Shown here: in pieces, positions 1 through 38,888 of the stretch
Layout: every line of letters starts with the position of its first letter
Numbering within the stretch: the stretch's first letter is position 1
DNA from: Okeania sp. SIO3B5
GTDB lineage: Bacteria; Cyanobacteriota; Cyanobacteriia; Cyanobacteriales; Microcoleaceae
Reading direction: 5' to 3'
Assembly: GCF_010692555.1 (NCBI RefSeq)
Contig: NZ_JAAHHG010000044.1
Coordinates: 1 to 38,888 of the forward strand
DNA: 38,888 nucleotides
The notes under the pieces: model-generated
The model's database searches: none
The model's input: the letters and a program-made list of their open reading frames with translations, nothing else
What the model was told of the DNA's origin: nothing
Program-made: the position numbers and the translations under genes

Positions 1-114
1 GTCGCGGGCTGGCAGTCCGAGACTCTAAACGGACGTGGAGGCAAGCGTAAGACTACCGCCAAGGTAGCAGCAGCCTGTGAAACGTCAACCCGCCGAGGAG
101 CTAAGGCTCGGTAG
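1..114 (+). pseudogene. tnpB: tnpB (IS200/IS605 OrfB) C-terminal fragment, cut by window edge
   Basis: Frame 1 is open from the first base to a TAG at 112-114 and encodes a basic tail ending in CETSTRRGAKAR. A related sequence with a stop and a frameshift lies at the other window edge. The basic Ser/Thr/Arg tail, followed directly by a GC-rich hairpin, is what the 3' end of IS1341/IS605-type tnpB genes looks like in cyanobacteria. The RuvC-like catalytic part lies outside the window, so activity cannot be judged. The assignment rests on tail style and the adjacent right-end hairpin rather than on conserved catalytic motifs. Confidence 0.6.
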
Positions 115-156
115 GAATCCCCGTGCCTTTAGGCCGGGGAGGATGTCAACAATCCT
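115..156 (+). mobile_element. IS200/IS605-type right end with hairpin (possible omegaRNA 3' end)
   Basis: Right after the tnpB-like stop there is a GC-rich imperfect hairpin at 119-139 (CCCCG, GCC, loop TTTA, GGC, CGGGG) followed by GGATGTCAAC. IS200/IS605 elements end in subterminal hairpins rather than inverted repeats, and for TnpB systems the transcript of this end is the omegaRNA scaffold, with the guide taken from flanking DNA. The exact element boundary, near 150, is inferred. It overlaps the last codons of the converging Cys-rich gene. Confidence 0.5.
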
Positions 157-523
157 CGCAACTAATTGTATGTTGTGTATATTGGTTTTCTCCATTATTA
201 TCAACATAACTCTCAACATACATCCCAGCAATTGAAGGACAAATAATCCAAGGAATTCGGGGATTATCGGCTGCCATAGCCCATTTATAACAACCGCCAC
301 CGGATTCCCCTAGCCCGCCATCACAACTATCAAGAGCATAGCACTGTTGCTTGTCAACATTGCCTTGGGGTGCAGCAACCCAGGTGTATTGGCCTGTATA
401 GTTTTCCATCCAATAACATCCGGAGGAGTCAGCTAAACTGATATCTGTCGATACCAAGAAGGATACAACTACCATAAGACAGGATAGCGCAAATACCAGA
501 GCAGATTTTGTCATGTCCTTCAT
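146..523 (-). CDS. small secreted cysteine-rich protein, unknown function
   Basis: About 125 residues from ATG 521-523, with a GGAGA ribosome site at 536-540 and a 12-nt spacing; this decides the start over a TTG at 533-535 that would touch the SD. The N-terminus has a short basic stretch and a hydrophobic segment followed by a Ser-Leu-Ala-Asp cleavage-like site near residue 32, so export is likely. The mature part has about eight cysteines, is rich in Trp, Tyr and Gly, and has paired motifs SSGCYWMENY and GGGCYKWAMA, suggesting a disulfide-stabilised extracellular domain. I do not recognise the family. The stop codon falls within the first few bases around the IS right end, so the natural C-terminus may have been changed by the insertion. 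Confidence 0.6.
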   Translation of the reverse strand: MKDMTKSALVFALSCLMVVVSFLVSTDISLADSSGCYWMENYTGQYTWVAAPQGNVDKQQCYALDSCDGGLGESGGGCYKWAMAADNPRIPWIICPSIAGMYVESYVDNNGENQYTQHTISCEDC

Positions 524-630
524 TTGATTAATCAATCTCCTAAATTAAACTTTTTCTCTTATTATTATTAAAGTTATCGGAAAAGAATAAGAATAACTAC
601 TTAAGCCATTTCTATAATTAGTGGGAAATA

Positions 631-916
631 ATTAGGGCTTGCTGATTAAATATCGCGCGCATTGACTGAAATTGGTTTTAGGCTTTTTATGTCTGGAAAA
701 AGTATGAGCTTTTCAGCAAGTAATGGTTAAAAAAGTGAGGATTTTCGGGTAGCAAAAGCCGAAAAATCACTCTGACTATTGTTTTGGCCACTGACTATGT
801 AATTCCCATTTATTCTACGTCCTAACTACTCCCTTTTTCCCCTCCACGGTCGGGATTAGGGGTGGGTCCCTACTACCTACAAAGAGCAAAAAGACTTTTC
901 ATACGCAAACCCTAAT
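631..916 (+). mobile_element. MITE family E, copy 1
   Basis: Begins ATTAGGGCTTGCTGATTAAA and ends GCAAACCCTAAT, giving near-perfect 12-bp terminal inverted repeats. The inner right side carries the AAAAAGACTTTT block shared with other copies at 22979, 25915, 30294, 30546 and 31988. There is no coding capacity. Confidence 0.75.
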
Positions 917-968
917 TATAAATTATAATTAACTTATCCTTAGCTGTGAAATTGTATAAATGGATATG

Positions 969-1005
969 GTTGACTACTCCCCGCAGCTATTACCGAGGGG
1001 ATTCT
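969..1005 (-). mobile_element. possible second IS200/IS605-type right-end hairpin, minus orientation
   Basis: Read on the minus strand this gives a hairpin with CCCC/GGGG arms followed by AGTAGTCAAC, closely resembling the right end at 119-150 (hairpin then GGATGTCAAC). The sequence inward from it (about 1006-1090, minus strand) has short tnpB-tail-like open stretches broken by stops. I read it as a decayed relic. Confidence 0.35.
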
Positions 1006-1116
1006 AAGTTGATACTACGCAACACCGATAAATCCTTGTTGCTTCGTTTCTTCTTAGCTGACCAAAGATATATTCTTTGGGGACAAGTCAAGGTGCCCCT
1101 ACACAGTCGGCTTAAG

Positions 1117-1142
1117 TAGGGGCGATTCGCGAATCGCCCCTA
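1117..1142. repeat. perfect 26-bp palindrome
   Basis: TAGGGGCGATTCG pairs with its exact complement CGAATCGCCCCTA. A second copy at 16004-16049 carries a 21-bp insertion in the middle. Confidence 0.85.
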
Positions 1143-1206
1143 CTGCTTTCTGCTTACTTTTGTCTAAACATTTGTATATCCAGATAATAGCACAGGACAA
1201 CTAAAG

Positions 1207-1407
1207 TTGTCCAGTCTAAACGACTCGCTTGTTTTCATCCCCCGGTTAAAAAACGCTTGCTCTCAACGTCGCTTTTCGGTAAAAGTGACTGATATTAATC
1301 AAGGATCTGATAAAAAATTTCATTATTATAGTGTGACGCGCAAGGCAGCAACAGGGGAATACAAAAGGGTTTCAGCTTTTATTTATGTCAAACACCTTAA
1401 TGCGTAG
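1207..1407 (+). CDS. doubtful small ORF or gene remnant
   Basis: An open frame of 66 codons, protein-like in composition (KVTDINQGSDKKFHYYSVTR). The only start is a TTG inside the 1195-1212 hairpin, with no ribosome site. Its stop lies in a GCGTAGTGCTATATTA sequence that is the terminal repeat of the element at 20787-20938, so the original 3' end was probably lost. I read it as a remnant and do not recognise the family. Confidence 0.3.
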   Translation: MSSLNDSLVFIPRLKNACSQRRFSVKVTDINQGSDKKFHYYSVTRKAATGEYKRVSAFIYVKHLNA

Positions 1408-1490
1408 TGCTATATTAAGTTTTGTTTGGGTCAACTTTAAAATTTGGCGTTGGTGAATCAAACTATTAATTTAAGATATTTGGGCGAACC

Positions 1491-1710
1491 TTCATTAATG
1501 GATAATGGATAATTGATGATAGATAATTGATAATTACCTCTGGTTAAAACCGTTACGGAATTGAATATAAGGAAATATTATTTCTTCTCTTGGTCCATTG
1601 GATATGGTTAGGAAACCCATCCATCCCTCGACCGCTTTTTTCCCTTTAAAAGGGGATGTTTTAAACCAGAATTATTTAATTATTAATTATTAATTATTAA
1701 TTATTCGGTA
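1491..1710. mobile_element. repeat family C, copy 1 (nested in family B)
   Basis: Starts TTCATTAATGGATAATGG and ends ATTATTCGGTAA. It contains inner inverted blocks CTGGTTAAAAC and GTTTTAAACCAG and a CCCTTTAAAAGGGG hairpin. A matching copy is at 25199-25362. Family B at 22743 lacks it at the corresponding point, giving an empty site for comparison. Confidence 0.65.
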
Positions 1711-1764
1711 ATCAAGATCTGTAGGGAAGTTGCATGCAACGTCCCTACCTATTTCCTATTTCCT

Positions 1765-1828
1765 ATTCTCTGTTCCCTGTTCCCTGTTCCCTGTTCCCTG
1801 TTCCCTGTTCCCTGTTCCCTGTTCCCTA
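1765..1828. repeat. STRR heptamer array TTCCCTG
   Basis: About eight tandem copies of the heptamer TTCCCTG. The same motif recurs at 28780-28910 and 30765-30803. Confidence 0.85.
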
Positions 1829-1901
1829 AACACGAAAATCATAGCTAAATTCACCAACGCCTAAAATTTCAACTTCCTATATAAATTTGGTAGTTTAGGC
1901 T

Positions 1902-4900
1902 ATGAATAATCCTCATCAATATATTGCAAATAGTCAGGAAATATGCCAAAACATTATCACATCTATGGAAAGTGTGTTGTGGTCAGTTGAACCATTAACA
2001 AAAAATCTTCTTTACCTTAGTGATAGTGCTGAAATAATCTACGGAAAACCAGTATCTGATTTATTAAGAAATCCTCACTCCTGGCTAGAAGTCATTTATC
2101 CTGAAGATCGGCAAAAAGTAGAAGATTCTATAGCTATTATTAGCTCAAATAAATTCTTAAAACTACAATATCGGATCGTTCGTTACTCTTCTAGTTCTGA
2201 ACAAGAAATTAGATGGTTAGATGTTCGAGCTAAACTTATTTGTAATACTTGCGGTGAACCGGTAAGGATCGATGGTATTTCAACAGATATAACTAACGAT
2301 AAAATATCAACTTTTCAGGAAATTGTAGAAGATGATAGTACAAAAAAATCTCCTATTTTACTTTTCAATCATAGTCTTATAGAAAACTATAATTTTCAAT
2401 TATCATATCTCGCCAGAGACGGGAAAAAACATATATTTGAACATCATTTTATTGAATTATATAATTTATATAGAAAATACAGGAAAAAATCATGGGTTTC
2501 ACCAACTAATTATTTCAATAAGATGTCAACAACTTCCTTTGAAAAAATATGTATTAATCAATATGGCGATCGATACTTGACTCAAATAGAACGAAATATA
2601 GACCGCGATTTGGAGGAATATAAAGCTGTACTAAATATTTTAAAAATAGGATTTTTTGTTACAGATAATATAGGTAATTTGATTGAAATTAATCGCAAAG
2701 CAAAGCAAATTTTTGGTTGGCAACGACAGGAAACTAAGTCAATCAAAGCTGCTAAATTAGAGTTAAAAATAATCAGATATGATGGCACAGAGATGCCAAA
2801 AAAAGAATATGCTTGGATTGTAGCTTTTAGAGAAAAATGTACTGTTGAAAATTTACAAATGGGAGTGGTTCAAGAAAGTAAAGAAGTGATTTGGCTTAGT
2901 GTGACATCTACTTTTATATCGAGTTTAAATGACATAATTATTACAACTTATGTTGATATAACAGAATGCAAAATAACTGAAGAAAAATTAAAAAAATCAG
3001 AGCTTAAGTACCGTGCATTTATGCAAGATGCAGGTGAGGCAATTTTAATTGCTGATTTACAGGGAAAGATTATAGAAGCTAACTCTAAAGCTACAGAAAT
3101 ATTGGGTTATCAGAGAGAAGAACTTGTGCAAATGCACGCCAAACAAATCCATCCACCAGAAATACAGCAAAAAGTAATAGCAACAATACTGGAAACAGCA
3201 AAAAAAGGTAAAAATGTTATACCAAATATTCTGGCTTTGAGGAAAGACGGAAATTGGGTTTGGGTAAATATTATTTATAAAATTATTCACTTAGAGAATG
3301 ATGAAAAATTTTATCAAGTAATTTTTCAAGATATCACTTCCTATGTTTTAGCTGAAGCAGTACTAAGAGAAAGTGAAGAAAAATTTCGTGCGACTTTTGA
3401 ACAGACTGTAGTGGGAATATTTTTTGCTAATTTATCAGGAAAAATATTCCGAGTGAACCAAGCATTTAGGAATATTTTGGGATATAGTAACGCCGATTTA
3501 TCAAAGTTAAATTTGATAGATATTATTTATGCAGAAGAACAGCAAGATTGTGAAATTAATTTACGCTCTCTTATGACAGAAAAAATCAAAAATTATGCAA
3601 ATGATAACCGTTTAATTCACAAAAAAGGTAAAATTATTTGGTCATATTTGAATATATCTTTAATCAAAACTTCCCAAGAACCAAAATATTTAATTGGCTT
3701 GATTAAAGATATTACTCAGCGCAAACAAATGGAATTGGATTTGAAAAAAAGTGAAGAACGTTGGGAATTAGCGTTGCGCGGTAATAATGATGGTATATGG
3801 GATTGGAATATTAAAACTAATGAATGTTTTTATTCAATTCGTTGTCAAGAAATTTTAGGTTATACAGAAACGGGAATTTTTAATCATATAAATCATTGGA
3901 AAAGTCGTATTCATCCTGATGATATTAATTTAGTAATACAGTCTATTCAAGAACATCTTAATCGTCAAACACCGTACTTTACTGCTGAATATCGTATCCG
4001 ATGTAAAGATAATACATATAAATGGATTTTGGATAGAGGTCAAGCACTTTGGGATGAAAAAGAAAACCCATTGCGAATGGTAGGTTCCTACACCGATATT
4101 ACAGAACGTAAACAAGTAGAAGACTATCTACAAAGACAGACTCAACAAGAACAACTAATTCGTAAGATAACAGAGCGTATTCGCCAGTCTTTAAACTTAT
4201 CAGAAATTCTACAAAAAGCTGTAGATGAAGTGCGAAATATTTTACAGGTAGAACGAGTAATTATTCAACGAAAAATGTTAGATAAATCTATCCTTGTTTT
4301 AGCAGAATCTTTAACACCAGGAAAATACTCAATGTTAGATTGGGAATTTAATGATTATATAATTACAACTCAACAGCTTATACAAGAAAAAAAATCAGAT
4401 AAAATTCTAGCGATCGCAGATATTTATCAATCCAAAGTGAAGCTATGTAATACTAATTTATTAGATTTTTTCCAAATAAAAGCTTGCTTAATTATGCCAA
4501 TTTTTATCCAAAAATCTACAACTCTTGAAGAAGGAAGAAGGAAGAAGCGGTGCGACCCCGCGTCGGCGGCAGACGCAAGCGGTCAGACCCCGCGACGACG
4601 CCAGTCGCAAGGGAATGCTGGCCAAGAGAGGGAATGCGCACCAAGAGAGGAAGAAGGAAGAAGCAAAAACTGGATGGGGCAAACCCTAGCTAATTGTCAA
4701 CATCGTGTAGACGATGGGATATTAAATCCAAAAGAAAAAGATCAAGAAAAAAGTTTAGTTGTTGGAGTTAATCCTACTAACGATGATACATTTTGGGGAG
4801 TATTAGTTGCTCATAACTGTAGCGAGAAACGCCAGTGGAAAAAATGGGAAATAAATTTATTATACCAGTTAAGAATTCAACTAGAAATTGCTATTCAACA

Positions 4901-5474
4901 ATCAGAACTCTATCAACAACTGCAAAATGCTAATCAAGAATTATATCAACTTGCTACATTAGATGGATTAACAAAAATAGCTAATCGACGTTGTTTTGAT
5001 CGATATTTAGAGAGAGAATGGTTACGTATAGGGCGAGAGAAAAAAACATTATCTTTAATCATGTGCGATATAGACTTTTTTAAAAAATATAATGATACTT
5101 ATGGACATCAAAAAGGTGATGAGTGTCTTCAGCAAGTAGCAAAAGCTATCTCGAAAGTAGTCAAACGTCCTACAGATTTAGTAGCTCGTTATGGAGGAGA
5201 AGAATTTGCTATTATCTTACCTAATACTAATCTAGAAGGAGCAATTCATATCGCCAATATAGTTCAGCAAGAAGTATATAAATTACAGATTCCCCATCGA
5301 AATTCACCAACATATCAACAAGTTACCCTAAGTTTAGGAGTATCTAGTATTATCCCTTTCCCTGAAGCTACTTATAAAAGTTTAATTGCAGGAGCAGATC
5401 GAGCACTTTATCAAGCAAAACAAAAAGGTAGAAATCAGGTGATTCCCTATATAGGTGATATAATTGTTAATTAA
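1902..5474 (+). CDS. multi-PAS, GAF, GGDEF diguanylate cyclase
   Basis: A soluble 1190-residue sensor predicted to make cyclic di-GMP from GTP. Domains in order: PAS_3-like (about 20-135), PAS (240-358), PAS (365-485), PAS (490-612), PAS_3 (616-743, with DNGTYKWILDRGQ-like PAC features), GAF (about 755-985), short coiled linker, GGDEF (1017-1185). The active-site loop is GGEEF at 1098-1102, and RPTD at 1089-1092 is a canonical product-inhibition I-site five residues upstream. There is no EAL domain and no membrane segment. Residues about 874-922 are an in-frame GC-rich repeat insertion (DNA 4522-4666) in a GAF loop between the LIMPIFIQ and WGVLVAHNCS strands. No strong ribosome site is seen; a MITE ends about 40 bp upstream of ATG 1902. 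It stands alone, with no partner receiver or kinase gene. Confidence 0.92.
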   Translation: MNNPHQYIANSQEICQNIITSMESVLWSVEPLTKNLLYLSDSAEIIYGKPVSDLLRNPHSWLEVIYPEDRQKVEDSIAIISSNKFLKLQYRIVRYSSSSEQEIRWLDVRAKLICNTCGEPVRIDGISTDITNDKISTFQEIVEDDSTKKSPILLFNHSLIENYNFQLSYLARDGKKHIFEHHFIELYNLYRKYRKKSWVSPTNYFNKMSTTSFEKICINQYGDRYLTQIERNIDRDLEEYKAVLNILKIGFFVTDNIGNLIEINRKAKQIFGWQRQETKSIKAAKLELKIIRYDGTEMPKKEYAWIVAFREKCTVENLQMGVVQESKEVIWLSVTSTFISSLNDIIITTYVDITECKITEEKLKKSELKYRAFMQDAGEAILIADLQGKIIEANSKATEILGYQREELVQMHAKQIHPPEIQQKVIATILETAKKGKNVIPNILALRKDGNWVWVNIIYKIIHLENDEKFYQVIFQDITSYVLAEAVLRESEEKFRATFEQTVVGIFFANLSGKIFRVNQAFRNILGYSNADLSKLNLIDIIYAEEQQDCEINLRSLMTEKIKNYANDNRLIHKKGKIIWSYLNISLIKTSQEPKYLIGLIKDITQRKQMELDLKKSEERWELALRGNNDGIWDWNIKTNECFYSIRCQEILGYTETGIFNHINHWKSRIHPDDINLVIQSIQEHLNRQTPYFTAEYRIRCKDNTYKWILDRGQALWDEKENPLRMVGSYTDITERKQVEDYLQRQTQQEQLIRKITERIRQSLNLSEILQKAVDEVRNILQVERVIIQRKMLDKSILVLAESLTPGKYSMLDWEFNDYIITTQQLIQEKKSDKILAIADIYQSKVKLCNTNLLDFFQIKACLIMPIFIQKSTTLEEGRRKKRCDPASAADASGQTPRRRQSQGNAGQERECAPREEEGRSKNWMGQTLANCQHRVDDGILNPKEKDQEKSLVVGVNPTNDDTFWGVLVAHNCSEKRQWKKWEINLLYQLRIQLEIAIQQSELYQQLQNANQELYQLATLDGLTKIANRRCFDRYLEREWLRIGREKKTLSLIMCDIDFFKKYNDTYGHQKGDECLQQVAKAISKVVKRPTDLVARYGGEEFAIILPNTNLEGAIHIANIVQQEVYKLQIPHRNSPTYQQVTLSLGVSSIIPFPEATYKSLIAGADRALYQAKQKGRNQVIPYIGDIIVN
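4522..4666. repeat. GC-rich dispersed repeat inserted in-frame in a coding sequence
   Basis: A block flanked on both sides by GGAAGAAGGAAGAAG-type STRR, with a GC-rich core (GCGGTGCGACCCCGCG, GACGACGCCAGTCGC). It is strikingly different from the AT-rich gene around it. GGAAGAAGG arrays also occur at 9508-9558 and 30113-30150 outside genes. The block keeps the reading frame open. Confidence 0.75.
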
Positions 5475-5860
<386 letters not shown>

Positions 5861-6400
5861 TGAGATGTAAATCTAGATTGAGATTTGTTCTAATAAAAAA
5901 GCGCTGTATTGAGTACCATATATCTTTATGTTTACCACTATGTTAATACTGTTTTTCCTTCTTTACTATTCCCTCCATACCTATTCCCTATTCCCTTTTT
6001 AATAGGACTCAGTTTCCACATCCCAAATAAAAACGCTATATGAGATGTAAATCTAGATTGAGATTTGTTCTAATAAAAAAACACTGTATTGAGTACCATA
6101 TATCCTGATGTTTACCACTATGTTAATACTGTTTTTCCTTCTTTACTATTCCCTCCATACCTATTCCCTATTCCCTTTTTAATAGAACTCAGTTTCCACA
6201 TCCCAAATAAAAACGCTATATGAGATGTAAATCTAGATTGAGATTTGTTCTAATAAAAAAGCCCTGTCTTGAGTACCATATATCCTGATGTTTACCACTA
6301 TGTTAATACTGTTTTTCCTTCTTTACTATTCCCTCCATACCTATTCCCTATTCCCTTTTTAATAGAACTCAGTTTCCACATCCCAAATAAAAACACTATA
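5861..6400. repeat. three tandem 180-bp direct repeats abutting the next gene
   Basis: Units 5861-6040, 6041-6220 and 6221-6400 are each exactly 180 bp and differ by about 4-5 bases. Each begins TGAGATGTAAATCTAGATTG and ends AAAACGCTATA (AAAACACTATA in the last). The end of unit 3 is the A of the ATG of the UPF0182 gene, so all units carry the same leader up to an ATG. Confidence 0.95.
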
Positions 6401-9400
6401 TGAAATTTAATATTCTTTACAGACTAAAACTTAGGTCATCCAAAGTACTAGAAAATCTCAACTTCCTACAGATAGTAACTATATTTCTCATTCTATTAGG
6501 ATTGTGGGTAATATTTGATTTATCTACTAACATATTGGCTGAATTTTTATGGTTTGAAGAACTTAATTATTTGCCCGTACTAATAACTAAATTACAAACA
6601 GAAACTTTGCTATGGATAATTACTTTTGTAATTGCATCAGTCTTCTTTTTAGCAAATTTCAGACTAGCAAGTATATTTAAGTATCAAAAAAATCACAATC
6701 GAAAAACCGAAGTATATGAAGAAATGATGCTAATTCCACCAGTAACTATGCCATCAAGTAAGTTGCGTATTGAACCCTCATTTAATCTAGGCTGGTTGTT
6801 ATGTTTAGTATTAGGATTAATTTTATTCATAGGACTGATTCTAACTCATTATATTCAGGTATTTACTGATTACTGGCATCCTGATTTCACAGTTGCGAAA
6901 GTATCTCCACAAATTCCTTCAGCATTTAGCATAGAATCAATGTGGCAAATACTCAATCAAATACCGTCTAACTGGTGGCTATTAGGATTATTTATTGTAT
7001 TAGGTATTATTGTCATTATTAATCCTGTATTATGGTTAAGTATATTTGGGATAGTTCTAAGTTTAATTTTTAGTTTTATTCTTTCAAGTCATTGGGGAAA
7101 TATATTACAACTATTTAATGCTACTCCCTTTGCTAAAAGAGAAGATTTATTTCATATCAATATCAGTTTTTATGTTTTTCAAATTCCCTTCTTACAATTA
7201 TTAAAATTTTGGTTAATAGGATTATTTTTATATGGACTGGTTGCTTGCACTCTGATCTATTTATTGTCTGGAAACAGTCTAAGTAAAGGCAACTTTTATG
7301 AATTTTCCCAACAACAACAAAGACATCTTCATGCTTTAGGTGGAGGATTTATATTAACCGTAGCCTATAGTTACTTTCTAGCTTGTTTTGAATTAGTTTA
7401 TTCTCAGCGTGGTGTCATCTATGGTGCTGGTTATACAGATGTCAAAGTTCAGCTTCCTGCTTATATATTTTTGGCAGTTTTAGCATTATTAATCGCATTA
7501 TTTTTGTTTTGGCAAGCCATTTTTTCTATTAAAGATATTCAACCTTATATTGAAGCCAGTCTCCGATTTTTACGTTTGACTCGAAGAAGGAAAAAAAAGA
7601 AAAAATTGAGTGCAAAATTATTTGCTGATAGCTATTCATTAAGAGCTATCTTAACATGGTATTTAATCATCGCAGTAGTAATTGGTTGGTTATTACCAAA
7701 AATTGTACAAATAACTATGGTACAACCTAACGAAATAGACAGAGAAAGTCCATATATTAAACGTAGTATTAAATTTACTAGAGAAGCATATTTCGATCCA
7801 GAAAAATTAGAAGTAAAACTATTTGATCCAGAAAATCAACTTACCTATACTGACTTAATAAATAATAAATTAATCATCGACAATATTCGTCTTTGGGATA
7901 CAAAACCAATTTTACAAACCAATCGACAATTACAAGAAATCAGACCATATTATGAATTTAAAAATGCCGATATAGACCGCTATACATTTCTGAAGAAAAA
8001 AGAAGAAAGAACAAAAAATAATCCTACCCAAAAACAACAAGTAATCATCGCAGCTAGAGAACTAAACTATGAATCTGTACCTCAACCAGCACAAACTTGG
8101 GTTAATGAACATTTAGTCTATACTCATGGCTATGGTTTTACTCTTTCTCCAGTTAATCAAGTTGAAAAAAGTGGATTACCAGAATATTTCGTTCAAAATA
8201 TCGGACCAGATCCAACTTTTGAAAAAAATAGTACCTTAGAAGTATTAGAAAGAATTAGATTCAGTATTCCTATTGGTAAACCTAGAATTTATTATGGAGA
8301 ACTTACCAATACTCATGTAATTACTTCTACTGCAGAAAAAGATAGAGAATTAGACTATCCCAGTGGGGAAACAAACACCTATAACACTTACAGTGGCAGT
8401 GGCGGTATCGTCATCGGTACAAGCTGGAAAAAATGGGTATTTGCTAAATATTTAAAGAACTGGAGAATGTTATTCACTAATGAATTTATACCTCAAACCA
8501 AAGTCTTATATCGCCGCAATATTAATGCCAGAGTTCGAGCGATCGCTCCGTTTCTACGTTACGATAAAGACCCATATTTAGTAGTAGCTAATCCTCAATT
8601 CGATCAACAAGATGTTACTCAAACAACTCCCAGTTATCTCTACTGGATTTTTGATGCTTACACTACAAGCGATCGCTATCCTTATTCTGACCCAGAAAAT
8701 AACGAATTTAACTATATTCGTAACTCAGTAAAAGTTGTAATTGATGCCTACAATGGCTCAGTAAAATTCTATGTAGCTGACCCCAAAGACCCAATTATTA
8801 AAACCTGGAAAAAAATATTTCCTAATATGTTTTTTCCCATAGAAGAAATGCCAACAAGTCTCTATACTCATATCCGTTATCCAGTAGATTTATTTAAAGT
8901 ACAATCCGAACTATTGGAAACTTATCACATGGATGACCCCCGTGTATTTTATAATCGGGAAGATTTGTGGCGAGTACCTATTGAGATTTATGGTAATCAA
9001 CAGCAGAAAGTAGAACCTTATTATTTAATTACAAAATTACCAGCAGAAACTTCAGAAGAATTTATTCTTTTTCTACCCTATACTCCAGCAAGTCGTAACA
9101 ACTTAATTGCTTGGTTGGCAGCTAGATCAGATGCGGAAAATTATGGTAAGTTGCTGTTATATCAATTCCCTAAACAACGACCAATATATGGTCCTGAACA
9201 AATAGAAGCTTTGATTAATCAAAACCCAGAAATATCCCAACAAATTTCTCTTTGGAACCGTCAAGGAGCAAAAGCAATTCAAGGAAATTTATTAGTAATT
9301 CCAATGAATCAATCTTTGCTCTATGTAGAACCAATTTATTTAGAAGCAGAGCAAAATAGTTTGCCAACTTTAGCTAGAGTTATTGTTTCTTATGAAAACC

Positions 9401-9507
9401 GAATTGTTATGAAACCAACTTTAGATGAAGCATTAAAAGAAGTTTTTGAAGTAGAACCATTAGAACAACCTTTAGTTGTGCCACCTTTGGAATTGGAATT
9501 GGAATAA
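6400..9507 (+). CDS. UPF0182 family integral membrane protein
   Basis: 1035 residues, matching the UPF0182/COG1615 family: an N-terminal membrane half with about seven to eight predicted helices (roughly 22-42, 58-85, 130-152, 193-250, 265-292, 312-332, 350-382, 416-436) and a large, probably extracytoplasmic, C-terminal half. Family-typical stretches include LWFEELNYLPV near the N-terminus, LPEYFVQNIGP, IYYGELTNTHVI, PFLRYDKDPYLVV and YHMDDPRVFYNREDLW. The biochemical role of the family is not established. The C-terminus ends in a short Glu/Leu repeat (LELELE) and the stop is followed at once by GAAGGAAGAAGG STRR. ATG 6400 has no Shine-Dalgarno sequence and is the endpoint of the 180-bp tandem repeat. 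It stands alone. Confidence 0.92.
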   Translation: MKFNILYRLKLRSSKVLENLNFLQIVTIFLILLGLWVIFDLSTNILAEFLWFEELNYLPVLITKLQTETLLWIITFVIASVFFLANFRLASIFKYQKNHNRKTEVYEEMMLIPPVTMPSSKLRIEPSFNLGWLLCLVLGLILFIGLILTHYIQVFTDYWHPDFTVAKVSPQIPSAFSIESMWQILNQIPSNWWLLGLFIVLGIIVIINPVLWLSIFGIVLSLIFSFILSSHWGNILQLFNATPFAKREDLFHINISFYVFQIPFLQLLKFWLIGLFLYGLVACTLIYLLSGNSLSKGNFYEFSQQQQRHLHALGGGFILTVAYSYFLACFELVYSQRGVIYGAGYTDVKVQLPAYIFLAVLALLIALFLFWQAIFSIKDIQPYIEASLRFLRLTRRRKKKKKLSAKLFADSYSLRAILTWYLIIAVVIGWLLPKIVQITMVQPNEIDRESPYIKRSIKFTREAYFDPEKLEVKLFDPENQLTYTDLINNKLIIDNIRLWDTKPILQTNRQLQEIRPYYEFKNADIDRYTFLKKKEERTKNNPTQKQQVIIAARELNYESVPQPAQTWVNEHLVYTHGYGFTLSPVNQVEKSGLPEYFVQNIGPDPTFEKNSTLEVLERIRFSIPIGKPRIYYGELTNTHVITSTAEKDRELDYPSGETNTYNTYSGSGGIVIGTSWKKWVFAKYLKNWRMLFTNEFIPQTKVLYRRNINARVRAIAPFLRYDKDPYLVVANPQFDQQDVTQTTPSYLYWIFDAYTTSDRYPYSDPENNEFNYIRNSVKVVIDAYNGSVKFYVADPKDPIIKTWKKIFPNMFFPIEEMPTSLYTHIRYPVDLFKVQSELLETYHMDDPRVFYNREDLWRVPIEIYGNQQQKVEPYYLITKLPAETSEEFILFLPYTPASRNNLIAWLAARSDAENYGKLLLYQFPKQRPIYGPEQIEALINQNPEISQQISLWNRQGAKAIQGNLLVIPMNQSLLYVEPIYLEAEQNSLPTLARVIVSYENRIVMKPTLDEALKEVFEVEPLEQPLVVPPLELELE

Positions 9508-9765
9508 GAAGGAAGAAGGAAGAAGGAAGAAGGCAGAAGGAAGAAGGCAGAAGGCAGAATAGGACTTACACAAATTAACCTTGAAAACGCCATATGTAGG
9601 GGCGAATGGCATTGCCTAGCGCCAAGCTCCGCTAACGCCCTCACTTGATTTAATTTCCCTCCGTAAGTCCTGAAGAAGTTAAATTTATTCTGTCTAAAAC
9701 TAATAACTGATAACTGAAAAAGCTGATAACTGATAACTGATAACTGATAACTGAAAAAAGGGAGG
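9508..9765. repeat. STRRs and a MITE of the AGGACTTAC family
   Basis: GGAAGAAGG/GGCAGAA repeats at 9508-9558. A MITE at 9560-9671 has terminal repeats AGGACTTAC and GTAAGTCCT and contains a small dispersed repeat with GCTCCGCTAACGCC. TAACTGA heptamers follow at about 9703-9755. No gene. Confidence 0.65.
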
Positions 9766-9796
9766 TTGACAAAAAAACTTGACATGGTACTATATT
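9766..9796 (+). promoter_or_regulatory. sigma-70-like promoter, copy 1
   Basis: TTGACA at 9766-9771 and TACTAT at 9788-9793 with a 16-nt spacer (overlapping TATATT at 9791-9796). A second TTGACA lies at 9779-9784. The block recurs 243 bp downstream. Confidence 0.5.
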
Positions 9797-10008
9797 CATA
9801 ATGGAAAAGGTGCGCTCATATATACTCAAATAACTTAGGCCAAAAAAACCATACTTGCCTACTAAAATAATGAATAATTAATAGTGAATGAGTTTAATTC
9901 TTTAATTGCTAATTGTTGAAGAATAGTTGATAACTGATAACTGAATAAGAAGAAGTCTAATAACTGATAACTAATAACTAAAAAAGCTGATAACTGAAAA
10001 AAGGGGGG

Positions 10009-10039
10009 TTGACAAAAAAACTTGACATGGTACTATATT
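10009..10039 (+). promoter_or_regulatory. sigma-70-like promoter, copy 2 (243-bp duplicate)
   Basis: TTGACA at 10009-10014 and TACTAT at 10031-10036, with the same 16-nt spacing and the same flanking GGAAAAGGTGCGCTCATA as copy 1. The duplicated block covers roughly 9755-9997 and 9998-10240, lying directly upstream of the kinase gene. Confidence 0.55.
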
Positions 10040-10250
10040 CATAATGGAAAAGGTGCGCTCATATATACTCAAATAACTTAGGCCAAAAAACCATACTTGC
10101 GTATAATGAATAATTAATAATGAATGAGTTTAATTGTTAATTGTTGAAGAATAGTTGATAACTGATAACTGAATAAGAAGAAGTCTCATAACTGGTAACT
10201 AATAACTAAAAAAGCTGATAACTGATAACTGAAAAAGCTGATAACTGAAA

Positions 10251-12305
10251 ATGCAGTCTGGAAAAATCCTGAGACAACGTTACAAAATTATCGGGTCTCC
10301 TCTAGGAAGAGGAGGATTTGGAGACACCTACTTAGCTGAAGATTTAGATTTACCAGAAAATCCGAAATGTGTGGTTAAACATCTTAAACCTAAAAGTTCA
10401 GACCCAGGAATTTTGCCTGTTGCCCAAAAGTTGTTTGAGAGAGAAGCAAAAACCTTATATAAATTAGGCAAAGGCTCAGACCAAATACCAAAATTATTTG
10501 CTCATTTCCAGGAAGGAACAGAATTTTACTTAGTACAGGAATATATAGAAGGGCACGATATTAGTAGGGAACTTACGCCAGGGAAAAAATTAAGCGAGTC
10601 TTATACTATTACCTTACTCAAAGGAATATTAGAAGCATTAGCGGTAGCTCATCAAAATAATATAATTCACCGAGATATTAAGCCACAAAATTTGATGCGC
10701 CGTAAGTCGGATAGCAAAATAGTATTGATAGATTTTGGGGCGGTTAAAGAAATAAGTGTATTAACTACAGCTAACCAACCAGGTGCAACAACTTTCACTG
10801 TAGCAGTCGGAACCCCTGGATATATGCCAAGCGAACAAAGTAGAGGACAACCAAAACTAAGTAGCGATATCTATGCAGTGGGAATGGTAGGAATAAAAGC
10901 ACTGACTGGTAAAAACCCAGAAAATTTACCAAGAGACTCTAAGACAGAACATATTATCTGGCGAAATGAAGCAAAAGTGAGCGATCGTCTGGCAGATATA
11001 TTGGATAGGATGGTACATGAATATTTTCTGCTGCGTTATGAAAATGCGATGGGAGTATTAGAAGCGTTAGATATTCCAACTCCACCAGTACCTACACCAC
11101 AACCAACTCCAGCACCTACACCTACTCAAACAAAAACAGTAGTACCAAAACTCCAACCTCAACCTAATAAAACTAGAAGACAAATATTGACATTAGGAGG
11201 TTTAGCAGGAGGTGGGTTTGTTGCAGCAATGTTAACTAAAGATTTGTGGAGTGGAACATCTCCAGAAAGTATTTCTACTTCCCAACCAACTCTAGAAGAG
11301 CCAACACCAGAACCGTCCACTTCTCCTAAACCAACACCAGAACCTTCTACTTCTCCTAAACCAACATCAGAACCTTCCACTTCTCCTAAACCAACACCAG
11401 AACCTTCTACTTCTCCTAAACCAACATCAGAACCTTCCACTTCTCCTAAACCAACACCAGAACCTTCCCCTTCTCCTAAACCAACACCAAAATTTTCTAT
11501 TCAGACGTTTACTACCATCACAGTTAACAGTAGAGGAGAAGAAATAAGTAGTCGTGAAGGTCAAGCAGAAGTAATGACAGAAAACTTCAATGGAGTCTCC
11601 CTAGAAATGGTAAAAATTCCCAGAGGTAGATTTCTCATGGGGTCTCCAGAGACAGAAGCAGGGAGAAGTGATAGTGAAGGTCCGCAACATTATGTAGATG
11701 TGCCAGAATTTTTCATGGGAAAGTATCCAGTCACTCAAGCACAGTGGGAAGCAGTTATGGGAAATAATCTTTCTCACTTTAAAGGTGCGAGTCGTCCTGT
11801 AGAAAAAGTAAGTTGGAACGACACCACAGACTTTTGTCAGAAACTCTCAGAAATAACAGGAAAAAAGTATAGTTTACCCAGTGAGAGTCAGTGGGAATAT
11901 GCTTGTCGAGCAGGAACAACAACACCATTTTATTTTGGCGAAACTATAACGTCTGAGTTAGTTAACTTTAATGGCAACTCTACTTATGCTGATGCACCGA
12001 AAGGAATATATCGTGAAGAAACAACAGATGTGGGAATTTTTCCACTTAATGCTTTTGGTTTGTACGATATGCACGGGAATGTCTGGGAATGGTGTCAGGA
12101 TGTTTGGCATGATAATTATGAAGGTGCGCCTACTGATGGTAGTGCTTGGGAAACTGGAGGTAATAGTAATAGAAGAATGCTCCGTGGCGGTAGCTGGTAC
12201 AACGGTTCTAAGGTTTGCCGGACTGCCGGGCGCAACTATGGCAGTGCAAACCTCCTCGACTTCCGTTGTGGTTTTCGTGTCGTCTCGTCTGTCTCTGGTT
12301 CCTAG
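10251..12305 (+). CDS. Ser/Thr protein kinase with C-terminal FGE-sulfatase domain; candidate DGR target
   Basis: 684 residues. The N-terminal Hanks-type kinase (about 10-275) has GRGGFG, the catalytic Lys K43, HRDIKPQN at 140-147 and DFG at 161-163, so it should be active. A single membrane segment (about 309-328, preceded by a Thr-Arg-Arg) is followed by a Pro/Ser/Thr stalk with six 10-residue repeats (PTPEPSTSPK-type), then a formylglycine-generating-enzyme/SUMF1-like domain from about 450 (IPRGRFLMGS, GNVWEW, LRGGSW, CGFRVV). The likely arrangement is an inside kinase and outside FGE/C-type-lectin-fold domain, probably ligand binding rather than catalysis. After RGGSW (residues 645-649) the last ~100 bp are GC-rich and dominated by NNC/NNT codons, as in DGR variable regions of this fold. 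The ATG is preceded by GATAACTGAAA repeat with no SD. Confidence 0.9.
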   Translation: MQSGKILRQRYKIIGSPLGRGGFGDTYLAEDLDLPENPKCVVKHLKPKSSDPGILPVAQKLFEREAKTLYKLGKGSDQIPKLFAHFQEGTEFYLVQEYIEGHDISRELTPGKKLSESYTITLLKGILEALAVAHQNNIIHRDIKPQNLMRRKSDSKIVLIDFGAVKEISVLTTANQPGATTFTVAVGTPGYMPSEQSRGQPKLSSDIYAVGMVGIKALTGKNPENLPRDSKTEHIIWRNEAKVSDRLADILDRMVHEYFLLRYENAMGVLEALDIPTPPVPTPQPTPAPTPTQTKTVVPKLQPQPNKTRRQILTLGGLAGGGFVAAMLTKDLWSGTSPESISTSQPTLEEPTPEPSTSPKPTPEPSTSPKPTSEPSTSPKPTPEPSTSPKPTSEPSTSPKPTPEPSPSPKPTPKFSIQTFTTITVNSRGEEISSREGQAEVMTENFNGVSLEMVKIPRGRFLMGSPETEAGRSDSEGPQHYVDVPEFFMGKYPVTQAQWEAVMGNNLSHFKGASRPVEKVSWNDTTDFCQKLSEITGKKYSLPSESQWEYACRAGTTTPFYFGETITSELVNFNGNSTYADAPKGIYREETTDVGIFPLNAFGLYDMHGNVWEWCQDVWHDNYEGAPTDGSAWETGGNSNRRMLRGGSWYNGSKVCRTAGRNYGSANLLDFRCGFRVVSSVSGS
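11301..11480 (+). repeat. six 30-bp coding tandem repeats (Pro-rich stalk)
   Basis: Six in-frame units of CCAACACCAGAACCTTCTAC-type sequence, 30 bp each, encoding PTPEPSTSPK or PTSEPSTSPK. They form the extracytoplasmic stalk between membrane segment and FGE domain. The near identity suggests recent expansion and likely length variation. Confidence 0.9.
12183..12300 (+). other. candidate DGR variable region and downstream IMH-like end
   Basis: Begins at CGTGGCGGTAGCTGG (residues RGGSW) and ends near GGTTTTCGTGTC. Between them many codons end in C or T with varied first two bases (TAC, GGT, GTT, TAT, GGC, AGT, CTC, CTC, GAC, TTC, TGT), as expected if adenines of AAC/AAT codons in a template repeat had been randomised. 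The position, at the extreme 3' end of an FGE-fold gene followed by a GC-rich tail, is where DGR variable regions sit. No reverse transcriptase, avd or template repeat is in the window, so the call is inference. Confidence 0.55.
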
Positions 12306-12379
12306 GAATCTTCCTCTTTATTCTTTTCCTCTTTTCCCCTTATCCCTCTTTTTCTTTTCTCTGTTCCCTCCCGCGAATT

Positions 12380-12556
12380 AATCCGTATATCCGTGCCATA
12401 ATCCTTGTGAGCTTTTCCCCTTTTTCCTCTTTCCTGCATCCATCCGTATATCCGTGCCATAATCCGTGTGAGCTTTTCCCCTTTTCCCTCCCGCAAATTA
12501 ATCCGTATATCCGTGCCATAATCCGTGTGAGCGCATCCGTGCCATAATCCCTGTGA
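12380..12556. repeat. tandem repeats with CCGTGCCATAATCCGTGTGA
   Basis: Three copies of a unit of about 60 bp built from ATTAATCCGTATATCCGTGC plus CATAATCCGTGTGAGC and a C/T-rich spacer, followed by a fourth shortened copy. The peptides they encode on the minus strand (repeated ARIYG) are artefacts of repetition. Confidence 0.8.
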
Positions 12557-12619
12557 GCGGAAGTCAGGGCAAGACCATGATTTTGCCACAGATGCACCGA
12601 TAAATATAGAGATGATTAA

Positions 12620-12872
12620 TCTGCATTTTGTGGAGCTAAAAAAAAAATCGACGCTGAAAGGAATTTCCCCTTGCATCCACAAAAAAATCATAGTACTATG
12701 TAATTATTGGGGGTTGCTCGTACCTACGCATGACTTTTTATTCAACCCAAAAACATCGCCAGACACAGATTTTGCCACGGATGTACGGATAATTATGTTG
12801 CCTAGTAGAAGCGATCGCTCAACTTCAGAGAAAAAAATCATCTTGTGAAGCACCAACCAACAAAAAATCATT
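12620..12872. repeat. ~250-bp direct repeat, copy 1
   Basis: Runs from TCTGCATTTTGTGGAGC to AAAAAATCATTA. It matches 13039-13287 along its length, including ATAGTACTATGTAATTATTG and AGACACAGATTTTGCCACGG. It holds a HIP1 octamer GCGATCGC at 12811-12818. A partial third copy of its right part, also with HIP1, lies at about 12910-12965. Confidence 0.85.
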
Positions 12873-13038
12873 AGCAGGAGAAATATAGAAGCGATAGAAC
12901 GACCTTCCGCTGTCGCGATCGCTCAGGCTTACAGAAAAAAATCTCATTCTGTGAAGCACTATAAAGAAAAAGTCAGTGGTAGAAAGATTTGACTGTTCCA
13001 TCACAAGGCAAAAATTTTGCCCAGCCAGAAAGAGAGTA

Positions 13039-13287
13039 TCTGCATTTTGTGTAGCCACTAAAAAAATCGGCGTCGAAAGGAATTTCCCCTTGCATCGGCA
13101 ACAAAATCATAGTACTATGTAATTATTGGGAGTTGCTCGTACCTACACCTGACTTTTTATTCAACGCCAAAACATCGCCAGACACAGATTTTGCCACGGA
13201 TGTACGGATAATTATGTTGCCTAGTAGAAGCGTACGCTCAACTTCAGAGCAAAAATTCATCTTGTGAAGCACCAACAAAAAATCATT
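13039..13287. repeat. ~250-bp direct repeat, copy 2
   Basis: Second copy of the 12620-12872 repeat. The HIP1 octamer of copy 1 is replaced by GCGTACGC at 13230-13237. Confidence 0.85.
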
Positions 13288-13383
13288 AATCGTTTCTACT
13301 AACCACTGTTCATATTCATTTTCATACAGGGATATTACAGCGCTTTTCGCTCTTGATGAACCATATCGTCATAACCAAAACCC

Positions 13384-13411
13384 TGTAGGGACGTTGCATG
13401 CAACGTCCCTA
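13384..13411. repeat. perfect 28-bp palindrome with GCATGC centre
   Basis: GTAGGGACGTTGCA followed by its exact complement. Near copies lie at 1721-1746 (one mismatch), 22794-22820 (diverged) and 31712-31741 (one mismatch), always in spacers or inside MITEs. Confidence 0.85.
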
Positions 13412-13588
13412 CTGTGGTCTACTGAAATGAAAACCGCTGTAAATTACTTTTAACTGTCATTTTTACCTCATATTATTGATAATAACTTTGTTTGTTTTTG
13501 TAGATATACAGTATTCACAAAGGTCATCCACTCTTTCAATAACTAATTGTTGTAATTCTACAATATTTCTAAATTTCTAATAGAAGCG

Positions 13589-13918
13589 GTGGAAGAAGGG
13601 ATAACTTGGTTCAAAGACAAAGGTTCATCAACAACAACTATGGCTGTTGAAGCTAATGACAATCAACAGGCCATGAAAACACAGCAACCCAATGTTTTTC
13701 TAGGCTTAGGCAACACTCAGTGTGAGCAAGGAGATTTTGCGGGAGCGCTCCCTTACTTCCAGAAGGCACTCACACTCAATCTTCAACAGTCTCTGGATAT
13801 CTACATAAATTTCGGGGATTCCTTTAGTCAGTGCGGAAGATTTTCTGAGGCAATTGCTGCCTACCAAGAAGCGATCGCGTTAGAATCAGACAATCCCCAC
13901 ATTTACATTCACACCTAA
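13589..13918 (+). CDS. short TPR-repeat protein, probably a gene fragment
   Basis: Open from GTG 13589 (an internal ATG is at 13640) to TAA 13918, encoding about 109 or 92 residues. Two tetratricopeptide repeats are visible: VFLGLGNTQCEQGDFAGALP with YFQKALTLN, then IYINFGDSFSQCGRFSEAIA with AYQEAIALES. TPR proteins are scaffolds; here no effector domain follows. No ribosome site is convincing for either start. The stop overlaps by three bases the stop of the converging Uma2 gene. It may be a remnant of a longer TPR protein such as the TPR-glycosyltransferase at 26732-28777. Confidence 0.5.
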   Translation: MEEGITWFKDKGSSTTTMAVEANDNQQAMKTQQPNVFLGLGNTQCEQGDFAGALPYFQKALTLNLQQSLDIYINFGDSFSQCGRFSEAIAAYQEAIALESDNPHIYIHT

Positions 13919-14482
13919 ATTAACTTTGCTTTCTGGAAAATTTGCAGAGGAGTTAAACTTAACTCAGGTAATAAATCATTCCCTAAACTATCTTCCCCTT
14001 GCTTCGTTTGTGGAGGAGAATCAGGATAAAAAACGGTGATGAGTCTTAACCTTTGTATCAATTAACCAAACAAGGGATACCCCTGCTTTTAGATAAGCTT
14101 CTGCTTTCTCACTCTTGTTACTAAAAGATTGAGCAGGTGATATAATTTCTATGACTAATTCAGGGGGAATGGGGCAAGCATCATCTTCTAATTCAATCTC
14201 CCCTAACTTATCATAAGATATATAGAGTAAGTCTGGAATCGGACACCAATCTTTGTCATTTCGTTTTAAGCGAACACACCATTCGATACCAACTTCCCCC
14301 TTATCTTGATTCCAATCTTCAAGAATTGAGGATAAAGCAAGTGTGACACGGGAATGATAACGTAATGGTGACATTTTTTGAATTAATTCTCCATCGAAAT
14401 ATTCATAGTTTTCACTAGCTAAAGGGGATGACAAAAATTCATCCAGTGTGAGCCTTTTTTCTTGGATAGCAGTCTTGGACAT
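13915..14482 (-). pseudogene. Uma2-family (DUF820) putative nuclease, frameshifted near the 3' end
   Basis: The first 153 codons from ATG 14482 (SD AGGAG about 10 nt upstream) give a normal Uma2 protein: LTLDEFLS, YEYFDGELIQKMSP, SRVTLALSSILED, WCPIPDLLYIS and PPELVIEIISP, a PD-(D/E)xK-like core. The frame stops at 14021 after TKVKTHHRFLS. Shifted by one base at about 14035-14042 it continues as TVFYPDSPPQTKQGEDSLGN and so on to TAG 13915-13917, which is the expected Uma2 C-terminus; the combined length (~189 residues) is the family norm. So this is a single-base frameshift, either real decay or a sequencing error. Uma2 genes are abundant and often degenerate in cyanobacteria, and their role is unclear. 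Confidence 0.85.
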
Positions 14483-14623
14483 CCTTGGAATTCTCCTAAT
14501 TAAGTAGAGTTAATACAGTATAATGTTCTTGACCAAAAAAAAAGGTCTCAAGCCTCCCCTTTTAAGGGGATAAAAAAAGAGAATATTCCTTATGTCAAGC
14601 CTCTGGGAATAGCTGCGAGGTAC

Positions 14624-14703
14624 TGTTAACTGTTAACTGTTAACTGTTAACTGTTAACTGATAACTGATAACTGATAACTGATAACTGATAACTGATAAC
14701 TGA
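14624..14703. repeat. STRR array TTAACTG / TAACTGA
   Basis: About four TTAACTG heptamers followed by about seven TAACTGA heptamers. The array switches unit by single-base change, which suggests growth by slippage. Confidence 0.85.
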
Positions 14704-14899
14704 AATGACACTCTCACCGTTAAATCACAGCTCCTAGCTCCGCGCATAACGCTATACAGATTTTTCAGCTTTGGGTTTCTTCTCAAAGACTTGAATATTG
14801 GGATTCTCCAGTTTAAATCCATTCTCTGTGCTTTCTCCCATTTTACCACTAATTGCAGCAACTCGGGGGTTGAGCCAGAATAGCTAAAAGCTTTAAGTT

Positions 14900-15028
14900 A
14901 TATCATGTCCGGTTGAATAATTAGACTTTGGTGGAAGGAAGGCAGGAGGCAGCTATGCTGGAGGCAGAAGGTTTTCTCTCATTGTCACCTTAATTCTATA
15001 CACGCTCCGATGCTACCGGACATGATAT
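14900..15028. mobile_element. MITE family A, copy 1
   Basis: Terminal inverted repeats ATATCATGTCCGGT and ACCGGACATGATAT, 129 bp, with an internal GGCAGGAGGCAG STRR. The interior matches the inverted copy at 38392-38521 almost throughout. Confidence 0.85.
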
Positions 15029-15095
15029 TAAGGGGAAAAAAAGAAATAATATTTCCTCATCAACTCAATAACTGCTGTAAATAAGGAATACAAAA

Positions 15096-15965
15096 ATGTC
15101 TATAGCTGAAAAATCATCATCAAAAAATCAATCATCAGTAAAAGTTAGCAGAATTATTCTATGGGTAAGTGTAGTTTTAATTGTCATATTTTTCCTAGCC
15201 CCTGTTTTATGGCAATTACTCACTTCTTTCAAAACAAATGAGGCAATATCAGCAGTTCCTAATATCTATTTCCCCACTCCCAATCAATTAACTTTTGACC
15301 ACTATCTTAGTTTGGGTTTGGGTTTTCTCCGCTATGTTTTTAATAGTGCTTTTGTGTCTATTATTTCCACAGTTATTTGTTTAGGAATAGGAGCCCCTGC
15401 TGCTTATACTTTAGCACGGTTAAAACTCCCTGGAGAAAATATCATTCTTGCCTGCATTTTAATCGTCAGTCTATTTCCCTATGTATTATTATTTTTGGGT
15501 CTGTTAGAAATTATTAAATCTCTTGGTTTAGGTAATAACTACATCTCTCTAATTATTCCTTACACTGGGATAAATTTACCTCTGACAATTTTGGTCTTAA
15601 GAAGTTTTTTCCAACAGTTACCAAAAGATTTAGAAGACTCAGCCAAAATAGATGGTTACAGTACAATTTCTATGTTGTGGAATATCATCTTACCTCTAAC
15701 AATTCCAGCATTAGTAACCACAGGAATTTTAACCTTTATTTTTGCTTGGAATGAATTTATTTTTGCTCTGACTTTTATTACTCGTTCCGAAATGTATACT
15801 ATCCCTGTTGCAGTAGCTCAAATAGGTGGTACTTCTGTATTTGAAATTCCCTACGGCCCCATTGCTGCTGCAACAGTAATAGGTACATTTCCTTTATTAA
15901 TTTTGGTATTAATAGCTCAACGTCGAATTGTTCAAGGTATTACTGCAGGAGCTGTCAAAGGATAA
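15096..15965 (+). CDS. carbohydrate ABC transporter permease (MalG-like)
   Basis: 289 residues with six predicted membrane segments (about 20-42, 84-106, 115-140, 150-170, 198-222, 252-275), a BPD_transp_1 inner-membrane permease. The EAA loop is DLEDSAKIDGYSTISMLWNI and so on from residue 178, the site that contacts the ATPase; its form is that of the MalG/GgtD class importing oligosaccharides or compatible solutes. A ribosome site AAGGA lies 8 nt before ATG. The other parts of an importer (MalF-like permease, binding protein, ATPase) are not adjacent, so it must pair with subunits encoded elsewhere or be a leftover from a broken operon. Glucosylglycerol/trehalose transport is a guess from lineage only. 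Confidence 0.88.
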   Translation: MSIAEKSSSKNQSSVKVSRIILWVSVVLIVIFFLAPVLWQLLTSFKTNEAISAVPNIYFPTPNQLTFDHYLSLGLGFLRYVFNSAFVSIISTVICLGIGAPAAYTLARLKLPGENIILACILIVSLFPYVLLFLGLLEIIKSLGLGNNYISLIIPYTGINLPLTILVLRSFFQQLPKDLEDSAKIDGYSTISMLWNIILPLTIPALVTTGILTFIFAWNEFIFALTFITRSEMYTIPVAVAQIGGTSVFEIPYGPIAAATVIGTFPLLILVLIAQRRIVQGITAGAVKG

Positions 15966-16014
15966 CGAAGTCAGAAGTCAGAAGTTATATAGAGGGCCGT
16001 CGGTAGGGGCGATT

Positions 16015-16035
16015 TCCTAGGGAATGCTCCGCAAA
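16015..16035. repeat. 21-bp small dispersed repeat inserted in a palindrome
   Basis: Compared with the intact palindrome at 1117-1142, the copy at 16004-16049 has the extra sequence TCCTAGGGAATGCTCCGC plus AAA between GGGGCGATT and CGCGAATCGCCCC. Confidence 0.7.
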
Positions 16036-16136
16036 CGCGAATCGCCCCTGCTGCTCTAAAAGTGGGAGGCTTTAAACCCAATTTTTCGGTAAAGTAGGAA
16101 AGTCAAAATTAACCTCTATTTCTATTTATCTACTAC

Positions 16137-17256
<1,120 letters not shown>

Positions 17257-17426
17257 AGTAAAGTCAAAAGTCAAAAGTTAGAAGTCAAAAGTTAGAAGTG
17301 ATATTTTATATCAAATCCATTCCCATTCACTAAAGTCAAAAGTCAAAAGTTAGAATTGATAGTGATATTTTATATCAAATCCATCACCCCATCCCCCTAT
17401 CCCCCCATCACCCCATCTCCTTCAAA
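17257..17426. repeat. STRR leader AAAAGTC and duplicated 60-bp block
   Basis: AAAGTCAAAAGTTAGAAGT and GTGATATTTTATATCAAATC occur twice (17264-17320 and 17334-17386). This is the upstream region of the GUN4-like gene and separates it from the lysozyme-like gene on the same strand. Confidence 0.7.
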
Positions 17427-18518
17427 CTACATTTGAGGCTTTTGTTCTGGAGATGTCTCAGGGGGTTTATACCGAGCCAAGTTATTATTGTAAGTTCCTA
17501 CAAGTTTAGGCATGAGTCGCTCAACTTCTGTAGGTGTTTCTCCAAATGAGGGCCAAACCATATATAACTTTCTAAAAGCTTCTTCAATTCTCCCTTGTTC
17601 AATATCTTGCAGAGCATCTTTTTCTCGAATCAATTCTATAGCTACACGGTCTTGATAAGTGGGGCCAAAATGTTTAGCTCCTACCATCGGAGCATAAAGG
17701 TCCCAAGATGTACTTAGAAACTGATATCTACCTGCTGCATCAGAACAAAGTTTTTCGTTATTCCGATCAATGCCACATTTCATCTCTCTAGGGTGGTCCT
17801 CAAAGCTAGAGAAATGGTCGTTTGTGTATTGGCGATAATAACCTTTAGGACCTGTGGTGCCTTCTGTTACAGCAATTGTATCCAGAAAAGCTCGTATCCT
17901 GGGTACATTGATTGGATAGGCCCAATTCTTAGTTGGCTCAATCTCGGGCATAATAGCTACTGTTTCTGGCCATTTTTCATCGGCAGCATTTGCGCCCCCA
18001 CCCATTTCTCGAAATAGTTTTAAAGTTGCTAGAAGTAACACAAAAATAATTAAGAAGGTAGAAGCTAACTGGATCTTCAATAGTTTGCGCAATTTTAAGG
18101 TCTTTTCCTGTATTTTTCGAGTAGTAGGATGATTTTTTGTTTTGTATGTAGAGGGAGCTGATTTGTTGAAGTTTTCAATATTAGGAGATAAGATCTGTTT
18201 TTGAGTATTAGGTTTTTGAGTATTAGGAAGTATGCCAGTTTGCCGACCAAATTTTAGCAGAGAATTAATAGTTTCTAATCGTTTATTTTGAGAATATTCT
18301 CGATTATTAGAGGAAATACCCTGAACATTTGCAAAGGCTAAAACATCTGCTTGAGTTACTTTTTTTAGTGGCTTTTTGACAAATTTCAGGAACATTTGAG
18401 CTAGATATAAATGAGATTGTTGATTTACAGGAGGAATTTGTTGTAACCAGATATTTATTAATTGAATGTCTGAAATTGTTTGAGGTTGATTTCTTTTTTG
18501 TACTTGTTGTTTGTACAT
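17427..18518 (-). CDS. membrane-anchored phage-lambda-type muramidase with integrase-SAM-like N-terminus
   Basis: 363 residues. C-terminal part (about 205-345) matches lambda R endolysin / COG4678: FLDTIAVTEGT with the catalytic Glu at residue 219, then DHPRE, AGRYQFLSTSWD and YQDRVAIELI, so it should cleave peptidoglycan glycan strands as a lytic transglycosylase. One membrane segment lies at about 148-166, placing the enzyme outside the plasma membrane. The N-terminal cytoplasmic 100 residues (FLKFVKKPLKKVTQADVLAF ... LLKFGRQTGILP) resemble the SAM-like core-binding domain of tyrosine recombinases, without a catalytic recombinase domain. A Thr/Lys-rich linker joins them. I see no phage genes nearby, so it is probably a cell-wall remodelling enzyme; the fusion is unusual. 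Confidence 0.85.
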   Translation of the reverse strand: MYKQQVQKRNQPQTISDIQLINIWLQQIPPVNQQSHLYLAQMFLKFVKKPLKKVTQADVLAFANVQGISSNNREYSQNKRLETINSLLKFGRQTGILPNTQKPNTQKQILSPNIENFNKSAPSTYKTKNHPTTRKIQEKTLKLRKLLKIQLASTFLIIFVLLLATLKLFREMGGGANAADEKWPETVAIMPEIEPTKNWAYPINVPRIRAFLDTIAVTEGTTGPKGYYRQYTNDHFSSFEDHPREMKCGIDRNNEKLCSDAAGRYQFLSTSWDLYAPMVGAKHFGPTYQDRVAIELIREKDALQDIEQGRIEEAFRKLYMVWPSFGETPTEVERLMPKLVGTYNNNLARYKPPETSPEQKPQM

Positions 18519-18882
18519 GGCGCACCATCTGAATCTTTTAGAATTAAGGTATCAAACTAATTAGGCTAAATACAGAAATACAGGGTTTCTCAATAAGCAT
18601 AAACTATAGTTGTATTTTTCCTCCCTATTGCTTGTTGAAAAATGTACTTTACCGAATAATTAAGGTTTAAAGCTTCTACTTTAAAAGAGAAACAGCGGTC
18701 GTTAGCCCTGCTTCCCAAAGAGTGGGATTGCGTTAGCGGAGCTGCTCTGATAAGAGCGGGTTTCCTCGCTATATCCAATCGACCAAGAGAAGAAAAATTT
18801 TTCCTGTAAGTCATTCCTCTTCTCTTCAATAAGAGGTAATTATTAATTATTAATTGTTAATTATTAATTGTTTTTCTTATGC
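18519..18882. other. spacer with family C fragment, small dispersed repeat and ATTAATT STRR
   Basis: Family C-like ACCGAATAATTAAGGTTTAA at about 18653. A GC-rich dispersed repeat with GCGTTAGCGGAGCTGC at 18700-18775. TAATTAT/TAATTGT units at 18837-18870. No gene supported. Confidence 0.5.
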
Positions 18883-19812
18883 TTAAGACAACTTCATCCA
18901 ACCTATTCCTTGATAACCAAAATCAAACAATTCGGGATGTAAAATTTCCGCTAAAATTTCTAAAGAATCCACTAATCTCGGCCCTGGACGGTTAAAATAA
19001 GAATTGCCGTCCGTAATGTAAACTTTGCCCGATTTAACTACAGGTAAATCTTGCCATTCTGGACGATTAATTAACTCCATAGTATCTTGGCGAGTACGTT
19101 CTAAATCAAAACCGCAAGGCATAAAAATTATCATATCTGGATTAGCAATTAATAAGTCTTCCCATTTTAACCATGGAGAATGTTTTCCCACTACTCCAAA
19201 CAATGAATTTCCCCCAGCAAACTGAACTAATTCTGGTATCCAATTTCCTGCTGCCATTAGCGGATCGCTCCACTCAATACAAGCTACTTTCGGAATATCA
19301 CTAACTGGTAAATTTTGAGTTTTTTCAACACAAGCTTTAACCCTATATTTTAACTGAGAAATTACTTCATTTCCATCTACTCCTAAACTCATTGCTACTT
19401 TTTCCATATCTGCCCAAACTTCTGCCAATAAATTAGGCTGTAATGAAATAATTTGAGGATGACTTTTAGTTAAATTTGCTACAGCAGCTTCTACTTCTGC
19501 TAGACTAACGGCACAAACATCACATTGAGCTTGAGTAATAATATAAGTGGGTTTTAATTTCTCTAGAGTTTCTATTTCTACACGGTAGACACTCAAGGCA
19601 GATTGTAATAATTCTGTAGCTCGATTATGAATTTCACTACTACTTCCATCAGGATTAAATTTAGGCTGAGTACAAACAGGCAAGTTTTTAACTTCTGGAG
19701 GATAGTCACATTCGTGACTTCTACCCACTATAGCATCCATTAATCCCAATGTGGCAACAATTTCTGTGGCACTAGGAATTAGAGAAACTATTTTTAGTTG
19801 ACTATCGATCAT
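18883..19812 (-). CDS. BtuF/TroA-like substrate-binding protein (cobalamin-type), no signal peptide
   Basis: 309 residues with the helical-backbone periplasmic binding protein fold: VSLIPSATEIVATLGLMDAI at the N-terminus, HECDYPPEVKNLP, IITQAQCDVC, VACIEWSDPLMAAGNWIPEL, and LVDSLEILAEILHPELF at the end. This is the BtuF-like group annotated as cobalamin-binding or Fe-complex binding. ATG 19812 has a GAGGA ribosome site 4 nt upstream, which fixes a start giving no signal peptide or lipobox; as read, the protein would be cytoplasmic. That is common for this subfamily and makes a classical uptake role doubtful. No BtuC/BtuD genes are nearby. Confidence 0.85.
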   Translation of the reverse strand: MIDSQLKIVSLIPSATEIVATLGLMDAIVGRSHECDYPPEVKNLPVCTQPKFNPDGSSSEIHNRATELLQSALSVYRVEIETLEKLKPTYIITQAQCDVCAVSLAEVEAAVANLTKSHPQIISLQPNLLAEVWADMEKVAMSLGVDGNEVISQLKYRVKACVEKTQNLPVSDIPKVACIEWSDPLMAAGNWIPELVQFAGGNSLFGVVGKHSPWLKWEDLLIANPDMIIFMPCGFDLERTRQDTMELINRPEWQDLPVVKSGKVYITDGNSYFNRPGPRLVDSLEILAEILHPELFDFGYQGIGWMKLS

Positions 19813-19933
19813 TTTTCCTCTTGAGTATATAGCGATCGCTTTTACTTACTTAATAAAAAATTAAGCTTCATTATAATTGATTAGTATTTTGGAATAATAG
19901 TATTTAGAACAAACCTAAACTATTTAGCTGTAG
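19813..19933. promoter_or_regulatory. divergent intergenic region with HIP1 site
   Basis: 121 bp between the divergent BtuF-like and pentapeptide genes, so both promoters must lie here or be absent. It contains HIP1 GCGATCGC at 19832-19839 and a very AT-rich stretch. No clear -35/-10 pair stands out. Confidence 0.4.
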
Positions 19934-20695
19934 ATGCCCATAAGAGATGCCAAGCAAATGCTAGAAGATTATACTAATGGTAATAGAAACTTTATTGCTG
20001 TAGAGCTGCCGGAAGTTGACCTTAGTAGTATTAATCTGAGTGGTGCTGATTTTAGTAATTCTGATTTTAGTGATGCTGACTTGACGAATGCTAACCTCAG
20101 TGGAGTCAATCTTAGTCATGCTAATTTGAGTGGTACAAATTTAGTAGGAGCAAATTTAAGTGAAGCTAACTTAACAGGTGCTAAACTATGTGAAGCTAAT
20201 CTGAGTCATGCTAACCTAAGTTGTGCGAATCTCTCAAAAATTGATGCAAATCGTGCTTTTTTATTTTGCGCTAATCTTTCTCAAGCTAATCTAGATAATG
20301 CTTTTCTCTTTAATGCTAGTCTTAGTTATGCTTGTCTGATTCATGCGAAGATGAAAGATATCAGTTTGATTGGTGCTAATTTAGTGGGTGCAGATTTGAG
20401 TAAAGCTGATTTAACTGGTTCATATTTAATTGTTGCAGACTTGAGTAGTGCTAATCTGACTAAGGCTAATTTCAGTAAAGTAGACCTCAACAGTTCTAAT
20501 TTATCCGGTGCTAATTTGACTAAAGCTAATTTTAATGGTGCTGATTTAAGTTGGGTAAATTTACTGGATACGAATTTGAGCCAGGTTAATTTAAACCGTT
20601 CTAAGTTAGCTGATGCTATTTTACCTGATGGTTTAAATTTTCAAGACTCTGGGTTATTCAAAAATATGAGATTGAGTTTAGTTAGTAAAGCATAA
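19934..20695 (+). CDS. pentapeptide repeat protein
   Basis: 253 residues, nearly all from about residue 27 to 235 made of A(D/N)LSx pentapeptides (for example ANLSGVNLSHANLSGTNLVG), predicted to fold as a right-handed quadrilateral beta helix. No signal peptide, membrane segment or extra domain is present. Such proteins are numerous in cyanobacteria; roles are mostly unknown, and similarity to gyrase-protecting Qnr/MfpA is only structural. It starts at ATG 19934 and shares its upstream region with the divergent binding-protein gene. Confidence 0.9.
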   Translation: MPIRDAKQMLEDYTNGNRNFIAVELPEVDLSSINLSGADFSNSDFSDADLTNANLSGVNLSHANLSGTNLVGANLSEANLTGAKLCEANLSHANLSCANLSKIDANRAFLFCANLSQANLDNAFLFNASLSYACLIHAKMKDISLIGANLVGADLSKADLTGSYLIVADLSSANLTKANFSKVDLNSSNLSGANLTKANFNGADLSWVNLLDTNLSQVNLNRSKLADAILPDGLNFQDSGLFKNMRLSLVSKA

Positions 20696-20786
20696 TTCCA
20701 GGTTTAAGGTCAATTTAAGACTAGACTCAGTAAATCTTCTTTTCTTCTATTTCAAAAGTTACGGTAAATTAGTACAACTTAGGAGG

Positions 20787-20938
20787 TATAGCGTTATGCG
20801 CAAGTTATGCATAGAGTGCGTAATTCTGAGGTTTCCTCAGAATGTAAGACGCACATCTGACAGTCAAAAGCTAAAAGTAATATCTGACTGAGTTTAAGCA
20901 CTTATAAATGTCCGCGCTCTATTTGCGTAGTGCTATAT
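20787..20938. mobile_element. MITE family F
   Basis: Ends TATAGCGTTATGCGCAA and TTGCGTAGTGCTATA are imperfect inverted repeats. Internal perfect hairpin ATTCTGAGG/CCTCAGAAT at about 20822-20842. A half copy of the end (GCGTAGTGCTATATTA) forms the stop of the small ORF at 1207-1407. Confidence 0.55.
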
Positions 20939-21337
20939 TACTTCATTGTTATCTTTAGAATTCAAATATTTATCTGGCTTCAGCATTGAAATATCCTGCC
21001 ATTAAAACGAAAGTTATTTGACTTAAAAATAACTGAAGTTTTGTTGGTATACAGTTTTAAGCGATCGCTAATGTAGAGCTTCCAATAATGAATTAGATGA
21101 CAGTAAAGATTACTTTTAAACTATATAGCAGTCGAAGGAAAGGGCGCGGAAGATAAAGAGCTTAAAACTCAGACAAGGCCAAATTTTTCCTTTTTCCTTC
21201 TACTATAGGACCCATTTGTTATATTTGCACGCGATATGTGCTTTTGGTTACTGGAGTAAGAAGTCAGGAAATTCAGGAATGAGGATAGGGGAAAAAGGTT
21301 GAAATTTTCTCCCATCTTCCCTATTCCGTATCTCTAT

Positions 21338-21480
21338 ATAGGGCTTGTTGAGCAACCATAAAAGTATTGACATATAAAGGTTTCAGACTGATTTTTTTGA
21401 AAAAAAGTGCCAGCTTTTCGCTCAAGAAAGCTCAAAAACTAGCGTTTTGTGCAGACAAGGGCAAAAAATTAAGGGACAAT
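21338..21480 (+). mobile_element. MITE family E, partial copy
   Basis: TATAGGGCTTGTTGAGCAAC followed by AGTATTGACATATAAAGG as in other family E left halves. No right terminal repeat can be found. Confidence 0.5.
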
Positions 21481-21723
21481 TATTCCAACTACATCCTCTG
21501 TAATTCCCATTCCTCCTAACTTCCCTTCCTGGGAGAGGTTGACTCCTGAGTTCCCCTCCTGGGAGGGGTTAGGGGTGGGTTTACTCCTACCCTCACCCAG
21601 ATGCTACCGGACATTACATAAATCATGAAGTACTTAAGCTAAGTTTTTTAACAATAAATTTTAAGTAGTTATAACTAGCTATGATAGTGTTTGGATAATT
21701 ATTTAATTAGTGACAATAATCTC

Positions 21724-22572
21724 ATGAGTAATATTTATGTGTTCCACGAAGGCAGAGGAGACAATGGGTGGCTTTGGTCTAATACCTTTGATGGTTCTGA
21801 ATGGGTTGGCGATCGAAAAGTACCCAATACAGGTATTACTGCGGGTCCATCAGCAGTAGTATACAATGACCAAATTTATGTGTTTCATCAAGGCCGGGAA
21901 GATAGTGGCTGGCTTTGGTACAATGTTTTTGATGGTTCTGAATGGGTTGGCGATCAAAAAGTACCCAATACAGGCATCAGCGAGGGTCCATCAGCAGTAG
22001 TATACAATGACCAAATCTATGTGTTTCACCAAGGTCGGGGAGATAGTGGCTGGCTTTGGTACAATGTTTTTGATGGTTCTGAATGGGCAGGTGATACTGA
22101 GGTCAAGAGAACAGGAATTACTGCCGATCCATCAGCAGTAGTATACAATGACCAAATCTATGTGTTTCATCAAGGCCGGGGAGATAGTGGCTGGCTTTGG
22201 TACAATGTTTTTAATGGTTCTGAATGGGCAGGTGACACCGAGGTCAAGAGAACAGGAATTACTGCAGGTCCATCAGCAGTAGTATACAATGACCAAATCT
22301 ATGTGTTTCATCAAGGCCGGGGAGACAGTGGCTGGCTTTGGTACAATGTTTTTGATGGCTCTGAATGGGCAGGTGACACTGAGGTCAAGAAAACAGGAAT
22401 TACTTCGAGTCCATCAGCAGTAGTATACAATGACCAAATCTATGTGTTTCACCAAGGCCGTGGAGATAGTGGTTGGCTTTGGTACAATGTTTTTGATGGT
22501 GCTGAATGGTTAGGCGATACTGAGGTGCGAGGAACAGGTCTCACTGACGATCCAGATGCAGTTGTAATGTAG
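21724..22572 (+). CDS. six-blade beta-propeller repeat protein, lectin-like
   Basis: 282 residues from ATG 21724 (an upstream in-frame TTG at 21691 is less likely). The entire protein is six repeats of 47 residues, each of the form YVFHQGRGDSGWLWYNVFDG then SEWxGDxxVxxTGIT and PSAVVYNDQI. Six short W-rich repeats with the last closing onto the first (MSNI at the start completes the blade that ends DAVVM) fit a six-bladed propeller, as in fungal fucose-binding and bacterial lectins; carbohydrate binding is inference. Repeats are almost identical at DNA level (141-bp unit), implying recent expansion. No signal peptide or ribosome site is seen. GGCAGAA STRR follows a few bases after the stop. 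Confidence 0.8.
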   Translation: MSNIYVFHEGRGDNGWLWSNTFDGSEWVGDRKVPNTGITAGPSAVVYNDQIYVFHQGREDSGWLWYNVFDGSEWVGDQKVPNTGISEGPSAVVYNDQIYVFHQGRGDSGWLWYNVFDGSEWAGDTEVKRTGITADPSAVVYNDQIYVFHQGRGDSGWLWYNVFNGSEWAGDTEVKRTGITAGPSAVVYNDQIYVFHQGRGDSGWLWYNVFDGSEWAGDTEVKKTGITSSPSAVVYNDQIYVFHQGRGDSGWLWYNVFDGAEWLGDTEVRGTGLTDDPDAVVM

Positions 22573-22742
22573 AAGAAAGGCAGAAGGCAGAAGGTCATTT
22601 CAGTTATCAGTTATCAGTTATCAGTACTTCCGACTAAAGCCGGAGGCTTGAAAATACTGAATTGATTTTTTTTCATCCCCTTAAAAGGGAAGATTTTGAA
22701 CCTCATTTTTCGGTAAGAAAAGCTAAGAAGAGATAAAGTTTT

Positions 22743-22873
22743 GGTGTTGGTGAATTTAGCTGTGATTTTCGTGCTTAGGGAATAGGTATTAAGGTAAGGA
22801 CATTCCATGGAACGTCCCTACTTGATTACCATTAGCCCAAATATCTTAATTCTTATGTTGATTCACCAATTCC
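22743..22873. mobile_element. MITE family B, copy 2 (uninterrupted)
   Basis: GGTGTTGGTGAAT and ATTCACCAATTCC as imperfect inverted ends, 131 bp, inverted relative to the copy at 1446-1861 and without the nested family C insertion. A central ATTCCATGGAACGTCCC matches the palindrome family at 13384. Confidence 0.75.
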
Positions 22874-22978
22874 AGTTTTTTGATAACTGATTATCCGGAA
22901 ATGACATAACATTCTTTTTTCAAATTGGTATTAGGTTTAGCGATCGCTCAAACAATTACTCAAAAGCATGGCGGTTTA

Positions 22979-23074
22979 ATTAGGGTTTGCTGATTAAATA
23001 TCGCGCGCATTGACTGATATTGGTTGTAGCATTTTTTGGTCTAAAACAAAAAGACTTTTGAGCGCAAACCCTAA
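22979..23074 (+). mobile_element. MITE family E, shortest complete copy (96 bp)
   Basis: ATTAGGGTTTGCTGATTAAA ... AAAAAGACTTTTGAGCGC AAACCCTAA. Both ends are present with nothing but about 50 bp between them, so it may represent the minimal element from which the longer copies grew by STRR and palindrome insertion. Confidence 0.8.
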
Positions 23075-23162
23075 GTAAAGGGTACAGACAATTCAAAAAT
23101 TTAAAATCAGACAACGTAATATTTTTCCTTCTTCTCTCTTCCCTCTTCCTTCCTCCGGTGAA

Positions 23163-24296
23163 TCAAAGTTTTTCAAAAGGAATCAATAATAAACTTCCCT
23201 CCATGAGAAGCTTTTTGGAATTATTGTTACTAAACCGCCAATATTGCTGATAATTGTTCAAAAAATTTTGCCCTAAAATTCCATCAACTTCTAATAATTT
23301 CAATACAGGGGAAGATAAAATCACTGTTTCTAAATTTGTGAGTTGATAATTTCCCATTTTTACTTTAGCTAAAGAGGCATATTCTGCCATTTCTATGCCA
23401 CAAAAACCTTGCACTCGAATTTCTTGTCTCTCAGCAGCAGAAATATTTAACTGATTAGCTAATTTTTGAGAAATAAAAATACTTTCTGCTCCCGTATCTA
23501 ACATAAAAATAAATGGACCTTTGCCATTAATTTCTACCTCAGCTAACATCACACCTAATTTAGTTTTAAGTGGAATGGCATCATCAATATTTGCGCTAGG
23601 TATTGGAGTAGGAGGCAATAATTTTAATTCTTGAGTTTGAGGATAAATTTCTACATCAAAATTACTCAAAATATCCATTCCTAAAACACCCGATAATCCT
23701 TCTGGCATGATAGTAGTAGTAAATTCTAAAGCTGTTAATCCTTCTACTTTGACATTATCAATTTTTAACACAGGTAAACGATGTAAATTAGCTTTCATTT
23801 CTGGGCATTCATCTCCTGCTACTGCATAGGTTAAAAGCTCTTGCGGTACTGGTTTTCCTATTAATGCTAATTCTTTGACAGTTTCTGTGGCAATAATAGA
23901 AGTAGAAGCACCAGTATCTAATAGGAAATTAACCGATTTTTTTCCTAGAGTAGCTGTTAAAGTAAAGGCTTTTCCTCCTCCTAAAAATTGCAAAGGGATA
24001 GTTGCTTTACCTGTGACTTTTGGGTCCGGTAAGTTTAGACCTTCTAATTCTACAATAGCTCCAATTTTTCTGTATTTATGAATAGTATTTTCTACAATTT
24101 CAGGACTTACATAAAGTTCTTTATTGTCTCCTATATTTTGTTTAGGTGTGTTGCCATGCACCCTACTATATTTATGACTGGCTATAGCTAAATTTTGTGA
24201 AAAAATAATAGGTTTTGATATAACTAAATGATGGAGGAAAATTGGGCAACTAATAGAGCTGAAAATAATAGTTATAATACTCCAAAATTTGTTCAT
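23163..24296 (-). CDS. exported two-domain retropepsin-like aspartic protease
   Basis: 377 residues from ATG 24296. An N-terminal hydrophobic segment (about 4-35) suggests export or anchoring. Two tandem retropepsin-like domains each carry a DTGA motif: LLDTGAST with Asp 127 and MLDTGAES with Asp 267, each followed by a Leu/Ile-Gly element (GVLGMDIL, GILGQNFL). Retropepsins normally need two identical chains to supply two catalytic Asp; here one chain has both, so it could act as a pseudo-dimer, as pepsins do, or each half could dimerise. Substrates are unknown. The upstream 130 bp and first codons are copied twice further upstream (25690 and 26399 regions). No ribosome site is seen. Confidence 0.85.
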   Translation of the reverse strand: MNKFWSIITIIFSSISCPIFLHHLVISKPIIFSQNLAIASHKYSRVHGNTPKQNIGDNKELYVSPEIVENTIHKYRKIGAIVELEGLNLPDPKVTGKATIPLQFLGGGKAFTLTATLGKKSVNFLLDTGASTSIIATETVKELALIGKPVPQELLTYAVAGDECPEMKANLHRLPVLKIDNVKVEGLTALEFTTTIMPEGLSGVLGMDILSNFDVEIYPQTQELKLLPPTPIPSANIDDAIPLKTKLGVMLAEVEINGKGPFIFMLDTGAESIFISQKLANQLNISAAERQEIRVQGFCGIEMAEYASLAKVKMGNYQLTNLETVILSSPVLKLLEVDGILGQNFLNNYQQYWRFSNNNSKKLLMEGSLLLIPFEKL

Positions 24297-24352
24297 AGTT
24301 GTTAATTAGTATGCCGATATTCTTTTTCGGAGATGTTTATTATAGCAATTCC

Positions 24353-24426
24353 AATAATGGTGAGGTACAAAATTATTTTGTTTTAGGGAATAGGGAAAAT
24401 AAATTAAGATAGGTGTACCTCATTTA
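24353..24426. mobile_element. short MITE-like element TGAGGTACA ... TGTACCTCA, copy 1
   Basis: Inverted ends GGTGAGGTACA and TGTACCTCATT about 70 bp apart, with a TTAGGGAATAGGG STRR inside. Copy 2 is at 25755-25838. Both sit just upstream of a protease-gene 5' end and may have been copied with it. Confidence 0.6.
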
Positions 24427-24488
24427 TATCTAAACCTTAAAAAAGAGTCATTTCAGAATTGTGCTTAATTCTACTTCCATTTTCTTGA

Positions 24489-25067
24489 TTAGTTACTTTG
24501 AAGCTGAAACAAATAATTAACTATAAAGTTATTTATAAGCCATTTATCTTCATTTTTTATAAGCTCAACTTGAATCTGAGCTAATCCTTTTTCAAAGGCT
24601 GCTTCAGCAAGATAATAATTTCCTTCGACATGGCTTATACCTTTATACTCTCTAAGTTTACCCAGGTTATATAAATGATTCTGAAAACTTTTTTCTGGCT
24701 CCCCTATTTCTAGGGAGTTAAGAAAGTGTTGTGTGGCGTTTATTCTCAAATATTGAGGGTTCCAGTAATATAGAATTTTTGGAATTGAATTATTAAAATA
24801 GTTTATTCCATCTTTCATATTAGCAAATTGTTTTTTGAAGAAATTTCCTAAAATTGGAAAATCAGAAAAAGCATCAAAAGGATCAAAATTTTCAATATCT
24901 GAGGTTATTATCTCACCATTATTCTGACTCTGATTAGATTTCCCGTCAAATTTCCTCAATAAACGTTGTGCCCATACATAGGAAAGCAAAAAAAATACTG
25001 CTAGGAGAAATACCAGACCTAGAAAAAAAATACCAAAGAGCATCAGAAGTATCGTAAGTAGAGTCAT
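24489..25067 (-). CDS. membrane-anchored hypothetical protein
   Basis: 192 residues from ATG 25067, with GGGAAC upstream as a weak ribosome site. One long N-terminal membrane segment (about 5-32) is followed by a basic QRLLRKF boundary, a disordered Asn/Ser/Glu stretch (40-62), and a mixed alpha/beta domain (about 105-188) with ATQHFLNSLEIGEPEKSF and AEAAFEKGLAQIQVEL, which has the look of a small NTF2/DUF4864-like fold (uncertain). It lies between the protease gene and its truncated copy, same strand. Function not recognised. Confidence 0.7.
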   Translation of the reverse strand: MTLLTILLMLFGIFFLGLVFLLAVFFLLSYVWAQRLLRKFDGKSNQSQNNGEIITSDIENFDPFDAFSDFPILGNFFKKQFANMKDGINYFNNSIPKILYYWNPQYLRINATQHFLNSLEIGEPEKSFQNHLYNLGKLREYKGISHVEGNYYLAEAAFEKGLAQIQVELIKNEDKWLINNFIVNYLFQLQSN

Positions 25068-25198
25068 AATTAAGTTCCCTTAAAACTAATGAATAAATTC
25101 TAGCTTGAATCTTTTTGTTCATCTATAAGCTACTTATTTCTTGGGTATATCTCAGTTATGCAATGATTAAAAATACTGATATAGCAATCCTAATAGGT

Positions 25199-25362
25199 TT
25201 TCATTAATGGATAATGGATAATGGATAATTGATAATTACCTCTGGTTAAAACCGCTCTTGATTGAATATAAGGAAATATTATTTCTTTTTTTCCCCTTAA
25301 AAGGGGAGGCTTTAAACCAGAATTATTTAATTATCAATTATTAATTAATAATGATTCGGTAA
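25199..25362. mobile_element. repeat family C, copy 2
   Basis: TTTCATTAATGGATAATGG to ATGATTCGGTAA, with CCTCTGGTTAAAACCG and GGCTTTAAACCAG inner inverted blocks and the CCCCTTAAAAGGGG hairpin, as at 1491-1710. Confidence 0.7.
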
Positions 25363-25480
25363 GATTTTATCGTAGGGGTTTGGTCTCCAAACCCAAGCGT
25401 CAAGGGATTTAGAGAGCAAACCCCTACAATTTTTTCTCACGAATGATTTCATATTGCTATATAATCAGTCAGCAAAAGCA

Positions 25481-25696
25481 TTATTGAGGTAAGCACATCA
25501 AAACATCCATATTTTTCCTGTCAAAACAATATTTCGGGAAATTTAGAAGTTGTTTGAGAAGTATTGCATAGATCTGATTAGCTAGAGTTAAATTTTGCGA
25601 AAAAATAATAGGTTTTGATATCAGTAAATTATGGAGAAAGATTGGGCAACTAATAGAGCTGAAAATAAGAGCTATAATACTCAAAAATTTGTTCAT
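25481..25696 (-). pseudogene. truncated copy of the retropepsin-like gene (5' end only)
   Basis: The first ~42 codons (MNKFLSIIALIFSSISCPIF and so on) match the signal region of the 23163-24296 protease (MNKFWSIITIIFSSISCPIF), and the ~130 bp upstream match too. After residue ~43 similarity stops and unrelated codons lead to an early stop, so no protease domain remains. It is a partial duplication. Confidence 0.75.
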
Positions 25697-25914
25697 AGTT
25701 GTTAATTATTATGCCGATATTCTGTTTAGGAGATGTATAATAAACATCTCCAATAATGGTGAGGTACAAAATTCGTTTGTTTTAGGGAATAGGGAATAGG
25801 GTACAGGGAAAAGAAATCAAGATAGGTGTACCTCATTAGCCTGAAAAACGCTATGTACATCTCCAATAATAAAAAATAAAATCAATTATTTTCCTGTAGT
25901 GGACTGTTGCACTA

Positions 25915-26166
25915 TTTAGGGCTTGCTGAATAAATCTAAAAGCATTGACATATAAAGGATTTAAAATTTTTTTGCTCGAAAAAAATGTCTGGTTTTCAGT
26001 CTAAAACGCTCAAAAAGTTAGTATTTTAGGTGCATAGTTGGGCAGAATAATCTTGGGACAAAACTTAGCTCCTACCTCCTCGTTCATTCCCATTTATCCT
26101 GTCTCCTGTCTCCTGTTTCCTATCTCCTAACCCTACGAAAAAAGACTTTTTCAACAAACCCTATTT
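25915..26166 (+). mobile_element. MITE family E, complete copy nested in another repeat
   Basis: TTTAGGGCTTGCTGAATAAA to AAAAAGACTTTTTCAACAAA then CCCTATTT. The flanks GTAGTGGACTGTTGCACTAT and GTGTGTCATTCCACTAC are inverted to each other, so it appears inserted in a small palindromic element. Confidence 0.75.
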
Positions 26167-26391
26167 AAGGTGTGTCATTCCACTACAAACTACTCAACGG
26201 TGCGTTACGGCGCAACGTAATACTTGACAGTTCAACCCTAATTTGTAGTAAGCGCCTAACGCACCCTACTGGACTGTTTCATCTTAAATGTTGCATTAGA
26301 AAATGGGGTGATGGGGGGATGGGGTGATGGGGGGATGGGGTGACGAAAAAAGCTAATGCACTATTTTAGGTGAAACAATCCACTACTAGCT

Positions 26392-26500
26392 CCAAAACTT
26401 GTTCATAGTTGTTAATTATTATGCCGATATTCTGTTTAGCAGATGTTGATTATATATCTCCAATCATAAAAGATAAAGTCAATTATTTTCCTAGCCCCCG
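26392..26500 (-). repeat. third copy of the protease 5'/upstream region
   Basis: CAAAACTTGTTCATAGTTG then TTAATTATTATGCCGATATT match 25681-25740 and 24281-24330, but only the first few codons remain. Confidence 0.7.
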
Positions 26501-26731
26501 CGCATCCCCCAATTTTGGGGGACTTTGAGAAGCAAATTGACTCTTGTTCCCTCCAAAGTTGGGGGGCTAGGGGGGCAAATAACTTCCGCGTAGCGGCACT
26601 ATTCCTACAAATTTCATCAATTCTAACAAATGATTTATATTAACAAAAATATCTTCTAGACGATGGTTTGATGAAAGAAGTTCATGGAAGGAAAAACCGA
26701 GGGGATTTTCTCCTAATAGATAGTAATATTC

Positions 26732-28777
26732 TCAACCGACTAAGTTAGAAATTAACCAATAACAAGAATATATATAGTTAGGGGAAAATATTTCGATTAC
26801 TTTGGTTCCGGGATGACAAAATACTAAGTTCGTTAAACCACCACCATGAGGAGAAATTACTACCTTGGCATTAGCTAATAATGATGCTTGTGCTGTGACA
26901 GACATTGACTCTAATGTCACGCTTTGAAACCCAAATTTGGTCAAAAATTTAATAATTTCATCTTCGTTAATAATTCGGCGATTATTTGCTTGTTTACGAC
27001 TGATATATATCCTGTCTATTGTTTCAGTATTTCCTGAAGGTGGCAAAAATTCTTTTCTGAGAAAATCACAAGCCCATTTTGGCATCCAAGCAACAGAAGC
27101 AGGAAAGGAAGGAACGATTAATTTTGTGGCTTGAATATGTTGATGTTTTTGAGTATCGATGATTTTTGCCTCAGGAATATCTAGAATTTTTAAGGTTTCT
27201 TGCTGGAATGGAAGCTGATAGTTAATTAAAAATTTATCTATGTCGTTAAAATTTATTCCACTCTGATGCAATAATTTAATTATTGGCAAAATATCAAACA
27301 TCCAGTGAAAGTAGTTATTATTAAATATTCCGGATAAAACTGCTACTGTGCCTTCAATATTCTGAATCTGAGGTAAAATTTGCAAGGAAAAAATAGAATG
27401 TTTACTGGGATGATTTTCTGGGGAGTCTGGGCTGAGAATAGGAAATTTTGGCGAGACATCTCCTAATATTTTACTTTCTTGGTTTTCTGGATTTTCTGAT
27501 GTAATAATGGCGGTTTGAAAATTCGTTTCATCTATCCAAAACCTGCCCTCTGGAATAATTGCTACAAATGTTGCAGGTAATTTGATTTGATTGCCAAATC
27601 TAAAACTAAAATGTACTGAGTTATCTGGTGTAATGGGCGGTTTCAGTTGTAGGAAATTTTCAGGATAAATATTGATATAGTTACTTGTTTCTAAACCTTG
27701 AGTAACTGCCCATTCCCAAGTTGATTCATAAAATCCTGTGGGTGGTTTTACTTGAGAAATATTTTGCTGATGATTAGTTATTGGTGGTTGTTTTTGATTG
27801 AGAATACTATCAATTTTTACTCCTATTTCTGGTTTAACTTCCCTAGCTTTTTGCAGACATAAATAACCTATATCTAATATTTGGTCTTTCACTACTAATT
27901 GAAAATTTTTGCTAGCAACTAAAATTTCACCTAACTCCAAATAAATTTCAGCATCCTGGTGATTTCGTAAGGCTGTGAATAAGTTGGCATGAGAGGTAAC
28001 TTTTCCATCGAAATTTAGATACGCTTGAATAAAATTTGGTTGTGTTTCAACAGCCATTTTTAATCGAGCGATCGCTTCTTCCAGCTTCCCCTGTTTTAAC
28101 AGAATAATTCCCCAATTTCCCCAAGCAGGCGTATAATTTTGTTGAATTTTTAGAGATGACTGACAACAAGCTTTTGCTTCCTCCAAATAATTCATTGCAG
28201 AAAAACACAACCCCAAGTTTTCATAAATTTCGAGACTTTTGGGCTGAATTTCCAGCATCTTTAAATAATAAGAGATAGCTTGATGAAATTCTCTGAGTCT
28301 CTGAAATAAACTTGCCAAACTTTGATAAGCAGCTAAAAAATCTGGCTGGAGTTCAACTGCTTTTTGCCAACATTCTATTGCCTCCTCTTCTCTGCCTTGA
28401 TAACCAATAGCATTGCCCAAATTATAATAAGTTTCTGCTTCAGTATTATTGACTTCAAGAACTTGCCAATAAATTTTTTCTGCCAGTTGTAACTTTCCCG
28501 AATTAAGGTATTGAATTGCTGTAGTTTCTAATATTTCAATTAACTCCGTGATCCAGACATCAAATTCATCTGGAGTTGCCTCTGTCATTGCCGACAACCA
28601 AACAGCTTGAGCAGCAACTTCTTCTCCTTGCAAAAGTAAAGCTAATCCCAAGTACCAATAATTTGACTTAATATTTGGATTAATCTGAATGCAAGTTTCA
28701 TATAAATTTATTGCCTGACGATAGTCACCTTTTGCTAAATATTCAAATGCTTGTTTTTGGGAATTGTTAATATTCAT
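26732..28777 (-). CDS. TPR protein with C-terminal GT61-family glycosyltransferase domain, premature stop
   Basis: 681 residues from ATG 28775-28777. Residues about 5-330 are tetratricopeptide repeats (for example AFEYLAKGDYRQAINLYETC, YYNLGNAIGYQGREEEAIEC); about 430-665 match GT61/DUF563 (NNNYFHWMFDILPIIKLL, YISRKQANNRRIINEDEIIK, VISPHGGGLTNLVFCHPGTK), a family transferring xylose or GlcNAc-type sugars, here probably to exopolysaccharide or protein. The frame stops at TGA 26732-26734 after WLISNLVG, but the same frame continues as EYYYLLGENPLGFSFHELL and so on to TAG at 26567, so the gene has a nonsense mutation about 55 codons early. An upstream in-frame extension to 28960 is translated CCCTATT STRR and is rejected as the start. 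No SD; STRR ends 5 bp before the ATG. Confidence 0.85.
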   Translation of the reverse strand: MNINNSQKQAFEYLAKGDYRQAINLYETCIQINPNIKSNYWYLGLALLLQGEEVAAQAVWLSAMTEATPDEFDVWITELIEILETTAIQYLNSGKLQLAEKIYWQVLEVNNTEAETYYNLGNAIGYQGREEEAIECWQKAVELQPDFLAAYQSLASLFQRLREFHQAISYYLKMLEIQPKSLEIYENLGLCFSAMNYLEEAKACCQSSLKIQQNYTPAWGNWGIILLKQGKLEEAIARLKMAVETQPNFIQAYLNFDGKVTSHANLFTALRNHQDAEIYLELGEILVASKNFQLVVKDQILDIGYLCLQKAREVKPEIGVKIDSILNQKQPPITNHQQNISQVKPPTGFYESTWEWAVTQGLETSNYINIYPENFLQLKPPITPDNSVHFSFRFGNQIKLPATFVAIIPEGRFWIDETNFQTAIITSENPENQESKILGDVSPKFPILSPDSPENHPSKHSIFSLQILPQIQNIEGTVAVLSGIFNNNYFHWMFDILPIIKLLHQSGINFNDIDKFLINYQLPFQQETLKILDIPEAKIIDTQKHQHIQATKLIVPSFPASVAWMPKWACDFLRKEFLPPSGNTETIDRIYISRKQANNRRIINEDEIIKFLTKFGFQSVTLESMSVTAQASLLANAKVVISPHGGGLTNLVFCHPGTKVIEIFSPNYIYSCYWLISNLVG

Positions 28778-28779
28778 AG

Positions 28780-28913
28780 CTAGGGAATAGGGAATAGGGA
28801 ATAGGGAACAGGGAATAGGCAACAGGGAATAGGGAACAGGCAACAGGCAACAGGCAACAGGGAATAGAAGACAGGGAACAGGCAACAGGGAACAGGCAAC
28901 AGGGGATAGAAGA
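28780..28913. repeat. STRR array GGGAATA / GGGAACA / GGCAACA
   Basis: About 19 heptamers of a mixed type, starting 5 bp upstream of the GT61 gene's ATG. On the minus strand it reads as a hydrophobic Cys/Leu/Pro peptide in frame with the gene. Confidence 0.9.
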
Positions 28914-29232
28914 CAAATAAAGATAGATCTAGGTGTACCGATACTATTAGACATCTCCAATAATAAAAAATAAAATCAATTATCCCAAAGAAATTATCAA
29001 TTCTTCCCCTCCACCGGAGGCAGGGCTGTTTAAAAGTATTGTAGATTAAAGATGAGCGGGAGAACGGGAGATGAGGGCATTGTGGAACAGTGAAATTTGC
29101 CAAAATTTGCCGATTTTGAGCGCCAATAAGCATCCCTTTTGCTCTGACTAAAATGGTGAAAAGTCAACCTTTAATCATAAATTAAAAGCCCTCATCCCCG
29201 TGTCTCCGTGTCCCCGTGTCCCCGTGTCTCCT
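28914..29232. other. spacer before the TauE fragment
   Basis: A GACATCTCCAATAATAAAAA repeat end (28953-28986) shared with 25855, 26455 and 30704, then non-repeated DNA, then CCGTGTC heptamers (29196-29232) that touch the ATG of the next gene. No gene seen. Confidence 0.5.
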
Positions 29233-30072
29233 ATGGGAGGAGGCGCAGTTGCTTTTCCAGCTTTAACAAAGTGGCTTCATGTCTCTCCCCCCGATGCCAA
29301 ACTCTTTTCTTTAGCTATTCAAAGTATTGGCATGAGTGCCGCCTCTTTTACGATTGTGGCTATGAAAACTCTAGTAGAATGGAAGTTAATTCGTTGGGTG
29401 AGTTTAGGAGGAATTCCTGGTATTTTTATGGGAACAGCTTTTCTAGCTCCTCTACTTCCTCCCGAAGTCATAAGAATTTCATTTACAATGATGGTGAGCA
29501 GTTTTGCTATCATTTTAATTCACTTAAATTTAACTAATAATGAACGTAAATTTACGATTGAACACTGGGGTAAACGAGAAAAAATTTTATCTCTAATCGT
29601 CGGATTAATGGGTGGTATGATTAGCGGTTTAGTCGGAAGTGGAATGGATGTTTTTGCCTACTCTGTAATGGTGTTACTGTTTGGCTTGTGTGAGAAAGTT
29701 AGCACTCCAACTTCAGTGATTTTGATGGCAATTAATGCCGTTACAGGCTTTTTAATTCATAACTTTATCCTGGGAGATTTTGTTACTCCTGTCAGTAATT
29801 ATTGGTTAGCGGCAGTTCCGGTTGTGGTAGTGGGTGCGCCAACCGGAGCAATTCTTTGTAGTCTGATGGAACGCCAAATGGTGGTTTGGATTTTGATTAG
29901 TTTAATTGGAATTGAATTGCTGAGTTCTTTACTGTTGATTCCGCTCACGACATCCGTAGTTTCGGCTGGATTGTTTGCCCTGATTTTATTTACTTCATTT
30001 TATTATCTGATGTATCGCACAAAACTGAGACACTCTTCTGAAGGGATGACAAGCGCTTCAAAACTATTGTGA
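29233..30072 (+). CDS. TauE/SafE-type permease (COG0730), N-terminally truncated
   Basis: 279 residues from ATG 29233 with about seven membrane segments. Family features are the first-helix end MGGGAVAFPALTKWLHV, SLAIQSIGMSAASFTI, GGIPGIFMGTAF, and the second-half repeat LMGGMISGLVGSGMDVFAYS. These permeases export sulfite or organosulfonates, or move other anions. Normal members have another 20-30 residues making the first half-helix before G(I)GGG; here CCGTGTC heptamers replace that part, and a GTG 33 bp upstream only adds STRR-coded residues. The stop TGA is the outer edge of the family A MITE starting at 30072. So both gene ends are repeat-made and the gene may be inactive. Confidence 0.75.
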   Translation: MGGGAVAFPALTKWLHVSPPDAKLFSLAIQSIGMSAASFTIVAMKTLVEWKLIRWVSLGGIPGIFMGTAFLAPLLPPEVIRISFTMMVSSFAIILIHLNLTNNERKFTIEHWGKREKILSLIVGLMGGMISGLVGSGMDVFAYSVMVLLFGLCEKVSTPTSVILMAINAVTGFLIHNFILGDFVTPVSNYWLAAVPVVVVGAPTGAILCSLMERQMVVWILISLIGIELLSSLLLIPLTTSVVSAGLFALILFTSFYYLMYRTKLRHSSEGMTSASKLL

Positions 30073-30230
30073 TATCATGTCCGGTAGCATCGGTATTGTA
30101 AGCGCGAAAGTAAGGAAGAAGGAATAAGGAAGAAGGAAGAGGGAAGAAGGCTTAAAAGCTTGAAAAAACTTAAACTTCCTGTAGATATTCACCCTTGGTT
30201 TTACACAAACAATACTAGCGGACATGATAT
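30072..30230. mobile_element. MITE family A, copy 2
   Basis: ATATCATGTCCGGTAGCATC at the left and GCGGACATGATAT at the right. The interior has GGAAGAAGG STRR and differs from copies 1 and 3. It supplies the region right after the TauE stop codon. Confidence 0.8.
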
Positions 30231-30293
30231 GAGATAAAGAATTAAATGATATTCACTCTGTTAAAATTTGACGTTTTTTGTGCAACTGGGATA

Positions 30294-30547
30294 ATTAGGG
30301 TTTGCGCTCAAAAGTCTTTTTGCTGAGGTAGGGAATAGGGAATAGGGAATAGTTAAGAGTCAGGAGTTAGGGGAGTTATAGAGAAGTTGGTCGTTTATAG
30401 TAGCAAGAGTGATTTTTCTGCCCCCCTCACCCCAAAATCCGCTCCTTTTTGAGCTTTTTGAACTAAAACAGGCGCACCCCCTCAATACTCAAAAAAGCTA
30501 AAAGCTTTATCTGTCAATGCTTTGATATTTAATCAGCAAGCCCTAAT
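30294..30547 (-). mobile_element. MITE family E, copy inverted
   Basis: ATTAGGGTTTGCGCTCAAAA then GTCTTTTT on the left and AATCAGCAAGCCCTAAT on the right, the reverse of copies 1, 2 and 5. It shares its last bases with the next copy. Confidence 0.8.
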
Positions 30548-30672
30548 TAGGGTTTGCGCTCAAAAGTCTTTTTTAAGGAGTAGGGGACCCACCCCTCGCC
30601 CCTCCCCCTCCGGTGGAGGGGAAAAGGGGAGTAGAGGAGAAAGACGTTTAGGTTTAATCAGCAAGCCCTAAT
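30546..30672 (-). mobile_element. MITE family E, copy abutting the previous one
   Basis: ATTAGGGTTTGCGCTCAAAA to AATCAGCAAGCCCTAATT, 127 bp with an internal CCCCTCC/GGAGGGG hairpin. It starts inside the AATT at the end of the 30294-30547 copy. Confidence 0.8.
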
Positions 30673-30703
30673 TAGCAATTAAAAAAAATTATCCTCTCCT
30701 CAT

Positions 30704-30821
30704 TAGACATATCCAAAAATAAAAAATAAAATCAATTCTTATCCATACATCATCAATTATTCCTCCCTGTTCCCTGTTCCCTGTTCCCTGTTCCCTGTTC
30801 CCTCTTTTCTGGAGATGTCTA
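30704..30821. mobile_element. MITE-like element TAGACAT ... ATGTCTA
   Basis: TAGACATATCCAAAAATAAA on the left and CTGGAGATGTCTA on the right as imperfect inverted ends, with five TTCCCTG heptamers inside. The left end recurs at 25855, 26455 and 28953. Confidence 0.6.
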
Positions 30822-30825
30822 TTAA

Positions 30826-31632
30826 TTATTGTGCAAATAAATTATTAGCTTGTTCTTGAACTTTATCTTCAAATTCAGGTTGAGTAATGACACCATTTTG
30901 TAAATCTTCAAAAAGAGTTAATAAAATTTGGTCTTGCTCCTGTAATTTGAGTTGAAATTTAGCCTCAAGATCGGCTTCAGTAATTGCACCTTCTTTCAAG
31001 TCTTGACTAATATCTCTCAGAAAAGACCTTTGTTTTTTCTTCAGGGAACGAAACACCCAAGGTGGAATAAATTCTGACTGAGATTCTTGCCATATTCCAC
31101 GTTTATTTATCTGAGCATCCGCTTCTGCTAATAACAACATTATTGCAGTATCTCTTGGACATTCACTAATATAATCATAATAAATTCTAGCCAAGCCTTC
31201 TTGCACTAAAATATGCTGTACAAAAGTACCATCTAATAAATAAACTTCACCAAAACAACGTGGCGATCGCCCTGGTCGTTTTTCTTCTCCAGTAACTTTA
31301 ACTTTGACTTTATTTCCACTTTTTTCAACTAATTCTCGGAGTCGCTCTTTACCTTTTTCTCCCCACTGAAATTGACTACGATATATTGGATTTTCATTTT
31401 TACTATTCATTTTTTCCACCTGTGAATCTCCCCATCCTTTAGGAGTTTCTGGAGCATCAATATAAAGAAAACGCACAGTCATGTCCTGGTTCTCTTCATC
31501 AGAAATAACATCAAAAGTATCGGCATCTGATACTTTTGTGACAGTGTAGGTTTTTAGGGTCTCAAAATATGACGGACTAGGTAGTTTGACTTCACCCAGG
31601 TGAGTTAAGATATTGTTGATTATTTCTTTCAT
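30826..31632 (-). CDS. staphylococcal-nuclease-like (thermonuclease) protein
   Basis: 268 residues from ATG 31630-31632. SNase fold at about 27-180: TVTKVSDADTFDV, VRFLYIDAPET with R54, D59 and E62, SPRCFGEVYL with the second Arg R125, VQEGLARIYYDY and AQINKRGIW. These match the Asp/Arg/Glu/Arg active-site pattern of Ca-dependent SNases that cut DNA and RNA. A long acidic helical C-terminus (about 195-268) with two similar halves (LEAKFQLKLQEQDQIL and FEDKVQEQANNLF) is an EAL-free, SHOCT-like tail. No signal peptide is visible, unlike most secreted thermonucleases, so it may act in the cytoplasm. The gene stands alone between repeat clusters. Confidence 0.88.
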   Translation of the reverse strand: MKEIINNILTHLGEVKLPSPSYFETLKTYTVTKVSDADTFDVISDEENQDMTVRFLYIDAPETPKGWGDSQVEKMNSKNENPIYRSQFQWGEKGKERLRELVEKSGNKVKVKVTGEEKRPGRSPRCFGEVYLLDGTFVQHILVQEGLARIYYDYISECPRDTAIMLLLAEADAQINKRGIWQESQSEFIPPWVFRSLKKKQRSFLRDISQDLKEGAITEADLEAKFQLKLQEQDQILLTLFEDLQNGVITQPEFEDKVQEQANNLFAQ

Positions 31633-31987
31633 CAATAATTAAAAATTGCTAGCTGTCTATTAATAATACCATTTCTCAAAAACTTTTCTACATTTTGTTG
31701 AGCAGGGGAGTGGGTAGGGACGTTGCATGCAACGTCCGTACAGGGAGAAGTAAAAAGTAAGAATAATTAACATTAACTGGGCTATTTTTAGCAAAAAAGT
31801 GATTTCACCTGTTTTGATTAATTAATAACTGAAGTCTTACCTAAGTATAGCGTTACTTTTAGGAATTGGTATAATACTAGAAAAAATAGAGAAGTTATGT
31901 AATTGGCATTGAATCGATATTTCGGATATAGAAATGTATGGCAAACAAGGGTCTAAATAATTAATAATTAATAATTAATAATTAATA

Positions 31988-32425
31988 ATTAGGGTTTGCT
32001 GATTAAATCTCAAATAATTACCAGATAAAGGTTTTATATCAAATCCGCTTAATTCGGTATAAAAAAATTTTCATCTTCACCTAAAGAGCAAATCTTTCTA
32101 AATTCTCTTTTCTCCTGATATCAAATCCGTTTAATTCGGTATAAAAAAATATTCCATCTTCACCCAGAGCGGAAAGAATTCTGACTTCTCTTCCCTTCTA
32201 AATTCTGAATTCTGGATTGCAGAATTGCTGAATTCTGATTCACTATCTTATTACACCGATGCTACCGGATTTGATATTAGCATTTTTAGGTATTGAAAAA
32301 GTACATGGTTTTCAGCTCTTCATGGTCAAAAAGTTAGCATTTTTAGCGCATAGTTGGGCCAAAAAATTCTCCCCTACTCCCCCGCTCCCCTACTCCTTAA
32401 AAAGACTTTTTCAGCAAGCCCTAAT
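31988..32425 (+). mobile_element. MITE family E copy containing a nested family A-like element
   Basis: Outer ends ATTAGGGTTTGCTGATTAAA and AAAGACTTTTTCAGCAAG then CCCTAAT. Inside at 32036-32277 is an element with ATATCAAATCCG and CGGATTTGATAT ends; family E sequence resumes directly after (AGCATTTTTAGG). Confidence 0.75.
32036..32277. mobile_element. MITE family A variant (ATATCAAATCCG ends), nested
   Basis: Ends ATATCAAATCCG and CCGGATTTGATAT, preceded by GATGCTA like family A. The left part is itself duplicated (32036 and 32120, both with TTAATTCGGTATAAAAAAA). A sister copy is at 34079-34236. Confidence 0.75.
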
Positions 32426-32600
32426 TAGGGTTTGCTGATTAAATCTAAAAGTATTGACTGATATTGGTAAGTGCCTTTTTCAGTTCTGAAAAAGTACCTA
32501 GTTTTTGGCTATTGTTATCTCAAAATGGTAAAGTTTTGACCCTGACAATGCTGAAAATTTGACCGTAGATGCACCCAGGTTTTTGGCTCTTTTGAGTCAA
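32424..32600 (+). mobile_element. MITE family E, left part only, abutting previous copy
   Basis: ATTAGGGTTTGCTGATTAAA then AGTATTGACTGATATTGG. It begins in the AATT shared with the copy ending at 32425. No right end is found. Confidence 0.6.
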
Positions 32601-32680
32601 TCCTCTTCTTTTCAAGGAGAGGTAATAATTAATAATTAATAATTAATAATTAATAATTAATAATTAATTGTTGAAGATTC

Positions 32681-34057
32681 CTAATATAATTTTACCACAG
32701 GTAAACCTGTTTTGGGAATACTGGTCAGAAAACCCTGTCTTACAGAGTCTAATTTATAAGAGCAAATTAAACTCAATATACTCAGTAAAACTGGTAACAA
32801 AATAATTTTTACTGACAGATTAATTGCGATTAAAAATAAAGCTAAAATTGCTAAAACTGCTGTAAGATTTTGACAAAAATCTTTGATTTTGTCTATCAAA
32901 ATTAGAGATTGCCGACAACTAGGGCAATACTTCGTATGTCTGTGCCAGCGGTCGTATAATTGTTCATCATTTAATTCTAGAAAAGGTGTTTCTGTCATTC
33001 CTTGCCATTCAGGTTTTCCCCCCGCAAATTCATCTAACCATTTGCGAAAAGTAACTATACCAACATCAGCTAATGAAGGCATGAAATATGATTTTTGCCA
33101 AGTTTTATTCTCTGTTGATTCGTTAATAGTTTGGGAGTGCATTATTGATAAATCTTGGTTACTTAACTTATAGCTAGATGAATGTTTTAATCCTGTTTGT
33201 AAATACTTTGGTAGGAGTTCAAACCACAAGTTACGTTTTTGGGGAGCAGCATCAAAAATAAACCTAGCAATCTGTTTACAATAACCTGGTTTTGTTGGTA
33301 CAAAATATAATAGAAATAAAGCAGATTTACCATTAGAAAATTCATATATTGTTGTATTATAACAGGGCGGAATGAATTTACGCGTAGCATCCATATCTTT
33401 GTTAAAAACATTATAACCAGAATGTTTTAAGGTAAAACCATCTTCAGCAGAAATTTCTCCGAATACTCTAAAACGTTGGATAGGAATAGCTCTTTCTGGA
33501 GAAAAACCTGCAATTCCTTCATGCAAAAATTGGGCGTGAGAAGGGTCAAAACTACTTTCAACAGAGACAGTATAACTAACAGGAACTTCTGACATAAACC
33601 AATCTATTGAAGAGCTATCAACTTTATCTTCTGGCATCACAGCAGGCTGTTTTAAAGTAGAATCTTCAACAGCAGTAGAACTATTATCTGGCCATACCCA
33701 AAGTAATCCCTGTAACACTTGAGTAGGATATATAGTTACTTGCGATCGCTCACTATTACAAGCTGTTTCTAGAGCTTTTTCTTCACTCAGCATTGGAATA
33801 TTTGTACATTTACCTGCTCCATCAAAACACCAACCATGATGCCGACACATTAGGTCTCCATTCTTATCAATACTTCCTAAAGATAACTGCGCTAATTTAT
33901 GGGGGCAAGTATCATCCATTGCTATCCATTTTTCCTGTTTATCCTGCCAAATTACTAACCTTTTAGCAAGTAAAGTTATTGGAGTTGGATGAGAGGAGTC
34001 TAGATAATCTATGGGAGTTACTGGGTACCATTGTTTAGTCCAAGAAAATTTAGTCAT
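32681..34057 (-). CDS. Rieske non-heme iron oxygenase, PAO/Tic55-like
   Basis: 458 residues from ATG 34057. Rieske [2Fe-2S] ligands are C51-x-H53 and C71-x2-H74, 17 residues apart. The mononuclear iron site is D171-PS-H174-AQFL-H179. Near the end are YCPSC, a CxxC redox pair, and two membrane segments (about 395-435). The order Rieske, catalytic PAO domain, CxxC, membrane anchor is that of plant pheophorbide a oxygenase, Tic55 and cyanobacterial relatives acting on tetrapyrroles or aromatic compounds at thylakoid or envelope membranes; the substrate here is unknown. It needs ferredoxin-type electron supply. Upstream (34079-34236) is a MITE; there is no SD. It is the nearest metabolic neighbour of the GUN4-like gene in theme, but 15 kb away. 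Confidence 0.9.
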   Translation of the reverse strand: MTKFSWTKQWYPVTPIDYLDSSHPTPITLLAKRLVIWQDKQEKWIAMDDTCPHKLAQLSLGSIDKNGDLMCRHHGWCFDGAGKCTNIPMLSEEKALETACNSERSQVTIYPTQVLQGLLWVWPDNSSTAVEDSTLKQPAVMPEDKVDSSSIDWFMSEVPVSYTVSVESSFDPSHAQFLHEGIAGFSPERAIPIQRFRVFGEISAEDGFTLKHSGYNVFNKDMDATRKFIPPCYNTTIYEFSNGKSALFLLYFVPTKPGYCKQIARFIFDAAPQKRNLWFELLPKYLQTGLKHSSSYKLSNQDLSIMHSQTINESTENKTWQKSYFMPSLADVGIVTFRKWLDEFAGGKPEWQGMTETPFLELNDEQLYDRWHRHTKYCPSCRQSLILIDKIKDFCQNLTAVLAILALFLIAINLSVKIILLPVLLSILSLICSYKLDSVRQGFLTSIPKTGLPVVKLY

Positions 34058-34620
34058 AATAAAATTAATTAATGTATTATATCAAATCCGGTTAAACAGT
34101 TATAGAATGGTTAAGTCTTTAGAATTCTGAATTCTGAATTCTGAATTCTGAATTCAGGAGAAGAAAGATAAGACAAGATGAGCGTAGTTATGGCAATTGG
34201 ATAATTTTTTTATGTCCAATTAAGCGGATTTGATATCATATCAGTTTGATAAATCTTTGCTACAAATATTTAGGTTACTGCTTAGGAGTCAACCCACCCC
34301 TCGCCCCTCCCCCTCCCAACCCACCCCTAACCCCTCCCCTCCTGGGAGGGGAAGACAGGAGTCAGGTAGGGGAGCCGTCGGATTGGCGACGTACAGAATG
34401 AATAGGATACTATTTATTATGTAGTAATTTATCTTTTTCATCCAATAGATATTTCCTACTAATTATTTTAATACTGCTTATTATTTGTAACATTCTTTTT
34501 TCACGCTTGGTATTAACTAGCTATTAGCTTTTGGATAATTGATAATTGATAATTAATCCATTTTCAAATAATTATCCATTGTTCATTATCCATTATCAAT
34601 ATAATGATGTAATCAGATTT
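34058..34620. other. spacer with MITE and low-complexity repeats
   Basis: MITE 34079-34236, a C-rich block with CCCACCCCTCGCCCCTCC and CCCCTCCTGGGAGGGG (34270-34360), and TAATTGA/ATTATCC repeats (34535-34605). No gene. Confidence 0.6.
34079..34236. mobile_element. MITE family A variant (ATATCAAATCCG ends)
   Basis: ATATCAAATCCGGTTAAACA and TTAAGCGGATTTGATAT as inverted ends, with four GAATTCT heptamers inside (about 34121-34154). It is 22 bp upstream of the Rieske gene start and may carry or cut its promoter. Confidence 0.75.
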
Positions 34621-34630
34621 TACCACTTAA

Positions 34631-35137
34631 TGAAAGTCAAAATATTACTTTTAAATTTTAAATTTTGACTTTTAAATTTTGACTTGATAAAATGACAGTA
34701 AAAATATTACTTTTGAATTTTGACTTTTGAATTTTGACTTTTGAATTTTGACTTGATAAAATGACAGTAAAAATATTATTTTTAAATTTTGACTTTTGAA
34801 TTTTGACTTGATAATTTGGCAGTAAAAATATTATTTTTGAATTTTGACTTGATAAAATGACAGTAAAAATATTACTTTTGAATTTTAACTTGATAAAATG
34901 ACAGTAAAAATATTACTTTTGACTTTTGACTTTTGAATTTTGACTTGATAAAATGACAGTAAAAATATTATTTTTGAATTTTAACTTGATAAAATGACAG
35001 TAAAAATATTATTTTTGACTTTTGACTTTTGAACTTTTACTTGATAATTTGACTTTTGACTTTTGAATTTTAACTTGATAAAATGACAGTAAAAATATTA
35101 CTTTTGACTTTTGACTTTTGAATTTTGACTTGATAAA
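34631..35137 (+). repeat. array of about ten promoter-like repeat units before the RND gene
   Basis: Seven copies of TTGATAAAATGACAGTAAAA (about 34684, 34753, 34848, 34889, 34943, 34986, 35078), two variants with GATAATTT (34810, 35042) and a final unit running into the gene ATG, all spaced by TTTTGAC/TTTTGAA heptamers. Where a TTTTGACT heptamer stands in the right place, TTGACT and TAAAAT are 17 bp apart, as at 34665/34688 and 34734/34757. Confidence 0.85.
34665..34693 (+). promoter_or_regulatory. sigma-70-like promoter in repeat unit 1 (one of several)
   Basis: TTGACT at 34665-34670 and TAAAAT at 34688-34693 with a 17-bp spacer. The same pair recurs at 34734-34762 and in further units of the array. 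In the last unit the -10 box overlaps the ATG at 35138, so only upstream units could give a transcript with a leader. Confidence 0.45.
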
Positions 35138-38100
35138 ATGTTTACCAATTTTTTCATCAAAAAACCAGTATTTGCCTCGGTTTGTTCCCTGCTAATTATC
35201 CTGATTGGATTAGTAGGTTACACCCGTCTACCAGTGCAAGAATTTCCGACTATTGAACCTCCAGTGGTTAGCGTGCGAACCACCTACTCAGGAGCTAACC
35301 CAGAAGTAGTAGAAACAGAAGTAACAGAAATTCTCGAAGCAGAAATTAACGGTGTCGAAGGAGTAAAAACTTTGACCTCCAGCACCAGGGAAGGTTCAAG
35401 TTCCATAAATGTTGAATTTCAACTAGGTCGCGACTTAGAAGCAGCAGCTCAAGACGTTCGTAGTCGAGTTTCCCGTGCTATGAGAAGACTTCCCGATGAA
35501 GTTGATGCGCCAGTAGTTTCTAAACGAAGTAGCGATGATGAACGCATTATATGGCTTGCTTTAACTGGGGAAAAATACACCTCCTTAGAGTTAAGCAACT
35601 ACGCCGATAAATTCATCAAAAATGTCTTAGAAACTGTCAACGGAGTAGGTAGTATTTTTATCGGTGGCGAACGTCGCTACGCTATGCGACTATGGTTAGA
35701 CCCCCAAAAAATGGCTGCCCGAAATATTACCGCCTTAGATGTAGAAGAAGCACTCAGAGAACAAAACGTAGAAATTCCCAGTGGCAGAATAGAAGGAAAA
35801 TCGACCGAATACCCCATTCGTACTTTTGGTCGTCTGCAAACTACAGAAGAATATGAAAACCTAATCATTAGACGAAATGATGATAATTCCTTCACCAGAC
35901 TCAGAGAAATTGGTAGAGCAGAAATTGGAGCAGAAAGCGATCGCACCCTTGCCCGTTATAATGGTAAACCAGCAGTAGGTCTTGGTATCAGTAAACTATC
36001 CGGGGCAAATATCATAGAAGTTGCCAACGGCGTTAAAACCAGGATGGAAGAATTATCCAAAGACTTCCCAGAAGGAATGGAATATTACATCAGCGTTGAC
36101 TACTCAACATTTGTAGAAGCTGCTATCAAAGAAGTTTGGAAAAGCTTATTTTTAGCAATTTGTTTAGTTGTCCTAGTTATCTATGCGTTTCTGAGAGACT
36201 GGCGAGCAACTCTCATTCCCACCATCACCATTCCCGTTTCTCTCATTGGTGCCTTTGGGGTAATGTATTTCATGGGATTTTCCATCAATACCCTCACCTT
36301 ATTTGCCCTCACACTATCAACAGGTTTAGTAGTAGATGACACCATTGTTGTCTTAGAAAATATAGTTAGATATATTCAAGAAGAAGGTAAAACTCCCATG
36401 CAAGCAGCCATCTTAGGAGTGAGGGAAGTAGTATTTGCCGTCATTGCCACCACCGTTGTATTAATTGCCGTATTCTTACCAGTCGGATTTTCTGGAGGTT
36501 CTTCAGGGCAAATATTTAATGAATTTGCTCTAACTATTGCAGTCTCAGTAGTATTATCCACCTTCGTCGCTTTGACTTTAGCACCAACGTTATCAGGGCG
36601 AATATTAAAAAGACATAAACCAAAAGAACATAAAAATTTCCTTTCCCGCGTGGTTGCTATTCCCCTAGATTTATTTGATTATGCTCTAAGTCGCATCTCA
36701 GCAATGTACGATCGCTCATTGCGTCTGTTGATGAGAATGAAACCATTAATAATTTTAGGATTTGTCCTATCTTTCTGGGTAATCTTTTGGCTATTTCAAC
36801 AACTACCCCAAGGATTTTTGCCCACAGAAGACCGGGGACGGGTATTTGTATCTGTGTCTGCACCAGAAGGTGTAAGTCTTCAATATACTGATAACGTCAT
36901 GCGTCAAGTAGAAAATAAACTCTCTCAAATACCTGAAATGAGAGGTTATTTCAGTATTGTTGGATCTACTCGATCTACCCAAGCTAACCGAGCTTTTGCT
37001 TTCACCAATCTCAAACCATGGTCGCAACGCCAGAAACCAGAGGAAGCACAACAAGAAATTGTTAAACGGTTATTTGGAGCATTTGCTCCCATTACTGATG
37101 GACGAGTATTTCCCATTAACCCAGGTTCATTGCCTGGTAGAGGCCGCAGTCAACCAGTAGAATTTGTGTTGCAGGGAAATGATTTAGAAGAATTAGCGCG
37201 AGTATCTGAAGAATTTACCAGTGAAGCGCAACAGTTACCCCAGTTGAATAATATTGACACAGATTTGAAGATTAATAAACCAGAGATCTCGGTAGAAATT
37301 GACCGGGCCCAGGCATCTAATTTAGGGGTGTCGGTGGAGGATATTGCGCGAACATTGCAAATAATGATGGGAGGGGAAGATATTACTAACTTTACCCAAG
37401 GAAATCAACGTTATGATGTAATTGTGCGAGCTGAGGAACAGTTTCGTAATAGTTTACAAAATATTGATGATTTGTATGTGCGGACTGAGTCAGGAGTAAT
37501 GATACCTTTGAGTAATGTGGTGAAGGTAAATACGACAACCACTCCTCCTCAGATTAATCATTTTAATAGATTTCGTTCGGCAACTATTCAAGGAAGTCCT
37601 GCTCCAGGGGTGAGTCTGGGTGAGGCGTTACAAGCGTTAGATGATTTGGCAGACCGGATATTACCTGCTAGTATGCGAACTGATTTAAAAGGTGATTCAG
37701 CGCAGTTTCGAGATGCTGGTGAAGCGACAGCGTTTATTTTTGGCTTGGCAATGATCTTTATTTTCTTGACTTTGGCAGCTCAATTTGAGAGTTATATTGA
37801 CCCGGTGGTGATTTTGTTAGCAGTACCGTTATCTTTGTTGGGTGCTTTTGGAGCGTTGTGGTTAGCGCAGTTGGAGATTAATGTTTATAGTCGAATTGGG
37901 TTGATTATGTTGATTGGTTTGGCAACGAAAAACTCTATTTTGATTGTGGAGTTTGCTAATCAGTTGTTGGCAGATGGTATGTCTATTACTAAGGCGGCAG
38001 TTGAGGCATCCCGTTTGCGATTTCGTCCAATTTTAATGACGGCATTTTCTACCATTTTCGGGGTAATGCCATTAGCTTTTGCTTCTGGTGCAGGTGCTGC

Positions 38101-38380
38101 CAGTCGGATTTCAATTGGAATGTCGGTTATGGGTGGTATGTTAGTGTCTACAATTTTGAGTTTATATGTGGTGCCGATATTTTATGTAATGGCGAAAGGT
38201 TTACAGTCACGTTTATTTCATAAATCTGCTGAAGAGTTGGCAGGGGGTTATGAGATGGATGGTTTTTCTAATGGTAATGGCAATGGCAATAGTAATGGTT
38301 ATACTAACGGAAATGGTAATGGTAATGGTAATGGTAAGGCAAGTTATGTTAAGGATGGGGTGAAAGAAGTGAAAAAGTAA
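35138..38380 (+). CDS. RND multidrug efflux transporter (HAE1/AcrB-like)
   Basis: 1080 residues, full family length. An inner-membrane proton antiporter with twelve predicted helices and two large periplasmic loops: FFIKKPVFASVCSLLIILIG at the N-terminus, the proton relay D400-D401 in TGLVVDDTIVVLENI and K931 in GLATKNSILIVEF. It should work with a membrane-fusion protein and TolC-like channel; neither is adjacent, unlike most acrAB operons. The C-terminal ~45 residues include an Asn-Gly dipeptide run (about 1048-1072, NGNGNGNSNG) coded by AATGGT repeats, absent from usual members and probably a disordered cytoplasmic tail. ATG 35138 has no SD and directly follows TTTTGACTTGATAAA, the unit of the promoter-like array. 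Confidence 0.93.
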   Translation: MFTNFFIKKPVFASVCSLLIILIGLVGYTRLPVQEFPTIEPPVVSVRTTYSGANPEVVETEVTEILEAEINGVEGVKTLTSSTREGSSSINVEFQLGRDLEAAAQDVRSRVSRAMRRLPDEVDAPVVSKRSSDDERIIWLALTGEKYTSLELSNYADKFIKNVLETVNGVGSIFIGGERRYAMRLWLDPQKMAARNITALDVEEALREQNVEIPSGRIEGKSTEYPIRTFGRLQTTEEYENLIIRRNDDNSFTRLREIGRAEIGAESDRTLARYNGKPAVGLGISKLSGANIIEVANGVKTRMEELSKDFPEGMEYYISVDYSTFVEAAIKEVWKSLFLAICLVVLVIYAFLRDWRATLIPTITIPVSLIGAFGVMYFMGFSINTLTLFALTLSTGLVVDDTIVVLENIVRYIQEEGKTPMQAAILGVREVVFAVIATTVVLIAVFLPVGFSGGSSGQIFNEFALTIAVSVVLSTFVALTLAPTLSGRILKRHKPKEHKNFLSRVVAIPLDLFDYALSRISAMYDRSLRLLMRMKPLIILGFVLSFWVIFWLFQQLPQGFLPTEDRGRVFVSVSAPEGVSLQYTDNVMRQVENKLSQIPEMRGYFSIVGSTRSTQANRAFAFTNLKPWSQRQKPEEAQQEIVKRLFGAFAPITDGRVFPINPGSLPGRGRSQPVEFVLQGNDLEELARVSEEFTSEAQQLPQLNNIDTDLKINKPEISVEIDRAQASNLGVSVEDIARTLQIMMGGEDITNFTQGNQRYDVIVRAEEQFRNSLQNIDDLYVRTESGVMIPLSNVVKVNTTTTPPQINHFNRFRSATIQGSPAPGVSLGEALQALDDLADRILPASMRTDLKGDSAQFRDAGEATAFIFGLAMIFIFLTLAAQFESYIDPVVILLAVPLSLLGAFGALWLAQLEINVYSRIGLIMLIGLATKNSILIVEFANQLLADGMSITKAAVEASRLRFRPILMTAFSTIFGVMPLAFASGAGAASRISIGMSVMGGMLVSTILSLYVVPIFYVMAKGLQSRLFHKSAEELAGGYEMDGFSNGNGNGNSNGYTNGNGNGNGNGKASYVKDGVKEVKK

Positions 38381-38391
38381 TATAGCAGGTA

Positions 38392-38521
38392 ATATCGTGT
38401 CCGGTAGCATCGGAGCGTGTATAAAATCAAGGTGACACTCTTGAGAAAACCTTCTGCCTCCTGCCTCCAGCATAGCTGCCTTCGGACAACCATTGTCTAA
38501 TTATTCAACCGGACATGATAT
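38392..38521. mobile_element. MITE family A, copy 3
   Basis: ATATCGTGTCCGGTAGCATC and ACCGGACATGATAT ends. The interior is the inverse of copy 1 (14900-15028), including CCTCCAGCATAGCTGCC and the GAGCGTGTATA block. Confidence 0.85.
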
Positions 38522-38651
38522 AACAGGGAACAGTAAGAAAAACATTTCCCTGTCTTACGGTTTATCGTCCGCATAAGTTCTAAACAACTCGTTCTTTAGC
38601 TATAGTTGAAATTGGAAGCGATCGCTCTATTTACCGAAAAATTGGGTTTAA

Positions 38652-38680
38652 AGCCTCCCCTTTGAAGGGGACTTTTTATT
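38652..38680 (+). terminator. hairpin with T-run, possible terminator (repeat-borne)
   Basis: CCCCTTT-GA-AGGGG followed by ACTTTTTATTTT. It is part of a family C repeat fragment, so the terminator shape may be incidental, but it lies downstream of the RND gene in the right orientation. Confidence 0.4.
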
Positions 38681-38739
38681 TTATTTGTAAGTCAATTGAA
38701 CATATGCTATAGTATTATTAGTTGCCGGGGGGCACGCCT

Positions 38740-38888
38740 CCTCCGGAGGAGCTACGAATTGCGGAAACTCGTGCGCGGACGTGGAGGGAAGCGTTAGACT
38801 ACCGCCAAGGAAGCAGCACCCTGTGTTAGCGACAGCTATGCGAAGCAAAGCGTCAACCCGCCGAGGAGCTATGGCTCAGTAGGAATCC
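38740..38888 (+). pseudogene. tnpB: degenerate tnpB 3' end relic, cut by window edge
   Basis: GCGGACGTGGAGGGAAGCG to GCCGAGGAGC...CAGTAGGAATCC aligns with 29-120 at the left window edge. Relative to that copy it has an in-frame TAG (after AAGCGT) and a net 22-bp insertion (TTAGCGACAGCTATGCGAAG and neighbours), a small dispersed repeat that shifts the frame. The hairpin of the right end would follow beyond the window. Confidence 0.6.

What the first reader, a model, noticed from the sequence alone, without database searches (positions are those of the whole stretch)
12183..12305. Candidate DGR variable region at the 3' end of a kinase-FGE receptor
Seen: after RGGSW the codons become GC-rich and dominated by NNC/NNT with varied first and second bases (TAC, GGT, GTT, TAT, GGC, AGT, CTC, CTC, GAC, TTC, TGT), then the conserved CGFRVV. 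Known: FGE/C-type-lectin-fold domains are the usual hosts of DGR variable regions, and in those regions AAC/AAT template codons are hypermutated at adenines. Inference: the membrane kinase's external domain is diversified by a trans-acting DGR, linking a hypervariable binding surface to phosphorylation inside the cell. No RT, avd or template repeat is in this window.
Basis: partly seen in the sequence, partly recalled or inferred. Interest (0 to 1): 0.85.

Follow-up and report, generated by a model that had tools for sequence, protein, structure and literature searches.

The report
Orphaned DGR variable region in kinase
The end of this Okeania kinase gene is a real hypermutated variable region written by a diversity-generating retroelement, but the mutating machinery has since been deleted from this genome and survives only in a sister species, so the receptor is now probably frozen.

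Summary
The last 40 codons of the kinase-FGE ORF (10251-12305) have GC3 0.58 against 0.23 in the rest of the gene; 85% of the core codons end in C/T. The window's own genome has no template repeat and no DGR reverse transcriptase. A sister species (inferred Okeania sp. SIO2C9) keeps a complete DGR: target, TR1, bAvd, RT, TR2. Against TR2 the window's VR differs at 18 of 30 template adenines but 7 of 73 other bases (p = 2.7e-7), and all 11 AAC/AAT template codons keep their third base. A syntenic ortholog is 93-97% identical in the kinase and 95% just downstream, but 68% in the VR core. SIO2C9 also shows trans diversification of kinase-FGE genes (14/30 and 9/30 adenines changed; 0/73 and 1/73 other bases). 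In the window's genome the same DGR locus is present but gutted: TR1 cut after 13 bases, avd reduced to about 12 codons, RT and TR2 gone. Three other Okeania genomes lost the element with different deletion boundaries. This is a genuine DGR remote target, orphaned by deletion of its retroelement. Kinase-CLec remote targets are already published for cyanobacteria; the Okeania losses were not found in the papers searched.

The parts
10251..12305 (+). kinase-FGE (CLec) variable protein gene, 684 aa
   Evidence: ORF, Pfam Pkinase + FGE-sulfatase
10296..10979 (+). Ser/Thr kinase domain with GRGGFG, VVK, HRDIKPQN and DFG motifs
   Evidence: Pfam PF00069 residues 16-243; motifs located
11172..11240 (+). 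weak hydrophobic segment preceded by TRR (possible membrane anchor)
   Evidence: Kyte-Doolittle maximum 1.43; topology inferred only
11604..12284 (+). FGE/C-type-lectin-fold domain
   Evidence: Pfam PF03781; AF2 model matches PvdO 5hha and Treponema denticola DGR variable protein 2y3c; sequence match to 2y3c E 2e-21
12183..12305 (+). DGR variable region (VR), homologous to sister-species TR1/TR2
   Evidence: TR2 comparison: 18/30 adenines and 7/73 other bases differ
12198..12278 (+). hypermutated core of the VR
   Evidence: 55/81 identical to syntenic ortholog L078 while flanks are 86-97%; differences by codon position 11/11/4
12270..12305 (+). constant 3' end of the VR through the stop codon (IMH-like; role inferred)
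   Evidence: shared by VRs and TRs; homology with TRs ends at the stop CTAG
12306..12376 (+). polypyrimidine tract directly after the VR gene's stop
   Evidence: only + strand region of the window with 60-nt windows of 90% or more C/T; shared by many VR genes, absent after TRs

Best explanation
The gene is a remote (trans) target of a diversity-generating retroelement. An Okeania DGR (TR, bAvd, RT) sitting beside a TPR-FGE target gene near menD reverse-transcribed its template with adenine-directed errors and wrote the product into the 3' end of this kinase-FGE gene, randomising the ligand-binding face of the FGE/CLec domain. Later the retroelement was deleted from this lineage, leaving the locus with 13 bases of TR1 and a stub of avd. 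The VR is therefore now an orphan, fixed except for ordinary mutation. The protein presumably still works as a kinase whose CLec domain senses or selects a ligand. Shown: VR signature, sister-species machinery, trans action on kinase-FGE genes in the sister species, loss at the syntenic locus. Inferred: that the VR is frozen today, ligand binding, coupling to the kinase, membrane topology.
For: VR vs sister TR2: 18/30 template A differ vs 7/73 non-A, Fisher p=2.7e-7; third base kept at 11/11 AAY codons with 15/22 first/second A changed. Syntenic ortholog L078: VR core 68% identical vs kinase 93-97% and downstream 95%; differences at TR-A 18/30 vs 10/73, p=4.5e-6. Sister genome G002 has bAvd (PF22296 E 9e-21), RT (RVT_1 E 1e-22), two TRs, and a cis target differing only at A (10/30 vs 0/73); two remote VR genes 14/30 vs 0/73 and 9/30 vs 1/73 (p=2e-9 and 5e-5), one an intact 656-aa kinase-FGE. 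Own genome: no TR within 3 mismatches; every RT match is no more than 38% identical to a cyanobacterial DGR RT, and none reaches E 1e-40; C61 is the gutted locus, 88-97% identical to the sister's flanks. FGE/CLec fold with the known DGR protein 2y3c among the best hits.
Against: The assembly has 789 contigs and is 96.9% complete, so a second DGR on an unassembled piece cannot be excluded. 7 of 73 non-adenine differences exceed a fresh TR/VR pair; they fit template divergence between species plus later drift, but no template of this lineage is left to prove it. The CLec part upstream of the VR is also somewhat more divergent (86-90%) than the kinase, so some gene conversion among paralogs is likely. 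No population data were available.
Confidence: 0.87

Rival explanations
1. The DGR is still active in this organism; its RT and template lie in sequence missing from the draft assembly (for example on a plasmid).
For: Fragmented assembly, 96.9% complete; some cyanobacterial DGRs are on plasmids (PMC7517822).
Against: The ancestral DGR site is present and carries deletion remnants; three other Okeania genomes also lack the RT; one VR (C44) is protein-identical to its counterpart in another species, with only 3 silent changes.
Confidence: 0.1
2. Ordinary adaptive or relaxed evolution of an FGE-domain binding loop, without any retroelement.
For: FGE/CLec loops vary naturally between paralogs, and the RGGSW...CRSA...GFR frame is general to the family (own knowledge; homologs).
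Against: Adenine-specific differences from a real template, third-base retention 219/231 pooled over 21 VRs with 228/462 first/second A changed, VR-only divergence in a syntenic ortholog.
Confidence: 0.02
3. The VR was not diversified at this locus; the whole CLec 3' end was copied by gene conversion or transposition from another, DGR-diversified paralog.
For: CLec upstream of the VR is less conserved than the kinase. The syntenic SIO2B3 copy carries a different VR type (GFRIVFGGGRTL) and 3' flank. Many VR paralogs are scattered in each genome.
Against: Against L078 the sharp divergence is confined to the VR core; the 3' end and downstream tract match at 93-95%.
Confidence: 0.15

Closest known systems
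Cyanobacterial DGRs with kinase-CLec variable proteins and remote targets (Vallota-Eastman et al. 2020, PMC7517822)
   Same: Serine/threonine kinase domain joined to a C-terminal CLec with the VR at the 3' end; dispersed remote targets; RT about 69% identical between the Okeania sister and a Desmonostoc DGR.
   Different: Here the genome has lost RT and TR. The paper notes one paralog (all3226, Nostoc PCC 7120) with remnant TR-VR homology and no proximal RT and speculates on removal of components, but no held paper pairs DGR with Okeania.
Trichodesmium erythraeum IMS101 DGRs (PMC8867640)
   Same: Filamentous marine cyanobacterium with two DGR-RTs and many remote VR genes (18 loci with TR/VR homology reported).
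   Different: There the RTs are present and at least 11 targets vary in metagenomes.
Treponema denticola variable protein (PDB 2y3c)
   Same: FGE/CLec-fold protein, a known DGR variable protein (own knowledge); third-best structural match and second-best sequence match.
   Different: No kinase domain in the solved chain.
Formylglycine-generating enzyme (Pfam FGE-sulfatase; PDB 1y1e, 2q17)
   Same: Same fold and Pfam family.
   Different: The C-terminal loop is hypervariable here; enzyme activity is not claimed.

Membership tests
DGR variable protein (remote target) | C-terminal CLec-fold domain with the VR at the 3' end of the gene | tested here: met
   Pfam, AF2 model and PDB matches
DGR variable protein (remote target) | VR differs from a template mainly at template adenines | tested here: met
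   18/30 A vs 7/73 non-A against the sister-species TR2; no own-genome template exists for comparison
DGR variable protein (remote target) | AAY template codons randomised at bases 1-2 with base 3 kept | tested here: met
   third base kept 11/11, 15/22 A changed
DGR variable protein (remote target) | VR varies between orthologs while flanks do not | tested here: met
   68% vs 86-97%
Active DGR system in the window's genome | DGR-type reverse transcriptase in the genome | tested here: not met
   remnant locus C61
Active DGR system in the window's genome | template repeat in the genome | tested here: not met
   none within 3 mismatches; TR1 stub of 13 nt at C61
Active DGR system in the window's genome | accessory protein Avd | tested here: not met
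   about 12 codons left at C61, the only place searched for avd itself; intact bAvd in sister genome
Active DGR system in the window's genome | VR polymorphism within a population | not testable with these tools
   no reads; metagenome scans not available
Formylglycine-generating enzyme | catalytic copper-binding cysteine pair and FGly activity | not tested
   catalytic residues were not mapped; activity is a bench test

The most novel reading that the evidence does not exclude
In Okeania one ancestral DGR seeded a genome-wide repertoire of randomised receptor kinases and was then deleted with different boundaries in four of five sampled species, so that selected receptors became fixed and inherited. 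VR targets in many filamentous cyanobacteria are marked by a polypyrimidine tract just after the stop codon, which the Okeania TRs lack, that could be the cis signal for trans homing.
Probability: 0.4. Interest if true: 0.7.

Novelty: new member of a known kind. Interest (0 to 1): 0.5.

Why it matters
It gives a natural before/after series for a DGR: sister species with the same locus, one complete and four broken, and with scattered targets. This makes testable whether diversified receptors are kept by selection once hypermutation stops, an idea so far only suggested for cyanobacteria. It also shows that a VR in a genome without an RT can still be recognised as a fossil by comparison with a relative's template.

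Tried and rejected
The first degenerate template pattern was mistyped and is void; the correct one found only the VR itself. RVT_1 matches in the genome: those whose motifs could be read look like group II intron-type RTs (TPQGG...SPLLANI), and none is close to a DGR RT by direct search. A link between NNY content and the polypyrimidine tract was tested and not found, because nearly all sampled genes are VR-like. Text searches for DGR papers naming Okeania, polypyrimidine or pyrimidine-rich gave none in the held library.

Full report
The finding concerns the 3' end of ORF 10251-12305, a 684-aa protein with an N-terminal Ser/Thr kinase and a C-terminal FGE/CLec domain. The window comes from an Okeania-like filamentous cyanobacterium: its closest relatives by this protein are Okeania genomes, and the held genome has 11.06 Mb in 789 contigs.

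Observation. The VR stands out from the rest of the gene: GC3 0.575 against 0.231, and 85% of the core codons end in C or T against 43%.

Search for the machinery. A permissive pattern that lets every non-A base of the VR be A in a template found only the VR itself in the own genome. RT matches in the own genome are at most 38% identical to a cyanobacterial DGR RT, and those whose motifs could be read look like group II intron RTs. None reaches E 1e-40 with the sister-species RT.

The sister species. One of five Okeania genomes, G002, has an RT 69% identical to the Desmonostoc DGR RT. By exact sequence identity of two loci it is Okeania sp. SIO2C9. Its locus (L153) reads: TPR-FGE target gene ending at 6041, TR1 at 6199, bAvd 7035-7367, RT 7358-8452, TR2 at 8481. 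The cis target differs from TR1 at 10 of 30 adenines and at none of 73 other bases. Two distant genes differ from TR2 at 14/30 and 9/30 adenines and at 0/73 and 1/73 other bases; the second is an intact kinase-FGE of 656 aa. So trans diversification of this very architecture is directly visible in the sister species.

The window's VR against that template. It differs from TR2 at 18/30 adenines and 7/73 other bases (p = 2.7e-7). At all 11 AAC/AAT codons of TR2 the third base is kept, while 15 of 22 first and second bases changed. Pooled over 21 Okeania VRs, third bases are kept at 219/231 and first/second adenines changed at 228/462; these rows are not independent of each other. Ordinary selection for a variable loop would not be expected to spare third bases.

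The syntenic ortholog. L078 (Okeania sp. SIO1I7) shares the upstream genes at 93-95%. Along the gene, identity is 93-97% in the kinase, 86-90% in the CLec, 68% in the VR core, 93% at the VR's 3' end and 95% just downstream. VR differences fall at template-adenine positions (18/30 vs 10/73, p = 4.5e-6) and at codon positions 1/2/3 as 11/11/4, against 12/11/17 in the adjoining CLec. In SIO2B3 the syntenic gene carries a different VR type; in SIO2C9 the gene is absent from this site.

Loss of the element. The DGR site next to menD (named from sequence by own knowledge) is recognisable in all five genomes. In the window's genome (C61) the target gene is intact, TR1 breaks off after 13 bases, about 12 codons of avd remain, and RT and TR2 are gone. 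In SIO1I7 everything between the target's VR and the downstream gene is missing; in O. hirsuta the deletion starts inside the VR; in SIO2B3 it starts inside the target gene. The different boundaries argue for separate losses, although nested later deletions cannot be excluded. One other VR of the own genome (C44) is protein-identical to its counterpart in SIO2B3, with three silent changes in genes 95.7% identical, as expected of a frozen VR under constraint.

Structure. The CLec model (mean pLDDT 77; weak at about residues 120-180 and around the start of the VR) matches PvdO and the Treponema denticola DGR variable protein 2y3c (sequence match). Surface exposure of the VR residues was not computed.

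Literature. Kinase-CLec DGR targets, remote targets and possible removal of components are described for cyanobacteria (PMC7517822); Trichodesmium remote targets in PMC8867640; trans activity in Thiohalocapsa in PMC10907252. No held paper pairs DGR with Okeania.

Verdict. A true DGR remote target whose retroelement has been deleted: new member of a known kind, with an informative evolutionary setting.

Noticed in passing
window 12306-12376; also after VR genes in many fetched loci: A polypyrimidine tract starts right after the stop codon of VR genes (29 of 57 with 80% or more C/T in 60 nt, against 3 of 400 other ORFs of 250 aa or more), in several loci followed by a GC hairpin and T run; the sister-species TRs lack it. 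Genes are related, so the test overstates significance.
   Followed up: partly
G000:C61 (L057:6686-8726): Gutted DGR locus of the window's own genome: TR1 stub, avd stub, no RT; repeats of CAGTTATC at the break point.
   Followed up: yes
G000:C212 (L058:4905-10667): A single 1921-aa ORF with six successive FGE/CLec units, each with its own VR-like end; similar units in other Okeania.
   Followed up: no
Okeania VRs, pooled: Bases at template-adenine positions: A 345, T 155, G 114, C 16; A to C is strongly under-represented.
   Followed up: no
L086 (syntenic gene, Okeania sp. SIO2B3): At the same locus the VR and 3' flank belong to another template lineage (GFRIVFGGGRTL), so VR type can switch at one site.
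   Followed up: partly
G055:C32, G058:C1341, G056:C377, G061:C282 (family genomes): DGR RTs closely related to the sister RT, several with stops or split into pieces: RT decay may be common in the family.
   Followed up: no
window 9494-9566: Purine-rich short repeats (GAAGGAAGAAGGAAGAAGGCAGAAGG) at the end of the UPF0182 gene.
   Followed up: no
window 10120-10250: Short direct repeats of GATAACTGATAACTG just upstream of the kinase-FGE gene, like those at the DGR break point in C61.
   Followed up: no
own genome: 55 RVT_1 matches, apparently many group II intron copies and fragments.
   Followed up: no
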